This document shows, piece by piece, positions 1 to 64,000 of a DNA stretch of 64,000 bases (position 1 is its first letter; every line of letters starts with the position of its first letter). The position numbers and the translations under genes were made by a program. The notes below the pieces were generated by a model. It searched no databases. It worked only from the letters and a program-made list of their open reading frames with translations, and was not told the origin of the DNA. The stretch is from Opitutales bacterium (GTDB taxonomy: Bacteria; Verrucomicrobiota; Verrucomicrobiia; Opitutales; UBA2995): NCBI GenBank assembly GCA_022824405.1, contig JAJDZZ010000047.1, forward strand, positions 1 to 64,000, read 5' to 3'.

Positions 1-312
1 TCCAGTGCTTCTTCCGAGCGTCTCCAGTAGCCACCCGCGGGTTAGCACAATCACCCACGAGTTGCTTCTAATGCTTCCGAACGCTGCCATGCTTAACAAG
101 TTTTATCAGATTCGGATTGAACGCATACCATCACAAAAAACCCAAAAAAAGCGGCGAAGCCGCCTTAGCGGAGCAGGGACATGTTTGCCTACAGAAACAG
201 GTTCCTGGATGCTGGAAGCTCGAAAGTGGCTTCTTTATTCAGCCTTCAGCCTTTTTAATCTCTGTGGTTAATCTTTTTCCTATCTCTGCGTTCTTGGCGT
301 GCTTTGCGAGAG
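1..312. other. Intergenic repeat mosaic at left edge
   Basis: No convincing gene is seen. The stretch is built from modules found elsewhere in the window. Bases 175-248 match 39818-39888 in inverted orientation. Bases 279-313 (a 'ctctgcgttcttggcg' type phrase) resemble 3830-3893. The two short frames that cross it have no recognisable protein features and follow the repeats, so they are not called. Confidence 0.75.
175..248 (+). repeat. ~72 bp intergenic repeat, copy 1
   Basis: Starts near 'cagggacatgtttgcctaca' and ends near 'ttctttattcagcct'. By eye it differs from the reverse complement of 39818-39888 by about five substitutions and one inserted base. It lies just downstream of uvrB. It has no coding potential; its mobility and function are unknown. 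Confidence 0.8.
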
Positions 313-2424
313 TCAATACTTGAAACGCTTTTTGAAGCCCCTGCCCTTCCTTTTCCCGCCCACAGCCGCTTTACCGGAACGCAGGTGGGCTATCTGATCC
401 CTTAGGAGGGCTGCTCTTTCGAACTCGAGCTTCTCGGCCGCCTCCAACATCTCCCGGTTCATTTCCGCAATGACCTGTTTCACTTCGTCGGCGCCCACCG
501 CTTCGGCTACCAACTCGGAGTCAGGTTTTCTGGGTGTGGTGTAAAGACTGGATTGGATCCCCCGTTTCACACTCTTGGGGATGATGCCGTGTTTCTCGTT
601 GTAGGCTTGCTGCTTGTTGCGGCGGTATTCCGTGATCTCCAGGGTGGCCTTAAGCGATTCATTGATGGCGTCGGCGTAGAGGATGACCCTTCCTCTTTGG
701 TGGCGCGCGGCTCGACCAGCTGTCTGAACCAGGCTGGTGAAGTTTCGCAAAAATCCTTCCTTGTCCGCATCCAGAATCGCCACCAGAGCGACCTCCGGGA
801 GATCAAGTCCTTCCCGCAGCAGATTTACCCCTACCAGGGCATCGAAGTCCCCACTGCGAAGCCGTCTCAGGATTTCCACCCGCTCGATGGCATCGATATC
901 CGAGTGCAGATATTCGACGCGGATCTTGGCATTGCGTAAAAACGCCGTCAGGTCTTCGGACATGCGTTTGGTCAACGTCGTCACCAGGACGCGCTCCTCC
1001 TCGTCCACCGCCTTTTGAATTTCCCCGATCAGGTCCTCCACCTGCCCCCGGATGGGCCGCACCTCCATTTCGGGATCCAACAACCCGGTCGGACGTATGA
1101 TCTGCTCTGCCACCACAGTCGAATTCTCCAACTCGAAAGGTCGGGGCGTTGCCGATACGAAAAGAACCTGACGGGCCAATCGGAGAAACTCCGCCCTGCT
1201 CATGGGCCGGTTGTCCAAGGCGGAGGGAAGCCGAAATCCGTGCTGGACCAGCGTCATCTTGCGGGAACGGTCTCCCTCATACATTCCTCCGATCTGCGGC
1301 AGGGACACATGGCTTTCATCCAATATGATCAAAAAATCATCGGGAAAGAAATCGATCAGGCAAAAGGGACGTTCACCTGCCTTACGGCCGCTGAACCAAC
1401 GGGAGTAATTTTCAATGCCGCTGCAAAACCCCAGTTCCTGCAACTGTTCCAAATCATAATCGGTGCGCATGCGGATGCGCTGTGCTTCCAGAAGAAGCCC
1501 CCGCGATTCGAAATAAGCAACCCGCTCTTCCAACTCGCGCCGTATGCCGTCGATCGATCCCTCCAATTTGTCGGTGGTTGTAAGGTACTGATTGGCCGGA
1601 TATAGGTCGAAATGGGTGAGGCTTCCTTGTGTATTACCGGTCAGGGGATCCAGCTCCCTAACCGAATCGACCTCATCTCCCCAGAACTCTATCCGGATGG
1701 CCGATTCCATGTAAGCGGGAAAGATATCCACCACGTCGCCTCGAACACGGAAGTTTCCCCGCGTCAGGCTCATGTCGTTGCGATTGTACTGATTGTCCAC
1801 CAGTCGGTGCAGCAAGGGATCGCGGCCCATCTCCTCCCCTACCCGGATGGGAATCATGAGGTCCTTGAAATCCTCCGGAGAACCCAATCCATAAATGCAG
1901 GAAACGCTGGCTACCACCAGCACGTCCCGCCTACTGATCAATGAACTCGTCGCAGCTATGCGCAACCGCTCTATTTCATCGTTTATGGAGGAGTCCTTTT
2001 CAATATAGGTATCGGTAGCCGGCACATATGCCTCGGGCTGATAGTAATCGTAGTAGCTGACAAAGTACTCCACCGCATTGTCTGGAAAAAACCCTTTGAA
2101 CTCGGAATACAACTGGGCCGCGAGGGTTTTGTTATGGGAAATCACCAGAGTCGGCCGCTGCAGTTGCTCAACGATATTGGCCATGGTAAAGGTCTTCCCC
2201 GACCCCGTCACCCCGAGTAGAGTCTGGTATCGGTTGCCATCCCGAATCGATCGAACAAGCGATTCGATCGCTTCCGGCTGGTCACCGCGCGGCTTATAAT
2301 CCGCCGCCAATTTGAATGATTCGCTCAACCCATTTACGGGTATACCATTATGGTTCTTTTGGAAATCTAAAAGAAAAGGCACAAAGGCATTATGGCGCCG
2401 ATAGGCGCATATGGTAGGAGTCAA
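313..2424 (-). CDS. uvrB: Excinuclease ABC subunit B (UvrB)
   Basis: UvrB is the DNA-damage-verifying helicase-like subunit of nucleotide excision repair, acting with UvrA and UvrC. The 703-residue translation shows Walker A GVTGSGKT at 71-78, the UvrB beta-hairpin region ([20 protein letters not shown]), the [20 protein letters not shown] block, the C-terminal helicase part ([20 protein letters not shown]) and a C-terminal UVR domain ([18 protein letters not shown]) that binds UvrC. The length is slightly above the usual ~670. UvrB homology begins near residue 34, so the first ~30 residues may not be translated; a TTG at 2328 is a possible downstream start but has no clear ribosome-binding site. 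It ends with a Lys/Arg-rich tail. The gene stands alone, with repeat-rich DNA on both sides. Confidence 0.97.
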
Positions 2425-2668
2425 GGCTGGAAATCCTACTAATGCTCAACCGTAGATGACACAGATGGCCGCAGATCTGAGCCTGGAAGGCCGATCATGA
2501 CGTAATTTTCGCGTTTTTTCCCTTTATTCATCTCATCTGCGCCATCTGCGGTTAGTTTCCTTATCCGTGCTGATCCGTGATATCTGTGGTTTATCCTCTT
2601 CGTGGTCCTTTGTGTCCTTCGTGGATCCAATTAGGAATTTTGTGTTTTTTGTGCCTTTTGTGGCTATA
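2425..2668. other. Intergenic region with ATCCGTG-type repeats
   Basis: This gap holds low-complexity repeated phrases such as 'ccgtgctgatccgtgatatc' and 'cttcgtggtcctttgtgtcc' (about 2560-2660). The same wording recurs near 3788-3822, 5661-5693 and, inverted, 50807-50840. No gene is seen. It must contain the uvrB promoter, but no convincing -35/-10 pair is visible. Confidence 0.6.
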
Positions 2669-3328
2669 TCAAGGAAAGAGCCTGGAGAAATGCTCCACCC
2701 TGAACCCCAGAAAATTGTCCAGGATCATATCAGGCCCGTGAGGCTCGAGATCATCTCGCTGATGGGTGGTGGCCAAGGCGATTACTTTCATTCCTCCATT
2801 TCGAGCCGCCTGTAGGCCGACATAGGCATCCTCGAATACCGCGCAATGGCCCGTTTCGCGTTCCAGCCGGGAAGCGCAAGTCAGAAACACCTCGGGATCG
2901 GGTTTGCCTCGCGCAACATCCTCGGCGCATACGAGGGCCTGAAAGTAGCGCCGGAATCCAACCATCTCCAGAATGGTTTCCAGGTTCTGGCGCGGGGTAG
3001 ACGATCCGACCGCACAAGGGATTCCAGCCCGGTTCAAACGCTTCAGAAAATCCTCGATTCCCGGAATGCAAGTCACGCCCGTTTGGGCCACGATTTGCCG
3101 ATACAGTTCTTCCTTGCGGTCCCCCAGCCGCTCGATCTCGGCGGGATGGCTGGTCCATTGCAAAATCTCCGGAATGATAAATTGATTCTTTTGCCCGAAT
3201 CCCCGTTCGAAATGGTCTTCCGGCATCGGCTTGCCCACTTCCCGTCCCAATATTTCCCAGCTCTCCTCGTGCGCTGCGGACGAATCGATTACTACACCGT
3301 CCCAATCGAAGATCGCACCCATTTCCAT
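2669..3328 (-). CDS. HAD-superfamily hydrolase, beta-phosphoglucomutase-like
   Basis: A 219-residue haloacid-dehalogenase-superfamily phosphatase or phosphomutase. Motif I is FDWDGVVIDS, with nucleophile Asp8 and acid/base Asp10. A helical cap follows (about 18-85). Motif II is in GSSTPRQN, the motif III lysine in RGKPDPEVF, and motif IV is FEDAYVGLQAA. The layout fits the PGMB/phosphonatase-type subfamily with a C1 cap, as in beta-phosphoglucomutase or sugar-phosphate phosphatases. The substrate cannot be assigned from sequence. It starts at ATG 3328 (a second ATG follows two codons later). Same strand as uvrB but 244 bp away across repeats, so probably a separate transcript. Confidence 0.9.
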   Translation of the reverse strand: MEMGAIFDWDGVVIDSSAAHEESWEILGREVGKPMPEDHFERGFGQKNQFIIPEILQWTSHPAEIERLGDRKEELYRQIVAQTGVTCIPGIEDFLKRLNRAGIPCAVGSSTPRQNLETILEMVGFRRYFQALVCAEDVARGKPDPEVFLTCASRLERETGHCAVFEDAYVGLQAARNGGMKVIALATTHQRDDLEPHGPDMILDNFLGFRVEHFSRLFP

Positions 3329-3388
3329 AAGCGGGACGATTATTCACCCTCGTCCGAGGTCAACGGCAAAATGGCGCTAATTGCCGAA

Positions 3389-3444
3389 GGCACAAAGGCA
3401 CAAAGGCACAAAGGCACAAAGGCACAAAGGCACAAAGGCACAAA
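3389..3444 (+). repeat. Tandem array of 8-bp unit ggcacaaa (7 copies)
   Basis: Seven perfect head-to-tail copies of ggcacaaa, followed by ggggga. The unit length is not a multiple of three, so the array reads as a repetitive artefact (GTKAQRHK...) in the frame that crosses it. It is not a CRISPR, since there are no spacers. It is a candidate slipped-strand variable locus. Confidence 0.95.
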
Positions 3445-3526
3445 GGGGGAACCTCTGGCTACACGGATTTTCCGGATAAATCAACCAATTGGAGAGGTTC
3501 TCGGTAATGTATCGTCGGTTTCGTAG

Positions 3527-3546
3527 GGGCGACGCATGCGTCGCCC
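3527..3546. repeat. 20-bp perfect palindrome
   Basis: The sequence gggcgacgcatgcgtcgccc equals its own reverse complement. It sits in the gap between the HAD gene and the sulfatase. It could form a cruciform or hairpin, or bind a dimeric protein. There is no T-tract, so it is not an obvious terminator. Confidence 0.9.
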
Positions 3547-3552
3547 ATTGGG

Positions 3553-3589
3553 TAAGTCAACGCTTCGCCCAAACCGTGCTTCGCAATTC
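3553..3589 (+). repeat. 37-bp repeat shared with 39938-39974
   Basis: The phrase 'taagtcaacgcttcgcccaa' and following bases match the reverse complement of 39938-39974 with about six differences. It is non-coding and lies directly beside the palindrome at 3527-3546. Confidence 0.7.
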
Positions 3590-3613
3590 AAAAATTCCTA
3601 ATTGGCGCCTTTG

Positions 3614-3706
3614 GTGGAACCCCGTTGGGGTTCGATCATATACTTGACCGGTAACCCAGCGTGCGCTGCGCGACACTGGGCTATGGAGTCTAACGCCTTT
3701 GGCGTA
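3614..3706 (-). repeat. ~92 bp structured intergenic repeat, copy 1
   Basis: The reverse complement matches 50849-50940 end to end: an ACGCCnnnGGCGT hairpin, a central imperfect palindrome around 'cccagtgtcgcgcagcgc' and 'acgctggg', and a terminal 'gaaccccaacggggttc' hairpin. The middle linker differs between copies while the hairpins are conserved, which suggests selection on, or propagation of, the folded form. Confidence 0.85.
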
Positions 3707-3944
3707 AATACCAGATGCTGGTTGCTGGTTCTCGACCTTGGGGCTCTTTCCCGATGTCAATTTCTAATCGGCGCCATCGGCGCCTTTAATCCGTGTCCAT
3801 CCGTGAAATCCGTGGTTTTTTTCTTTTCCATATCTCCGCGTTCTTGGCGAGCTTTGCCAATTGCGTGACTTGTCCGCTTGGCGAGAGTCAATTCCACGAT
3901 GCTCGATGCTGGGGCATTTTTGGGTCATATAATTGGCCCTCGAA

Positions 3945-5405
3945 TTAAAAATCCTTAAAGGGTCCGCGCGGCTCGGCCTCGATCATGGTTTCCCGGTACC
4001 AGGCATCGAATTTGCCCTTCACCATGGCCAGAACCTCGGGCTTTTTCGTGGATAGATCCTTGGTTTCCCCAATATCTTGCGACAAGTCGAACAGGCCGCC
4101 ACCCCTGATACCCATGTCGACCCACTTCCAGCTACCCACCCGGGCAGCTTTGCGATTCCTGCGTTTCCAAAACATTTCCTGGCGCAGACTCGGGCTTTCA
4201 CCGCGCAGGGTCGACCACCAGTTGTAACCATCGAGCACGACTCCCTTGGGCGGTTCCGCTCCCGTAACCGCGGACAGGCTGGGGAAAATTTCCAAACTGG
4301 ACAAAAATTCATCGTTTACTTTTCCCGCGGGGATACCGCCTGTCGGCCAACGCACCAGAGCGAACACGCGAATACCGCCATCCCAGGTATCGCCCTTTCT
4401 CCCTCGAAGAGGACCGTTATCGGCCTTACTGCTACCCCCATTATCGGCAAAAAAGATGACGATGGTATTGTCGGCCAGACCCTTTTGATCGAGCACGTCC
4501 AGAATCTTGCCGATAGACGCGTCCATACAGGTAACCGCCGCCCGGTAGTCGCGGTGACGTTTTTCCCTAGAGGGTACCAGGGTTCTCTCTCCGTAGCGCG
4601 CCCCCATGACATATTCTTCTTCCACCGGCGGATAGAGTTCTTGGAATTCCGGCGGCGCCTGAACCGAACCGCGAATTTTGGGACTAAGCGCGGAAGATCC
4701 ATGGGGGGCGTTAAACGGCACATACAAAAAGAACGGTTCTTTTTCAGCATACGTTTCCAGGAATCGCAATGCTTCCCGCTCAAACAGGTAAGTCGCATAA
4801 GCGCCTCGATCTTCCTCGGTTCGTGTGTTGTTTCGATACATGCTGTGCACGCCGTAGCGTTCGTGCGTGTAGTAATCGATACCGGTATTCACCAGACCAT
4901 AAAAGTCATCGAAACCCTTGGCCAAGGGAAGAAAACGCTTGCTCATACCCAAGTCCCATTTGCCGTAGATACCGGATTTGTAGCCGATTGGCTTGAGAAT
5001 GGCCGGAAGTAATACCTCCCGCGTATCCATACCGCCGATCCGCTCCCAGGTTATGGCATATTCTTCCTCGTCATAAAGGTATCCGTAATCCGGCCCCTCG
5101 TTGCGGATCATATCGTAAATTCCGTTGCGTTGCGGATACCGTCCGGAAAGAAAAGCTCCGCGGGAGGGTGTGCAGGCCGGCCAAGCCACGTAAAAATTGG
5201 TCAGACGGGTCCCTTCGCGCGCCAACCTGTCCAGATTCGGAGTAATGATTTCGGGATTAATCGCTCCCAGATCATAATAGCCCTGATCGTCCGATACGAT
5301 CATCAGGATGTTTGGTTTCTCACCTGCCCAAAGCAAGGAATTGAACCATCCCAAGAGGCTGGCTAAGAACAAGTTGGCAATGGGATAACGGACGAATTTG
5401 CGCAT
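3945..5405 (-). CDS. Secreted arylsulfatase-type sulfatase (family S1)
   Basis: A 486-residue formylglycine-dependent sulfatase. An N-terminal signal peptide (MRKFVRYPIANLFLASLLGW... to about residue 27, WAG) directs export. The calcium-binding N-terminus is NILMIVSDDQGYYDLGA (Asp39/Asp40), and the catalytic motif is CTPSRGAFLSGRY with Cys78 as the residue to be converted to formylglycine. A second metal-binding block is FFADNGGSSKADNGPLRG. Sulfatases of this kind remove sulfate esters from polysaccharides or other sulfated compounds; the substrate is not readable here. No maturase gene (FGE or anSME) is in the window. Single gene, with repeats on both sides. Confidence 0.95.
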   Translation of the reverse strand: MRKFVRYPIANLFLASLLGWFNSLLWAGEKPNILMIVSDDQGYYDLGAINPEIITPNLDRLAREGTRLTNFYVAWPACTPSRGAFLSGRYPQRNGIYDMIRNEGPDYGYLYDEEEYAITWERIGGMDTREVLLPAILKPIGYKSGIYGKWDLGMSKRFLPLAKGFDDFYGLVNTGIDYYTHERYGVHSMYRNNTRTEEDRGAYATYLFEREALRFLETYAEKEPFFLYVPFNAPHGSSALSPKIRGSVQAPPEFQELYPPVEEEYVMGARYGERTLVPSREKRHRDYRAAVTCMDASIGKILDVLDQKGLADNTIVIFFADNGGSSKADNGPLRGRKGDTWDGGIRVFALVRWPTGGIPAGKVNDEFLSSLEIFPSLSAVTGAEPPKGVVLDGYNWWSTLRGESPSLRQEMFWKRRNRKAARVGSWKWVDMGIRGGGLFDLSQDIGETKDLSTKKPEVLAMVKGKFDAWYRETMIEAEPRGPFKDF

Positions 5406-5744
5406 GATAGGTAACCTGTTTTACCTGGCCATCCTCCTCCCTTCAACCCATCGGGTCAACGCCCCTTCCGTCGATCAAGATTACGATCACGATTAACGTT
5501 CGTGCCCGAGTGCCTTGCTTCATACCGCGATCCCATGAAACAGCCTTGATGCAATCGCGGCGTAAAGCCGCTCCTACAACTTATTATGCCTTTTCTCCCC
5601 AATTCCTAATTCCTCATTCCTAATTGGCGCGCCCTAGCGCGCCTTCTCCCCCTCCGTTATATAATCCGTGCTCATCCGTGAAATCCGTGGTTAACAGCAT
5701 TCCGCTAAATTATAAATCGCCATCCCAAGGAGAATCCACTAATC
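5406..5744. other. Intergenic repeat mosaic
   Basis: No gene. It contains 'gcaatcgcggcgtaaagccg' followed by 'ctcctac' (REP-like, about 5551-5578), a CCTAATTCCTCATTCCTAATTGGCGC block (about 5591-5650), and an ATCCGTG-type phrase (5661-5693). An AAGGAG ribosome-binding site at 5727-5732 serves the next gene. Confidence 0.6.
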
Positions 5745-6944
5745 GTGACCAGGATGTTGTTTCAAAGGACAATGATGGCTTTTTTGCCAGTATTGGCCCT
5801 GGCCTTTCCGCTGCAATGCCTCTCGGCCCAGGAAAACCCGCGGGCGCGTGACTTGGGAATTCCCTTTGAAGGCAATCCGGGCCCCTTCAATGCCATAACC
5901 GACGTGGCGGGAATCGGGGTGGGTTACGCTTCCATTATAAGGGGGAAAGGTAAGCTCGTCGTGGGGGAAGGCCCCGTCCGCACCGGTGTTACCGCCGTCT
6001 TTCCCCGAGGCAAAATGAACCACGACCCGGTTTACGCCGGATGGTTTTCCCTCAATGGCAACGGCGAAATGACGGGCATGGCCTGGCTGCAGGAATCGGG
6101 ATTTTTACACGGCCCCATCCTCATTACCAATACGCACAGCATCGGCGCCGTGCATGAAGCCGTGATAGCCTGGCAGAAGATGCGATTCCCCAAGGCGCCG
6201 TCTTGGTCGCTCCCCGTGGTCGGCGAAACCTGGGATGGTTATCTCAACGATATCAACGGATTCCACGTCAAACGGGAACACGTTTTCCAAGCCATGGACG
6301 GCGCTGCAACGGGACCCATCCAAGAAGGCAACGTGGGGGGAGGAACGGGAATGGTATGCTATGAATTCAAGGGCGGAACGGGGACTTCCTCCCGACTCGT
6401 GGCCGGACCCGATGGCACTTTCACCTTGGGTGTACTTGTTCAGGCCAACTTCGGAAGACGCCATCAGCTATTGGTGGCGGGGGTTCCGGTGGGGAAGGAA
6501 ATAACGGAAGACGCACCCTTCACCGGGGGTCGCGATCCCTATGAAGAGGAGGGATCCATCATAGCGGTGGTGGCGACGGACGCCCCGTTGCTGCCAGTTC
6601 AATTGAGGCGCTTGGCCCTGCGCGTTGCCTTGGGGATTGCCCGCACCGGCAGCGTCTCCGGGAATAGCTCCGGGGATATGTTTCTGGCATTTTCCACGGC
6701 CAATCCCGGAGCGGCGAATCCGAATAGCGGTATGGCACGAATTGAAGTCCTGTCCAACCAACACATCAGCGCGCTCTTTTCCGCCACCGTCATGGCCACT
6801 GAAGAAGCCGTTATCAATGCCCTTGTCGCAGCCGAAACAATGGTCGGCCGGGATGACCATCGCGTGGTCGCCCTACCCCATGACCGACTCCGGGAAATTC
6901 TGCGCTCCTACAATCGCTTGAAAGGGGTCAAACGTAGAAAATAG
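5745..6944 (+). CDS. Secreted P1-family peptidase (DmpA / beta-aminopeptidase type)
   Basis: A 399-residue N-terminal-nucleophile peptidase of family P1, which includes L-aminopeptidase D-Ala-esterase DmpA and beta-peptidyl aminopeptidase BapA. A signal peptide (to about residue 28, LSAQ) suggests export. Family blocks include DVAGIGVGYASI, PILITNTHSIGAVHEAV, VGGGTGMVCYEFKGGTGTSSR, EEEGSIIAVVATDAPLLP and SGNSSGDMFLAFSTAN. From family knowledge, the precursor self-cleaves before the serine of GSIIAVVATD (Gly270-Ser271 here), making that Ser the nucleophile. The GTG start at 5745 lies 12 nt after AAGGAG; an ATG three codons later is an alternative. The last residues (GVKRRK) and the TAG stop are encoded by the left arm of a repeat element (6921-7035), so the original C-terminus may have been altered. 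Confidence 0.93.
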   Translation: MTRMLFQRTMMAFLPVLALAFPLQCLSAQENPRARDLGIPFEGNPGPFNAITDVAGIGVGYASIIRGKGKLVVGEGPVRTGVTAVFPRGKMNHDPVYAGWFSLNGNGEMTGMAWLQESGFLHGPILITNTHSIGAVHEAVIAWQKMRFPKAPSWSLPVVGETWDGYLNDINGFHVKREHVFQAMDGAATGPIQEGNVGGGTGMVCYEFKGGTGTSSRLVAGPDGTFTLGVLVQANFGRRHQLLVAGVPVGKEITEDAPFTGGRDPYEEEGSIIAVVATDAPLLPVQLRRLALRVALGIARTGSVSGNSSGDMFLAFSTANPGAANPNSGMARIEVLSNQHISALFSATVMATEEAVINALVAAETMVGRDDHRVVALPHDRLREILRSYNRLKGVKRRK

Positions 6945-7035
6945 AATTTTCCCGGCCTGATTGCTTGGGTGCCGGTTACTGGGGAAATTAACCGCAAAGA
7001 TAGAGATAATTCTAATTTCTACGTTTGACCCCTTT
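6921..7035. repeat. REPIN-like inverted-arm element, copy A
   Basis: The left arm (aaaggggtcaaacgtagaaa, continuing to 'atagaatt') and right arm ('aattctaatttctacgtttg' plus 'acccctttt') are inverted repeats of about 28 bp with one mismatch, spaced by ~60 bp. Copy B at 16119-16258 shares both the arms and the core phrase ('cccggc...attgcttgggtgccgg'). The left arm overlaps the 3' end of the upstream peptidase gene. The size and twin-arm structure match the REPIN class of non-autonomous elements, which are mobilised by RAYT (Y1) transposases; no such transposase gene is in this window. Confidence 0.85.
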
Positions 7036-7135
7036 TTGAAAAAGTGGGGCCTTGGGCAATATAGTCCTTGATCTACCCTACCCTTTTTGGAATAAAACTG
7101 TTTTTACTCGTCAAGCCCGCCAAAAAGCCTGTTAC

Positions 7136-9475
7136 ATGCCACTAAAGGACGAGCGCCTGGATTTTAAGAATAAGACTAACGACCAAATCGGGGAGCTTTT
7201 AAAAGCCTTCAACCTGGCCCTCACGGTCGAGGAGGCTCGCAAGATCCAAATCGATATTCTGGGACGTCCCCCCACCCTGGCAGAATGCGTGTTGTGGTCG
7301 ATTCAAGGATCGGAACATTGCTCCTATCGAAGCAGCCGGTCCTACCTTGAATCCTTCGTCACCGACGGACCCAACGTCATCCTCGGGCCAAAGGAAGATG
7401 CCGGCATCGTAGAAGTTGCGGTGGATAACCGGGGCCAACGCTACGGTATCGCCCTCTCCCATGAATCGCACAACCATCCCAGCCAAGTCGTTCCCTACGA
7501 AGGCGCCGCAACCGGAGTGGGAGGAAATGTCCGCGACGTTTGTTGCATGGGGGCAAAAGTCTTCGCTGTGGGAGATGGATTGAGGTTTGGAGATATAGGT
7601 CGGCCCAAATCAAAATGGATTCATGAAGGCGTCGTGGCCGGCATCGGAGGTTACGGAAATCCGTTGGGCATCCCCAATGTCTGCGGAGACCTGTATTACC
7701 ACCCCGGTTACAACGAAAATTGTCTGGTCACCGTCCTGACCCTGGGCGCTTTGGCGGAAGACGATATCATTCATTCCCACGTGCCGCCGGATGGGGAAGG
7801 CCACGATCTGATCCTGGTGGGAAAACCGACCGATAACAGTGGATTTGGAGGGGCTTCCTTTGCTTCCCTCGAACTCGAGGAGGAAGAGAAAGAGAAAAAC
7901 AAAGGCGCCGTGCAGGAACCCAACGCTTTTTTGGAAAGACATATTCTCAAGGCCAGCTACGACCTATTCGGAATACTCAAGGAAAAAGGGATCCTCCACA
8001 AAGTGGGGTTCAAGGACCTGGGAGCCGGGGGAATTGCCTGTGCCAGCGTAGAATTGGCCGACGCGGCCGGATTCGGCGCCGAGGTTTTTCTGGACGAGGT
8101 GCACCTGGGCATGGAAAACCTGGACCCCGCCGTGGCTCTCTGTTCCGAGACGCAGGAGCGATTCATGTGGGCCGCCCCACCGGAGGTGACCCCGCTTATT
8201 CTCGAGCATTACAACAAGAAGTTCGATTTACCGAATATCTCGGAAGGAGCCGCCGCCCGCGTGGTGGGAAAAGTGCGGGGGGACGATCGTTATCGGGTTA
8301 CTTACAGAGGCGAGGTTCTGGTGGATGCCAGGGCGGAGGATATAACCCGTGGATTGGTTTACGACCGCCCATATCGTTATGAACCGCCGGATCTCCGCGA
8401 ACCCGATTTGCCCGAGCCGGACGATTACTCCCAAATTCTCCTGGAACTCCTGGCCCACCAAAATATCGCCTCTCGAAAACCGGTCTTTGAGACCTACGAC
8501 AAGCAAGTTCAGGGCCACACCGTGATCGAGGCCGGTCAGGCCGATGCGGGCGTGCTCCGACCGTTCCAAGGCGATGAATATCCCGAGGAAATTCGCTCGA
8601 CCGGTGTGGCGGCCACCCTCGACCACAATCCGCGCTATTGCTCCATCAATGTTTACCAGGGAGCCGTCAATGCAGTGGTGGAAGCTTTCCGGAACATATC
8701 CGCGGTCGGGGCCTCCCCCCAGGCCGTGACCGATTGTCTATGCTTCGGAAACCCGGAAAAAGAGAACCAGATGGGCCTGTTTGTGGCGGGTGTCCAGGGA
8801 GTGGCCGATGCTTGCAAGAGCGTTTGCCTCAAGGAACACCCTCAACACGCCGTACCCATCGTGGCCGGAAATGTTTCCTTTTACAACGAATCCAGGGCGG
8901 GAAGTATTCCGGCCAGTCCGATTATCGGATGTGTGGGAAAGATGGCCGATGCAACCAAGGCCGTCGACATCGCTTTCAAAAAGCCCGGCTCGGCCATTCT
9001 GCTCCTGGGGAAGCGAAAAGACGAGTTGGGAGGCTCGGTATATTACGAACTTTTCCAGGAATTGGGTGTATCTCTCCCCATTCCGGACCTGGACGAAGTC
9101 CAACGACAAAATCACACCGTGATCGATCTCATAGGGGAAGGATTGCTCCTGGCTTGTCACGATATCTCCGATGGAGGTCTGGCCGTTGCCCTGGCCGAAA
9201 TGAGTTTTCCGAACGGTATCGGTTGTGCCGTAAAAGTGGATTCCGAACTTCTTCCTTCCCGCGTCCTCTTTTCGGAAACGGGCGGATTCATTCTCGAAAT
9301 TTCCCAGGAAAAATTGGCCTCGGTACTTGAAATGTTAGAGGATCGCCAACTGGCCTTCCAGCACATTGGAAGAACCACTTCAACCCCGCGACTTTCCATG
9401 CATGACGTCGTCGACATCGATCTCCGGGTGGCCCGGGAACGTTGGGAAAACGGCCTCCGCGAAAAACTGTTATGA
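7136..9475 (+). CDS. purL: Phosphoribosylformylglycinamidine synthase subunit PurL (small type)
   Basis: Fourth step of de novo purine synthesis: ATP-dependent conversion of FGAR to FGAM, using ammonia delivered by PurQ. The 779-residue protein is the 'small' PurL (B. subtilis-like, ~740), which needs PurQ and PurS partners. Signature blocks are EHCSYRSSRSYL, AVDNRGQRYGIALSHESHNHPS, YEGAATGVGGNVRDV, GDLYYHPGYNENCLVTVLTLGAL and the second-half AIRS-like part (PIVAGNVSFYNES, LACHDISDGGLAVALAEM). The frame is open from 7052 (TTG), but homology begins just after the ATG at 7136, so that start is chosen. It is the first gene of the purine operon, placed directly after repeat element A. Confidence 0.96.
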   Translation: MPLKDERLDFKNKTNDQIGELLKAFNLALTVEEARKIQIDILGRPPTLAECVLWSIQGSEHCSYRSSRSYLESFVTDGPNVILGPKEDAGIVEVAVDNRGQRYGIALSHESHNHPSQVVPYEGAATGVGGNVRDVCCMGAKVFAVGDGLRFGDIGRPKSKWIHEGVVAGIGGYGNPLGIPNVCGDLYYHPGYNENCLVTVLTLGALAEDDIIHSHVPPDGEGHDLILVGKPTDNSGFGGASFASLELEEEEKEKNKGAVQEPNAFLERHILKASYDLFGILKEKGILHKVGFKDLGAGGIACASVELADAAGFGAEVFLDEVHLGMENLDPAVALCSETQERFMWAAPPEVTPLILEHYNKKFDLPNISEGAAARVVGKVRGDDRYRVTYRGEVLVDARAEDITRGLVYDRPYRYEPPDLREPDLPEPDDYSQILLELLAHQNIASRKPVFETYDKQVQGHTVIEAGQADAGVLRPFQGDEYPEEIRSTGVAATLDHNPRYCSINVYQGAVNAVVEAFRNISAVGASPQAVTDCLCFGNPEKENQMGLFVAGVQGVADACKSVCLKEHPQHAVPIVAGNVSFYNESRAGSIPASPIIGCVGKMADATKAVDIAFKKPGSAILLLGKRKDELGGSVYYELFQELGVSLPIPDLDEVQRQNHTVIDLIGEGLLLACHDISDGGLAVALAEMSFPNGIGCAVKVDSELLPSRVLFSETGGFILEISQEKLASVLEMLEDRQLAFQHIGRTTSTPRLSMHDVVDIDLRVARERWENGLREKLL

Positions 9476-10518
9476 CTAAAGTTGACTACAAATCGGCCGG
9501 AGTCGATATCGATGCCGGGAATGAAGCGGTCGAACGCATCAAGGACCGGGTCAGGAGTACCTTTTCAACCCATGTGCTGACCGGATTGGGCAGCTTCGGA
9601 TCGATGTTCGATCTGAGTGAAATAATCGCGTCCTATCGACACCCGGTGCTGATTCAAAGTATTGACGGGGTAGGCACCAAAGTGACGGTAGGCAAAATGG
9701 CGGGGAAATACTATGGTTTGGGAATCGACGTTGTCAGCGCTACCTGCAACGACATCATTGTCCACGGCGCTCGGCCGCTCACCTTCCTCGATTACGTGGC
9801 AAACCAGAAACTCGTTCCCGAGATCGTTGAACAAATCGTTTTTGGAATGGCCGATGCCTGTCGGGAAAACGGCATCTCTCTCGTTGGCGGCGAAACGGCC
9901 GAGATGCCCGGGACCTACCGGCAGAACGAACACGACATTGTCGGTTGTGTGACGGGGATTGTGGAAAAGGACGGCATCGTCAATGGTTCGACCATTCGTC
10001 CTGGGGACGTAGTGTTGGGCTTGGCCTCAAACGGGCTGCATACCAACGGCTATTCCCTGGCCCGAAAGGTATTTTTTGAAATCGGGGGGTATACCACCGA
10101 AAGCGAACTTCCGGAATTGGGCTCATCGGTGGGGGAAGCCTTGCTGCAACCCCACATCAACTACAAACGGGCCACGGATGCCCTGCTCGCTTCCACAGTG
10201 GAGGTCCACGGCATGGCACACCTCACCGGAGGAGGTTTCTATGAAAATGTTCCGCGCATTCTCCCCCGCAACTGCCGGGCGGAAATCGATACCGGCGCCT
10301 GGCCCACACCTCCGGTGTTCCACGTCATTCAGCAGATCGGAGGAGTCGACCCACGCGAAATGTTCCGCACTTTCAACATGGGCATCGGATTTGTCATCGT
10401 CGTCCGGCCAAGCGCACGAGACGAAGCATTGGAGCAACTGAACAATTTTCCCGAAATCCCCGCCTACGAAATCGGCCGCATTATCGACGGCCCATGTGAC
10501 GTGCGTCTCCGCAAATGA
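9472..10518 (+). CDS. purM: Phosphoribosylformylglycinamidine cyclo-ligase (AIR synthetase)
   Basis: Fifth step of purine synthesis, FGAM + ATP to aminoimidazole ribotide. The 348-residue protein starts MTKVDYKSAGVDIDAGNEAV and contains the family blocks VLIQSIDGVGTKVTV, GIDVVSATCNDIIVHGARPLTFLDYVA, LVGGETAEMPGTY, LASNGLHTNGYSLARK and HLTGGGFYENVPR. The start ATG at 9472 overlaps the purL stop in an ATGA arrangement, implying translational coupling. Length and motifs are typical of the family. Confidence 0.97.
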   Translation: MTKVDYKSAGVDIDAGNEAVERIKDRVRSTFSTHVLTGLGSFGSMFDLSEIIASYRHPVLIQSIDGVGTKVTVGKMAGKYYGLGIDVVSATCNDIIVHGARPLTFLDYVANQKLVPEIVEQIVFGMADACRENGISLVGGETAEMPGTYRQNEHDIVGCVTGIVEKDGIVNGSTIRPGDVVLGLASNGLHTNGYSLARKVFFEIGGYTTESELPELGSSVGEALLQPHINYKRATDALLASTVEVHGMAHLTGGGFYENVPRILPRNCRAEIDTGAWPTPPVFHVIQQIGGVDPREMFRTFNMGIGFVIVVRPSARDEALEQLNNFPEIPAYEIGRIIDGPCDVRLRK

Positions 10519-11792
10519 TTAAAATCGCCATCCTGCAATTCCCCGGCAGCAACTGCGAAATCGAATCGGCCGCCGCCGTCAAGCGGGCGGGCATGCAGCC
10601 GGTTGAATTTCTTTGGAACGGGGAATACTCCCATTTGAAAGCGCTGGACGGCTATGTCATCGTGGGAGGGTTTTCCTATGAAGACCGTTCCAGGGCAGGG
10701 GTTATAGCCTCCCTCGACCCCGTCATGAAAATCATCCGCCGGGAGAGTGAGAAAGGAAAGCCGGTTTTGGGCATCTGTAACGGAGCTCAAATCCTGGTGG
10801 AGACTGGCATGGTTCCGGCTTTGCCGAACTACCGCCTGGGCATGGCCCTGGCCCCAAACCGGCGAGAAAAAGACGGCCATTTGTTGGGAACGGGATTTTA
10901 TAACGTATTCGCCCACCTGAGAATGGGGGTGGATCCGAAGTCCACCGCGTTCACTCGCCACCTGGAACCTGGCGAGACTTTCAGTATACCGCTTGCCCAC
11001 GCCGAAGGACGTTACGTGATTCCCGAACCCCTGCTCGGGCAGATGATAGCCAACGGCCAGACCCCGTTCCAATACTGCGATCCCAAAGGCCGAATCGACG
11101 ACAGTTTCCCCACCAATCCCAATGGCTCGGCCCACAATCTGGCAGCCGTGACCAATCCCAGGGGCAACGTCATGGCCATCATGCCCCATCCTGAACGCGT
11201 CCCGGCCGGAAACCCGATTTTTTCATCCATGCGCGCTTACATCGAATCGGGCTATGCGCACCCTTCAAAAACAAAGTTTTGCTCCTGGGAACGTCCCGAA
11301 ATCAATGTCGGTACCTTTACCCCTCAACCCCAATCCTTCGAGTTGCTCATCGATATGATTATCACCGACAACACTGCCCTATCCGTGCAAAAGGCTTTGC
11401 AGGTGGCGGGAATCGGGGCCGGAATCGCACGCAAAACTCACTGGGAAATCTCCCATGCCGGAGAGGAAACCGCGCTACGAAATTCCGTCGTCCAGTGCGG
11501 GGAACTCTTCAACAGTAACAAGGAGTATGTATGTAACCTTACCTCCGATTCCTCCACGATCCGGATTCTAGTCCACGACCACGATGATTTTACCGGGAAG
11601 CAAAAACTGGAAACGCTGCAAAACCGCTTTCACCTCGATACCGTCTCGGATATCCGGTATTCCACCCTTTGGGAGATATCCCTCCCTCACTCCGATCAAG
11701 GCGCAACCCTGCAAAAAATCTTCGATACCCACCTCCTGTGGAACCCCTTTTACCAGTCCGCCCGCTATTACCCTTTACCCGATGTAAACTGA
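10515..11792 (+). CDS. purQ: PurQ glutaminase with C-terminal tandem PurS-like domains
   Basis: Class I glutamine amidotransferase subunit of FGAM synthase, supplying ammonia to PurL. Residues 1-~265 are a PurQ domain: FPGSNCE near the start, VGGFSYEDRSRAG, nucleophile Cys88 in VLGICNGAQIL, LAHAEGRY, and MPHPER with His225 and Glu227. Usual PurQ proteins are ~225-270 residues; this one has 425. Residues ~275-341 and ~348-421 each look like a PurS beta-alpha-beta unit. The second aligns by eye with B. subtilis PurS: VSDIRYSTLWEISLPHSD against VQDVRIGKYMELTIEKSD, and HLLWNPFYQSARYY against KLLANTVIEDYRYE. The first has a parallel SVQKALQVAGI...HWEIS...ELFNSNKEYV pattern. The PurS assignment is inference; the PurQ assignment is firm. 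No separate purS is seen in the operon. ATGA overlap with purM. Confidence 0.93.
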   Translation: MIKIAILQFPGSNCEIESAAAVKRAGMQPVEFLWNGEYSHLKALDGYVIVGGFSYEDRSRAGVIASLDPVMKIIRRESEKGKPVLGICNGAQILVETGMVPALPNYRLGMALAPNRREKDGHLLGTGFYNVFAHLRMGVDPKSTAFTRHLEPGETFSIPLAHAEGRYVIPEPLLGQMIANGQTPFQYCDPKGRIDDSFPTNPNGSAHNLAAVTNPRGNVMAIMPHPERVPAGNPIFSSMRAYIESGYAHPSKTKFCSWERPEINVGTFTPQPQSFELLIDMIITDNTALSVQKALQVAGIGAGIARKTHWEISHAGEETALRNSVVQCGELFNSNKEYVCNLTSDSSTIRILVHDHDDFTGKQKLETLQNRFHLDTVSDIRYSTLWEISLPHSDQGATLQKIFDTHLLWNPFYQSARYYPLPDVN

Positions 11793-11890
11793 GTTTTTGG
11801 TCCATTGACAGAGGAATGGCCAGGAATGCATCCCCACTTTTTAATTTATTCATCAATTAATTCACTCATCCGATAGATTATAACCAGCCC

Positions 11891-12856
11891 ATGAACCGCA
11901 AAGAAATTATCCGATCCCAAATAAACAACTGCCTTGAACGCACCGACTTTCCCGGAAAAAGGATTCAAGGCAAAGTGCGTGACATCTACCCGCGCCAGGA
12001 CGACATGATATTTATCAGCACCGACCGGCAAAGCGCCTTCGACCGCGTCCTGGCGGCCATCCCATTCAAGGGACAGGTCCTGAACCTTACCAGCAACTGG
12101 TGGTTCGACCACACCCGGCACATCATTCCCAACCATAAGATAACCGTTCCCGACCCTTCCGTTACCATAGGGCATCGTTGTGAAGTATTTCCGGTCGAAT
12201 TTGTCGTTCGCGGCTATATGACCGGTTCCACCAGCACTTCTCTCTGGACCGTCTATCGGAACGGATGCCGCAACTACTGTGGCAATCCATTGCCCGAAGG
12301 CTTGAAAAATAGCCAGAAATTGGAAAAGAACATTTTGACCCCGACAACAAAATCGGACGTCCACGATGAGCCGGTCAGTCCGGAAGAGGTTTTGGAAATG
12401 GGGCTGATGAATGAGGAGGACTGGACGGTGGCCTCCCGGGCAGCCATGGAACTCTTCGCTTTCGGACAGGCCGAGGCAGCCAAACGAGGTCTTATCCTGG
12501 TCGATACCAAGTACGAATTCGGCCGGGACGCCGATGGTGTCATCCGCCTCATCGATGAGATCCATACTCCCGACTCGAGCCGTTTCTGGCTGGCGGATTC
12601 CTATGAGGAGCGCTTTGCCGCCGGGGAAAATCCGGAAAACATCGACAAGGAATTCCTGCGGCTGTGGTTTGTGGATCACTGCGATCCCTATAACGATCCG
12701 GAGCTGCCCCAGGCCCCGGATGACCTGGTCGTGGAACTCTCCAGCCGCTACATCCAACTCTTTGAAATGATCACAGGAGAAACCTTTGCCATGTCGGACC
12801 TGGACCTGCCGCCCCGGGAACGGATCCGACAGAATCTACAAGCGTTGTTTGCTTAA
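11891..12856 (+). CDS. purC: SAICAR synthase (PurC)
   Basis: Converts CAIR plus aspartate and ATP to SAICAR. The 321-residue protein is the longer, yeast-ADE1-like form (B. subtilis/E. coli PurC is ~240). Motifs: GKVRDIY near residue 30, STDRQSAFDRVLAAIPFKGQVLN, VEFVVRGYMTGSTSTSLW, LTPTTKSDVHDEPVS, ILVDTKYEFGRD and LIDEIHTPDSSRFW. The ATG at 11891 follows a 98 bp gap after purQ, the only sizeable gap among purL-purF. An AT-rich stretch in that gap (about 11838-11885) could hold a secondary promoter, but no clear -35/-10 pair is seen. Confidence 0.97.
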   Translation: MNRKEIIRSQINNCLERTDFPGKRIQGKVRDIYPRQDDMIFISTDRQSAFDRVLAAIPFKGQVLNLTSNWWFDHTRHIIPNHKITVPDPSVTIGHRCEVFPVEFVVRGYMTGSTSTSLWTVYRNGCRNYCGNPLPEGLKNSQKLEKNILTPTTKSDVHDEPVSPEEVLEMGLMNEEDWTVASRAAMELFAFGQAEAAKRGLILVDTKYEFGRDADGVIRLIDEIHTPDSSRFWLADSYEERFAAGENPENIDKEFLRLWFVDHCDPYNDPELPQAPDDLVVELSSRYIQLFEMITGETFAMSDLDLPPRERIRQNLQALFA

Positions 12857-14773
12857 GTGAGCGATCCCATCAGACATGAGTGCGGTATCGCCCTCGTTCG
12901 CCTGAAAAAGCCGCTCTCTTATTATCAGGAGAAATACGACTCCCCCTTGTGGGGGTTCTATCAGTTGTTTCTCCTCATGGAAAAACAGCACAACCGGGGA
13001 CAGGATGGCGCGGGAGTAGGAGCGTTGAAGTTGAATGTTCCACCCGGCAAACCCTACATCTTTCGCAAGCGAAGTATTCAACCCAACTCCTTGAATCTTA
13101 TTTTCAACAGTTTGATCGATGCCTATAAGGCAAAGGTCGAACGCGGAGATATTCACCCCGAATTTGCCGCCACCGTAAAAGAAAACTTCGATTTCGGAGC
13201 GGAAATTTACCTCGGCCACCTGCGTTACGGGACCTCCGGAGGTTATTCCGAATCCAGTTGCCACCCCTACTTCCGCCGCAACAACTGGCCCACCCGTAAT
13301 CTCATGGTAGCGGGTAATTTCAACATGACCAACACCCCGGAGCTGAATGAACGGCTCATCGATCGCGGGCAACATCCCATTTTCGATACCGACACCCAGA
13401 CCATTCTGGAGGAAATCGGTTATCATTTGGATGAGGAACATCGCCGTCTCTACCACGTAAACCGCGATGTGAACGGCCTGTCCGGGATGGATAACGCCCA
13501 GGCCATCAGTGAAAAGTTGGACATTGCCGAGATTCTGAGGAAATCGAGCCGGGAATGGGATGGCGGATATTCCATAGCTGGAATGATCGGCACCGGGGAT
13601 TGTTTTGCCCTGCGCGATCCCTGGGGGATCCGCCCCTTCCATTTTTTCGAGGACGATGAAGTAATTGCGGTGGCATCGGAGCGCGCCCCACTTATGACCG
13701 TTTTTGCCAAACAGGCCGATGATATACAGGAGATCGAACCAGGGGAGGCCGTTATCATCAGGAATAACGGCCAGGCGCATCGTCATCGAATTCGCGATCC
13801 GTTCGACCGCGTATCATGCTCCTTTGAACGGATTTACTTCTCCCGCGGTAACGACGTGGAAATCTATAGGGAGCGGAAAGCGTTGGGCCGAGCTCTCATC
13901 GATCAGATCATGGAAGCCATCGACGACGATTTGGAAAATTCCATCTTCAGTTTCATTCCCAACACCGCCGAAATGGCTTATTACGGTCTCATTGATGGCC
14001 TGCACAAGAGACGTCGGCACGAAGTCAAGAAGGAGATCCTGAAAAAATCCCGAATCGGCGGCATCAATGAAAGCTTCCTGGATAAGGTAATTATGCGGAA
14101 CTGGCCCCGAACTGAGAAAGTCGCTATCAAGGACATCAAATTGCGAACTTTCATCAGCCAGGAAAAAGACCGGGCCGACCTCGCATCCCACGTCTACGAT
14201 ATAGCCCACGGCAGTGTTGGTCCGTCAGATACCCTGATCTGTTTGGACGACTCCATTGTTCGAGGCACTACCCTGCGTAAGTCGATCGTCAAAATCCTGG
14301 CCCGTCTGCAACCGAAGGAAATCATCATCGTGTCCACCGCCCCCCAGATCCGCTATCCGGATTGCTACGGCATCGACATGTCCCGACTGGAAAAATTTAT
14401 TGCCTTTGAGGCTGCTATTTCTCTGCTCAAAGACCAGGACCGCGAAGGGCTCATACGCCAGGTATACCTGGAGTGCCTGAACCAGGCCGAGAAACCCATC
14501 GAGCTGATGACTAACCGGGTGAAACAGATATACGGAAGTTTCTCCGACGAGGAAATATCGGCCAAAATATGCGAAATGGTTCGGCCCGATCTGGCCTATT
14601 GGGATGGGAAGCTGACCATCATTTACCAAACTATTGAAAACCTTCGACGCGTTTTACCGAACCATCGAGGGGATTGGTATTTTACCGGTAAATATCCCAC
14701 CCATGGAGGGTATCGGGCCCTTAATACCGCTTACATCAATTATTATGAAGAACGTCTGGGACGAAGCTATTGA
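12857..14773 (+). CDS. purF: Amidophosphoribosyltransferase (PurF), long variant
   Basis: First committed step of purine synthesis, PRPP + glutamine to phosphoribosylamine. The N-terminal Ntn-type glutaminase starts MSDPIRHECGIALVRL; removal of an eight-residue propeptide would expose Cys9 as the nucleophile. Further glutaminase blocks are MEKQHNRGQDGAGVG, GHLRYGTSGG and DPWGIRPFHF. The phosphoribosyltransferase part has the PRPP loop CLDDSIVRGTTLRKSIV. At 638 residues it is well above the ~480-505 of classical PurF; the extra length lies mainly in the linker between the two catalytic parts and in the C-terminus (GDWYFTGKYPTHGGYRALNTA). Comparably long PurF-like proteins are known to me from Bacteroidetes. 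GTG start directly abutting the purC stop codon. Confidence 0.92.
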   Translation: MSDPIRHECGIALVRLKKPLSYYQEKYDSPLWGFYQLFLLMEKQHNRGQDGAGVGALKLNVPPGKPYIFRKRSIQPNSLNLIFNSLIDAYKAKVERGDIHPEFAATVKENFDFGAEIYLGHLRYGTSGGYSESSCHPYFRRNNWPTRNLMVAGNFNMTNTPELNERLIDRGQHPIFDTDTQTILEEIGYHLDEEHRRLYHVNRDVNGLSGMDNAQAISEKLDIAEILRKSSREWDGGYSIAGMIGTGDCFALRDPWGIRPFHFFEDDEVIAVASERAPLMTVFAKQADDIQEIEPGEAVIIRNNGQAHRHRIRDPFDRVSCSFERIYFSRGNDVEIYRERKALGRALIDQIMEAIDDDLENSIFSFIPNTAEMAYYGLIDGLHKRRRHEVKKEILKKSRIGGINESFLDKVIMRNWPRTEKVAIKDIKLRTFISQEKDRADLASHVYDIAHGSVGPSDTLICLDDSIVRGTTLRKSIVKILARLQPKEIIIVSTAPQIRYPDCYGIDMSRLEKFIAFEAAISLLKDQDREGLIRQVYLECLNQAEKPIELMTNRVKQIYGSFSDEEISAKICEMVRPDLAYWDGKLTIIYQTIENLRRVLPNHRGDWYFTGKYPTHGGYRALNTAYINYYEERLGRSY

Positions 14774-14793
14774 AGACCTTCCGGGCAACACCT

Positions 14794-16119
14794 ATGAAAC
14801 AACACTTCCACAACCTGTTACTGGTCGGCTCGGGCGCGCGGGAACACGCCTTGGCCAAGGCCATTAAACGGTCCTCCCGTCCGCATTCTCTGGTAACTTT
14901 TGCATCGAGCACAAACCCCGGAATTGCCCATCTCTCACAAACCTTCGCCCTGGGAAATATCAACGATCCCGAGGCGGTAGCGGCATTCGCGCGTGCAGAG
15001 AATGTCACCCTCGCCGTGGTCGGTCCGGAAGCGCCCTTGGAAACCGGGGTGGCGGATGCGCTCTGGGAACAGGGCATTCCCGTAGTGGGACCGAGGAAGG
15101 AATTGGCCATGATTGAAACCAGCAAAGGGTTTGCCCGGAGCTTGATGACCGAGTTCGGCATCCCCGGATGTCCCGATTACCGGCACTTTCGGACCTTGGA
15201 AGGGGTTAAGGATTTTCTCCAAGGTCTGTCGGATAATTTCGTGGTAAAGGCGGACGGGCTGATGGGGGGCAAAGGAGTCAAAGTGGCCGGGGATCACCTC
15301 CATTCCCACCGGGAGGCCCTCGAATACTGCGAACTACTCATCGCCAAAGGGGCTTCCTTTGTCATCGAAGAAAAATGCATAGGGGAAGAATTTTCCATGT
15401 TCAGTTTTTGCGATGGCCCAACCCTGAAGCACATGCCTCCCGTCCAGGACCACAAACGCGCCTACGAAGGAGATCAGGGGCCCAATACGGGAGGGATGGG
15501 AAGCTACAGCGACCGCGATCGCAGCCTGCCCTTTCTTAACCGTTCCGATATTGAAGCGGCCCAGGCGACGAACGAGTTGGTGGCGGAAGCCCTACGAAAA
15601 AAGATCGGCCATGGTTACAAGGGAATTCTATACGGCGGTTACATGGCTACGGCGGATGGGATCCGGGTCATTGAATTCAACGCGCGTTTCGGCGATCCCG
15701 AGGCCATGAACCTGCTAACCCTTCTGGAAACCGATATCATCGACATTTTTGAAGCCATAGGAAATGAAACACTCCACACCATAGAGGTTTCCTTTGCCCC
15801 CAAAGCCTCGGTTTGCAAATACGCCGTACCCGCCGGTTATCCCGATAATCCGGCCAAAGGTTTTGCCGTGGGTATTGAACGAGTGGAACAACCCGAGAAC
15901 CTCTTCCTCGGAGCAGTGGATTTGATTCAAACCCAACTCGTCGCCACCGGTTCAAGAACTGCGGCAGTAGTGGGAATAGCCGAGGAACTGGAAGAAGCGG
16001 AAGCCATCGCTGAAAATCTTGTCTCTCAAGTGGAAGGCGACCTGTTCCACCGCCAGGATGTGGGAACCCGGGAATTGATCGAAAAACGGGTCTCTCACAT
16101 GCGGTCCTTGAGAAAATGA
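14794..16119 (+). CDS. purD: Phosphoribosylamine-glycine ligase (GARS)
   Basis: Second purine step: ligates glycine to phosphoribosylamine. ATP-grasp enzyme of 441 residues from the ATG at 14794. The N-terminus is LLLVGSGAREHALAKAI. Other blocks are VVGPEAPLETGVADAL, the ATP-grasp core VVKADGLMGGKGVKVAGD, DHKRAYEGDQGPNTGGMGSY, and the signature FNARFGDPEAMNLL. The frame is open upstream to a TTG at 14770 that overlaps the purF stop, but the ATG gives the standard N-terminus. The stop codon abuts repeat element B. Confidence 0.96.
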   Translation: MKQHFHNLLLVGSGAREHALAKAIKRSSRPHSLVTFASSTNPGIAHLSQTFALGNINDPEAVAAFARAENVTLAVVGPEAPLETGVADALWEQGIPVVGPRKELAMIETSKGFARSLMTEFGIPGCPDYRHFRTLEGVKDFLQGLSDNFVVKADGLMGGKGVKVAGDHLHSHREALEYCELLIAKGASFVIEEKCIGEEFSMFSFCDGPTLKHMPPVQDHKRAYEGDQGPNTGGMGSYSDRDRSLPFLNRSDIEAAQATNELVAEALRKKIGHGYKGILYGGYMATADGIRVIEFNARFGDPEAMNLLTLLETDIIDIFEAIGNETLHTIEVSFAPKASVCKYAVPAGYPDNPAKGFAVGIERVEQPENLFLGAVDLIQTQLVATGSRTAAVVGIAEELEEAEAIAENLVSQVEGDLFHRQDVGTRELIEKRVSHMRSLRK

Positions 16120-16258
16120 AGGGGTCAAACGTAGAAAATAGAATTATCCCGGCGTCATTGCTTGGGCGCCGGATACTACGGAAATTAACCACAAGGTCCG
16201 GGATAATTCTATTTTCTACGTATGACCCCTTTTTCGCCTTTTTCTACGTATGACCCCT
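16119..16258. repeat. REPIN-like inverted-arm element, copy B, with an extra arm
   Basis: The left arm (aaggggtcaaacgtagaaaa...) begins at the purD stop codon. The right arm (about 16205-16235, ending 'ctacgtatgacccctttt') is its inverted copy. A partial third arm follows at 16239-16258 ('tttttctacgtatgacccct'). The core resembles copy A at 6921-7035. The purN ATG at 16250 lies inside the third arm, so the element touches genes on both sides. Confidence 0.85.
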
Positions 16259-16849
16259 GCGCCCAAAAAAGTAGCCGTCCTGGGATCGACCCGCGGTTCC
16301 TCCCTGCAACCGGTAATCGATGCCATCGAATCGCGACGGCTAAACGCCGAAATCGTCGGGGTGGTCAGCAATAGGAAGAAATCCGTCATCCTGCAGAGGG
16401 CCCGATCCCACGGCTTGAACGCTATTTTTGTTTCAATCAAGGGAAAGAACCGTGCTGAATTCGACGCCGAAGTATCCGGGATCTTGCGGGAATTAAACCC
16501 GGATCTCATTCTCTGCATAGGCTACATGCGGATTCTATCGGAATCTTTCGTCAAAGAGTGGTACGGCAAGGCCATAAACGTGCATCCATCCCTCTTGCCC
16601 AAGCACCGGGGACTCATGGATCTCGAGGTGCACCGGGCCGTTTTGGATGCCGGCGACAGGGAAACCGGCTGCACTCTCCATCTGATCGATGAGGGGGTGG
16701 ATTCCGGCCCCATTCTCGTTCAGAATGAAATCCCGGTGGAAACCAATGATTCCCCCGAAAGCCTTAAAGCCAAAGTTCAGCCTTTGGAAGGCCAAGCCTT
16801 CATCGAACTTATTCGGTCGTGGCCCATGGAGGGAAGGCCGCAGCAATAA
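16250..16849 (+). CDS. purN: Phosphoribosylglycinamide formyltransferase (PurN)
   Basis: Third purine step: 10-formyl-THF-dependent formylation of GAR. The 199-residue protein has the GART pattern VAVLGSTRGSSLQPVIDAI, the catalytic INVHPSLLPKHRG (Asn110, His112) and HLIDEGVDSGPILVQ (Asp151), matching E. coli Asn106/His108/Asp144. The chosen ATG at 16250 is the only ATG before the first beta strand (KKVAVLG), and it lies inside a repeat arm (tacgtATGacccct). No Shine-Dalgarno sequence is visible upstream; either translation is leaderless/weak or a nearby non-ATG codon is used. Separated from purD by repeat element B. Confidence 0.93.
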   Translation: MTPAPKKVAVLGSTRGSSLQPVIDAIESRRLNAEIVGVVSNRKKSVILQRARSHGLNAIFVSIKGKNRAEFDAEVSGILRELNPDLILCIGYMRILSESFVKEWYGKAINVHPSLLPKHRGLMDLEVHRAVLDAGDRETGCTLHLIDEGVDSGPILVQNEIPVETNDSPESLKAKVQPLEGQAFIELIRSWPMEGRPQQ

Positions 16850-16896
16850 TCGGAATCGGTTTGCCAGAATTGAGGCGGGCCTGATTAATCTCCCCC

Positions 16897-17376
16897 ATGT
16901 CCTTGAAAATCCGCAAAGCTACCGCAAAGGACGCATCCGCCATACTCGATTTGATTCGGGGCATCGCTGAATATGAAAAACTGACTCATCAGGTAGAGGC
17001 CACGGAGGAACGCATTCTCCGGAACATGTTTGGCGACATCCCGTATGCCCATTGTCACTTGGCCTATTGGGGCGACCAACTGGCCGGTTACGCCGTTTAC
17101 TTTTATAACTTCTCCACCTTTCTGGCTAAACCCGGGCTCTATCTGGAGGACCTGTTCGTAATTCCGGAGTTACGGGGTAAAGGTATAGGAAAAGCCTTGC
17201 TTTTGTCCGCGGCCCGGGAAGCCAAGGCAAGGGATTGTGGTCGAATGGAATGGATAGCTCTGGATTGGAACACCCCGGCCCACGAATTTTATTTCTCCCT
17301 GGGGGCCGAAATGCTGGAGGAATGGAAACTCTTCCGAGCTACCGGTGAGGCATTAAGGAAACTCGGATCCGTATGA
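16897..17376 (+). CDS. GNAT-family N-acetyltransferase (SSAT-like)
   Basis: A 159-residue acetyl-CoA-dependent N-acetyltransferase. Acetyl-CoA loop ELRGKGIGKALLLSAA is preceded by the strand YLEDLFVIPE. The N-terminus IRKATAKDASAILDLIRGIAEYEKL and the C-terminal pattern MEWIALDWNTPAHEFYFSLGAE resemble the diamine/thialysine acetyltransferase (SSAT) branch, which acetylates polyamines or related amines. The exact substrate is uncertain. Its stop overlaps the start of the next gene (ATGA at 17373), so the two are probably co-translated. Confidence 0.9.
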   Translation: MSLKIRKATAKDASAILDLIRGIAEYEKLTHQVEATEERILRNMFGDIPYAHCHLAYWGDQLAGYAVYFYNFSTFLAKPGLYLEDLFVIPELRGKGIGKALLLSAAREAKARDCGRMEWIALDWNTPAHEFYFSLGAEMLEEWKLFRATGEALRKLGSV

Positions 17377-19754
17377 GCGCTTTCAAAGTCGCCCTCCTGT
17401 TTGGTGGCCCCTCCGAAGAACGGGGCATATCGCTCAATTCAGCCCGATCCGTAAACGATCATCTGGAAGGGGTGGATATTATTCCCCTGTATTTCGATTT
17501 GGACAAAGTGCCCCACTTCATCGACCGCAAACACCTGTATTCCAATACGCCTTCGGATTTTGATTTTAAAATAAATTCCATTGGAACGCCGCTGACGGAA
17601 GCGGAATTGGTGGCCCGTCTTCAGGAGGCCGATATCTGCTTTCCCGTTATCCATGGGGCCTTTGGGGAGGGAGGTGAACTGGCCCGGTTTCTGGAAGCAA
17701 ACCGTATCCCCTTCATCGGCTGCGGCAGCGCGTCCTCCTCCCGTGCTTTCGATAAACACGAGGCCGCCGGGCGCCTGCGAAGCCAGGGATTCTACACTCC
17801 CCCCGGTCTTTTACTGGAGAACCCGAAGGATGTTGCAACGTTGGGGAAGATAGAACGGTTTTTCCGGGATAATGGTTTAAAGAAAGCCATACTGAAACCA
17901 GCCCGTTCCGGTTCGAGCATCGGGGTTACGGTAGTAACTTCTCCTCGGGAAGGGCTGGAGGGTTTCCAGTCAATGCACGCTGAAAAACTGGATGCCCGTT
18001 TTGTGCTGGAACCGTACATGGAGGGACGTGAATTCACCGTCATCATCCTGCAAAACCTAAAGGGAGAGCCGGTTTCCCTCCTCCCGACCGAAATTGAAAT
18101 TACCGATGCGGAACAATCGCTCTTCGATTACCGGCTCAAATACCTGCCCACCCGACAAGTCCTCTACCACATGCCCCCGAGGTTCAGTAGCGGCGAAGTA
18201 GCCGAAATTCAGGAAAAAGTGGAAGCCCTTTTTTCCCTCATGGAACTGCGCGACGCCGTCAGGGTAGACGGCTGGTTGCTGCCCGATGGAAAGATCTGGT
18301 TTTCCGATTTCAACCTGGCCAGCGGACTCGACCAAAACAGTTTCTTCTTTCTCCAAGCTGCCTATCTGGGGTGGAGCCACAGTCGAGCCCTGCACTACGT
18401 ATTGCACAGCGCCTGCTTCAGAAGGGGAATCCAACCTCCTCGGATTTCCCCTTCGGGTCAAATTGGGGAAAAGAGAGCCGTTCGGGTCTTATTCGGCGGG
18501 GATTCATCCGAACGCCAAGTATCCCTCATGAGCGGATCCAACGTGTGGTTGAAGCTGCGAAAATCCCCTGCCTATTCCCCCGAACCTTACTTGCTCGATG
18601 TCGATGGCCGCATATGGAAACTGCCCTACCCCGCCGCCCTGCGCCACACGGTGGAAGAAGTGAGTGAGGCCTGCCGAGAAATCATCCAGGAAATGGATCG
18701 CCTGACCGCCTATCAGACCGCCATCGGATCCCGCCTCGAACCGGGCTTCTCTCTGCCCCTCGAACCCTTGGAAGCTCCCCTCCACATGAACATGGACGAT
18801 TTTATTCAAGATTCTTCCATTGTCTTTTTGGCCGTTCACGGAGGCATGGGAGAAAATGGCAAACTCCAGGAAATCCTGGCGGGCGCCAAGATTCCGTTTA
18901 CCGGGTCCCTCAGCGCTTCCGCCCGCCTGTGCATGGATAAATTCGATACGGGAAAGGCCCTGGAAAACTATGGAAAACACGGCATCTTCATAGCGCAGAA
19001 GCAAAAATTGGATACGGGGACCCTGCTTGGCCTGGAAGAGGGCAAACTTGAAAAACTTTGGGACTCCCTTGTCGAAACCTTAAAATCCAAAACCTTCATC
19101 GTCAAACCGCTGGACGATGGGTGTTCCTCAGGGGTGGTTCGATTGGCCAACTGGAAAGACTTGGCCTGCTACCTGAGGTTGATTGGAGAGGGAGCTGCCA
19201 GGATTCCCCAAGGCACAATGTCCTACGTGACCTCCCCGGTGGAGATGCCCCGGCAAATTCCGGATTTCCTCTTATTCGAAAGCTTTGTTGAAAGCGACCA
19301 ACCGACCATTCGGGGCAGGCAACTTCACTGGAATACCAAATCGGGATGGGTGGAAATCACGGTGGGGGTACTGGGCAAGCGCGGAGAAATCAGGGCGCTG
19401 AAACCCAGCATAACCATTGCCGCCGGCGAAGTCCTTTCCCTGGAGGAAAAATTTCAAGGAGGAACCGGTATAAATATCACCCCACCCCCGGAGCCCTGGG
19501 TAGCCGAAGCCGCCTGGAAAAGCGCACAACGGAAAATAGAATTTGTCGCTCAAAAGCTCGGTATCAACGGATTCGCCCGGATCGACGCATTTATGGAGGT
19601 TCAAAAAGGAGACCTCCTCGTCATCGAAGCCAATACCATACCCGGGCTGACCCCATCCACCGTAATTTATCAGCAAGCCCTGGCCGAAGAGTCCGCCATC
19701 GATCCCACCCGGTTCCTGGAAAGGATTCTAGAACACCGAAACACTTTTTCTTAA
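17373..19754 (+). CDS. Tandem D-Ala-D-Ala-ligase-like protein (two ATP-grasp ligase units)
   Basis: One 793-residue chain holding two D-alanine-D-alanine-ligase-like units; ordinary Ddl is ~300-370 residues. Unit 1 (1-~366): VALLFGGPSEERGISLNSARSV, CFPVIHGAFGEGGELARFLEANRIPFIG, the ATP-grasp strand AILKPARSGSSIGVTVV, EPYMEGREFTVIIL, and RVDGWLLPDGKIWFSDFNLASG, where the usual E-x-N-x-x-PG metal/substrate motif is degenerate. Unit 2 (~367-793) begins VRVLFGGDSSERQVSLMSG and has VFLAVHGGMGENGKLQEIL, VKPLDDGCSSGVVRL and a canonical ARIDAF...LVIEANTIPGLTPSTVIY. Unit 2 therefore looks catalytically complete, while unit 1 may be structural or of altered specificity. A role in peptidoglycan precursor or another peptide ligation is inferred. 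Overlaps the GNAT gene upstream by 4 bp. Confidence 0.9.
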   Translation: MSAFKVALLFGGPSEERGISLNSARSVNDHLEGVDIIPLYFDLDKVPHFIDRKHLYSNTPSDFDFKINSIGTPLTEAELVARLQEADICFPVIHGAFGEGGELARFLEANRIPFIGCGSASSSRAFDKHEAAGRLRSQGFYTPPGLLLENPKDVATLGKIERFFRDNGLKKAILKPARSGSSIGVTVVTSPREGLEGFQSMHAEKLDARFVLEPYMEGREFTVIILQNLKGEPVSLLPTEIEITDAEQSLFDYRLKYLPTRQVLYHMPPRFSSGEVAEIQEKVEALFSLMELRDAVRVDGWLLPDGKIWFSDFNLASGLDQNSFFFLQAAYLGWSHSRALHYVLHSACFRRGIQPPRISPSGQIGEKRAVRVLFGGDSSERQVSLMSGSNVWLKLRKSPAYSPEPYLLDVDGRIWKLPYPAALRHTVEEVSEACREIIQEMDRLTAYQTAIGSRLEPGFSLPLEPLEAPLHMNMDDFIQDSSIVFLAVHGGMGENGKLQEILAGAKIPFTGSLSASARLCMDKFDTGKALENYGKHGIFIAQKQKLDTGTLLGLEEGKLEKLWDSLVETLKSKTFIVKPLDDGCSSGVVRLANWKDLACYLRLIGEGAARIPQGTMSYVTSPVEMPRQIPDFLLFESFVESDQPTIRGRQLHWNTKSGWVEITVGVLGKRGEIRALKPSITIAAGEVLSLEEKFQGGTGINITPPPEPWVAEAAWKSAQRKIEFVAQKLGINGFARIDAFMEVQKGDLLVIEANTIPGLTPSTVIYQQALAEESAIDPTRFLERILEHRNTFS

Positions 19755-19799
19755 GGTTCCGACAATCCTTCATCAGAAGGTGGTCAGTTTTCTCCTCCA

Positions 19800-20066
19800 C
19801 TACGCAAGGGTTACTAAGCGGCGCTTTTTCAAGGCCCCGATTAAACCGGCCGTCTCCTCTCCAGTTAAAGGAGTTTTACGCCGTATTTTGGCCTGCAGGG
19901 TTTGTACATTGATGCCCGCTTCTCGGGCCAATGCAGACAAATTCAGAATAGGGGCCAAGTCCGCCAACCGCTCGATGTTTAAAACTACTTCAGTCTCGAA
20001 GTAATCCAAAACGTTTTTATCGGCGTCAAAGCGTCCTTCCAGGTTATTTTTGTTCGTTTTGCTCAT
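19800..20066 (-). CDS. Antitoxin-like small protein partner of BrnT
   Basis: An 88-residue acidic-then-basic protein with a helix-turn-helix-like stretch (LSALAREAGINVQTLQAKIRRKTPLTGEE). It follows the BrnT-like toxin gene and overlaps its 3' end by 23 bp, so the pair is probably translationally coupled. It does not look like classical BrnA, so a distinct DNA-binding antitoxin is inferred from position and size. Confidence 0.65.
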   Translation of the reverse strand: MSKTNKNNLEGRFDADKNVLDYFETEVVLNIERLADLAPILNLSALAREAGINVQTLQAKIRRKTPLTGEETAGLIGALKKRRLVTLA

Positions 20067-20316
20067 ATAGTTTTATCTCCTCCTTACGGGAATGTCGGAC
20101 GCTAATTAGACGAATTTTATCCTCACGCTCGGTGAATATGCCTGTAAAATATCGAACGCCGATTCTGCCAATTGCAAGGTAACGGGATTCATTGAGGAAG
20201 CGGGAAGGCAGAATGAAAAGATTCGAATCAAGCCAAAGAGCCTGGGCTTGGATAAAATCGATGCCGTGTTTTTGACTGTTCGACATGGATTTTTCAGGGT
20301 CATACTCGAATTGCAT
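20044..20316 (-). CDS. BrnT-family (DUF497) toxin
   Basis: A 90-residue protein matching the BrnT RNase-toxin pattern: FEYDPEKSMSNSQKHGIDFIQAQALWLDSN, a central LAIGRIGVRYFTGIFTER, and C-terminal IRLISVRHSRKEEIKLYEQ (family R-x-I-S-A-R-x-A-x-x-x-E-x-x-x-Y). BrnT proteins are type II ribonuclease toxins. Toxin-first order, with a helix-turn-helix partner downstream. It is isolated between the Ddl-like gene and the protease and convergent to the former. Confidence 0.87.
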   Translation of the reverse strand: MQFEYDPEKSMSNSQKHGIDFIQAQALWLDSNLFILPSRFLNESRYLAIGRIGVRYFTGIFTEREDKIRLISVRHSRKEEIKLYEQNEQK

Positions 20317-20446
20317 TCAGGACAATACCCTGCAAAAAAATTTATGCAAATCAAGGAAGTATTATCGAGAACTTAAAGTGCACAGGCCTCCCCGTTCTCG
20401 GTCCTGAGACAAATTCCGTTTTAAGAGAAGGAGCTTTACCCAATTC

Positions 20447-22885
20447 CTAATTCCCTCTCCTGCCCTTCCTCACTTCGAGAAAGGTTTCCAGATCTTCACT
20501 CCCAGCCAAAACAGGCGCCCAATCTTTCTGTGGATTGGCGGCAAGAACGGATGGAGCAGCCGATGTCTCGTTATTTTCAAAATAGCCCACCCAGTAGTTT
20601 TCCCCCAATTGGGATTCCCTGGCAATAACCTGCATCGCATACGCTTTATCCTCTTCCGGGGTAAAACTGAAGGATCTGTCCTCACAGAAGGCCCACTGAC
20701 CGTTGTTCGTTAGTTCATTTTCATCGGTAAGATTCCAAACCTGAAAAGTAGGCCGGAAACTATCAAAACCAATGATGTAGACGGTTACCGAATTATCGAC
20801 GTTTTCCAGATCCAAATAAATGTTATCCACAAACAAAGTCCTGCCCGAGCCGGAATCCTGGGTGTCACTGGAATTAAAAAACTTGACGATCAACTCCCCT
20901 GGACGAATAGCACTCGGCTCGGAAGTGGCGTGAACTTCAATGGAATAAGCGCCCTGCTCATTTGGATTCAGTGAACTTACCGTTACCTCTATTTTCGGCT
21001 CGATGCCCGTTCTGATCCAAACATATTCCGGTATATCCTGGAAACCTTCATGAACTTCCTGAATAGATTCGAGCGTGGTCAGGTCCTGGACCAGGATAAT
21101 GGGTTCAAAGGCCTCTGTCTTCACCACAAACAGGTAATTCGTCTCCGATTGCAACTCGGCGCGATAGGTATCGGCAAAGTGGTTGGGTCGTTTGTAAGAG
21201 GCGTCCGTCGGGGTCAGCGAACCATCCAGAACGGATCCCGGATACAGGACTGTCTCTTCCCCTCCCCTGTCGGCGTTAATCGTAAATTTCTGCGCTTGAT
21301 CTTGTTGAGTGGATTCAACCCTGGCGAGGTATTGCTTTCCTCGCTCGGGCGAGAAAATTCCCGCTATGGCCGAACGGTTATTCGAACCAGGGGTAGCATC
21401 GCCCTCGGCTTCGAATATCACCTTTCCGGTTTCCATATCGACGACACGTAATCGGATAGGCGATGCCACGTCCGATACTACGGCCAATCGGATATCTTCT
21501 AAAACACCCAGGTTATCGATGAAATAATCGTAACGGGTAATACCAGCCGTTTCCAGGTCCTGGTTGAACTGGCCGAATGCGCTTGAACCAACCCTTAGGG
21601 GATAGGGCCCATATAGAATGCCGTCGAAGTCCTGGCGCCTCAGTCGATAGAATCCCTCGGGGTCGGAACGCGAAACCAAGGGGATATGATAGAGGGTTTC
21701 CCCCGTTTCCGGAAATTGCTCCCGGGCAAATTGATCCCAGGATAGTTCCAGGCCATCCCAAGTCTCCAAATCCAGGCTCTTCTCAAAATGGAAACCGAGC
21801 TTGGGATCATTCCTTCTCAACCTGACCGGCAATACGATGGCATTACTCCCCGTTGCCATATCCGCCTCAAATCGGGATTGCCAAGCGATGGAATCCTCTT
21901 CCCTCGGATCCAGTCCAAACAGGTATTCCGCAAGGGAAGCATGATTATCGCTATCTTCATTCAAGTATGGATCGATGCCATTCTCCCTCGCCCAATTAAA
22001 AAAATTATCCCGGATTATGCCGTCGATCCATGGTTTCAATTGCGAAAGGCGAGTATAAACGCCAATCGGATTTTCGCCTTTGCCGCATCCGGCGCCAAAA
22101 CTGACCGTTCCAATTTGTTCCCAACGGTTCAGTTGGCCGTTAAAACCCAACAACGGGCCGCCGCTATCTCCAAAGTGGCTGGAAGCGTACGGGTCCGCAC
22201 TCCCGGCTGCCAACATGTTCTCGGTGACGTATCCCTGAAAATAGGAGGGGCCGTTGGCTATTTCCCGGCTAATCAACGACACATCCGCTTCTTGCAGAAA
22301 AAGGGGATACATCAGGTTCCGAAAATCATAATTTGTTGAACCCCAGCCCACAAGTTTAACGGGTTCTCCATCTCTTTCCAGGCTGGGATCGCTGATCAGA
22401 GGGAGCACGGGAATGGATTCCGGCAGAGGGGATTTGAGCTTTACCAGGGCAATATCGTATTCCAAATCGTAAACCGAGGAATAGTTGGCGTGCATGATGA
22501 TGGCATCGGCTTCGAAAAACAGGTTATCGGGGTGATTGCCGAGAAAGCCTGAGCCAAATAATACCCTGAAGTCCTCTGGCTTAGTGCCATCTTCCACGCA
22601 GTGAGCAGCCGTGAGAACCCAATAAGGATCAATTGCTGTGCAACCGCAAAAAAGCGAATTATTGGAAGGGGTTTTTCTTATTAGCCCTCCCATCCAGGGA
22701 TAGGCTCCCAATTCAACATCGTCCCCGCCAATGACGTACCCTGCCGGGGGGGCCTTTGGACCGATGCCGCCGGTCGGAGAAGCCGATGGAGGATCGACCC
22801 CGAACAGGCAGGGTGAATGGGTTATCAGCCCTGGGAAAGCAAATCCCAGGCAGAGGAAAAGTGTGGTGTGGCGGGGCCAGTGCAT
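20447..22885 (-). CDS. Secreted chymotrypsin-family (S1) serine protease with long C-terminal region
   Basis: An 812-residue exported protein. A signal peptide covers about residues 1-27. The S1 domain follows at ~50-295 (YVIGGDDVELGAYPWMGGL), with the catalytic triad His95 (LTAAHC), Asp144 (YDIALVKL) and Ser241 (GDSGGPL). The residue six before the catalytic Ser, the S1-pocket floor, is Ser235 rather than Asp, arguing against trypsin-like Arg/Lys specificity; this assumes no gap. After the domain come a dockerin-like/EF-hand-like phrase (NGIDPYLNEDSDNHASLAEYLFGLDP) and ~450 residues of beta-rich, pre-peptidase-like modules. The stop codon TAG falls in a CCTAATT repeat phrase. It follows a sulfatase gene by 20 bp on the same strand, suggesting an operon for extracellular degradation. 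Confidence 0.92.
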   Translation of the reverse strand: MHWPRHTTLFLCLGFAFPGLITHSPCLFGVDPPSASPTGGIGPKAPPAGYVIGGDDVELGAYPWMGGLIRKTPSNNSLFCGCTAIDPYWVLTAAHCVEDGTKPEDFRVLFGSGFLGNHPDNLFFEADAIIMHANYSSVYDLEYDIALVKLKSPLPESIPVLPLISDPSLERDGEPVKLVGWGSTNYDFRNLMYPLFLQEADVSLISREIANGPSYFQGYVTENMLAAGSADPYASSHFGDSGGPLLGFNGQLNRWEQIGTVSFGAGCGKGENPIGVYTRLSQLKPWIDGIIRDNFFNWARENGIDPYLNEDSDNHASLAEYLFGLDPREEDSIAWQSRFEADMATGSNAIVLPVRLRRNDPKLGFHFEKSLDLETWDGLELSWDQFAREQFPETGETLYHIPLVSRSDPEGFYRLRRQDFDGILYGPYPLRVGSSAFGQFNQDLETAGITRYDYFIDNLGVLEDIRLAVVSDVASPIRLRVVDMETGKVIFEAEGDATPGSNNRSAIAGIFSPERGKQYLARVESTQQDQAQKFTINADRGGEETVLYPGSVLDGSLTPTDASYKRPNHFADTYRAELQSETNYLFVVKTEAFEPIILVQDLTTLESIQEVHEGFQDIPEYVWIRTGIEPKIEVTVSSLNPNEQGAYSIEVHATSEPSAIRPGELIVKFFNSSDTQDSGSGRTLFVDNIYLDLENVDNSVTVYIIGFDSFRPTFQVWNLTDENELTNNGQWAFCEDRSFSFTPEEDKAYAMQVIARESQLGENYWVGYFENNETSAAPSVLAANPQKDWAPVLAGSEDLETFLEVRKGRRGN

Positions 22886-22905
22886 ACTCTAGGTTCGGAG
22901 AGGAT

Positions 22906-24567
22906 TCAGCCTTTTCCCGCTTTCTTCAACTCGGCTTCACGTAACTTGCGAAATTGGCCGGAAATTTGAATGGCCTTTTCTCGGTCTGCCGTATCGTAGT
23001 CCCAGAATTCCTGAACCACACCTTCAACCAAGGGGTAATGTGAGCCATCGTCCCCGATATCACGGCGCAGTCGGGCAAATTTGGCTTTGAGTTGGTCCCG
23101 AACCTCCGCATAGGCGGGCAGGTCGTAAACGTTGTTCAACTCGTGGGGGTCGCGCCGCAGGTCGTAGAGTTCCCATCCAGGGGGGGTTCGATAACCACCT
23201 TCGTAATTACAACCGTAGAAGAATATGAGTTTGAATTCCTTGGTGCGCATGGCCATTTCCCCGGGATTGTCATGGTGGGCCATGTGCATCCAATAACGGT
23301 AATAGGCGGCATCCTTCCAACCAGCGGGTTCACGACCGGTTTCGCAGACTTGGCGAAAGGATTTGCCCTGAACACTCTCGGGAATCTGAGCCCCCGCGTA
23401 ATCCAGCATGAGCGCGGGAAAATCCACATTTTCGATAATGGCATCGGAGCGGATTCCAGCCGGAATGGCCTCCGGATAACGGATGATGAGGGGCATTCGT
23501 TGGGATTCATCGTAGGCCCAACGCTTGTCCTGGAAATCCTTTTCACCCAACCAGAATCCCTGATCGCCCGTATAGATAATCAAGGTATTATCGTAGAGAC
23601 CCTCCTCCTTCAGGTAGTCGAAAAGCCGTTTCAAGTTGTCGTCCACTCCCTTCACGCAACGCAGGTACTTTTTCAGATAGGCCTGGTAGGAAATGGCCGT
23701 AGTTTCAACCTCGCTCAGTTTTTCGGGATCGTAATCCTCGGGATATTCCTCGGGAAATTCGGCAAAGAGATGGGTGGCGTAGGACCGTCGCGGATTCCTG
23801 CTCCCTATCGAGGTTCCGATGTGCGGAGTCAATTCATCCTCATGCCCTCGCGTCCCTATCGAGCCCCAGGTGTCAGGCACGTCGTAGAGGGTCTGAGGCT
23901 CCGGAATTTCCACGTCGGCCAAGTAACTCTGATAACGTGGGGCGTTTTCGAAGTAATCGTGGGGAGCCTTGTATTGATGACAGAGAAAAAACGGTTTATC
24001 CGGATCGCGCTCGTTCCTGAACCAATCCAGGGCGGCGTCGGTTATTACATCCGATGAATGCTTTCCTTCATGAACTTCCACATTCTTGGGCCACGGCTTC
24101 TCCCCCTGCGTGCGTAGCTCCGTATCGAAATACTTCCCTTGACCGGGCAGCACTTTGTAATAATCGAAATTGGGCTCCTGCTTCAAGTGCCACTTTCCAA
24201 TCACCGCCGTCTGGTAACCGGCTTTTTTCATCTCGATGGGCAACATCTGCTTCTCCGGCGGGATATTCCCCCCAAGATCGAACACCCCATTTATGTGGTT
24301 GTATTGACCGGTAATGATGCAGGCCCGGGAAGGTGTGCAGATCGAGTTGGTCACAAAAGCGTTCTCGAAGAGTATCCCCTCCTCAGCCAGGGTATCGATG
24401 GTGGGGGTGGGATTCAGATCCTTCAACAAAGTCGCGTACGCTCCAATGGCCTGGGCCGTGTGGTCATCCGACATGATGAAGAGGATGTTGGGCCTATCGG
24501 CAGCTTTGAGAAATGCGGTCCCACAAAAAATGACTGCGGCAGAAAGAAGATAAAGGGTTCGGTTCAT
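22906..24567 (-). CDS. Secreted sulfatase (family S1), second copy type
   Basis: A 553-residue formylglycine sulfatase. The frame is open to 24648, but the ATG at 24567 begins a good signal peptide (MNRTLYLLSAAVIFCGTAFLKAAD). RPNILFIMSDDHTAQAIGAY provides metal ligands, and the catalytic motif ICTPSRACIITGQYNH has Cys77 as the formylglycine precursor. Later blocks are DNTLIIYTGDQGFWLGEKDFQDKRW and WELYDLRRDPHELNNVY. The architecture is closer to N-acetylglucosamine-6-sulfatase/mucin-desulfating enzymes than the sulfatase at 3945, but the substrate is not certain. It sits 20 bp upstream of the S1 protease gene. Confidence 0.93.
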   Translation of the reverse strand: MNRTLYLLSAAVIFCGTAFLKAADRPNILFIMSDDHTAQAIGAYATLLKDLNPTPTIDTLAEEGILFENAFVTNSICTPSRACIITGQYNHINGVFDLGGNIPPEKQMLPIEMKKAGYQTAVIGKWHLKQEPNFDYYKVLPGQGKYFDTELRTQGEKPWPKNVEVHEGKHSSDVITDAALDWFRNERDPDKPFFLCHQYKAPHDYFENAPRYQSYLADVEIPEPQTLYDVPDTWGSIGTRGHEDELTPHIGTSIGSRNPRRSYATHLFAEFPEEYPEDYDPEKLSEVETTAISYQAYLKKYLRCVKGVDDNLKRLFDYLKEEGLYDNTLIIYTGDQGFWLGEKDFQDKRWAYDESQRMPLIIRYPEAIPAGIRSDAIIENVDFPALMLDYAGAQIPESVQGKSFRQVCETGREPAGWKDAAYYRYWMHMAHHDNPGEMAMRTKEFKLIFFYGCNYEGGYRTPPGWELYDLRRDPHELNNVYDLPAYAEVRDQLKAKFARLRRDIGDDGSHYPLVEGVVQEFWDYDTADREKAIQISGQFRKLREAELKKAGKG

Positions 24568-24775
24568 AAGTTTTAGCTCAGGATCGAGATTTTCGGTTGA
24601 GATTGAAATATTACCCAAAAGCGTCTCGGAAGTACCGAAGCAAGGCAATAACTCAATACCTCATACCATAGCTTTGGTGCGGATCGGCAGGAAAAAGTTG
24701 GCGCCTGACAAACCCCATAAAATTCGCTTTAAAATATTCAAATCATATCCATATAATCCTCAAATATACTAATTA

Positions 24776-24991
24776 ATGATGAGAATAACGATTGAAATAG
24801 ATGAGAAAAAAGTCCGAAAAATAATCAAAAAAACCGGACAGAAGAAAATGTCGCCGGCGCTTGTTCAAGCCCTTGATGAGTATCTGGAAAATGGAAGACG
24901 AAGGGAATTTCTGGCCAAGGTCATGGAAGGAAAAACCGATTATGCCGCCACGAATGAGGAGATTGAAGATTTAAGCCACCTCGGACGATGA
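24776..24991 (+). CDS. VapB-type antitoxin
   Basis: A 71-residue protein starting MMRITIEIDEKKVRKIIKKTGQKKM, a ribbon-helix-helix-like N-terminus typical of PIN-toxin antitoxins, followed by an acidic C-terminal tail (NEEIEDLSHLGR). It overlaps the downstream PIN gene by 4 bp (ATGA). Upstream (24752-24757) there is a TATAAT box, but without a good -35. Confidence 0.82.
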   Translation: MMRITIEIDEKKVRKIIKKTGQKKMSPALVQALDEYLENGRRREFLAKVMEGKTDYAATNEEIEDLSHLGR

Positions 24992-25380
24992 TGGTATTAA
25001 TCGATACATCCGCCTGGATTGAGTTTTTTCGGGCGGAAGGAAATTGGTACATGAAGTCTCGTGTGGCTGAATACCTCAGTCTTGGCCGGGCCGCTTATAC
25101 TTGTCCCGTTTCATTTGAACTCTTCCTGGGCGCCCGGCCTTCAGAATTGGCTGATCTCCGGGAAGGACTGGGATTTGCCCAACGAATTCACATGAATCCC
25201 GGCCACTGGGATACGGCTGCCGTCCAGGGCTCCAAGCTGCGTTCCCACGGCCTTACCTTTCCGGCAACCGATCTCCTTATTGCCACTATCGCTGTGGAAA
25301 GCAAATCTCCCCTTCTTACTTGCGATAAGCATTTTGAACAAATTCGAGATGGAGTTATGGATTCTCTGCAGCTTGTGTGA
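24988..25380 (+). CDS. VapC-type PIN-domain ribonuclease toxin
   Basis: A 130-residue PIN-domain protein: LIDTSAWIEFFR supplies the first acidic residue, CPVSFELFLGARP the conserved Glu, and FPATDLLIATIAVE the third acidic position with the usual D-x-x-I-A spacing, followed by LLTCDKHFEQI. VapC toxins cleave tRNA or other RNA and are neutralised by VapB. Paired with the antitoxin immediately upstream; its stop codon overlaps the possible GTG start of the next gene. Confidence 0.9.
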   Translation: MMVLIDTSAWIEFFRAEGNWYMKSRVAEYLSLGRAAYTCPVSFELFLGARPSELADLREGLGFAQRIHMNPGHWDTAAVQGSKLRSHGLTFPATDLLIATIAVESKSPLLTCDKHFEQIRDGVMDSLQLV

Positions 25381-25382
25381 TC

Positions 25383-26084
25383 ATGCGCGCGCACTACCTC
25401 CAGCACGTTCCCTTCGAGGGTCTAGGGAGTATCGAGCCTTGGCTCCGGGATGCCGGCTACGAAATCTCCCATAGTCCCCTCTATCGATCAGCCGAATTTC
25501 CCGACCTCGGGTCAGTGGACCTGATCATTGTCCTCGGTGGTCCGATGAGTGTTAATGATGAGGGTGAGTTTCCTTGGCTCATTGAGGAAAAACGCTTCAT
25601 TCGGGAAGCGATCGAGGCTGGGAAACCGGTGCTGGGAATTTGTCTTGGGGCCCAGCTTATTGCCAGTTCGCTGGGCGCTCGCGTTTACAGGAATCATTGC
25701 AAGGAAATAGGATGGTTCCCCGCGCATGGGATCCCTAGATCCTGTTCGCCCTCGAATTATTCGTTTCCTTCCACCATGGACGTTTTTCATTGGCACGGAG
25801 AGACTTTCGATCTGCCCTCCGGCGCCAGCCATCTGGCTCGAAGCGAGGCGTGTCCCAATCAGGCCTTTCAGATCGGAAGGAATGTCATTGGGCTGCAGTT
25901 CCATCTGGAGATGATACCGGAGTCAGCCCAAGCCTTGGTCTCCAACTGTCGCGATGAACTCTTGCCGGGGAGATATGTTCAGTCCGAGGTGGCGATCCTG
26001 GAAGTCGCTCCGGAGAAATACCGGGAAATCAATCGGGAGATGGATCATGTCCTCACCTTTTTGACTGAATTAAAACATGGATGA
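25383..26084 (+). CDS. GMP-synthase-like class I glutamine amidotransferase
   Basis: A 233-residue stand-alone class I amidotransferase domain: VDLIIVLGGPMSVNDE, nucleophile Cys87 in PVLGICLGAQLIASSLGA, FHWHGETFDLPSGASHLA, and GLQFHLEM with the catalytic His. This is the 'GMP synthase - glutamine amidotransferase domain' type, whose in vivo acceptor is often unknown (gamma-glutamyl hydrolysis or amide transfer). The frame also allows GTG at 25377 overlapping the vapC stop; ATG 25383 is preferred. Unlinked to the purine operon. Confidence 0.88.
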   Translation: MRAHYLQHVPFEGLGSIEPWLRDAGYEISHSPLYRSAEFPDLGSVDLIIVLGGPMSVNDEGEFPWLIEEKRFIREAIEAGKPVLGICLGAQLIASSLGARVYRNHCKEIGWFPAHGIPRSCSPSNYSFPSTMDVFHWHGETFDLPSGASHLARSEACPNQAFQIGRNVIGLQFHLEMIPESAQALVSNCRDELLPGRYVQSEVAILEVAPEKYREINREMDHVLTFLTELKHG

Positions 26085-26489
26085 AAAGGATGCACAGGAT
26101 TTGGCATCCTTGCCGCGCCGGGTGTGGTCGGTAGGGCGGCGGCATCCTTGCCGCGCCGGGAGACGAAGGCGCCGGTCGCGCGTCCAAAGCGGCAACCCGG
26201 CGATCAGGGCCGATGCCAGAACTTGAATATCGTTCCAGTGAAGGCCCCTTCCATAAAGACGATCCCGCTCCAAAAGATGAAGCGTCTCGTGGAACGTGGC
26301 CATAGGGACTTGATTCAAGGCGAGTAGGGCATTCAGGGTTTCCTCGCGGTCAATCAGGTTGCCGCTAGCCAATTCCCCAATGATAATGGGATGTGTCATC
26401 ACCCTCTGCTCCTGCAAAAGGTAGGTCAGTTTTTCGTCGCCTCTCCTGAAAAAGTCCACCCACACGTTTGTATCCACGAGAATGTTCAT
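26070..26489 (-). CDS. VapC-type PIN toxin with repeat-derived C-terminus
   Basis: A 139-residue PIN protein: ILVDTNVWVDFFRRGD, PIIIGELASGNL, HWNDIQVLASALIAGLPLWTRDRRL. The conserved acidic positions are present. Normal relatives end a few residues after the WTRD(R/K)RL motif. Here the frame continues LPARQGCRRPTDHTRRGKDAKSC through a duplicated 20-bp repeat (26103-26122 and 26141-26160) and then overlaps the amidotransferase 3' end, so the true C-terminus seems displaced. Activity is uncertain. Overlaps its antitoxin by 4 bp. Confidence 0.85.
   Translation of the reverse strand: MNILVDTNVWVDFFRRGDEKLTYLLQEQRVMTHPIIIGELASGNLIDREETLNALLALNQVPMATFHETLHLLERDRLYGRGLHWNDIQVLASALIAGLPLWTRDRRLRLPARQGCRRPTDHTRRGKDAKSCASFSSMF
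26103..26160 (+). repeat. Direct repeat ggcatccttgccgcgccggg (2 copies)
   Basis: Two perfect 20-bp copies at 26103-26122 and 26141-26160, separated by 18 bp ('tgtggtcggtagggcggc'). Both lie inside the 3' end of the minus-strand PIN toxin frame and probably inserted or expanded there. Confidence 0.9.
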
Positions 26490-26707
26490 CGGTTGCGCTC
26501 AAGGCTATCTTCAACACCAAACCTGGCGCCTCGTTCCTGGACTGCAAATTCCGGCGCCCTACCCCCCAAAGCGGCCAAACGTTTTGAGGCGGCCTCCCTC
26601 ACCAGCGCTTTCAACCCCATATTGACCAATCTCGTCTTTCCCTGCACTCCCAAGTAGGTCTCGGCTTGGGAAAGCAGCTTGTCATCAATGTTTATCGTCG
26701 TTCTCAT
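26486..26707 (-). CDS. VapB-type antitoxin (DUF2191-like)
   Basis: A 73-residue protein starting MRTTINIDDKLLSQAETYLG, the ribbon-helix-helix antitoxin pattern, then KTRLVNMGLKALVREAASKRLAALGG, the typical VapB C-terminal part that wraps the PIN toxin. ATGA overlap with the PIN toxin gene. A 12-bp palindrome lies right upstream of the start. Confidence 0.88.
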   Translation of the reverse strand: MRTTINIDDKLLSQAETYLGVQGKTRLVNMGLKALVREAASKRLAALGGRAPEFAVQERGARFGVEDSLERNR

Positions 26708-26708
26708 G

Positions 26709-26720
26709 CATCAATTGATG
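26709..26720. promoter_or_regulatory. Putative autoregulatory operator of the 26.5 kb vapBC
   Basis: Perfect palindrome catcaattgatg immediately upstream of the vapB start (26707). VapB proteins usually bind such palindromes to repress their own operon. A TTGACA reads on the minus strand at 26742-26737, but the matching -10 is not clear, so the promoter itself is unproven. Confidence 0.4.
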
Positions 26721-26922
26721 TATAATAACGCTATCATGTCAAGAGGGTTTCCCCAAATAATAAGGTCGAATAAGATCGAATGAAAAGCTGTCATCCCGAA
26801 CGAACAAGCAGCAAAATAAAATCGAACGAATCGGTTAATTAAACGTCATTTTTGCGTTCAATAAACGGAGAAATCCTCAACGATAATACGCGCCAACCCC
26901 CTTTTCTTATCCGTCTGAATTC

Positions 26923-29900
26923 ATGGGTGAAAAAAATACCCCAATGGAGTTATTCCTTTCCAATCGCCTGGAAGACCTGGCTGAAGCCTTGATAGAAAAT
27001 ATTGAGGGCGACCGACTTCCACCCATGCAGCCCGAGGTGATCCTGGTGCAGAGTCGTGGCATGGCCCGGTGGTTGAACCTGCAAAGAGCGAGGCGGCACG
27101 GGATACAGCTCAATTCCCAATACGTATTCCCCCGCTTCCTGGTCGACCGGCTCATCCAGGCTATTTTACCCGAACACAAATCGGCGGAAAGGTCGGCTTT
27201 TAACCGCGATGCCCTGAAATGGTTTATCTTCGAAAACCTTCCATCGATGGGAAAACTGAGGAGGGCTGAGCCGATTCGCTCCTACCTGGAAAAGAGCGGA
27301 ACTGCCGCTCCCCTGATGCGCCGGTATCTGTTGGCGGGAAAAATGGCATACCTCTTCGATCAGCACCAAGTCTATCGCCCTGATCTGATCGAGCAGTGGG
27401 AATCCTCCCCTACCCCGGAAACCTGGAGATCCGCCTGCTGGAAATACATGCGAGAAACCATTGGAGATGAGCATCCCTTTTCCGGAGCCCTCAGGGAATT
27501 CGGAAAAAGGGTGGCCCGTTTGGAAAGCCGGCCTCCCCGTTGGCCCGTCTCCCTGCATGTTTTCGGTATTTCCTCCCTCCCTCCCGTTTATCTGGACATT
27601 TTGCGGATGGCATCGCAATGGATGCCTTGCCGCATTTATCTGACCCAACCTTCTCCTCAATTCTGGGGGGACTTCGCCCCAAAAAAGCGCCTGCTTCGGA
27701 AGGATGGCATTTCCGACTCGACACGGGAAAGCCCGCTCTTGGGCAACCTCGGGCGTTTAGGTCAGGACTTCATGAACCTTCTCATCGACAACGAGGTGTT
27801 CACTTCCGACGCGTCGGAACGATTTTCCCTACCGGAGGGCTCCAACCTTCTGAACCGACTGCAGAGGGACCTGTATGATATCGCTCCTCCTCCCTTGCAC
27901 AAACGGGAAATTAAGCCAGACGGCCTTCAGGTGAGAATTTGTCACAGTCCCAAACGAGAGATCGAGGTTCTCAAAAACCAACTACATGCCTGGTTCGAGG
28001 AAGACAGTTCGCTCACGCCTGATCAAATCGTGGTAATGGCGCCCGACATCGAGGTCTATGCCGATGCCATCAGGGCATGTTTTGCGGAACATCCCACCAG
28101 TGAAAGGACCATTCCCTTTGCCATATCGGATTATTCCGCCACCCGCGATAACCCGGTTGCCGAATCCTTTTTGGCCTTTTTGCGTCTGATGCAAAATCGA
28201 CTGGCGGCCGGAGAGATCTACGGCCTCTTAACCCTTCCGGTTTTGGCCAATCGGTTTGGTTTCACCGAACAAGACTGGCCCGTGCTCAAGCATTGGTTGC
28301 AAGCGACGGCCATTCGCTGGGGGCTCGATGCAAGACATCGCCAAGAAGCTACCGGGGTGTCCTTCGAGGATTTTTCCTGGCAGCGAGGGTTGGACAACCT
28401 GGTGGCCGGATACTGTTTCCATCCCTCAGCCGACGGAAATGAGGACTTTGAGAACCCCTATCCTCACCTGGAAGGCAATCAGGCAGATCTCTTCAATCGG
28501 TTTCTCGAATTCTGGGAATTCCTGGAAGGCCGGTTCTTCCGGTTCCGCCGGGAACTGCCACCTGCGAATTGGATCGGCCTGTTGCGAGAAACGGCCGATC
28601 ATTTATTTCGTGATCGCCAGGAATTGGCCGCCGCCTTCGGAAAATTAAGGGCTGTCATCGCCGACTTCGATTGGGAGACGTCAATTCATGGTTCCAGGCA
28701 ACCCATCGGACTGGACGTCGTCATCCGGGTTTTGGAGGAAAAATTGCGGGCCGATCCCCGATCGGGTGGATACTTTTCCGGGGGGATTACCTTTTGTTCC
28801 ATGAAACCCATGCGCAACATCCCGGTCCGGAAAATCGCCCTCCTTGGCCTGGACGAAAAATCCTTTCCCCGCCGGGACTTCAGGCATGCCTTCAATACCT
28901 TTTCCGACGGTCGAAGGCCGGGTGATCGTTCATTGAGGGAGGATGACCGCTATCTCTTCCTCGAATCCATTTTGTCGGCCCGTGAAGAGCTTTACCTGTC
29001 CTACTGCGGTGTTGATGCCAAGGACCTGACTTCCGTTCCTCCCTCCGCCATCGTGGAAGAGTTGTTCGATCACCTGGACGAATATTACACCTTCCCAGGG
29101 GAAAAGAATGTCCGCGAAGCACTTCTGACCCGCGAACGCCTTCAGCCGTTTAATCCCCATTACTTTACCGGCTCCGATCCCCCCTACGATCGTGAAAACC
29201 TAAGGGCGGCAAAAGCGATCATATCGGAAGTCCTTGAAAGCCATTCATTTGTGCAATCCTCACTGCCCGAAAGAGAACCCTCCCCCAACGTCCTCCCCCT
29301 GGATACCTTCGTCCGGTTTTTTCAAAATCCCAGCAGGTTCTGGTTGAGCCATCGACTCGGCGTAGAATTGCCTCCCTCGAAAAAACACCTGGAAGATTCA
29401 GAACCTATCGATACCAAGGGCCTGAATCAATTCATGGCCATGCAGTCCATGATCCGGAGCAAATGGGAGAAAGGGGAGGAAAAGGAAGGTTCGGTCAGTC
29501 AGTACCTTCCCGTGGGAGAATTCGGTTCCGCGGTGATGGAAGATCTGAATGAGCAAGCGGAATCCTTTGTCGATTCGCTGAAACAAATCGGGACCGGCCG
29601 CACGAGTGAACCCATCGCGATCGATCTGAAAATCGACCGGCTGCGCCTGCGGGGACAGCTCCAAAATGTCACTCCGTCCGGATACCTGAAATTTCTATAT
29701 GCCAAACTAAAACCCCAGCAACTCCTGGCCGCCTGGCTCGAGCACCTCGTCCTTTGCGCCAACTCCAAGGGTGGAGAGATTTCCACTTACCTGAAGGGAA
29801 AGGGACAACTGGCAGTTTTCCCCTTTGCAAAGGAGGCCCCCGAAATTCTCGGCTCCCTGGAAAATACCTTCCTGAACGGATTCCGTTTACCCCAACCCAT

Positions 29901-30159
29901 TTTCCCCCAGGCTTCCTACCAATTCGCCAAAAGCGCCTTTTTCCGTTCGAGAAGTTCGAGGAAGAGTCCCCTGGATAAGGCTAAGGATGCTTTTCTGAAA
30001 ACACCGGGGTTCCGACAATATGGATGGGGAGATGGATGGGATCCTCATATTCGGTTGTGTTTCCCCGACGTGGATACGGCGCTCTCCCAGGATTTCAAGG
30101 TCCTGGCCGGGTCGGTTTATGGTGAAATGCTCAAGCACAACATGGGAGATTCGCCATGA
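26923..30159 (+). CDS. recC: Exodeoxyribonuclease V subunit gamma (RecC)
   Basis: The RecC subunit of the RecBCD double-strand-break repair helicase-nuclease; it splits the strands and recognises Chi using an inactive helicase/nuclease fold. 1078 residues (E. coli 1122). Family features: LEDLAEALIE near the start, VQSRGMARWLNLQRAR, FGISSLPPVYLDILRMAS, VRICHSPKREIEVLKNQLH (an SF1-like block), MAPDIEVYADAIRACF, TFCSMKPMRNIPVRKIALLGLDEKSFPR, and C-terminal LPLDTFVRFFQNPSRFWLSHRLGVELP. The start is ATG 26923 or in-frame ATG 26944; neither has a strong ribosome-binding site. First gene of recC-recB-recD, with ATGA overlap to recB. Confidence 0.95.
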   Translation: MGEKNTPMELFLSNRLEDLAEALIENIEGDRLPPMQPEVILVQSRGMARWLNLQRARRHGIQLNSQYVFPRFLVDRLIQAILPEHKSAERSAFNRDALKWFIFENLPSMGKLRRAEPIRSYLEKSGTAAPLMRRYLLAGKMAYLFDQHQVYRPDLIEQWESSPTPETWRSACWKYMRETIGDEHPFSGALREFGKRVARLESRPPRWPVSLHVFGISSLPPVYLDILRMASQWMPCRIYLTQPSPQFWGDFAPKKRLLRKDGISDSTRESPLLGNLGRLGQDFMNLLIDNEVFTSDASERFSLPEGSNLLNRLQRDLYDIAPPPLHKREIKPDGLQVRICHSPKREIEVLKNQLHAWFEEDSSLTPDQIVVMAPDIEVYADAIRACFAEHPTSERTIPFAISDYSATRDNPVAESFLAFLRLMQNRLAAGEIYGLLTLPVLANRFGFTEQDWPVLKHWLQATAIRWGLDARHRQEATGVSFEDFSWQRGLDNLVAGYCFHPSADGNEDFENPYPHLEGNQADLFNRFLEFWEFLEGRFFRFRRELPPANWIGLLRETADHLFRDRQELAAAFGKLRAVIADFDWETSIHGSRQPIGLDVVIRVLEEKLRADPRSGGYFSGGITFCSMKPMRNIPVRKIALLGLDEKSFPRRDFRHAFNTFSDGRRPGDRSLREDDRYLFLESILSAREELYLSYCGVDAKDLTSVPPSAIVEELFDHLDEYYTFPGEKNVREALLTRERLQPFNPHYFTGSDPPYDRENLRAAKAIISEVLESHSFVQSSLPEREPSPNVLPLDTFVRFFQNPSRFWLSHRLGVELPPSKKHLEDSEPIDTKGLNQFMAMQSMIRSKWEKGEEKEGSVSQYLPVGEFGSAVMEDLNEQAESFVDSLKQIGTGRTSEPIAIDLKIDRLRLRGQLQNVTPSGYLKFLYAKLKPQQLLAAWLEHLVLCANSKGGEISTYLKGKGQLAVFPFAKEAPEILGSLENTFLNGFRLPQPIFPQASYQFAKSAFFRSRSSRKSPLDKAKDAFLKTPGFRQYGWGDGWDPHIRLCFPDVDTALSQDFKVLAGSVYGEMLKHNMGDSP

Positions 30160-33100
30160 AGACCAAGCCCTTCGACCTGCCCGGCACTCCACTGCGTCCG
30201 GGGGTGCGCCTCCTGGAAGCCAATGCGGGAACCGGTAAGACCTACACGATTACAGGCCTGGTTTGCCGCTTGGTCGTAGAGGAAGGATTGGATATCTCAA
30301 AGATTCTGGTGGTCACCTTTACCGAAGCGGCCATGGAAGAGTTGAAGGATCGGGTTCGAAAATACCTGCAAATGATCCTGGCTTCACTCCAGTCCGAACA
30401 GCCCACGGATACCCTGACGGAAGCTTACCTCAAATTACCGACCGACCGCCGCGACCAAGCCATCAGGCGCCTTAAAGCAGCGGTCGGTCTATTCGATGAA
30501 GCCTCCATTTTTACTATTCACGGGTTTTGCCATCGGGTGCTCCTCCAGTACGCCTTTGAAAGCAACGGCCTGTTTGAGCCCCAATTGGTCAAGGACCCCA
30601 GGCCAATGTTCCTCGAACTCAGCCACGATTACTGGCGCAGGCAATTCTACCGGGGCGACCCCTATTTGCCCGCCCTCATCCATTACCTGGATCTATCCCC
30701 CAAGGCCCTGGTCGAAGATTTCCTTGAAATATCCCGTTTGGGGGATCCCCGGGTCATTCCCGCTGTATCGAATGCGCGCTATGGTCTTTCCATTGCCGCA
30801 TCAAGGGATACCTGGGAGCAACTGTCCGCCGCCATCCAGGACAACGATCGGGTTATTCGAATTCTCAGCAACACAGCGGCTTTCAAAAAACCCCTGAGGG
30901 ATCGGTTGCCGGAAATTTTACAATTTCTGCAGTGTCCCTGGCCTAAGATTCCCACCGGTCCATCGGCCAGAATCCTCCGGCATTTGACCGCCGGCTACCT
31001 GAACGACCAACTCATGAAAAAGGCGGCCAAGGATGGATTCGATCCATCGGATCCTTTTTTCAACCGGGTGGAGGATTGGCAAAATGCCCTGGAGATGTTC
31101 CGCCACCAACATCGCTTTTTTTTCCTGTCCGAATTTCGCAACCAACTGGAGCATCGAAAAAATCAACTCAATGTCGTCACCTTCGACGACCTCTTGCCCC
31201 GCGTCCTGCAAGCGCTGGATGGTCCATTGGGGAACCGGTTGAAATCGCGTCTGAAAACCGATTTTGCGGCGGCGTTAATTGATGAATTTCAGGATACCGA
31301 TCCTCAACAATGCCGGTTATTCGACCAATTGTTCAACTCGCCAGAACATCGCCTGTATTATATCGGTGACCCCAAACAGGCCATTTACACATTCCGGGGA
31401 GCCGACATTTTCAGCTACCTGAAGGCACGTAATTCGGCGCGGGAGACCTTTGACCTGACCACGAATTGGCGTTCGGATCCAAAATTGGTCTCGGGGATCA
31501 ACGCACTGTTCAATGGACACGCCACCCCTTTCGCATTTCCCGAAATACCTTATAATCCTTCCGAATCGGCCGTCGAGGGAGCCCAGTTAAAGGACTCCCT
31601 CGGAAACAATGGGGCCGGATTGAAGCTCTGTTACCTCCCCTCCCCAAAGGATGGCAAGACCCTCCCCAACGGCCAGGCCAAGGAAAGGATTCGTAGCGCC
31701 GTCATAAGAGAAATCCTCTATCTGATCCAAGGAGGCGGTCTCCTGAAAGGGCAGCCCATAAATCCGGGTGATATAGCCATTCTGACCCGAACCAATGAGG
31801 AAGCCCGTGAGGTCAAAGCCGACCTTTCCGAAGCGAACCTTTCCGGTGTCATTCATTCCGATCAAACGATTTTTGAAACGGAGGAAGCGGAAACCATGCG
31901 GATTCTTCTCTACGCCCTGTCCGAACCCAACCGGAATGACTGGTTCAAAGCCGCCATGACGTCTGAGTGGATTGGCTTCAAATCAAATGACATTTTTTCC
32001 ATGGACGATGGGTGGGAGCACTGGGAGCGCTTGCGCCAATACCTTCATCAATGCCATGAAATCTGGATCGACCAGGGAATTTACCCTGCCTTGAATCACT
32101 GGGTTTGGCAATTGGACATCCCCGTACGTCTGCTCCGTTTACCCGAGGGGGAAAGAAAAATTGCCAACCTCATGCACTTGATCGACCTGTTGCAAAAGGC
32201 GGAAAGCGAAGGCCGAACCACCCCGCAAACCTTGCTCAGTTGGTACGAAGACACGTTGCAGGAGCCGGACCGGGAAAGAGACGATTTTCTCATGCGCCTT
32301 GAAACCGATGAGGCAGCCATCCAGGTTATGACTATCCACAAAAGCAAGGGTCTGCAATATCCCATCGTATTCGTCCCCTTCGCCTGGATATCACCCTCCC
32401 CCAATAGGAAGAAGGATGCGCTGAAGTACCACGATCCCAGCGACACCAACAGGATGGTTTTCGATGCTTCCCCCGAACCGTCCGCTGCCGCCCTGGATCA
32501 ACAGGCCCGCGAAGAAACTTCAGACCGCCTTCGCCTGCTCTATGTAGCGCTGACCCGGGCTCAATTCCGCACTTACTTGTTTTGGGGAGATTTCAAGAAT
32601 CGGGCTCAATCCTCCATCGGTTACCTCCTGGGTATGGAAGAACAATCGAAGCAAGGGAGCTTATCCTCCACCGACTCGGACTGGGAGAGGTTCAAGAAAA
32701 ATAAACCGGAAGAGATCGAGATACTCGATGTCGAGGCCATGGCAGAGCGCCCCGCGTCTCCCCACCGGCGCTACGAGCCCGATTTTGAACTATCGGGCAG
32801 GAGTCTGACCCGAAAGGTGAAACCGGGGTTTCGCATCTCCAGCTTTTCTTCGCTTTCCACCGGATTTATCGAGGCTGCGGAAGAATTGGACGAACCCCTC
32901 CGGGAAGCGCCTGATTACGAAATGGAAAGCAGGAGCATTTTTTCCTTACCCAAAGGAGCCATAACCGGAAATGTAATCCATCGGATACTCGAAAATACCG
33001 ATTTCCAAGACAAAGAGACGCTTCGCCTCGCCACCGAAGATTCCTGCGACCGATACTACGCCGGGAGCGAGTGGACCGAAATTCTCTATAACCAACTGAA

Positions 33101-33674
33101 TCTGGTCCTGCACAAACCCTTGAGAAACGCTTCCAAGCCGGTAGTCCTCAGCCAAATCGGCCCGCGTTCATGTATGAAAGAAGCCGATTTCTACTTCCCG
33201 GCCAAAAATTGTTTCTCACAAGATCTGGCCCGAATTCTACTGCAGTACCCCCAAAATTTTTCTCCCGCTTTTGTTCGTTCCCTGCCCCATTTGAAGCAAC
33301 AGAAGGTCGACGGTTTTTTGCGGGGAATCATCGATCTGGTATTTGAGCGCCACGGCCAATTCTACCTTCTCGATTGGAAGTCCAATTGGCTGGGCCCATC
33401 CACGGACGATTACAACCCTTTTTCGCTCGGACAAGCCATGGGGGCGCACGCCTACTACCTGCAGTATTACCTCTATACGGTGGCCGTGATCCGCTACCTG
33501 AAAAGGCGCCTGTCGTCCTTTGACTACGATCGCGACTTCGGTGGCGTCTATTACCTCTTCGTCCGAGGCGTGGACCAACATTCGGAGTCCAATGGAATCT
33601 TTTTCGATAAACCACCAGGGCGGATCATCGCCGAACTGGATCACTTCTTTGCGGGAAACAAGGAACATGGGTGA
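30156..33674 (+). CDS. recB: Exodeoxyribonuclease V subunit beta (RecB)
   Basis: 3'-5' helicase and nuclease subunit of RecBCD; 1172 residues (E. coli 1180). Walker A ANAGTGKT at 22-29, KILVVTFTEAAMEELKDRVR, Walker B in AALIDEFQDTDPQQ, YYIGDPKQAIYTFRGADIFSYL, IQVMTIHKSKGLQYPIVF, and LRLLYVALTRAQ. The C-terminal RecB nuclease has GNVIHRILE and GIIDLVF...LLDWKSNWLG, giving Asp1060, Asp1073 and Lys1075 as likely catalytic residues. Active helicase and nuclease are both expected. Overlaps recC by 4 bp and recD by 8 bp. Confidence 0.97.
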   Translation: MKTKPFDLPGTPLRPGVRLLEANAGTGKTYTITGLVCRLVVEEGLDISKILVVTFTEAAMEELKDRVRKYLQMILASLQSEQPTDTLTEAYLKLPTDRRDQAIRRLKAAVGLFDEASIFTIHGFCHRVLLQYAFESNGLFEPQLVKDPRPMFLELSHDYWRRQFYRGDPYLPALIHYLDLSPKALVEDFLEISRLGDPRVIPAVSNARYGLSIAASRDTWEQLSAAIQDNDRVIRILSNTAAFKKPLRDRLPEILQFLQCPWPKIPTGPSARILRHLTAGYLNDQLMKKAAKDGFDPSDPFFNRVEDWQNALEMFRHQHRFFFLSEFRNQLEHRKNQLNVVTFDDLLPRVLQALDGPLGNRLKSRLKTDFAAALIDEFQDTDPQQCRLFDQLFNSPEHRLYYIGDPKQAIYTFRGADIFSYLKARNSARETFDLTTNWRSDPKLVSGINALFNGHATPFAFPEIPYNPSESAVEGAQLKDSLGNNGAGLKLCYLPSPKDGKTLPNGQAKERIRSAVIREILYLIQGGGLLKGQPINPGDIAILTRTNEEAREVKADLSEANLSGVIHSDQTIFETEEAETMRILLYALSEPNRNDWFKAAMTSEWIGFKSNDIFSMDDGWEHWERLRQYLHQCHEIWIDQGIYPALNHWVWQLDIPVRLLRLPEGERKIANLMHLIDLLQKAESEGRTTPQTLLSWYEDTLQEPDRERDDFLMRLETDEAAIQVMTIHKSKGLQYPIVFVPFAWISPSPNRKKDALKYHDPSDTNRMVFDASPEPSAAALDQQAREETSDRLRLLYVALTRAQFRTYLFWGDFKNRAQSSIGYLLGMEEQSKQGSLSSTDSDWERFKKNKPEEIEILDVEAMAERPASPHRRYEPDFELSGRSLTRKVKPGFRISSFSSLSTGFIEAAEELDEPLREAPDYEMESRSIFSLPKGAITGNVIHRILENTDFQDKETLRLATEDSCDRYYAGSEWTEILYNQLNLVLHKPLRNASKPVVLSQIGPRSCMKEADFYFPAKNCFSQDLARILLQYPQNFSPAFVRSLPHLKQQKVDGFLRGIIDLVFERHGQFYLLDWKSNWLGPSTDDYNPFSLGQAMGAHAYYLQYYLYTVAVIRYLKRRLSSFDYDRDFGGVYYLFVRGVDQHSESNGIFFDKPPGRIIAELDHFFAGNKEHG

Positions 33675-35391
33675 CCTGGTTGAGAATTCCGTATTCAATG
33701 CGCTGGACAGACGGGTTGCCCGGCTGATGACCGGAACCTGCGGCAAAAATGCGGAAGCCGTGGAGTCGATCGTTTCCCTGACCAGTTATCTGTTGCGACA
33801 GGGGCACGTCTGCCTCGACCTCGAATCCGCTCCGCCGCCGGAGGTTGAACCGCTCCTCCCGGATGGGCTCTGGTCTTCATTGCCGGACCTCCTGCCGGGA
33901 TGTTCTTTCGTTGCCGATGAAAACCTGCCGGACCAGCCCATGATCCTAAGCCGAAAGGGAAAGCTCTACTTCCATCGTTACTGGCATTACGAATCTGAAC
34001 TTCTCCAGGCGGTAATGGAAAGGTGCAGGGGTCCGCACCGAGAAAATCCGGTCCATGCGAGCCGGGCTCACAGCAGACGAACGGGATTCGCATTGAGCAA
34101 TGAGCAGCAACTGGCTGTGGCCACCGCCCTGCGGTCACGATTAACTATGATTTCCGGGGGACCCGGCACGGGTAAAACCGCTACTATAGCGTCTCTTATT
34201 GCGCAAAGTATACCTGCCATGGAAGATGTGGAATCCGGAATCGCTCTGGCCGCTCCGACCGGAAAGGCGGCCCAACGCATGCAACAATCTTTGGAAAAGG
34301 GCCTCATGGCCATGGATGCGAAACCACTGAAACTCCGAGCCGCCACGGTGCACCGCCTATTGGGATACAAACGGTTTTCCAGCCAATTCAGGCATGACCG
34401 GGAACATCCCCTGCCCTATCGCCTGGTGATCGTCGACGAAGCCTCCATGCTGGATTTGCCCATTTTCGCCAAACTCGTTCGGGCGGTCGCTCCCGAAGCC
34501 AGGCTCGTTCTCCTCGGGGACAGGCATCAACTCTCTTCCGTGGAAGCGGGTTCCATATTCGGGGATCTGGTGGAAGCGGGAACTTCCCACAACCAACTCA
34601 AAAGACAAACGATCGACCTGCGACAAAATTTTCGCTTTGCCAAAGATAGCCGACTCCATCGCCTCTGCCAAGCGGTGAAGACGGGCGACGCGGACCGGGC
34701 CGTCCAACTGATCGAAGCTGATAAAGGCGGAATCCGCTCGATCCCCCTCCCCCCTCCCAAAGGGCTGAAAAAAGAACTTCGGAGCGCCCTCCTTGCCCAT
34801 TACGCCCAACTTCATTCGGAATACAACCCGCACGTTGCCTTGAAGCTTCTGGCAGAGCGCTGCCTCCTTTCCCCTTTGAGAAAAGGTCCCTATGGGGTTG
34901 AGGCATTGAACCGGACCATGGAATCCCTTCTTTCGTTGCGCCATCCCTCAATTCGGGAGGAACGGTATTATCACGGAAAACCCATCCTCATTACTGAGAA
35001 CAGTTATGAACTCAACCTGTTCAACGGAGAGATTGGGGTGATGCTTGCATCTCCCGACCAGCCCCTTGATTTGCAGGCTTGGTTCTATGGTGAATCGCGT
35101 TCTGAAGTGAGAAAGTTTCCCGTCTCGGCCTTGCCGGCCTTCGAAACCGGTTACGCCATGACCGTGCACAAGGCCCAGGGGTCCGAATACCAAAAGGTTT
35201 ACCTTATCCTGCCCCCGAAGAAAGCACCCATTCTTACGCGGGAACTCGTCTATACCGCCCTGTCGCGCAGCCGAAAGACCGTGGATATTTGGGCACACTT
35301 TCCCATTCTTAAGTTTGCCATCGGGAATCGGACGCGAAGGTCATCCGGAATTGTCGATCGCCTTTGCGCCCATGGGTTGACCGATGGCTGA
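33667..35391 (+). CDS. recD: Exodeoxyribonuclease V subunit alpha (RecD)
   Basis: 5'-3' helicase subunit of RecBCD; 574 residues (E. coli 608). The frame is open from 33520, but the ATG at 33667 matches the RecD N-terminus and overlaps recB by 8 bp. Walker A GGPGTGKT at ~164-171, ALAAPTGKAAQRMQQSL, Walker B VIVDEASMLDLPIFAKL, LLGDRHQLSSVEAGSIFGDL, and motif VI GYAMTVHKAQGSEYQKV...VYTALSRSRKTV. Its 3' end overlaps the convergent phosphofructokinase gene by 51 bp. Confidence 0.96.
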   Translation: MGDLVENSVFNALDRRVARLMTGTCGKNAEAVESIVSLTSYLLRQGHVCLDLESAPPPEVEPLLPDGLWSSLPDLLPGCSFVADENLPDQPMILSRKGKLYFHRYWHYESELLQAVMERCRGPHRENPVHASRAHSRRTGFALSNEQQLAVATALRSRLTMISGGPGTGKTATIASLIAQSIPAMEDVESGIALAAPTGKAAQRMQQSLEKGLMAMDAKPLKLRAATVHRLLGYKRFSSQFRHDREHPLPYRLVIVDEASMLDLPIFAKLVRAVAPEARLVLLGDRHQLSSVEAGSIFGDLVEAGTSHNQLKRQTIDLRQNFRFAKDSRLHRLCQAVKTGDADRAVQLIEADKGGIRSIPLPPPKGLKKELRSALLAHYAQLHSEYNPHVALKLLAERCLLSPLRKGPYGVEALNRTMESLLSLRHPSIREERYYHGKPILITENSYELNLFNGEIGVMLASPDQPLDLQAWFYGESRSEVRKFPVSALPAFETGYAMTVHKAQGSEYQKVYLILPPKKAPILTRELVYTALSRSRKTVDIWAHFPILKFAIGNRTRRSSGIVDRLCAHGLTDG

Positions 35392-36570
35392 AAGCAGGTC
35401 TTTGAACCATTCCTGATCGATGTCGAACCGTTTCCCGCCTCTGATGCGGGAAAACTCGATTGGGCGCAACCGGTCGCCCCTCTCTTCATCCTGCCCGATA
35501 ACCCCTTCTACCCCGTCCAAGGCACACTGAACGGCCAGTTCGGCGCACGATTTGATCAGGCGTAAATCTTCCGCATTTGCCGGAGCCGCCCGACTGAAAT
35601 ATCCGCTTTTTTGCACCAACACTTTCTCGGCGCCCAATCCGGAGGCAAACTGATTGGCAAACCATTGGCCCGGATTCACCGCGTCCAGCTTGGCATGACC
35701 GAAGGCATCGCGCGGAACCTCCTGCCCGGTTGCTTCCATTTCGGCAATGATGGTCTCGACTCCCGCCCCCTCACTGATGAACACGTTTACGTTGTCTATC
35801 TCGTCCATTATACCCCTCAACCGTAGCGCTTCAGCATCGAGATCGATATCCATTTCGGGCACGAATACGGCGTGAACGTCCCTGGCCGATTGGGACAAAC
35901 CGGCCTCGGGGACGAATTCCAACCGGTTGAGACCTTTCCGGTATTCAGCCGCTGTGGCCGCGGTCAACCAACCACAGTGACGACCCATGACTTCATGAAT
36001 AATCATCATGCGCGGGTTGGCGCTGTGCTCGGCCACCACATTTTCAAAAAACCGGGCCCCTTGCCCGGCCGCGGTCCAAGCTCCCAGGCTTTGGCGGACC
36101 GGTATGATGTCGTTGTCGATCGTTTTGGGTAGGCCGACTACGGTCAGGTCGTAGCCGTGCCCAGCCAGAAAGGCGGCCAGTTCGGCCGCGGACAAATTCG
36201 TATCGTCTCCTCCAACGGTGTGCAGGACATCGACGCCGTCACGCTCCAACCGGTTCGCCGCCACCTCCAATGGATTTTGCCCCGGTCCAATCAATCCGCG
36301 CCGCAAACAATCTTCCCTATTGGTGAGCTTCACCCGGCTGTTTCCTATGGGGCTGCCCCCAAATTTGTGCAGGATGTGGGCGGATTTTCGAACCGTTCGG
36401 CTCACCGTGAAGCTATCTCCCAACAGCAGGCCCTTGTAACCGCTTCGGTAACAGATGATATCAATATCGGGCTCCAGTTCGGTATAGGCCTCAATCAACC
36501 CGCCCACGGCTGATGACAGACAGGGCGCCAATCCTCCAGCGGTCAAAATAGCGATCTTGTTCACTGTCAT
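35341..36570 (-). CDS. Pyrophosphate-dependent 6-phosphofructokinase
   Basis: Glycolytic/gluconeogenic enzyme that phosphorylates fructose 6-phosphate using PPi. 409 residues from ATG 36570, whose ATGA overlap with the upstream thioesterase stop fixes the start (the frame is open to 36615). The PPi-type diagnostic residues are present: GGDDTN at 120-125 (second Asp where ATP enzymes have Gly) and LPKTIDND at 147-154 (Lys where ATP enzymes have Gly). Further blocks are EVMGRHCGWLTAATA and HAKLDAVNPGQWFANQF. Last gene of a four-gene minus-strand operon. Confidence 0.92.
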   Translation of the reverse strand: MTVNKIAILTAGGLAPCLSSAVGGLIEAYTELEPDIDIICYRSGYKGLLLGDSFTVSRTVRKSAHILHKFGGSPIGNSRVKLTNREDCLRRGLIGPGQNPLEVAANRLERDGVDVLHTVGGDDTNLSAAELAAFLAGHGYDLTVVGLPKTIDNDIIPVRQSLGAWTAAGQGARFFENVVAEHSANPRMMIIHEVMGRHCGWLTAATAAEYRKGLNRLEFVPEAGLSQSARDVHAVFVPEMDIDLDAEALRLRGIMDEIDNVNVFISEGAGVETIIAEMEATGQEVPRDAFGHAKLDAVNPGQWFANQFASGLGAEKVLVQKSGYFSRAAPANAEDLRLIKSCAELAVQCALDGVEGVIGQDEERGDRLRPIEFSRIRGGKRFDIDQEWFKDLLSAIGQPMGAKAIDNSG

Positions 36571-37031
36571 AACGCGTTCTCCAACAACTTCCTCAACCGG
36601 GGTGGTATGGCACATTTCCTCATCTCGCCCGTCGCCCGGTTCAGCTCGACGTAAAGGGTGGTAAATCGGCCCGAGGCAATGGGCCTGGAATCGGAACCTC
36701 CCGGACCGAATACAAAAAAGCGATAACGAAAGGTGCTATTCCCGATTTCCTCTATCCTCAGGCGGATCTTCAATATATCCTGGTAGCGAGCCGGACGAAA
36801 GAAATCGCAGGACACGCTTACCCGGGGCCAACCCTTGTGTTTATCGCCCTGGGCGGAATGCACGGACCAGCCAAGGGCGCGGAAAAAGGCGTGCTCGGCC
36901 GACTCCACGAAGCGAAAAAAATTTGCGAAGTGCACGATTCCGGCCATATCGGTGTCGGCAAATTCGACGCGCCGTTCACTTTCGAAGTGAAATTTTTCAG
37001 GTACTTCCATCGATGCCTGCCGATCCTGCAC
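36567..37031 (-). CDS. YbgC/4-hydroxybenzoyl-CoA thioesterase family protein
   Basis: A 154-residue hotdog-fold acyl-CoA thioesterase. The signature VEFADTDMAGIVHFANFFRFVESAEHAF carries the catalytic Asp of the 4HBT/YbgC family; RVSVSCDFFRPARYQDILKIRLRIEEIG is the second hotdog strand set. The GTG start at 37031 has GAGGGA eight nt upstream; ATG 37010 is the alternative. It overlaps the glycosyltransferase 3' end by 35 bp and the phosphofructokinase start by 4 bp. The acyl substrate is unknown. Confidence 0.9.
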   Translation of the reverse strand: MQDRQASMEVPEKFHFESERRVEFADTDMAGIVHFANFFRFVESAEHAFFRALGWSVHSAQGDKHKGWPRVSVSCDFFRPARYQDILKIRLRIEEIGNSTFRYRFFVFGPGGSDSRPIASGRFTTLYVELNRATGEMRKCAIPPRLRKLLENAL

Positions 37032-38313
37032 CGGTAAGTTCCCTCGTCAACGCGAGAAACTTCTCGGACATCACTAAGGCCTGGTATTTTTCCAAAGTGT
37101 TAGCCCGTCCCATCCGTCCGATTTTCTTGCGGCGGGCATCGTCCTGGAGCAGTTCATGCCAAGTTCGAGCCAAGGCCTCCGGTTTGTTTGGCGGCACGCA
37201 AAGGCCCCCACCCGTCGCTTCGATGATTTCCGGAAAGGCGGCCGATTGCGGTTGAACTACCGGCACCCCGCAGGCCATGGCTTCAATCAGATACAATCCG
37301 AAGGCTTCCGGATAGGTGGCCGGTACGGAAAATACGGAGAGACTGCGCAAAAAATTCACTTTTTCATCGTGGTCCAGATTGGGGCTCCAATCCACCGATG
37401 AACCCAATCCGGCTTTGGCCAAGCGGCCCTGCATTTTGGTGACGAAAGGTTTGTCGCCTTCCGTCATGGCCCCGGCTATTTTTAACCGGGTGTCCTCGTG
37501 CCCCAGTTCCTTCTTCAAGAAAATAAAAGCATCCACCAACTGCTCCAACCCCTTTACCCGGCACATCCGAGCCAAGTATCCTACCGCCTGGGGACCATCC
37601 GGTACGGCTTCCGAGTAACTATCCAGATGGAGCCCGTTAGCTATCACGCGAATGGAACCGGCAGCCAGACCGAGACGTTCCCTCATGAAATCCGCATAAA
37701 ACCGACTCGGCGCCACGAGAGCATCCGAGGCGCTCAGCCTTTGGGCCAACCTTTCCCAACACCGGCTCCTGTAGGGTTCGGTAAGGCTGTCCAGAAAAGT
37801 GTCCTCTCCCTGAAAAAAAAGAACGATCCGCACCTCCAGTGCGGCTTTCAGCTCCTCCGCCATACCGGCCTGCAGTGCGGTGGATAAACAAATCACGTCC
37901 GGATTCTCCCGCTTCAACCAATCGATCAACTTATCCAATTCACCGCGAAAACGGCTGGTCTCCACATTGAGCATTTCCAATGTCATTTCACCATGCTCCC
38001 GGGGGGATGTCATGTGACTGTGTCTGGCTGCCCAACGCAATAAGCCGGCCGAATTCAGCGACCGGTGCAACCAATCGGGGGCCCTCCGAAACAGCGCGAT
38101 CTTTTGTTGAAGGAAGACATTGATTCCACCAAAAAATATCGGTGTGTCCTCCAGTCCGGGCAGCGCCTCTTCGTCCAGCACGAGAGGGAGGTACATGGGC
38201 AGGATGGCCGCGTCCTCCCCCTGGTGGCATAGCTCTTTGGCCAGGACGTTGTCGCGCATGCACGCGCCGCAGTAGTAGCTGCCGGTTCCAGGAGTCAGGA
38301 AGGTGATTTTCAT
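36997..38313 (-). CDS. Glycosyltransferase, GT4-like
   Basis: A 438-residue retaining GT-B glycosyltransferase. N-terminal MKITFLTPGTGSYYCGACMRDNVLAKEL, central VIANGLHLDSY, then the GT4 domain: AVGYLARMCRVKGLEQLVDAFIFLK, LKIAGAMTEGDKPFV, and the donor-binding EAFGLYLIEAMACGVPVVQPQSAAFPEII (the E-x7-E motif). Sugar donor and acceptor cannot be named. 22 bp after the FAD oxidoreductase gene, overlapping the thioesterase gene. Confidence 0.93.
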   Translation of the reverse strand: MKITFLTPGTGSYYCGACMRDNVLAKELCHQGEDAAILPMYLPLVLDEEALPGLEDTPIFFGGINVFLQQKIALFRRAPDWLHRSLNSAGLLRWAARHSHMTSPREHGEMTLEMLNVETSRFRGELDKLIDWLKRENPDVICLSTALQAGMAEELKAALEVRIVLFFQGEDTFLDSLTEPYRSRCWERLAQRLSASDALVAPSRFYADFMRERLGLAAGSIRVIANGLHLDSYSEAVPDGPQAVGYLARMCRVKGLEQLVDAFIFLKKELGHEDTRLKIAGAMTEGDKPFVTKMQGRLAKAGLGSSVDWSPNLDHDEKVNFLRSLSVFSVPATYPEAFGLYLIEAMACGVPVVQPQSAAFPEIIEATGGGLCVPPNKPEALARTWHELLQDDARRKKIGRMGRANTLEKYQALVMSEKFLALTRELTGAGSAGIDGST

Positions 38314-38335
38314 GGGCAGGAATTAAGGTTTTCCA

Positions 38336-39610
38336 TCACGCCGTCGATGCCTTTACGCGGACCCGGCCATGGTCCAGGGACGTGGGTATTTCGGCAAATT
38401 CTCTCATGGCCTCAAGCAACTCACTGTAATCCTCGTCCACCAGTTTGCCGATCAGGCAATCGGTCAAGGAGCCCCGCAAGTGGCCATGGGCGCGTATCAG
38501 ATCCGAAAAACTGAAACGCTCATCGTAGAAGGCATAGACAACTTTGCGCATTACTTCGATCGCTTGGCACAACTGCTCCCCGTATTGGGAAAAGGCAGAC
38601 GCCAGAACAGGCCCCTCTTTCCGCAACCCGCCATCGGCCGCGTCGGCTGCCATCTCCGCGCTTTTCAATGCCAGGAATACCCCGGAAGAGAATACCGGAT
38701 CCAGAAAGGCAAAGGCATCGCCAATTAAAACCAGGCCATCGCTGGAACAATACTCGGAACGGTAGGAATATTCTCCTGTTACCCAATACCGACCGAACTG
38801 TTTCCCTGGCAGGAGGTGCTCCTCCACCCACGGATTGTTTCTTATTTCCCGCTCGAATATGGCTTTGGGATTGCGCGTGTCCCGGAAGAGATAATCCCGC
38901 TCCGCCACGATACCCGTACTGACCACGTCGTCCCGCAGGGGAATATTCCAAAACCACCCCTTCCCCTCCAGATAAGCCACCGTGGTCGCTCCTTCATCCA
39001 AACCCGGATCGCGTTTTGCCCCCTTGTACAAGGTCCAGATGGAAACCTTGTTTAATTTCGGGTCTCGTTTGCGCCAGCCCGATTTGCGTAGCCATAGCGC
39101 ATCCCGTCCGCTGGCATCGATGACCAGACGGGCCTTCAGATCGATCGGCTCGCCGGCCGCGAGCTTTGCCCTGACTCCGTCGATGATACCCTTATCATCT
39201 CGGAGGAAATCGGTAACTTTAATCTCCTCTCGCACCTCGGCGCCCTTTTCCCGAGCGTGGTCCAGCATCATGGCATCGAAATCCTGCCGCCAGACCTGCC
39301 AGGTCGTAGCCGCCGGATGATCCAGGTGCTGAAAGAAGTAAAAGGGAGTGGAGACTTTTCCATTGCGGCCCACAAATTGAACACTGTGTTTTTTGACGTA
39401 GCCTAATTGGCGGATTTTATCCAGCACTCCCAGGCGCTCAAAGGTGAAGTAACAATAGGGCATGAGGGATTCCCCGATGTGATAGCGGGGAAATCTTTCC
39501 TTCTCGAGAATTACGACGCGCCAGCCTTTTTCCGCCAACAACGCACCAGCGGTGGACCCTGCAGGGCCCCCGCCGATGATGACTACGTCTGCCTCTTTGC
39601 AATGCGCCAT
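38336..39610 (-). CDS. FAD-dependent oxidoreductase, halogenase/geranylgeranyl-reductase-like
   Basis: A 424-residue flavoprotein of the NAD(P)/FAD-dependent group that includes geranylgeranyl reductases, squalene-epoxidase-like enzymes and FADH2-dependent halogenases. Dinucleotide-binding VVIIGGGPAGSTAGALLAEKG at the start, RFPRYHIGESLMPYC, VIDASGRDALW and GDAFAFLDPVFSSGVFLAL. A GWFWNIPL stretch matches the W-x-W-x-I-P motif usually associated with flavin halogenases, and GYVKKHSVQFV lies where halogenases have a conserved Lys. The halogenase reading is a possibility, not a call. First gene of the operon with glycosyltransferase, thioesterase and PPi-phosphofructokinase. Confidence 0.88.
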   Translation of the reverse strand: MAHCKEADVVIIGGGPAGSTAGALLAEKGWRVVILEKERFPRYHIGESLMPYCYFTFERLGVLDKIRQLGYVKKHSVQFVGRNGKVSTPFYFFQHLDHPAATTWQVWRQDFDAMMLDHAREKGAEVREEIKVTDFLRDDKGIIDGVRAKLAAGEPIDLKARLVIDASGRDALWLRKSGWRKRDPKLNKVSIWTLYKGAKRDPGLDEGATTVAYLEGKGWFWNIPLRDDVVSTGIVAERDYLFRDTRNPKAIFEREIRNNPWVEEHLLPGKQFGRYWVTGEYSYRSEYCSSDGLVLIGDAFAFLDPVFSSGVFLALKSAEMAADAADGGLRKEGPVLASAFSQYGEQLCQAIEVMRKVVYAFYDERFSFSDLIRAHGHLRGSLTDCLIGKLVDEDYSELLEAMREFAEIPTSLDHGRVRVKASTA

Positions 39611-39728
39611 GATCTCTAGCTATTTTGGCGCATGTGATTTGTCAACCTGGACTTCTACGGCCCCTTCGGCGCCAGAGGAAAAGGAAAGTTATCAGTGTTC
39701 AGTAGGCGCCGCAGGCGCCCTAACGGAG

Positions 39729-39748
39729 GGCGGGTTTTCCAACCCGCC
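39729..39748. repeat. Perfect 8-bp-stem hairpin ggcgggtt/aacccgcc
   Basis: The stem ggcgggtt pairs with aacccgcc across a ttcc loop. There is no T-run after it in either direction, so it is more likely a repeat-family hairpin than a rho-independent terminator. Confidence 0.7.
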
Positions 39749-39817
39749 GAAACGGGGTTTGGGGTGTCCCCAAGCTGTAGGAAGGGCGAAATTTAAAGGA
39801 AAAAGGCAGAAGGAAGA

Positions 39818-39888
39818 AGGCTGAATAAAGAAGCCACTTTGGAGCTTCCAGAATCCAAAAACCTGTTGCTGTAGGCAAACATGTCCTG
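39818..39888 (-). repeat. ~72 bp intergenic repeat, copy 2 (inverted)
   Basis: The reverse complement of this stretch aligns with 175-248 over the whole length with about five substitutions and one indel. Both copies are preceded by GGCTGAA-type purine-rich DNA. Located upstream of the FAD oxidoreductase operon and downstream of the cupredoxin gene. Confidence 0.8.
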
Positions 39889-39937
39889 ACGCTGTGCCGT
39901 GCGCGTGCCGTGCAAAGCCTTCAGGCGAAGCATGGTA

Positions 39938-39974
39938 GCATTGCGGAGCATGGTTTGGGTGAAGCGCTAACTTA
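39938..39974 (-). repeat. 37-bp repeat, inverted copy of 3553-3589
   Basis: The reverse complement reads 'taagttagcgcttcacccaa' and on, matching 3553-3589 at roughly 31 of 37 bases. Non-coding. Confidence 0.7.
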
Positions 39975-40033
39975 CCCCTACTTTCCTCTTCACTCTTCAC
40001 TCTTTCCACTTTCCACTGGCGCGAAGCGCCCTC

Positions 40034-40489
40034 CTACTTGGCCGTAATGCTTCCCTGCATGAGGGCGAAGTGGCCTGGGAAGCTGCAAAGGAAGGGGTAA
40101 ACGCCGGCTTCGGTTAGAATGAAGGTGATGGTGTCCTCCTCACCCGGACCCAACAATCTGGTTTGAGCCAGGATCAGGGCTTGGTTGGCAGCATCTTGAG
40201 GAACGTAGTCGTTGGCGACGGCTCCAACTGCCGCAGTGCCAAAAGCGATGACGTTCGATCCCGCCTTGAGGATGATGAGGTTATGCCCCATGGCTGCCTT
40301 GGGAAGCTGACCCACGTTCTTCAATGTCAGGGTAACTTCCTCGCCTGCCCCAACCTCGAAGGCTTTGGCGTTGAATTGCATGGTGTCGTTGGCCGTGATT
40401 TCAAGGGTCGTTTGTCCGTGGGCTGCGCCGGCCATCATTATGGCGGACCCCGCCAGTATCCTGAAAAGTTTCAATATTTTTGGTATCAT
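40034..40489 (-). CDS. Azurin-like cupredoxin, periplasmic
   Basis: A 151-residue exported blue-copper protein. Signal peptide to about residue 25 (AAHG). The mature part begins TTLEITANDTMQFN. The type-1 copper ligands of azurin are all visible: His69 (AMGHNLII), Cys135, His140 and Met144 (FLCSFPGHFALM). Azurins are single-electron carriers for respiratory or redox enzymes. Last gene after the DUF2339 gene (72 bp gap); its redox partner is not evident here. Confidence 0.94.
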   Translation of the reverse strand: MIPKILKLFRILAGSAIMMAGAAHGQTTLEITANDTMQFNAKAFEVGAGEEVTLTLKNVGQLPKAAMGHNLIILKAGSNVIAFGTAAVGAVANDYVPQDAANQALILAQTRLLGPGEEDTITFILTEAGVYPFLCSFPGHFALMQGSITAK

Positions 40490-40561
40490 GGTCTTTAAGT
40501 GAATTTTATACGGTAATCGTTAAAAATATGAAGACTGGGTTTTTCCGGATTCCAAGTGATT

Positions 40562-43435
40562 TCATTCGATTCTGGAGGAAAATTTCCGGTAGAGAAAACC
40601 TGCCAAAGTGAGCACCACGGCCAATACGGCGAATGCAATGATGCGGAAGAGTGTCTCGCGAATGTCGAAAACAATCAGGCGAAAGAAAGGGACCAGGAAG
40701 GAGATCAACGCCACTAACCGATAGGGCCTGCTTTTCAGGACAATTCCCAGAATGAGCAGACCGGTGCTGAAGGCAGTCAGACAAGGCGTATACAAACGTT
40801 CCCAGTTCAGGAGAGGATAAGCGAAAGTGGCAGCGAATACCAGGTATGCCACAGATCCGCTAACCCAGGCCAAAACCCTGATGGCCTGCTCGGAAAGTTT
40901 GGGGTGTGGCTTCACTTGTCCATACCCCCCAGCCGCCAACCACAAGGTCATGGCGCTGAGCCCCGCCAGGAGCGCCTGCCCGGAGTGAGGCGCATTGTCC
41001 AACCATGCTCCCAGCGAAAGATTGAGCCACAGATTGAGGATGAGAATGACCGGAACCAGCGCACAAACGACCGAGGCGACAAAGGAGACCCACATGGACC
41101 GCCCATACCAGAGAACGTAATATATCAGCCCTAAGGCAACCCATAGCAAGAGTTGATTAGTCAGCGAAACGGTGGTGGAGAAAACCCAGTTCGCAGCGAA
41201 TAAAAAGATTGCATTGAGTATCCACCACATCGCGTCTCGACGCTTCAGGTAGTGGGTTAACGTTTTGAGCTGCGGATAGACGACTCCCGAATTTGCCAGC
41301 GCTCCCACAACCATAAGGAACCCGTACAAGGCAGTGGCGGGATATTCGGTGGGTGGAAGGTCAAAAAACAGATACAAAAGGGGCAATGGAGCCCACTCGG
41401 CTATGCGCTTCAATGGAGAATACCCGGCAAAAAACAACAACATGGCGGAGACACCCAATGCGAACGGATACCAGGTGTGGGTCCCAAAACTGCCTAAATA
41501 TACCAGAACCGTCATTATCCATAACCCATGAATGATGGTTTCAACCAGGTTATGCCGGGGGACTTTGAATTTGAGCAGTCCAACCAGGCAAACGGCTGCG
41601 ACCAATAACACGACCAGCAAGGTGTAGACACCCGATGGGTAGATCCAGAACCATATATTCGCGGTCAAGAACAACGGAGCGCCCGCTATCAGGGGTATCC
41701 AGGCTTTCACCTTGGGCGCCAGCGCCATGAGCAGGATGGCGAGGGTCATCAGGGCCAAGCTGGCGGCCAACCCCAAATTGCCCAATTGAGAGGTTGTTGC
41801 AAACTCCACCGCCACACCGAACAGCATTAAGGCCAAAACCGCATACACCAGCTTGCGCCGCAAATCACGGCCGGACATAGCCGACATCAACCAGCCCAAT
41901 CCTCCCACCGAAATCAGTATGTAAAGGCCCTGAATCGCCCACAGAAAACTGAACTCGGGTTGGTCGAAACCAGTCCCCAGGAAATACCCGAAGGAGGCTA
42001 ACCAAGTCAGTATCGTCAAAGTTTCCAGCCATATACTCTTTAATCGGTGAACCGATGAAACGAGGATCAAAACGTGCAGGCCCAACGCCATCCACCGAAG
42101 ATCGTCATGGAAATAATTGATTAACCACAGGGAGGCCAGAACCGAGCCTTTTAGAAAAAACAAGTGAAATTCGAGGCCTTGATTCTTCCGAACCATCCAA
42201 ACCAGGGACCAAGCCACAAAAATCAGGGCCAGAACTCCATAGAATTCGGTTTTATCAAGAGGATAAAAATGGGCTACAAACAGATAACCCAATCCGATAG
42301 CCAAGCTTGTATTCAAAGCCTGATACAAACGATTCCACTTGGAGTCCAAAAACGCCGGTTCAGCCAGAAACGCCCTACAAGCCGGCAGTATGGAAACGGT
42401 TAATATCAAAAAAACGACAACGGACCAGAATGCCGGATAGACAGCCGCATCCTTAATGAATTCCATCCCGACAAATCCGGCCAAAGGCAAATACACGCCG
42501 GCCATGGATAGACTTACCAAAGTCAATCCTCCAATTCGGCGATAGGAAATCAAACCTGCCAGGTAAACCAGCAGGGCCGATACCAAGGCCGCTTCCCTGA
42601 ATCCTTCCAATGCCGAAAACAATGAGAAGACATATCCGAAGATCACTGCCAGTATAAGGATTCCCCTATCCTTTTTCCAACTGCCCATGCCGAAATTGAG
42701 AACGAGGGCCGCAAGCTGCATCAGGCCGGCAACGATCGGACTGTCCACCACCTTTACCGGTTGCACGGTATAGCCAGCCACACTGCTGACATATACCATG
42801 GATAAGCCCGTCGCCACGAGCACATTGCCCAGTCCGGGAAACTTCCTGCCAACCAACAGCCCCAGGCCAAACACGCCAAAGGATACCGCCAACATTTCAG
42901 AAAATCTGACCCATGGAGCCAGGTTTTGACCGACATAGACGGCAAAGAAAATAATGGTCAGGATGGCCAGGACCCCACCCAGACGAGGGGCCCACCATTG
43001 CATTAATACCAACTCGGAAGACGCTTCTTCCCGTAGAGGCGGCCATAAGCCGATACTTCTCAAAAAACCTGTCGCCTTAGGCCCCCAAGCTGCAGTTTTC
43101 GGCCCGGAAGCGGGTTCTTCTTTTGGGGGTGTGACAGTGCCAACGACCTCGGGAACCCGGGACAGTGGAGGAGGCGCTGTTGCCGGACCTGATATTACAA
43201 TTTCCTGAGCCGGGGAACCTGTTGCCTCCGAAACGGGAACGCCAGACTCCGATGCCGGAGTCGGCTCGGGTGCAACCACGGGTTTCGACGGCTCCTCCGG
43301 CTTCGTTTCTTGGAATTTCCTTTCCAACTGACCAAGGCGCCACTCCAGGGCTTTAATTTGGTCATTGGAGATTAACAAGCGGATCAATATGACCGCCAAG
43401 ACGCCTAGGCAAATAACTCCAATCAGGATTTCCAT
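40562..43435 (-). CDS. DUF2339 polytopic membrane protein
   Basis: A 957-residue integral membrane protein with one N-terminal helix (MEILIGVICLGVLAVILIRLL), a short coiled-coil and a Pro/Glu/Ser-rich linker (about 25-110), and then some two dozen hydrophobic segments through to the C-terminus. The overall layout fits DUF2339, whose function is unknown. The frame is open to 43549, but ATG 43435 begins the first membrane helix and sits 17 bp after the preceding gene's stop. Likely co-transcribed with the DUF4139 gene upstream and the cupredoxin downstream. Confidence 0.85.
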   Translation of the reverse strand: MEILIGVICLGVLAVILIRLLISNDQIKALEWRLGQLERKFQETKPEEPSKPVVAPEPTPASESGVPVSEATGSPAQEIVISGPATAPPPLSRVPEVVGTVTPPKEEPASGPKTAAWGPKATGFLRSIGLWPPLREEASSELVLMQWWAPRLGGVLAILTIIFFAVYVGQNLAPWVRFSEMLAVSFGVFGLGLLVGRKFPGLGNVLVATGLSMVYVSSVAGYTVQPVKVVDSPIVAGLMQLAALVLNFGMGSWKKDRGILILAVIFGYVFSLFSALEGFREAALVSALLVYLAGLISYRRIGGLTLVSLSMAGVYLPLAGFVGMEFIKDAAVYPAFWSVVVFLILTVSILPACRAFLAEPAFLDSKWNRLYQALNTSLAIGLGYLFVAHFYPLDKTEFYGVLALIFVAWSLVWMVRKNQGLEFHLFFLKGSVLASLWLINYFHDDLRWMALGLHVLILVSSVHRLKSIWLETLTILTWLASFGYFLGTGFDQPEFSFLWAIQGLYILISVGGLGWLMSAMSGRDLRRKLVYAVLALMLFGVAVEFATTSQLGNLGLAASLALMTLAILLMALAPKVKAWIPLIAGAPLFLTANIWFWIYPSGVYTLLVVLLVAAVCLVGLLKFKVPRHNLVETIIHGLWIMTVLVYLGSFGTHTWYPFALGVSAMLLFFAGYSPLKRIAEWAPLPLLYLFFDLPPTEYPATALYGFLMVVGALANSGVVYPQLKTLTHYLKRRDAMWWILNAIFLFAANWVFSTTVSLTNQLLLWVALGLIYYVLWYGRSMWVSFVASVVCALVPVILILNLWLNLSLGAWLDNAPHSGQALLAGLSAMTLWLAAGGYGQVKPHPKLSEQAIRVLAWVSGSVAYLVFAATFAYPLLNWERLYTPCLTAFSTGLLILGIVLKSRPYRLVALISFLVPFFRLIVFDIRETLFRIIAFAVLAVVLTLAGFLYRKFSSRIE

Positions 43436-43452
43436 TTCGGGTAGGCCTGAAA

Positions 43453-45081
43453 TTATATCTGATCTTTCAAATTCCACTCCCTTGGATGGACCACGTCGTA
43501 CGCCACCTTGTATTCCTTCGATTGTTTCGGGATCAATCGATCTTCCCAAAAGAAAACACCCGTGTCCTCCTCGAACTCCACCTGAGATTTGTCCGGAGCC
43601 CAGCGTTTAACCGCAATCTTTTCGTTCCGGGAAACCGGGAACCGTTCGAACACTTTCACTTGGTGATCCATGGAATGAAAGTTTTGCACTTCTATGGTAA
43701 AAGCCCTTTTTAAAACCGTCGTCTTGTCTATCAGCCCGGTGTATTGGGTTTCCCGCAGGGTTTCCTTTCGATTGACAATAATAAAGTCGTCCACTCCCAA
43801 CGAAAGCTCCAACTCATCCCCAGGAATGGTGTAGGGAATGGTTACCCGCGAGGCCAACATTCCATCGATAAAGACCTGGGCCTCTCCCTGAATCAACGGC
43901 AAATCGAAAGCATTGGTCGTTTTCGTTTTCAAGAAACCTTTCTCCTGCAGGAGGGGCACCACTTCACTCCAAAATTGAGGCTGAAATCCCCGGGTAATAA
44001 TGGGAAAACGGGAAGGCTCGCTCTGCGAGGCCAAGCTGACTCGAGCCTGCAAACTTGCAGAAAAGGAAGACATACCTGCCCTGATCCGAGTCTCTGCCAT
44101 ATAGCCAAGAGAAACCTGATTTTTCAGGCTGAATTCACTCAATTCAATAACTTCTTCCTTCTCTTGAACAAATGAATCCATTTGCCTTTCCCTGTAAGAT
44201 CGTTGCGGCTGCAAATAAATTGGCTGCAATTCCGGGGCATTTCCCGAAAGATTCGGCTGGCTGGTGGAAATGGTCACTGCGACTTCGTTCCAACTCTCTC
44301 CCGTTTCCTGCCAGAGGTTGGCTTGGTAAGCTATTTCCATGGAATTGTCGGAAGAGTCGACCCGTACCGCGTATGAAGGAAACCAATTCGCATCGGACAC
44401 CAGGTAGTTGAACACCAAATTTACCTCCCCGGCCTCGGCCGCAAATATCCGTGCCGTCACTTCGCCCTGCAATTGATCCGCCTTTTTTGTCTCCTCTGCC
44501 AACTTCTCCAGCAACTCTTCCAAATCCTCATCCAGCCCAGCAACCTTATCATCGATATTCCGGATGGCCGACTGGGTTTCTCTGCTGACACTTTGTTGAA
44601 ATTCCAGCACCTCTTCCGCCCGCCTCATGGAATTAATATCATGGTCTGCCTCGCCAAAATCCTCGGTAAATGAAGCGCTTAGACTATTGGCAAAATTGAT
44701 CCGGGCTTGCTCATCCTTTTTCTCCGCCTCAAGCAATCCAATACGATCCCTCAACCCCTTAATCTCATCCTTCAGACGTTTTTCTTCCTCCGTATCCTCT
44801 GTTTCCCTCCCAGGCTCAAATTTTAAATTATCCAGCCGAATGGGAACACCCTCGACCAGCCCCAACTGCATCTGATTTATGTCCAAGTCGGTCGGCAGCC
44901 CCGAGAACTGCAGGACATTTTCACCCGCCGCCAGATCGACCTCGACGGATCGTGTCACCCGCGCCGAGCCCATATACACGACAACTTCCGTTATAATCGA
45001 GTCCGCAGGTGTTTGCGATTGGAGTGGTGGCAGGAATCCCAAGGTTCCCAGGGCAAGCAGTATAAACCGAGTCATTTTCAT
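43453..45081 (-). CDS. Secreted DUF4140/DUF4139 protein (MuiA-like)
   Basis: A 542-residue exported protein. Signal peptide to ~23 (LQSQ). N-terminal DUF4140-like beta part: EVVVYMGSARVTRSVEVDLAAGENVLQFSGLP. Heptad-rich coiled coil at about 90-215 (EEEKRLKDEIKGLRDRIGLLEAEKKDEQ; DEDLEELLEKLAEETKKADQLQ). C-terminal DUF4139: NLVFNYLVSDANWFPSYAVRVD, NEVAVTISTSQPN, RKETLRETQYTGLIDKTTVLKRAF. The family is sometimes annotated 'mucoidy inhibitor A'; its biochemical role is unknown. 17 bp upstream of the DUF2339 gene. Confidence 0.9.
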   Translation of the reverse strand: MKMTRFILLALGTLGFLPPLQSQTPADSIITEVVVYMGSARVTRSVEVDLAAGENVLQFSGLPTDLDINQMQLGLVEGVPIRLDNLKFEPGRETEDTEEEKRLKDEIKGLRDRIGLLEAEKKDEQARINFANSLSASFTEDFGEADHDINSMRRAEEVLEFQQSVSRETQSAIRNIDDKVAGLDEDLEELLEKLAEETKKADQLQGEVTARIFAAEAGEVNLVFNYLVSDANWFPSYAVRVDSSDNSMEIAYQANLWQETGESWNEVAVTISTSQPNLSGNAPELQPIYLQPQRSYRERQMDSFVQEKEEVIELSEFSLKNQVSLGYMAETRIRAGMSSFSASLQARVSLASQSEPSRFPIITRGFQPQFWSEVVPLLQEKGFLKTKTTNAFDLPLIQGEAQVFIDGMLASRVTIPYTIPGDELELSLGVDDFIIVNRKETLRETQYTGLIDKTTVLKRAFTIEVQNFHSMDHQVKVFERFPVSRNEKIAVKRWAPDKSQVEFEEDTGVFFWEDRLIPKQSKEYKVAYDVVHPREWNLKDQI

Positions 45082-45241
45082 TAGAATAGGTATCTCACAA
45101 ATTTTCTAGCAAGGGAACAAGATCGATTGCTGCAGGAGATCACCTTCTGTTCCTTCAAAATTTTCCAGCGGAAAGCCCTTTTCTAACTACAGCAAATTCT
45201 CCGTTCCGCGTTGATGCCCTTCAGGTTGAGCAAAAAGAGAT

Positions 45242-45279
45242 TTGACACCATACACCATTTTTTAGATTTAAGGTGTATG
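45242..45279 (+). promoter_or_regulatory. Putative promoter/operator of the 45.3 kb vapBC
   Basis: TTGACA (45242-45247) is followed by an AT-rich -10-like stretch (about 45265-45271) and an inverted repeat CATACACC (45249-45256) / GGTGTATG (45272-45279) that spans the vapB start codon. A further TATACACC lies at 45291-45298. Such repeats are typical operators for autoregulated antitoxins; no experiment supports it here. Confidence 0.45.
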
Positions 45280-45477
45280 AGTAGAACGAATATACACCTG
45301 GACGATGAACTCGTGAGCAAGGGGTTCAGAGCAACGGGCTTACGAACAAAGAGAGAACTGGTCGATGTCGCACTGCGAGAACTGGTTCGCAGGAAAGAAC
45401 AAAAGAAAATTTTAGGCCTCAAAGGCAAGGTATCCTGGGTTGGCGATTTGGACCGGTTGAGGACTCCTCGATTCTAG
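45277..45477 (+). CDS. VapB-type antitoxin
   Basis: A 66-residue protein from ATG 45277: MSRTNIHLDDELVSKGFRATGLRTKRELVDVALRELVRRKEQKKI, the ribbon-helix-helix plus helix pattern of VapB/DUF2191 antitoxins. The frame is open upstream from 45211, but the conserved start is here. Two bases before the PIN toxin gene. Confidence 0.88.
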   Translation: MSRTNIHLDDELVSKGFRATGLRTKRELVDVALRELVRRKEQKKILGLKGKVSWVGDLDRLRTPRF

Positions 45478-45479
45478 AA

Positions 45480-45881
45480 GTGGTTATTGCAGACACCTCG
45501 GTTTGGGTGGATTTTCTAAAAGGTCGTGAAACTCCAGGCGTTTTACACTTTGAACAACTACTCAATTCCGAAGTCGACTTATTTACCACTGGGATTATCG
45601 TTCAGGAAATATTGACTGGCATTCAGGAAAAGAGGGATCGCCATATGGTAATGCGAGACCTGGAGTTGTGCATAACGGTAATGCCATCGTTGGGAACTCA
45701 TGTTCGTGCCGCTGAAATCTTCGATGGTTGCAGAAAAAAAGGAATTACCATCAGGAGTGTTGTTGATTGCCTGGTAGCTGCCTTAGCCATGGAATACGAT
45801 CTTTCAGTATTGCACTGCGACCGCGATTACAGATGGATCTCGAAAGTCTTTCCATTGAAACTTGAAAAGTGTGAAGGATAG
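45480..45881 (+). CDS. VapC-type PIN toxin
   Basis: A 133-residue PIN-domain protein with a GTG start at 45480: VIADTSVWVDFLKGRETPG, the conserved Glu in IIVQEILTGIQE, RSVVDCLVAALAMEYDLSVLHCDRDYRWI. All four acidic positions are present. Presumed ribonuclease toxin, paired with the antitoxin upstream. Confidence 0.9.
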   Translation: MVIADTSVWVDFLKGRETPGVLHFEQLLNSEVDLFTTGIIVQEILTGIQEKRDRHMVMRDLELCITVMPSLGTHVRAAEIFDGCRKKGITIRSVVDCLVAALAMEYDLSVLHCDRDYRWISKVFPLKLEKCEG

Positions 45882-46244
45882 GCAACGCGTTGCATCACAA
45901 ACCCTACGCTACTTACCGGAGTAACGCGACACCCTGCAAAATCGCACATCCAGCGTGGACCGCATAAGTACCGGTTTTCCGAAGCACAGTATAAAATTGT
46001 TAGAATGAAAAAAAGAAGTGATGCATATCTCAAGATAGTGGAATGGAGTGAAGAAGACCAATGCTATATCGGCACTTCACCCGGTCTCATGTTCGGTGGG
46101 GTACACGGACCAACGGAGAACCATCCTGTCTATCCATGTTCAAATTCCTAATCCCTGTTTGGCGCCCTTGGGTGCCTCTCCAGCTCTGTGTTCTCTGTGT
46201 CCTCTATTGGTTAATAATTTATAGGAGGCCACATTAGCGCCATC
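45882..46244. other. Intergenic region with a gene remnant and repeats
   Basis: Apart from the HicB-like remnant at 46005-46151 it holds a GGTAAG/GCAACGCG-rich stretch (about 45885-45990) and a CCTAATCCCTGTTTGGCGCCC repeat phrase (46146-46170). No intact gene. Confidence 0.6.
46005..46151 (+). pseudogene. Truncated HicB-like antitoxin remnant
   Basis: A 48-codon frame, MKKRSDAYLKIVEWSEEDQCYIG followed by TSPGLMFGGVHG, matches the N-terminus of a HicB-type antitoxin subfamily (YLKIVEWSEED-CYIG-P-L--GGVHG). Family members continue with -VY-ELC--VDEW for another ~60 residues; here the frame breaks after PVY into a CCTAAT-type repeat that supplies the TAA stop. No HicA partner is seen nearby. 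Interpreted as a remnant cut by repeat insertion. Confidence 0.6.
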
Positions 46245-46856
46245 TCATGCAATTTCCTTGTTTGGCAGATCGGATTGGGTATCGACGTCTCTTACGATTT
46301 CAGAGGAGTCAACCTCCACCTCGGTCAAATTGTCACTCGCCTTTTTCAGGATAGATCGAGCTCCTTCATCGCCGGCCAGTTTCCCCAACTCCATCCAGTA
46401 GGCCACGGGAAAGATGACCGGGTGGCCGCGGCGACCTTTCACCTTTGGAACCACAATCCGCTCGCCACTGTGCTCCCGGAAAACCCCGATCACCCGTCGA
46501 ACCATCCGGGAAGAGAGGAAGGGCAAATCGCCCAGGCATACCAGGATGCCCCCACAATTATCGCTTTCCAGCGTCCTCACCCCTTTGGCCAGGGAGGTTC
46601 CCATACCCTCCGGCCACCTTTTGTTTCGGACAAATTTGACCCCGTATCCCCGAAGCAAGGATGTAATCGAGGCATGACCGGCCCCGGTCACCACGACCGT
46701 CTCGTCAACTCCACCTGCCGTCACCGCCTCGACCACTCTTTGCAGCATGGCCCGGCCATCCACCTCGACGAGCAGTTTGTTGCTTTCTCCAAAACGTAGC
46801 GATGGTCCCGCCGCAAGAATGACAGCGTGGATCAAGCCCGAACCGGATTCCCTCAT
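46245..46856 (-). CDS. Molybdenum cofactor cytidylyltransferase-like NTP transferase (MocA-like)
   Basis: A 203-residue nucleotidyltransferase with VILAAGPSLRFGESNKLL (LAAGxSxRxG-K), LVCLGDLPFLSSRMVRRVI and GRRGHPVIFP. The family (MocA/MobA-like) transfers CMP or GMP to molybdopterin; for xanthine-dehydrogenase-type enzymes the cofactor is MCD. Its start overlaps the xdhC-like stop in an ATGA arrangement. Context with XdhC and a molybdenum hydroxylase supports the MocA role. Confidence 0.87.
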   Translation of the reverse strand: MRESGSGLIHAVILAAGPSLRFGESNKLLVEVDGRAMLQRVVEAVTAGGVDETVVVTGAGHASITSLLRGYGVKFVRNKRWPEGMGTSLAKGVRTLESDNCGGILVCLGDLPFLSSRMVRRVIGVFREHSGERIVVPKVKGRRGHPVIFPVAYWMELGKLAGDEGARSILKKASDNLTEVEVDSSEIVRDVDTQSDLPNKEIA

Positions 46857-47905
46857 GTTTGGGCTGCCTTGGCTTCAAGACCCCGTTTCGAGGGACTCGA
46901 ATTTTTCATCTTAACGATTTCCGCCATGATACTGATGGCAATTTCGGCAGGCGTCCTGCTTCCAATGTCCAGACCTATGGGACCGTGAATGCGCCCCAGA
47001 TCCTCCTCTCCGAATCCTCTCGCGGCCAGCCGTTTCAAACGGGCTGCATGACTGCGCCGACTCCCCAGGGCGCCCATGTAACCACAGTCGCTATTCAGGA
47101 ATACGGCCAGGGCCTGGTCATCGATCTTGGGATCATGCGTCAGCATGGCCGCACAATCCATATCGTCCAACTCAAAGGCCGCCAGGGCCTCCTCCGGCCA
47201 AGCGCCAATCAATTGATGGGGCGCCACCTCGAAGCGTTCCACTTGGGCGTAGGATTCCCTCGGATCGATGACAATGGCCCGATAATTGAGGGACCGGGCG
47301 ATACTGACCAAATGCACCGCAATGTGCACCGCCCCCACGATAAAGAGACGGTTGGGTTTGGCCAGCGACCTCAGGAGAAGTTTTCCGTCCTCCGTTTCAA
47401 TTTCCCGCGTATCCGCCCGCTCGCCCAAATGTTTCCGGGCCAATTCCAAGGTATGGGCAGACCATTGCGATTCCTCCCCTACCAGCGAACCGTCTTCCCT
47501 CAAAAGTGCCTGTTTCCCCTCCCCATCCATCCAGGTGGCTACTTCGTAATTATCCAGGAGAGATGTCAATTCAGGTAAAACCACTTCATCGTATTCAAAG
47601 GGCTCGATGCGAACCCGAATCTTTCCTCCGCAGGAAAACGCCACCTCCCAGGGCAACCCCTGACTGGGACCGAATTCGGCCCAACGGGTCATGCCATCCT
47701 TCATGCAGGCCCGCGCCAACTCTATCACCTCCATCTCCACGCACCCGGCGCTGACGGAGCCGATAAACCGTTCTCCACTGGCATCGATGGCAAGCACGGA
47801 TCCAATACCGCGGGGAGATGGATTCCGGGCCTTTACCACCGTGGCCAGGGCAAAGGGTTCCCCCGCTTTCACCCATGGCTTGAGCTGTGGCCAAATTTCG
47901 TGCAT
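46853..47905 (-). CDS. XdhC/CoxI-family molybdenum-cofactor maturation factor
   Basis: A 350-residue protein with an N-terminal XdhC/CoxI domain (ATVVKARNPSPRGIGSVLAI, GSVSAGCVEMEVIE) and a C-terminal Rossmann-like domain (LFIVGAVHIAVHLVSIARSLNYRAIVIDPRESYA, CAAMLTHDPKIDDQALAVFL, GPIGLDIGSRTPAEIAISIMAEIV). XdhC proteins bind, protect and help sulfurate the molybdenum cofactor before insertion into hydroxylases. Divergent from the hydroxylase genes (82 bp gap); the downstream mocA-like gene overlaps by 4 bp. Confidence 0.93.
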   Translation of the reverse strand: MHEIWPQLKPWVKAGEPFALATVVKARNPSPRGIGSVLAIDASGERFIGSVSAGCVEMEVIELARACMKDGMTRWAEFGPSQGLPWEVAFSCGGKIRVRIEPFEYDEVVLPELTSLLDNYEVATWMDGEGKQALLREDGSLVGEESQWSAHTLELARKHLGERADTREIETEDGKLLLRSLAKPNRLFIVGAVHIAVHLVSIARSLNYRAIVIDPRESYAQVERFEVAPHQLIGAWPEEALAAFELDDMDCAAMLTHDPKIDDQALAVFLNSDCGYMGALGSRRSHAARLKRLAARGFGEEDLGRIHGPIGLDIGSRTPAEIAISIMAEIVKMKNSSPSKRGLEAKAAQT

Positions 47906-47987
47906 TTCCTTAATTCCTCCTTCCCAAAAACCGGCTCAGAGAATATGGTCTTGAAGGTTTTTGAAAAACTTATTTTGAATCAAGGTT

Positions 47988-48464
47988 ATGGCTACTATCC
48001 AACTCAAGGTTAATCAGGAGGGGCGCGAACTTCGCGATATCGATCCTGCTACTCCGTTGCTCTGGGCATTGCGCGACCATCTGGGGCTGGTCGGCACAAA
48101 ATACGGCTGCGGCAAGGGACTGTGCGGCGCCTGCACCGTTCACATCAACGGCGCGGCCATTCGCTCCTGCAGCATGCCGGTTTCCTCGGTGGCCGGACAA
48201 TCGGTTACCACCATTGAAGGTTTGGCCCCGGATCGCCAAAACCTGCACCCATTGCAGGAGGCTTGGATGGAACACGACGTTCCCCAATGCGGTTACTGCC
48301 AAGCCGGACAGATCATGAACGCCGCCGCTCTTTTACAGAGCACACCCAGTCCCTCAGACGAGGAAATCGATAATGCCATGTCAGGCAACCTCTGCCGCTG
48401 TGGCACTTACACCCGCATCCGTGCTGCCATTCACACCGCAGCCGGGAAAGGAGGCGCCTCATGA
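47988..48464 (+). CDS. Molybdenum hydroxylase [2Fe-2S] small subunit (IorA-like)
   Basis: A 158-residue iron-sulfur subunit. N-terminal plant-type 2Fe-2S ligands Cys41, Cys46, Cys49 and Cys61 ([23 protein letters not shown]). C-terminal alpha-helical 2Fe-2S domain with Cys101, Cys104, Cys136 and Cys138 ([18 protein letters not shown]). It passes electrons from the molybdenum subunit. ATGA overlap with the large-subunit gene. Confidence 0.95.
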
Positions 48465-50770
48465 AGAATCAATTTTACCGTTCCGACCTTATTCCGGACA
48501 TCGATATGCCGGCCGAATTCGTCCATTGGGAAAACCGGATGGATGTCGAAAAAGCCGCCAACGATTCCAGTTCCGGCCCCTTTATTCCCCGCCGCCAATT
48601 TTTGAAATTATCCGGCTTGGCCGGGGGCGGACTCGTCCTGGCCTTTTCCCTGGGTCGCGGGCCGAAGGCAGCCGCTTCTCCGGACAAGCAAGCTTCCGGC
48701 GAATACTTCGCCCCCAATGCCTTTATTCAGATCGCGAAGGATGGAGCGATTGTCATAGCCGCCAAGAACCCCGAGGTGGGCCAGGGAGTAAAAACATTTC
48801 TACCCATGATCATCGCCGAGGAATTGGAAGTCCCCTGGGAATCCGTCACGGTCAAGCAATCCGAAATCGACCTGGAACGATTCGGACGTCAATCCGCTGG
48901 CGGGTCCCAATCCACCCCTCGCAATTGGGACCTGCTTCGCCAAACGGGCGCCGTCGCCCGCACCATGCTGGTGACGGCCGCAGCTCAGACCTGGGGTGTC
49001 AGCGAGTCCCAATGCAAGGCCGACCAGGGTTACGTGGTCAACCGATCCACCGGCAAGCGTCTCGCTTACGCCGAGTTGGCCTCGGCGGCGGCGGCCTTAC
49101 CCATCCCCGAAAAGGATTCCGTCAAACTCAAAGACCGGAGCGAGTACAAGTTGCTGGGCAAGTTCATTCCCGGGGTGGATAACCGGGCCCTGGTAACGGG
49201 ACAGCCCTTGTTCGGCATCGACCAGAAATTGCCCGGGATGCTTTACGCCGTCTACGTCAAATGCCCCAACTTCGGGGGTGTGGCCAAACAGGCCAACCTC
49301 GATGTGATCAGGAAACGACCGGGGGTAGTGGACGCCTTTATAATCGAAGGTAATGGAAATGAGCTGGAACTGATGTCCGGTGTGGCAATTGTCGCCAAAT
49401 CCACACACCAGGCCTTCCAGGCCGAAAAAGCCTTGCGCGTAATTTGGGATAAATCCAACGCCTCCGACAACTCCTGGGAAGCCTATAAAGCGGAAGCCCT
49501 GTCCATCGGCCCCAAAGCGGGCCAAATTTCGGACGAAATGGGTGATGCGGAGGCAGCCTTGGCCCAGGCGGACCAAACGGTGGAAAGCTTCTACACCTAC
49601 CCTTTCCTTTCCCATGCCAATTTGGAGCCCCAGAACTGCACGGCCTGGTTTCATGACGGTAAAATGGAAATCTGGGCCCCTTCCCAGACTCCGCAAAATG
49701 TAGCCAGGATGATAAACAGCGCACTGGACATCGATCCATCCGACGTTGTCATTCACCAATTGCGCATCGGGGGAGGCTTTGGCCGGCGCCTCATGAACGA
49801 CTTCGTGGTCGAAGTATGCGCCATCGCCAAAGAAATCGAAGCCCCGGTCAAGCTCACCTGGACCAGGGAAGCCGACATGGCCCACGATTTCTACCGCCCA
49901 GGGGGTTTTCACCACCTGAAGGGCGCTCTCAGCCAAGGCAGGTGGACCGGTCTGCTGGATCACTTTGTCAGCTTCACTCCGGAGGGAGGCGATGGAAAAC
50001 GACCGGTGCGAGGGGGAAACCTGAGTCCCGACCTGTTCCAGTTTCCGGAGATTCCCAATCTGCGCCTGGATCAAACCTTTTTGCCCTCCAGGGTTCCAAC
50101 CGGTTTTTGGCGCGCTCCGCGTTCCTGTGCCGTGGCTTGGGTGTTTCAAAGCTTTGCCAACGAAATGGCGGTAGCCGCAGGTCGCGATCACCTGGAATTT
50201 CTACTCGAACAGTTTGGGGAGCCGCGTTGGTTGGAGGAGGGTGAAAGAAGGGCCCTTCATACCGGACGAGCCATCGACGTGGTTGAACTGGCCGCAAAAA
50301 AAGGTGACTGGGGAAACCCAATGTCCCAAGGGCAGGGTCGCGGTCTGGCCTTCTATTTCAGCCACCTCGGCTATTTTGCCCAAGTAGCGGAAGTCACGGT
50401 AGACGCCAGCAACCGGGTTAAAATCGACCGAGTGGTGGTCGCTGCCGACGTGGGCCTGCTTCTCAACAAGAGCGGTGGCGAAAACCAGGTTGAGGGTTCC
50501 GTCGTCGATGGCATCAGCACCCTGGCCGGGCAGGAAATAACATTCGAGGACGGAGAGGTTCTGGAAACCAACTTTGACGATTATCCACTAAGCCGGATGG
50601 CCTCGACACCAAAAATCGAAATGCATTGGCTCACGACCGATTGGTCGCCCACCGGCCTGGGAGAACCCGCTTTTCCCCCCGTTGCCGGCGCGGTCTGTAA
50701 TGCCATTTTCGATGCCACCGGCCACCGGATTCGCACTATGCCCATCTCCAAGGAAGGGTTTCACATCTAG
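48461..50770 (+). CDS. Molybdopterin-binding hydroxylase large subunit (IorB-like), Tat-exported
   Basis: A 769-residue aldehyde-oxidase/xanthine-dehydrogenase-family large subunit. The Tat signal [23 protein letters not shown] (Arg44-Arg45) follows an unusual ~40-residue leader, suggesting assembly in the cytoplasm and export with the small subunit. Family blocks: [57 protein letters not shown], and C-terminal [23 protein letters not shown] carrying the catalytic Glu. Isoquinoline 1-oxidoreductase is the best-known relative, but the substrate here is not established. Confidence 0.93.
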
Positions 50771-51163
50771 TGTGACGTCCCTGAAAATAAACCACCACAG
50801 AGAGGGAGAAACCACGGATTATACGGATGGGCACGGATAGAAATTTTAACGCCAACGGCGTTGAACTCCAAAGCCCAGTGTCGCGTAGCGCACGCTGGGT
50901 AGGAACAGGAACAAAATTACGAACCCCAACGGGGTTCCACAAACATGGGGATCGTGATGGGGGATATCCTGAAGGCAAATTCATACGAAAAAGTCCGTCC
51001 TTGGTGTGAACAAATTAACGGGACATGACACTGGGAACATTCAACCCCTGATCAGGAATGGTTGAAAATGGTTCCCGGAAGTGGAGCATGACTACCGGGA
51101 CAGATGAGGTGGTCGACGCTTCCTTAATTTTTTAACCCCTACCAAAACCCAAGAAATAAGCAC
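50771..51163. other. Intergenic repeat mosaic
   Basis: A 393 bp gap with no gene. Bases 50801-50840 hold an inverted ATCCGTG phrase ('gaaaccacggattatacgga'), followed by the ~92 bp structured element (50849-50940). The rest (50941-51163) shows no recognised feature beyond an AT-rich leader for the next gene. Confidence 0.65.
50849..50940 (+). repeat. ~92 bp structured intergenic repeat, copy 2
   Basis: Same hairpin order as 3614-3706 in the opposite orientation: ACGCCAACGGCGT, the imperfect palindrome centred on 'gtgtcgcgtagcgcac' flanked by CCCAG...CTGGG, then GAACCCCAACGGGGTTC. The left flank 'ggatgggcacggatagaaat' recurs at 54246-54265 beside a partial third copy (to ~54300). Confidence 0.85.
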
Positions 51164-51964
51164 ATGAGTCTGGCTCAATTAAAAGATAAGGTAATTCTCG
51201 TAACCGGGGCCAACACCGGCATAGGTGAACACACGGCTCGCCTTTGCATTGCCCAGGGCGCTAAAGTCGCTCTACACGGCCGCAGGCCGGATGCCGTGCA
51301 AAAGGTGGTCGATTCCCTGGGCCCCAATGCCCATGGAGTGATCGGGAACCTGGAAAAAGCGGATGATCCGGCCAAGGTTGTCGCACAAACCATCGATAAA
51401 TTTGGCCGACTCAATGGAGTGGTCAACAATGCTGCCAGCACCGCCCGCATGTTTTTCGAGGAAACCGAGGTCGATTTCTTCGACACCATGATGGCCATCA
51501 ATTGTCGCGCGCCCTTCATGATTTGCCGGGCCGCCATGCCCTACCTGAAGGCGACCCAAGGATGCGTGGTCAACGTGGGCTCCATCAACGCCCTGGGCGG
51601 AGAACGCATGCTGGCCGCTTACAGCGTATCCAAAGGCGCCCTTCTCACTCTTTCCAAGCACTTGGCCAACCTCTATGACAAAGACCGGGTCCGCTTCCAT
51701 CACATCAACCTGGGCTGGGTGCTCACCGATAACGAATACAAGTTGAAGATCAAGGACGGGTTGTCAAAGGATTGGCCCGATCTGGTGCCGCCGCTCATGG
51801 TTCCCCGAGGAGAAATGACCAAACCCGAAGAAGTGGCAAAGGTCATCGTGTTCTGGTTGAGCGACGATTCAAAACCCTTCAGCGGCACCGTCTTCGAACT
51901 CGAGCAATACCCCTTCGCCGGCCGCATTCCCAGCCTGGATGCCGAATTTATCGAAGGGACATAA
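51164..51964 (+). CDS. Short-chain dehydrogenase/reductase
   Basis: A 266-residue classical SDR. Cofactor motif TGANTGIG at 14-21, NNAAS at ~88-92, catalytic Ser140 (NVGSINALGG), Tyr153 and Lys157 (AAYSVSKGAL). Acts on an unidentified alcohol or sugar. The Gfo/Idh/MocA gene follows on the same strand after 116 bp; the pair may serve carbohydrate oxidation, though this is inference. Confidence 0.95.
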   Translation: MSLAQLKDKVILVTGANTGIGEHTARLCIAQGAKVALHGRRPDAVQKVVDSLGPNAHGVIGNLEKADDPAKVVAQTIDKFGRLNGVVNNAASTARMFFEETEVDFFDTMMAINCRAPFMICRAAMPYLKATQGCVVNVGSINALGGERMLAAYSVSKGALLTLSKHLANLYDKDRVRFHHINLGWVLTDNEYKLKIKDGLSKDWPDLVPPLMVPRGEMTKPEEVAKVIVFWLSDDSKPFSGTVFELEQYPFAGRIPSLDAEFIEGT

Positions 51965-52080
51965 TTTGGAAAATCACGCTACGTTAATCCCCTCACTCTC
52001 CTTGGAAATTGACATGGGGGTTGAAAGTAATCATAATTATGTGCAACCATTTTAATTAATCGCTAAACCCCGAAGAACTC

Positions 52081-53535
52081 ATGACACGTTTATCCCGCAG
52101 ACATTTCCTCAAAGGCACAGCCTTGGCCGCTGGATCCTTTTATATCAGCCCAAATTTAAAGGCCCAATCCGCCAACGAGAATGTCGGCATGGCGGTTATA
52201 GGCCTCAACGGTAAGGGAAAATCGGCCATCAAGGATGTCCTCCGCACCGAAGGATCGCGTCTGCTGGCGATTTGCGACGTAGACAGTGAAATCCTTCAGA
52301 AACGTGCCGCGGCGATCGAGGCCGAACACGGCGTAAAGGTCAAAACTTACACCGATTACCGTAAAATTCTGGATAGCAAGGACATCGACGCCATCATCAT
52401 AACCACTCCCAACCACTGGCATGCCCTCATGGCCATCCAGGGTTGCCAGGCCGGAAAGGACGTCTATTGCGAAAAACCGGTCTGTCACAATATCTGGGAA
52501 GGCCGGCGCATTATCGAAGCGGCCAGAAAATACGACCGCATCGTGCAAAGTGGTTTCCAAAACCGTTCCGACGATGGATTGCGGGAAGCCTTTCCCTATA
52601 TCCTGGAAGGCAACGTAGGGAAAATCCAGATGGTTCGCGGTCTCTGCTATAAAAACAGGACCGGTATCGGCAAACGCTCCACTCCCTTGATGCCGCCGAG
52701 CAACATCGATTACAATTTATGGCTGGGGCCCGCCCGGGACGAGCCCATCTACCGCGATCGTCTCCATTACGACTGGCACTGGAGCTGGAACACCGGCAAT
52801 GGGGACATCGGCAACCAGGGACCCCACGAATTTGACCTCATCCGCTGGATTCTGGGAGATCCGGATCATCCCCAGGAAGTGGTCAGCTTTGGAGGACGGT
52901 TTGCCTGGAATGATGCCGGTCAGACCCCCAACATGCAAATTGCCACCCTTAGTTGGGGAACCATTCCGGTTCTTTTTGAGGTGCGCGATCTCTATATCAG
53001 CCCGGAAACACCGGCCCCATCCAGTTACAAGGGCCGCCGCATCGGGGTGATTGTCACCTGCGAAGGCGGAGAGTTCAACGGAGGCCGCGGTGGCGGAATT
53101 CTCTACGATAACGAGGGAAAGAAAATGAAAACCTGGAAAGGCGACGCCGGGTTCGATCATTTCCCCAACTTTATTCGCGCCGTGAAAAACCGGAAAAGCA
53201 AACACCTCCGCTCCCCCATTGAAAGCGGGTTCAAATCCAGTTGCCTGGCCCACGTGTGCAACATCTCCTATCGCACCGGACAGGAAGTGAACCCGAAACG
53301 GGTGCAAAACTTCGTAGCCAAGGATGACACCTTACAGGAAACCTACGACCGGTTCCATAAACACCTCAAGGATTGGAACATCGATTTCAAATCGGATAAG
53401 TGGACCATGGGCCGCAAGCTGAGATTCAACGGCAACAAGGAACGCTTTGCCGGAAAAAGTGAGTTGGCCAAGGTTGCCAACTCCATGATCAAGGACGATT
53501 ACCGCCAATCCTTCGAAGTTCCATCCATGGTTTAA
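52081..53535 (+). CDS. Tat-exported Gfo/Idh/MocA-family oxidoreductase
   Basis: A 484-residue protein. Tat signal MTRLSRRHFLKGTALAAGSFY (Arg6-Arg7). Rossmann fold near the start of the mature part (MAVIGLNGKGKSA, LLAICDVDSEIL), then ITTPNHWHALMAIQGCQAGKDVYCEKPVCH, with the EKP motif that holds the catalytic Lys. The C-terminal fold has GDIGNQGPHEFDLIRWILG. These enzymes oxidise sugars or glycosides and are plentiful in Verrucomicrobiota and Planctomycetota. No cofactor-export system is visible. Confidence 0.93.
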   Translation: MTRLSRRHFLKGTALAAGSFYISPNLKAQSANENVGMAVIGLNGKGKSAIKDVLRTEGSRLLAICDVDSEILQKRAAAIEAEHGVKVKTYTDYRKILDSKDIDAIIITTPNHWHALMAIQGCQAGKDVYCEKPVCHNIWEGRRIIEAARKYDRIVQSGFQNRSDDGLREAFPYILEGNVGKIQMVRGLCYKNRTGIGKRSTPLMPPSNIDYNLWLGPARDEPIYRDRLHYDWHWSWNTGNGDIGNQGPHEFDLIRWILGDPDHPQEVVSFGGRFAWNDAGQTPNMQIATLSWGTIPVLFEVRDLYISPETPAPSSYKGRRIGVIVTCEGGEFNGGRGGGILYDNEGKKMKTWKGDAGFDHFPNFIRAVKNRKSKHLRSPIESGFKSSCLAHVCNISYRTGQEVNPKRVQNFVAKDDTLQETYDRFHKHLKDWNIDFKSDKWTMGRKLRFNGNKERFAGKSELAKVANSMIKDDYRQSFEVPSMV

Positions 53536-53742
53536 CCCCCGTCGGGGTCATTTCTGATTGGCGCTTGGTTAAACGATATTTGGAAAGTTCGATTTTCTCA
53601 GAGAAGAAAGGGGTTAAGTCCCAAAAAGTTTTGCCTTACAAGATCGTTCGTCGGGGTCATTCCTTGGAATCTTGACGAAGCTTGCGGAGTCAACCGATTC
53701 AAGGTTTGACCCCTTCCTCCGTAACTCAAACCACCCTCAACT
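53536..53742. repeat. Intergenic repeat with two gtcggggtcatt copies
   Basis: The 12-bp phrase gtcggggtcatt occurs at 53541-53552 and 53650-53661. An AAGGGGTTAA...TTTGACCCCTT inverted pair (about 53608-53617 and 53704-53714) resembles a decayed REPIN-like element. The gap has no gene. Confidence 0.5.
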
Positions 53743-54105
53743 ATGGCCACTTCAGACACCGGTTGCACCATTGCTCCCTACTTCAAACTGTCCGATGAGA
53801 ATTTGCCCAAATTCAAGGCAATGTGCGAACAGTTCGTCGAACTAACCGACAACGAAACAAAGGTTCAATATTACGGATTCTCCTTCCATGGCAACGAAGC
53901 CCATTGCCGGGAAGGCTATGAAGATGCCGAAGGATTGCTCGCCCACCTCGACAATGTGGGCGAACTACTGGGAAAGGCCCTGGAAATTGCCGACCTGATA
54001 CGGCTAGAGGTCCACGGCCCGGCTGAAGAACTGGAAAAACTGCGGGAACCGTTGGCGGATTTGAACGTTACCTTCTACACCCTCGAATACGGCTTCCGGC
54101 GTTAG
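53743..54105 (+). CDS. Small alpha-beta barrel protein, ABM-like
   Basis: A 120-residue cytosolic protein: GCTIAPYFKLSDENLPKFKAMCEQFVELTDNE, QYYGFSFHGNEAHCREGYEDAEGLLAHLDNVGELL, then LEVHGPAEELEKLREPLADLNVTFYTL. This pattern fits dimeric alpha-beta barrel proteins of the antibiotic-biosynthesis-monooxygenase (ABM)/quinol monooxygenase-like type. A function is not established. Confidence 0.75.
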   Translation: MATSDTGCTIAPYFKLSDENLPKFKAMCEQFVELTDNETKVQYYGFSFHGNEAHCREGYEDAEGLLAHLDNVGELLGKALEIADLIRLEVHGPAEELEKLREPLADLNVTFYTLEYGFRR

Positions 54106-54456
54106 TGTGGTTTTCTTTAAATAAATAACCACAAAAGGCGTCTTCGGCGCCAATTAGGATTGAGGAATTGGGAGAAGAGTAACCAAAAACCAGAAGACAA
54201 ATTTCACTGACCACTAGCCACTGGTCACTAATCACTAATGAAACGGATGGGCACGGATAGAAATTCTAACGCCAACAGCGTAATAGCCAGATGCTGGTTC
54301 GTGTCCCCGACGCCTTCCTCCCCCATTCCATCACTCCATCATTCCTTTCCTTCCGATCAAGATCACGATCACGATTAATTTCAGAACCTTTAACCTTTAG
54401 CCTTCTTCCTTCATCCTTCATCCTTTTTCCCCTCCCTTCTCCCCAATTCCTCATTC
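54106..54456. other. Intergenic repeat mosaic
   Basis: A 351 bp gap with a GGCGCCAATTAGGATTGAGG phrase (54146-54165), a 'ccactagccactggtcacta' stretch, a partial third copy of the structured element with its left flank (54241-54300), purine/pyrimidine phrases ('cttcatccttcatccttttt'), and CCTAATT copies (54436-54470) running into the 3' end of the next gene. No gene. Confidence 0.65.
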
Positions 54457-55875
54457 CTAATTCCTAATTGGCGCCTTTGGCGCCTCTGGGCGCTTCTCCG
54501 TCTTTTCCATGGTCCAGCCGGTAAAGCCGTAAATCAGGGAGATAATCGGGTTGAGCAGGTTCAAAAACGCGTAGGGCAGATAGGCAAAAGGATTTACCAT
54601 GAGAGCCGCCATCATGGTTGCCCCACAGGTGTTCCAGGGAATGAGAGGTGAGCTGAGGGTACCCGCATCCTCCAGACAACGGGACAGGTTTTTCATATGC
54701 AGACCTGCCGATTCGAAGGAATTCCGGTACATGCGGCCAGGAAGGATTATGGAGAGGTACTGATCCGGGGCCATAATATTCATCCCGATACAGGTGGCGA
54801 GGGTGGCTCCTACCAACCGGCCCGTGGTAGTGGCGGTTTTGAGCACTGTCCTGGAGATGGCAGCCAGCATGCCGGTCCCTTCCATCAGGCCCCCAAAAGC
54901 CATGGCGCAGAGAATTAGTGAAATCGTCCAGAACATGCTCTCCAACCCTCCCCGGGAGAGGAGTTCGTCAATGTGAGGGTTCCCCGTATCTGAAACGTAA
55001 CCCTCCTGCATGATGGCAAACATGGAGGCGACCGGTATGTCCTGCAGGAATATTCCCAATGCGGCCCCGACAAATGCCCCGCCCAATAACGCGGGCAGGG
55101 CTGGCATCCGCAGAGTTATCATGAGGATAACCGAAATCGGCGCCAACCATAACCAGGGACTCAAGTTGAATTCACTCCTCAAAACGGCGTTCAGGGCCTC
55201 CACATTTTCGATGCTGGCGGCGCTCGATCCCTGCGACATTCCCAACAGGCCGTAAAGGACCAGGGCGATGGCCAAACTGGGAACCGTGGTGTAAAGCATA
55301 TGCCTGATGTGAACAAACAATTGCGTTCCAGCCACGGCCGGAGCCAGGTTCGTGCTGTCGGATAAGGGGGACAATTTATCCCCGAAATAGGCTCCCGATA
55401 CAATGGCGCCCGCCACCATGGGCAGGGGCATTTCCAAGCCCTGCCCAGCTCCGATCAAGGCAACACCCACCGTTCCCGCCGTAGACCATGAACTGCCCGT
55501 GGCAAAGGATACTACCGCACAGATAAGGCAACTGGCTATGAGAAATATTTCCGGCGAAAGAAACCTCAGTCCGTAATACACCATCAACGGGACTATGCCG
55601 CTGGCTACCCAGGATCCTATCAGTATCCCAATGGCCATTAAAATGAGGACGGCGGCCATGGCCAGGGAGATTCCCCTCACCATCGAAGCCTGTAAATCCT
55701 TCCAGGAATACCCCAACCCGATCCCGGTTATCCCAGCTACGCAACAGGCCAGGATGAGGGGCACGTGCGGCGAAGCATCCAATAAGAAAATTCCCGCGAA
55801 CAATGTGGCTATCAAAAAGAAAACCGGAATCAGCGCATGGCCGAGGGAGGGGATTTTGGGCGCTGAATCAGTCAT
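54457..55875 (-). CDS. NhaC-family Na+/H+ antiporter
   Basis: A 472-residue integral membrane protein with about 11-12 hydrophobic segments. Family blocks: VVSFATGSSWSTAGTVGVALIGAG, GAIVSGAYFGDKLSPLSDSTNLAPAV and LIPWNTCGATMMAALM, characteristic of the NhaC ion-transporter superfamily. It may exchange Na+ (or organic ions in this family) for protons. The C-terminal KRPEAPKAPIRN and its stop are encoded by a GGCGCC/CCTAATT repeat, so the natural tail is altered. Third gene of an ALDH-DUF3016-nhaC operon (9 bp gaps). Confidence 0.92.
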   Translation of the reverse strand: MTDSAPKIPSLGHALIPVFFLIATLFAGIFLLDASPHVPLILACCVAGITGIGLGYSWKDLQASMVRGISLAMAAVLILMAIGILIGSWVASGIVPLMVYYGLRFLSPEIFLIASCLICAVVSFATGSSWSTAGTVGVALIGAGQGLEMPLPMVAGAIVSGAYFGDKLSPLSDSTNLAPAVAGTQLFVHIRHMLYTTVPSLAIALVLYGLLGMSQGSSAASIENVEALNAVLRSEFNLSPWLWLAPISVILMITLRMPALPALLGGAFVGAALGIFLQDIPVASMFAIMQEGYVSDTGNPHIDELLSRGGLESMFWTISLILCAMAFGGLMEGTGMLAAISRTVLKTATTTGRLVGATLATCIGMNIMAPDQYLSIILPGRMYRNSFESAGLHMKNLSRCLEDAGTLSSPLIPWNTCGATMMAALMVNPFAYLPYAFLNLLNPIISLIYGFTGWTMEKTEKRPEAPKAPIRN

Positions 55876-55884
55876 AGGGAGGCC

Positions 55885-56391
55885 TTAAGGCGAAGAACCG
55901 AGTCGGTCGGCCAATTCCCCTTCAATCCAATGCTCCAGCATGCGCCTTTCGTAGTAGAAACTTCTCCTCGAGTTGATCCCACGCAAATAGCGTTCCTGGT
56001 AAGACAGTTCCCTGAGCCGCTTTTCGCCTTCGGCCAAGAGGTTTCCCTCATCATCCTCCAACCGGTATGAAAATACCGCCATGGGGGGATACTGGCTGCG
56101 ATAAAAACGCACGTCGTTCCATGGCACCCTTTGCCAGGGCTCGAAGCCGCCCGCCAGATCGATATCCTGAAAATCCAGCTTCAGCACCACACCCACCGGA
56201 AGCGCATTCTCGACCACACGGTCCAAGTAGCGCTTGATTTCCTTACCGAAAAATGCCGGATCAATAGTTCTGCGAGTTTGAGAATACTCGAAATCGGTAA
56301 AGGTCTTCGGGTCCGCGAAGGTCAAAGCCACCTCACCGTGCGACCCGACCGTCGCGCCGAGAATCGCCATGGCCAATAACGCCGATCTCAC
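55885..56391 (-). CDS. Secreted DUF3016-like protein
   Basis: A 168-residue protein with a signal peptide (MRSALLAMAILGATVGSHGE). The mature part ALTFADPKTFTDFEYSQTRRTIDPAFFGKEIKRYLDRVVENALPVGVVLKLDFQDIDLAGGFEP follows the DUF3016 layout, including the IDLAG motif, and continues with the RLEDDEGNLLAEGEKRLREL hairpin. Function unknown; likely periplasmic. 9 bp after the ALDH-like gene. Confidence 0.78.
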   Translation of the reverse strand: MRSALLAMAILGATVGSHGEVALTFADPKTFTDFEYSQTRRTIDPAFFGKEIKRYLDRVVENALPVGVVLKLDFQDIDLAGGFEPWQRVPWNDVRFYRSQYPPMAVFSYRLEDDEGNLLAEGEKRLRELSYQERYLRGINSRRSFYYERRMLEHWIEGELADRLGSSP

Positions 56392-56400
56392 AAAATCTTC

Positions 56401-57840
56401 CTAACTTGCCAATTGCTCCAGTTTCGCCTGAAATGCCCGGGGCCGAAAGAGAAATTCCACGATGTTTCCCTCGTGCGGTTGCAGCCAATCGAGTTGGATG
56501 GTTCCCACCGGACCCAAATTCAGCCGATCGATATGAGTCGCGTCCAGGAGTTGGCGCTTCCATCGCTCGTCTTCGGTTATGGCGCTGCCTACAAGGGTGG
56601 GCCCGATCCGATCGAGCATTTCCTCCTGCGGGCACCGCACCACGCTGACAAAAGGAAACATGAACTCCGTTTTGGCCATGGCCCGATCAGGCGAATCGCA
56701 GTGCAGCACCACCGGCCTCAAGTAGCCGCAACGCTCCCGTTCCACCAGCCGATGGCCCATTTTGGCGGTGACGTGTTCGACCCCCGCCTCCTGGGAGCCT
56801 GCTTCAATGCTGTTCCAGATGGCCTGGGCCATGCCTGGCACTGTGAAGGCAGCCAAGGCCGACTCCGGATCTTCCGGAGGTTTTGGCTCCACCGGCCCGA
56901 TTTTCTCCGCCACGGCCTGGGCAATCTCCTCCGTATGACGGGAAGCCCAAATGCCCGAACAATTTATGCAACCCCGGCCACTGTTCAAAAATACGCTGTC
57001 CGCCATCAGGTCGATGTAATCCTCCCAATCGTCAACCACGTCGTCGCCGAGAAGAAACTTGCTGTAACCCGGACCGTGCACCTGAACGCGAGGATCTCCG
57101 CGATAACGCTCCACCGTTGGGGCGCCTCCAAAAATCATGGTTCGGCCCGATCGCATGACCACTTCCGCCCCCATGTCCGCGCCGCCCGGATAAATGGCGA
57201 TGGCCTCCTTGGGCACCCCGGCCTGGGCAAATGCGGCCGCCATCCGATAAGGGGTCCAAGGTTCCTGCGGGCCCGGTTTGAGCAACAACCCGATCTGCAT
57301 CGGTATCACCGGCAACCAAAGCGTGTGCACACCGGGGGAATTGGATGGGAGCACCAGCCCGAGAATGGGAGATTGGGCCTGATAACTGACCGTCACACCC
57401 CGCTCTTCCACTCCGTAACCGCGCGTCAGGATGTCCAAGGGCAAACCACGGGTCAAGGCATCGAGGATCCTTTCCATATTCGATAAAACAAAGTGGTTTT
57501 TGCTCATGTTCGCCTTGCACATATGCTCCGGCAACCCGGTGCTGGCGGACTGCTGGCGGGCAAAATCATCCGGGGTCTGTTCGCCATCGCCCATGGGCAG
57601 GGTTCCATCCAGATAACAGTCCGCGGCTTTTTTCATCATCTCGATCAGATCCGCGATCGGAATCTCAGTCAGAACCTGACGGGCTCGGGCCGCCAAATGT
57701 TTGTCCCGACCCAACAGACCGGGGTTGGCCTGGCTGACCGAGGCCAACCTTTCCCCCGTGCCGAAGTGCACCACGTCATCCGTATCGAGACTGGTGTAGG
57801 ATTGGCCCCATCGAAGAATAGGTATGTTTAGAACTGCCAT
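56401..57840 (-). CDS. Aldehyde-dehydrogenase-fold protein, possibly acylating
   Basis: A 479-residue ALDH-superfamily protein. Cofactor-side blocks: LGLVLPSNSPGVHTLWLPVIPMQIG and LLLKPGPQEPWTPYRMAAAF. The nucleophile is Cys291 or Cys294 in NSGRGCINCSGIWAS. The usual E-L-G-G-K-S-P segment with its general-base Glu is replaced by QVHGPGYSKFLLG, as in CoA-acylating ALDHs and LuxC-type acyl reductases. An acyl-CoA or acyl-enzyme substrate is therefore inferred. It opens a tight three-gene operon with DUF3016 and NhaC. Confidence 0.85.
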   Translation of the reverse strand: MAVLNIPILRWGQSYTSLDTDDVVHFGTGERLASVSQANPGLLGRDKHLAARARQVLTEIPIADLIEMMKKAADCYLDGTLPMGDGEQTPDDFARQQSASTGLPEHMCKANMSKNHFVLSNMERILDALTRGLPLDILTRGYGVEERGVTVSYQAQSPILGLVLPSNSPGVHTLWLPVIPMQIGLLLKPGPQEPWTPYRMAAAFAQAGVPKEAIAIYPGGADMGAEVVMRSGRTMIFGGAPTVERYRGDPRVQVHGPGYSKFLLGDDVVDDWEDYIDLMADSVFLNSGRGCINCSGIWASRHTEEIAQAVAEKIGPVEPKPPEDPESALAAFTVPGMAQAIWNSIEAGSQEAGVEHVTAKMGHRLVERERCGYLRPVVLHCDSPDRAMAKTEFMFPFVSVVRCPQEEMLDRIGPTLVGSAITEDERWKRQLLDATHIDRLNLGPVGTIQLDWLQPHEGNIVEFLFRPRAFQAKLEQLAS

Positions 57841-58152
57841 TGGTTTTTCAATTGGTTGAACGCTCCTTAGTTAGCGCATTTTAAATCGATTTTGTAAAGC
57901 ATTCCCGCCCTCGGGGCCATTTCATGGGGGTCTTTAGAGATTCGCGGCGTAATTCTGCTACTGCAACTGTGCCTGTTCAATGTTTCCAGGAGTGGGTTTA
58001 TCCTGTGATTGCCCAGGGATGCCAAATCCGGCACAGGACATTTCTCCATTCAACGTGGGCCGAAAGTGCCAATGAACTTGCCAGAAAGGGTCTTTTTGAT
58101 ATAATGAAGTATGCTGGAGGTCCTTAATCCGAAACACCCTTACGCTAGAAAC
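57841..58152. other. Intergenic region holding a promoter
   Basis: A 312 bp gap between divergent genes. It contains a strong promoter-like pair at 58078-58105 for the rightward gene. No other feature is recognised. A minor open frame (58111 onward) is only the upstream extension of the secreted protein gene. Confidence 0.6.
58078..58105 (+). promoter_or_regulatory. Sigma-70-type promoter for the 58.2 kb gene
   Basis: TTGCCA (58078-58083), a 16-bp spacer and a perfect TATAAT (58100-58105). Transcription would start near 58112, about 40 nt before the ATG at 58153, which makes starts upstream of 58112 implausible. Confidence 0.6.
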
Positions 58153-58923
58153 ATGAAAATTGCCCATCTCAGAAGCTCACTCCTCGTCAGCCTGACCGTA
58201 GCCGTCGCCCAACCCCTGATAGGACAAATTGACGTCGTAGAACGAAGGTATGTCCCCCAGGAAAACATAGAGGCCTTCATCCACCGCGAAACCACCTACT
58301 GGAGTGAAATAGCCAAACAGGCTATCCGGGACGGCAAGCTGCAACGTTGGTCGCTGTGGCAACAGGTGGACGGCTTCGATATCGATAACAATCACAATTT
58401 CATTTTCAACTTCACCTATCCCGATGGAGATACTCTCGATAACGCCGCCGAGATCTGGGATCACAAGAAAGTATTTCCGCGAGTGAATCCATCCAGAATC
58501 GATACCCTCAGTCTGAGCACCGTTAAAGACGTGCTCTTCTACTACCGTTACGTCTTCGTAAAGACGGAACAGGCCCAGTACATTCGCGTCAATTTCTCCA
58601 AAGCAAGTGACCTGACCCGTTACCTTGAACTGGAAGAAGCCGTGTGGCTGCCATTTGTCATGGAACGCATGGATTCAGGCAAAACCAATGTGGTAAGCTG
58701 GACCTTGGCAGAACTCGTCATGCCCAGAGGAGCGAATGCTCCGTACAACGCCATTACCGTGGATGGGTTCCGCACCCTGAGCGGGGCTTTGCGTTCGACC
58801 TATGGCGATGATGCAAATTTCCCGGATTTTGAGGAATTTCGGGCGGTGCACCAGAAAGTTGCTATCCACGTCTACCGTCTCATCAAGGCCGTCAATCCGG
58901 AAAACGTAGACTCAGAGAAGTAA
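58153..58923 (+). CDS. Secreted protein of unknown function
   Basis: A 256-residue protein with a signal peptide (MKIAHLRSSLLVSLTVAVAQPLIG). The mature part starts QIDVVERRYVPQENIEAFIHRETTYWSEIAKQ and contains AIRDGKLQRWSLWQQVDGFDIDNNHNFIF, reminiscent of the ferredoxin-like NIPSNAP/ABM half-barrel; a second similar unit may follow from ~120. No catalytic motif is recognised. The start is set by the signal peptide and the promoter spacing; the frame is open from 58111. Confidence 0.7.
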   Translation: MKIAHLRSSLLVSLTVAVAQPLIGQIDVVERRYVPQENIEAFIHRETTYWSEIAKQAIRDGKLQRWSLWQQVDGFDIDNNHNFIFNFTYPDGDTLDNAAEIWDHKKVFPRVNPSRIDTLSLSTVKDVLFYYRYVFVKTEQAQYIRVNFSKASDLTRYLELEEAVWLPFVMERMDSGKTNVVSWTLAELVMPRGANAPYNAITVDGFRTLSGALRSTYGDDANFPDFEEFRAVHQKVAIHVYRLIKAVNPENVDSEK

Positions 58924-59019
58924 TTCCCGGATCCTTGTTTCTTGTTTCCATCCTCCACCCTACCCGGCCGTTCTGCTTTCCCATTGACGCCAAAGGGCGG
59001 CTGAACCTTGCTGGTCGCC

Positions 59020-59646
59020 ATGGAATTTAAAAGGCGCGATCTGTTTATCGAGGTGAATGACCTGCATTTCACCCATCCTCACTATCTGGAATCGACCCAA
59101 ACCTACCTCTTGCGAGCCCTCCTCATTTTGCCGCGCCCCAACGTGGCTAACCGGGAGGCGCTCCGCATTCTGGAATCAACCGAGCGGGGTGAACTGATCG
59201 GCAACGAAGCCGAGTTTCATGAAAAGGCTTTGTTCAAACAAACGGTGGAAGGTCCCTTCGCCATCGGATTGCAACTGAGCGAAGCGGTCGCCGAAGACAG
59301 CTTTGCCGCCATCCTCGGAGAGATTGTCTCCGGCACGGTGGAAACGGCCGGCAGCCTCCTCGCAGCGCGGGCCCTCCCGATTCTGCGTTCCGGTATTCGC
59401 ACTTCGGCTCGTTTTTTCGCCGGAAGACTGAAGGACAAGGATCCCGTCATAATTGCCGAGGATTTTCAGGAGGTGACCCAGGCCGACAACCACACCCTGA
59501 CCTTGAACCTGACCGCAGTCGAGACCCTGAAAAAGAGCGTTCCGAAAAGAGGTAGCAAAGCCACGAGAAAACCTCCGGCAAAAGTCATCCTGCGCGAGGG
59601 CGAGATCGTCGCCACGGCGGAGATTCAGTTGGGCTATTTTAGCTGA
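59020..59646 (+). CDS. Uncharacterised protein
   Basis: A 208-residue protein from ATG 59020 (a TTG at 59008 is also in frame). There is no signal peptide or clear membrane helix; a moderately hydrophobic, Ala/Gly-rich segment (EIVSGTVETAGSLLAARALPILRSGIRTS) lies mid-chain. Lys/Arg/Pro-rich patch (SVPKRGSKATRKPPAK) before a beta-rich C-terminus. Not recognised. Downstream of the secreted protein on the same strand, 96 bp apart, and convergent with the ATPase gene (17 bp). Confidence 0.6.
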   Translation: MEFKRRDLFIEVNDLHFTHPHYLESTQTYLLRALLILPRPNVANREALRILESTERGELIGNEAEFHEKALFKQTVEGPFAIGLQLSEAVAEDSFAAILGEIVSGTVETAGSLLAARALPILRSGIRTSARFFAGRLKDKDPVIIAEDFQEVTQADNHTLTLNLTAVETLKKSVPKRGSKATRKPPAKVILREGEIVATAEIQLGYFS

Positions 59647-59663
59647 TGGGGTCAGGAAAAGGG

Positions 59664-60974
59664 TCAATTCAGGTAGTGGCTAATCGCATAAAGGGGCACA
59701 ATATCGAGTTCCTGCAAAAGTCCAAAGTTTTCTAACGAGGTTCGCACCCCTTTAGACAGTCTACGCTCCTTCATGAAGAGACGAATACTCTGCATGCTGC
59801 CCCTTCCTCCTGCTTTCACTTCGATTGGAATAACCTGTTCGCCTTTTACAGCCAGATAGTCAACTTCAGCGTTGCTGCTACGAGCCTCCCGGTGCCAATA
59901 GTACAAGCTGGCTGGTTGGCGGCTTGACTGCGATGCGACTAATTCCTGGCCAACAAATGCTTCCGCAATCGATCCCTTATTGACCACGTCAAGCCCTGTC
60001 GCCGTCATCATCTTAGGAATATCCAATCCAAGAATGCGCTGGTGCAAGCCCACATCCAGAAGTATGGCCTTGAATCGCTTGGGATTAATCTGAGCCCCTA
60101 GCGGTAACCCTCGGGCATCGCTGTGGTATACTTTCCGGACAAGTCCGGCGAGAACCAACAATTCGAGCGCATCTTTAATCTTTTTCGAAACCAGCGCTCG
60201 ATCTACTAAAGAATATTTGAACTTTGCTCCTGCTTGGTGACATACCGATTCCAAAACTTCGTTTAAGAGAAGCTGAGGAGCCTTGGCCTTATATTTGGCA
60301 AAGTCATCGCGCAACGTAACCCATAAGTCACCTAAGATTTCCTGGCATTCATGCAAATTGCCGGTATCACAATATGTTTGTACAACTTCCGGCATGCCTC
60401 CTATAGTCAGGTAGGTTTTCAAGGCTTCGTTGAGACGCCGGTGAAAAGCCACATCGAGCGGTTTTTCCGGGATTGCCTTTTGCAACATCTCCCAAGCCCC
60501 CTTTTCCCCGACCGCCAAGAGAAATTCCTCGAAGGTCACAGGATACATGAAGAGTGACGAGAGACGACCCACTCCCTGAGAAGGAATACTTTCTAATGCG
60601 AATTCCAGGAGAGAGCCTGCGGCGATCAGGTGCAAATCAGGCATTTTCTCCCTTAAGAATCTCAATGCGCTCAAAGCATTAGGGCAGGCTTGAACTTCGT
60701 CAAAAAATACGAGCGTTTGCCCAGGTACTATCCCGACCCTGAAATAATTCGACAGTTTCTCGCAAATCGGACCGGGATCCAGGCTTCCTTCAAAAAACTG
60801 ATGAATATCTCTCGCTTCCTCAAAATTAGCTTCAAGAAATAAAGGAAAACTTTTGGCAAAGCGCCTGACTGCAAACGTTTTGCCCACCTGTCGAGCACCT
60901 CGGAGCAGCAGCGGCTTACGCCGAGCCGAGCTTTTCCAGACATGCAAGCGATCTATCGCCTTCCGATGAATCAT
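59664..60974 (-). CDS. AAA ATPase with DUF4143 (AAA_14)
   Basis: A 436-residue P-loop ATPase of the AAA_14/DUF4143 type. Walker A GARQVGKT at 26-33, Walker B TLVFFDEVQACPNALSALRFL, AAGSLLEFALES, then FMYPVTFEEFLLAVGEKGAW. The DUF4143 part has YLTIGGMPEVVQTY, and the C-terminal nuclease-like stretch is SSNAEVDYLAVKGEQVIPIEVKAG (D/E-VDY...IPIEVK pattern). These proteins are abundant, frequently transferred, and of unclear function. Stand-alone gene. Confidence 0.93.
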   Translation of the reverse strand: MIHRKAIDRLHVWKSSARRKPLLLRGARQVGKTFAVRRFAKSFPLFLEANFEEARDIHQFFEGSLDPGPICEKLSNYFRVGIVPGQTLVFFDEVQACPNALSALRFLREKMPDLHLIAAGSLLEFALESIPSQGVGRLSSLFMYPVTFEEFLLAVGEKGAWEMLQKAIPEKPLDVAFHRRLNEALKTYLTIGGMPEVVQTYCDTGNLHECQEILGDLWVTLRDDFAKYKAKAPQLLLNEVLESVCHQAGAKFKYSLVDRALVSKKIKDALELLVLAGLVRKVYHSDARGLPLGAQINPKRFKAILLDVGLHQRILGLDIPKMMTATGLDVVNKGSIAEAFVGQELVASQSSRQPASLYYWHREARSSNAEVDYLAVKGEQVIPIEVKAGGRGSMQSIRLFMKERRLSKGVRTSLENFGLLQELDIVPLYAISHYLN

Positions 60975-61124
60975 TTAAAAAAAGTCAAAAAATATCAAGG
61001 CAAATATCCTTGGACTTTAAGAAATATCAAGGCTTATTTGATTAAATTTATTGAAAATTCAAGGCAAAAAAGGCTGAAATTCTCAAAAGGTCAAGGCATA
61101 AACAGCCTGGATGCCTTATTCGGC

Positions 61125-62600
61125 CTAGGCAAACAACTGCTCCACCCGTTCCGCTTTGACCAGTTCGCGCGGTTGGTTGAGGTGATTGTAGACCAGAGTG
61201 GTCGGGTCGATTCCCATGGAATGGTAAACGGTGGCCAAAATCTCCATGGGATGCACCGGATCCTCCACCGGAGCCGATCCCGTTTTGTCCGATTTCCCAT
61301 GAACGTACCCTCGCTTGATTCCCGCACCACCGATGACGCTGGTGTAGCAATAGGGCCAGTGATCGCGACCGTCGGCGCTGTTGGTATTTCCGGAGGTGGA
61401 AACACCCTTTTCCGGACTGCGCCCAAATTCGCCGATGGCGACCACCAAAGTTTCATCGAGCAGACCCCGCCGATCGAGATCCTGAAATAACGCGCTCAGG
61501 CCCTGGTCGAGCATGGGACCCGATTGATCTTTCATGCGCTTGCTCAAACCCACGTGGTGATCCCAACTGTGGTTATCCGAATTGGCCACCTTGGGCCAGA
61601 TCACTTCGACCACCCGGGTGCCCGCCTCGACCAGACGGCGGGCCAGCAGGCAGCTTTGGCCAAAGGTGTTGCGGCCGTAGAGGTCCCGCACTTTTTCGCT
61701 TTCGGATCCGATGTTGAAAGCCTCCCGAGCCCGCCCACTCACCAGCAGGTTCAAGGCTTGGGAATAAAACTCGTCGATGTTGTATTCTTCCACCGCTTTA
61801 TCGATCGACGGCATCTGGGCGTTAATGGCATCCCGCAAGCTGGCCCGGCGACGCAGACGGACCGAAAACACATCCGGACGCAATTGAAGATCGTCCACTT
61901 TGATTTTGTCCATTTTCGTCATGTCCATGTCGTCCCCTTCGGGAAACAGGTAGTAGGGATCGAAAGCCTTGCCCAGAAAGCCGGCTGTCCCGCCCTTATT
62001 GACCACATTGGATTCCTGGAGGGGCCGGGGGAGCATGACGAAGGGCAACATGGGTTCGTCCGTCGGTTTGAAACGGACGATGTTGGACCCGAAATTGGGA
62101 AAGTCCTTGGAATTGGGAGGTTCGAGTTGACCGGACGGACTGACCTTGTCGGTGGTATAACCGGTCATGATCTGATAGATCGCGGCCGTATGGTTGAAGA
62201 GACCATTGGGGGTGTAGCTCATCGACCGGATCATGGTGAACTTGTCGTTCACCTTGGCCAGATTGGGAAGGATATCGGTGAAGTGCACCCCGGGAATCCG
62301 GGTGGGGATGGTCTTGAAGGAGGAGCGAACGTTGTCCGGAACGGAATTGGGTTCCTTCGGATCCCACAAATCCAAATGACTGGGACCTCCCTGCAGGTAG
62401 ACCATGATAACCGATTTCGCCTTGCCCCAACCGGGTCCGCCGGCAAATCCACTGCTGGCGGAGGCCGTCTGGGCCCGCAGAATTGAGTTGAGGGTCATTC
62501 CCAGCATACCGGCGCCTCCCACGCGGAGAAAGTCGCGGCGGCTGCAGTTGAGATGGGAATCGCAGAGGTCCTTTCCTTTGGGTCCTGGCAATCTGAACAT
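61125..62600 (-). CDS. Tat-exported DUF1501 (sulfatase-like fold) protein
   Basis: A 491-residue DUF1501 protein with the Tat motif [20 protein letters not shown] (Arg21-Arg22). Family blocks: [87 protein letters not shown] and [25 protein letters not shown]. The fold is alkaline-phosphatase-like, but the biochemical role is not established. It lies 19 bp after the DUF1553-type gene and is probably co-transcribed. In Planctomycetota and Verrucomicrobiota this pair is a common cassette. Confidence 0.93.
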
Positions 62601-62619
62601 GAGGGAGTCCTTTCAGGTA

Positions 62620-64000
62620 TTAATAATTAAAGAGAAATGCGGAGTTGTTGATCAAGGCCCAGGCGAGATCCTGCGCCGCGGTGAGCCGGCGATTGGCAGC
62701 TTGCTCGGTGGAGTATTGCACGTCGCTCCGCAATTGAACCAGGGCCGGGTCTTTCGGGACGGGTCGCTCCGCCTTGGCCAAAGCCGCCTTGAGGCTTTCC
62801 ATTTTTTCGTCCTTGGGAAGGGGCCGATTGGCTTTTACCCAATCGAAACGCTTGGACAGGTATTCCGGATGCCGGTGCTTGAACCAAGTGTAAAGAGCGG
62901 CATTTTCCTCCGGCTCGCGCACAGAAGGCGCCTTACTCAGAATGGCGGCGATCGGTTCGGGCAAACCGAGATTGAGCGGGTCCTCCGCATCGGTGAAATA
63001 AATGCGAAACTTGCCCAACGGGTAGTCCCCGTTGGAGTACCTGCAAATAACCGAGACGTGGACCTTGCCGCCTTTTTCATCAAAACTGAGGGGCTCTTCC
63101 AATTTGACGCGAGCCCAATGGGGCCGCCGTTCCTGTCCTCCCACGGCCCACGCCTTGTCGTTGCGGTCGGGGTTGCCGTTGATGATCTTTTCGACGCTGA
63201 AACCGTCTTCCGTGTAATCCGCCGCCACTTCGGATAAAGGGACTTCGATCCGATCTTCCGGATCGGTCGCGGCGGAATCGGAATAGCTGAACTCGACCTC
63301 CGATACCACAAAGTTACCCGTTTCGTTGAAGCCGGGACCGAATCCCGGCAATATATCGTCCGTCAAGGCTTCCAGCATGAATCCACTGATGGTAGTCGCC
63401 CCCACCGGAAAGGTCATTTTATAGACTACCGAGTTTCCAAGCTCACCCGAGCCCAGGAGGGAGCCATCATTATTGACGATGAGGTCTACCTTACCATCCC
63501 CCTCGGCTTCTTCGGGATATTGAGGGCTCCAAAGGGTCCAGAAACGATCGAGGGTTATGGCTTGAATTCCCGCCTCCTGCAAGGAGGGTAGTTCATCCCA
63601 TTCGAATTCCCACAACGCCTTTTTGGCGGCGGCAATGCGTTTCTTTCGCTCCTTCTCAGTCGCCTCTTTTTTGGCCTTGAACTCCGGCTCATAGGCCTTG
63701 ATATCCGCTCTGGCCCGGGCGATGGCTCTGAAACGCTCCGTCTCCAGTTCGGCCTTTCGCCATACCCAGTCGCTCTCCATTTCAGCTAACCGGGCAATCA
63801 AATTTTCGTGATCCCTCTCGATGAGCGACCAGTTGTCCTTAACCAGGTCGATCTCATCCTGGGTTGGGAATCGATTGAGCACCCGCAGGTACAGTTTCTC
63901 GATCATGGACCGATCGTCGGATTCCCGTGTGACGAGTTCGGCAATGCCGTTGTCCGGGTCCCCCACCGCCTCGGCAACGGAAGCCCCGCTCAATAACGAC
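62620..64000 (-). CDS. DUF1549/DUF1553-type surface protein, C-terminal part (runs off the window)
   Basis: At least 457 residues. The 5' end lies beyond base 64000. The C-terminal motif AAQDLAWALINNSAFLFNY is the typical end of DUF1553 proteins (D-L-x-W-A-L-x-N-x-x-x-F-L-F-N). An SxxxMIEKLYLRVLNRFPTQDE stretch corresponds to the region just before it, and is here followed by an unusual ~320-residue insertion: a charged coiled coil (about 60-130), then an Ig- or discoidin-like beta domain (SVVYKMTFPVGATTISGFMLEAL, HWARVKLEEPLSF). Full members carry an N-terminal PSD1/DUF1549 part and usually a cytochrome-c-like domain, which would be off the right edge. Confidence 0.88.
   Translation of the reverse strand, partial: SLLSGASVAEAVGDPDNGIAELVTRESDDRSMIEKLYLRVLNRFPTQDEIDLVKDNWSLIERDHENLIARLAEMESDWVWRKAELETERFRAIARARADIKAYEPEFKAKKEATEKERKKRIAAAKKALWEFEWDELPSLQEAGIQAITLDRFWTLWSPQYPEEAEGDGKVDLIVNNDGSLLGSGELGNSVVYKMTFPVGATTISGFMLEALTDDILPGFGPGFNETGNFVVSEVEFSYSDSAATDPEDRIEVPLSEVAADYTEDGFSVEKIINGNPDRNDKAWAVGGQERRPHWARVKLEEPLSFDEKGGKVHVSVICRYSNGDYPLGKFRIYFTDAEDPLNLGLPEPIAAILSKAPSVREPEENAALYTWFKHRHPEYLSKRFDWVKANRPLPKDEKMESLKAALAKAERPVPKDPALVQLRSDVQYSTEQAANRRLTAAQDLAWALINNSAFLFNY

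Follow-up and report, generated by a model that had tools for sequence, protein, structure and literature searches.

How a gene begins when a mobile repeat lies across its start is the question raised by the purD/purN junction of the window, as we call the whole stretch of 64,000 nucleotides analyzed here. RAYT-linked repeats are usually viewed as passengers in spacer DNA. In this stretch, one of them lies inside a purine operon of the order purL-purM-purQ-purC-purF-purD-purN-GNAT and reaches into the first codons of purN. We consider it probable that an inserted RAYT-type element cut purN off from its coupled start, that the window lineage uses an element-derived start instead, and that G001, a genome of the same genus, deleted most of the element.

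Anatomy of the purD/purN junction

The purD gene (14770..16119, + strand; TIGR00877, 403 bits against a cut-off of 288), whose true start may lie slightly inside these limits, ends with a TGA at 16117-16119 that overlaps an ATG at 16116-16118. Directly 3′ of this stop, at 16120, begins copy B, a two-armed element with a core of 111 bp (16120..16230). Its 26-nt left arm, AGGGGTCAAACGTAGAAAATAGAATT (16120..16145, + strand), faces an inverted partner of 26 nt, the right arm (16205..16230, − strand), in which an A to T change at arm position 9 creates an ATG at 16222 on the + strand. The inverted repeat of the copy (I4) measures 34 nt and is 97% complementary, and its RNA is predicted to fold into a hairpin of -65 kcal/mol (z = -10). 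As Rfam gave no match near significance for copy B, we dropped the idea that it is a known structured RNA.

The end of the element is duplicated. The sequence TTTTCTACGTATGACCCCT at 16212-16230 recurs 28 nt further on, at 16240-16258, the tandem unit (16212..16239, + strand) consisting of 19 nt of arm end and the linker TTTTCGCCT. The result is a third arm (16240..16258, − strand) outside the hairpin, which repeats the outer 19 nt of the element end and includes the ATG of purN at 16250 (16250..16849, + strand; TIGR00639, 172 bits against a cut-off of 150). An element with a third arm holding the purN start was what the preliminary description had claimed, and sequence inspection and a repeat search found it in place; the 19-mer arm has five matches in the window with at most three mismatches, against 0.03 expected by chance.

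A RAYT-linked family with GGGGTCA ends

The source genome (3.39 Mb in 92 contigs) has 16 copies with two arms, besides a few arms that stand alone, and the 26-mer arm has 32 matches genome-wide, while a reversed control has none. One RAYT-type Y1 transposase gene of the genome, on contig C22, sits between two copies of the element. It encodes a protein of 312 aa with Y1_Tnp at 13-121 and a long portion beyond (PF01797, 43 bits against a cut-off of 23; NF047646, 67.5 bits, under its cut-off of 80). Ten of the 16 copies have interiors that match the final codons of this gene (GHPSRIT..., best E 1e-9), and they therefore resemble RAYT units shortened by internal deletion. A second subfamily, to which copies A and B belong, has a different middle, and this showed no match to the RAYT 3′ end when the interiors of all 16 copies were compared.

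The arms are strongly conserved. Positions 1-17 are identical in 31 of the 32 arms, the single substitution being the TTG to ATG change in the right arm of copy B. Arms agree better with their own partners than with swapped ones (permutation p = 2e-4), and of the 27 outer pairs of positions between the arms, 25 are invariant and two are changed on both sides; arm pairing is thus constrained or homogenized within copies. GTAG is present within the arm, yet stems form only between the two arms. In 17 of the 32 RAYT loci examined, we found inverted ends of at least 20 bp with GGGTC or GGGGTC, typically 50-90 bp 5′ of the RAYT start codon and, at the other end, near its stop codon. At six of the loci (L118, L121, L125, L127, L135 and L141), the terminal TGACCC of the unit provides the TGA that stops the RAYT gene.

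Two known systems resemble this family. TIRtrons consist of a RAYT-type Y1 transposase gene with inverted ends that share GGGGWSAS, and their TIR repeats are also dispersed (Di Nocera et al. 2013, PMC3733652); TIRYT transposases, a clade with an HTH extension at the C-terminus, are subclass 2.1 of TnpA-Y1 (PMC6006769). The likeness lies in the Y1/RAYT gene between inverted ends of one family, here GGGGTCAA, and in dispersed end copies that occur as dimers (PMC3733652). The family end fits GGGGWSAS up to the seventh base, the eighth being A and not S. The sequence family differs from TIRtrons in being new in Opitutia, and many of its dimers carry the last RAYT codons between their arms. REPINs (Bertels and Rainey 2011, PMC3116915) share with it two inverted arms around a spacer in a single long hairpin, a link to RAYT, a mostly intergenic position and conserved arms around a variable middle, and their excision is reported to leave a few bases in place. 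However, the arms here are not GTAG-tagged self-palindromes, there are 16 copies rather than hundreds, and the middle is partly RAYT-derived. As a short non-coding element with inverted ends, in a family with RAYT remnants in 10 of 16 copies but none matched in the A/B subfamily, copy B also has the make-up of a MITE.

The term REPIN-like, used in the preliminary description, therefore holds in the broad sense of a dispersed, RAYT-linked hairpin, whereas a strict REPIN was rejected because the arms are not self-palindromic and the tag differs. Judged by its ends and by the flanking of the RAYT gene, copy B is better described as a putative non-autonomous, MITE-like relative of a TIRtron-type RAYT (Y1) unit with GGGGTCA-tagged inverted ends, an element of known kind in a new sequence family. 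GGGGTCA-ended units across Opitutia, along with miniatures that keep the last codons of the transposase, offer a direct view of repeat families arising from an autonomous unit.

Four copies (L007, L016, L022 and L029) share an outer tail, TTGGGTAACCCT or TTGGGTATCCCT, with the palindrome GGGTWACCC, so in some cases the mobile unit may extend beyond the arms. Element ends are also repeated in tandem elsewhere: L012:1619-1638 has TTTGACCCCT twice in a row, and L111:1467-1520, in genome G308, has a pair of arms 35 nt apart. Among RAYT units with simple inverted ends, the closest is G007:C342:2701-3672 (L071, L151), at 82-84% identity; it seems to be disrupted, as it contains an internal TAG and its two matched stretches are separated by a break.

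Position of the copies relative to genes

Thirteen of the 15 copies inspected lie at most 16 bp from the stop codon of a gene or supply it, and about seven are between convergent genes. Such a distribution, together with the very stable stem of copy B, which ends in CCCCUUUUU, would suit a terminator, an attenuator or a site of RNA processing by which purN is tuned relative to purD, and the arm would then hold the start codon only incidentally. We find this unlikely, as the operon around copy B keeps its order where the element is missing, and neither the third arm nor the unique ATG change would be explained. A terminator scan did not list copy B, its 8-nt loop limit excluding hairpins of this kind.

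Copy A (6923..7033), of the same subfamily as copy B, lies between an S58 peptidase gene and purL and supplies the peptidase stop, TAG at 6942-6944, so that the protein ends in NRL-KGVKRRK* where the G001 orthologue ends in NRLNE*. It is present in G000 and absent from G001, a gain or loss of the element, and G001 has a clean empty site, CTTGAACGAATGAAAAAG. At this one clean site there is no target-site duplication and the difference is 4 nt. GTAG REPs likewise give stop codons to flanking ORFs (PMC3733652), and the element ends do so here in copy A, in L018 and in the RAYT gene itself (KGVKRRK*). In contrast, the end of copy B supplies a start codon, and start codons are without mention in that work (PMC3733652).

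Other gene ends near copies deserve note. The TTG at 7052 taken as the purL start is not conserved, as G001 has TTT GGA there; the PurL model begins at residue 57, and the true purL start is uncertain. On contig C22, the aldo/keto reductase gene that adjoins the RAYT gene (L005:572-1628, − strand) has no start codon outside the element, and its domain (PF00248, 37-342) begins at about residue 37 of a frame that opens inside the element; this seems to be a second gene whose 5′ end was captured by a copy. At L018:254-3028 (contig C83), a copy is flanked by two genes that run in the same direction. The upstream one takes its stop from the copy (KTP-KGVKRRK*); the downstream one, which has a stretch like a signal peptide, has a frame that stays open back into the element and no start outside it. 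Relatives of the genes adjoining L005 and L018, sought to confirm these starts, were not found in four genomes.

Copies A and B share one orientation and are 87% identical over 116 nt, a geometry that permits the deletion or inversion of ~9 kb of the purine operon proposed in the preliminary description. No such rearrangement was found, and we rejected the proposal: gene order is intact here and the same in G002, a complete genome of the same family in which no such arm was found, and the longest tract identical between the two copies is 27 bp.

The start codon of purN

Capture of the purN start by the inserted element, our preferred reading, depends on which codon opens the gene. An in-frame TGA at 16223 is followed by eight codons (CCC CTT TTT CGC CTT TTT CTA CGT) and then by the ATG at 16250, the only start codon between that TGA and the conserved core of PurN. 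An upstream non-ATG start had been considered in the preliminary description, but the eight-codon stretch contains none of ATG, GTG, TTG, CTG and ATT. The lack of a Shine-Dalgarno-like motif 5′ of ATG 16250, also pointed out there, is real but unremarkable, since such motifs are barely above background at the roughly called starts of the window and 9 of its 39 genes lack one; we no longer treat it as a signal.

The third arm carries the same TTG to ATG change as the right arm of copy B, and this site alone has the arm in its ATG form. In folding models, which ignore ribosomes, opening the purN start takes 7.5 kcal/mol with the third arm and 35.0 with a single arm, compared with 8.9 in G001 and 5.1-12.3 in six relatives, and a ribosome on the 45-codon ORF described below would open the hairpin anyway. 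A dN/dS of 0.13 between the source genome and G001 shows purifying selection on PurN, so the gene was kept despite the insertion. It is quite unlikely, then, that the third arm arose by neutral slippage or in assembly and has no effect on purN. Short tandems of element ends do occur elsewhere, at L012 (TTTGACCCCT twice) and L111 (arms 35 nt apart), and the assembly is a draft; however, the ATG arm form is unique to the copy B site, so a chimera with some other copy cannot account for the third arm, purN is intact and under purifying selection, and collapsing the repeat shifts the predicted opening of the start from 7.5 to 35.0 kcal/mol.

The former purN ATG at 16116 opens a 45-codon ORF that runs through copy B (16116..16253, + strand), and its TGA at 16251-16253 overlaps the new purN ATG. 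In a single-arm version, the ORF would run for 76 codons, out of frame, into purN. Ribosomes ending purD could restart at 16116, read the 45 codons and initiate once more at the ATGA of 16250, a possible but weakly supported way of coupling purN to purD. Among the frames of the element family, about half stay open in this manner, so the ORF is only suggestive and we no longer take it as strong evidence of coupling. We propose tentatively, and would sooner doubt than assert, that the third arm with its ATG rescued purN adaptively, moving the start out of the hairpin, closing the ORF at ATGA and recoupling purN to purD through a short element-encoded peptide. What stands out at this locus is the capture of a start codon and what looks like a rescue through duplication of the element end.

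History of the junction

The element-based start that we favor can be set against the junction in relatives. In six genomes of the same family (a sister genus), the element is absent, purD and purN meet as TAAATG, and seven PurN residues precede VAVLG or IAVLG, as in MSQAPVRVAVLG. The window PurN also has seven, MTPAPKKVAVLG, with P at position 5 as in three of the relatives. We checked the element-free relatives for an N-terminal MTP and found none: they start with MS.., MA.. or MT.., one of them with ATG ACC. Together with the length of the window protein, these N-termini indicate that the purN start position is native in length. The first purN codons may be part native and part element-derived, and given the ATG ACC of one element-free relative, part of ATGACCCCT may be native.

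The history of the junction is read from one sister genome, G001, and from draft assemblies. PurN of G001 has five residues in this position (MKGSKVAVLG), and its junction, AAAATGA|AGGGGTCA|AAAGTAGCC, includes 8-11 nt of the left end of the element at exactly the point where the element of the window begins. On the simplest reading, the middle part, AGGGGTCA, is a scar: the insertion would predate the split of the window lineage and G001, and the element would later have been lost in G001. The genome of G001 (91% complete) gave no RAYT match and has few, decayed arms, in line with loss of the system there. That the G001 junction is instead ancestral, the element targeting sequences that resemble its own end (AAGGGGTCAAAAGTAG) and inserting only in the window lineage, is very improbable, because, although the junction matches 15 of the first 16 arm nucleotides (AAGGGGTCAAACGTAG), its GTAG is native purN sequence, GCGCCCAAA in the window would be left unexplained, the family's seven-residue N-terminus, which the window and not G001 has, would need restoration by chance, and the empty site of copy A (CTTGAACGAATGAAAAAG) is unlike the arm.

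Under the insertion and capture that we prefer, copy B, presumably mobilized in trans by a RAYT (Y1) transposase, would have entered the purD/purN ATGA overlap in the common ancestor of the window lineage and G001, separating purN from its coupled start. In the window lineage, TTG in the right arm would then have become ATG, and duplication of the element end as a 28-nt tandem would have set a second ATG just outside the hairpin, where ribosomes could reach it; selection may have favored both changes, and the cell would presumably initiate purN at 16250. In G001, most of the element would have been deleted between breakpoints in A tracts, and about 8-11 nt of the left arm would have stayed behind as purN codons (MKGS). 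Two sister genomes would thus represent two outcomes at the start of one biosynthetic gene, repair by end duplication and deletion with a coding scar.

The flanks of eight copies were found in G001. Besides the scar of copy B, only the site of copy A is clean, and the other sites mostly hold unrelated repeats. The window has other dispersed repeats of its own at 3361-3448, 3593-3857, 50810-50943 and 54136-54485 (TTCCTAATTGGCGCC..., CATCCGTGAAATCCGTGG... and 8-bp CAAAGGCA tandems), and sequences similar to these fill several of the G001 sites that hold the element in the source genome.
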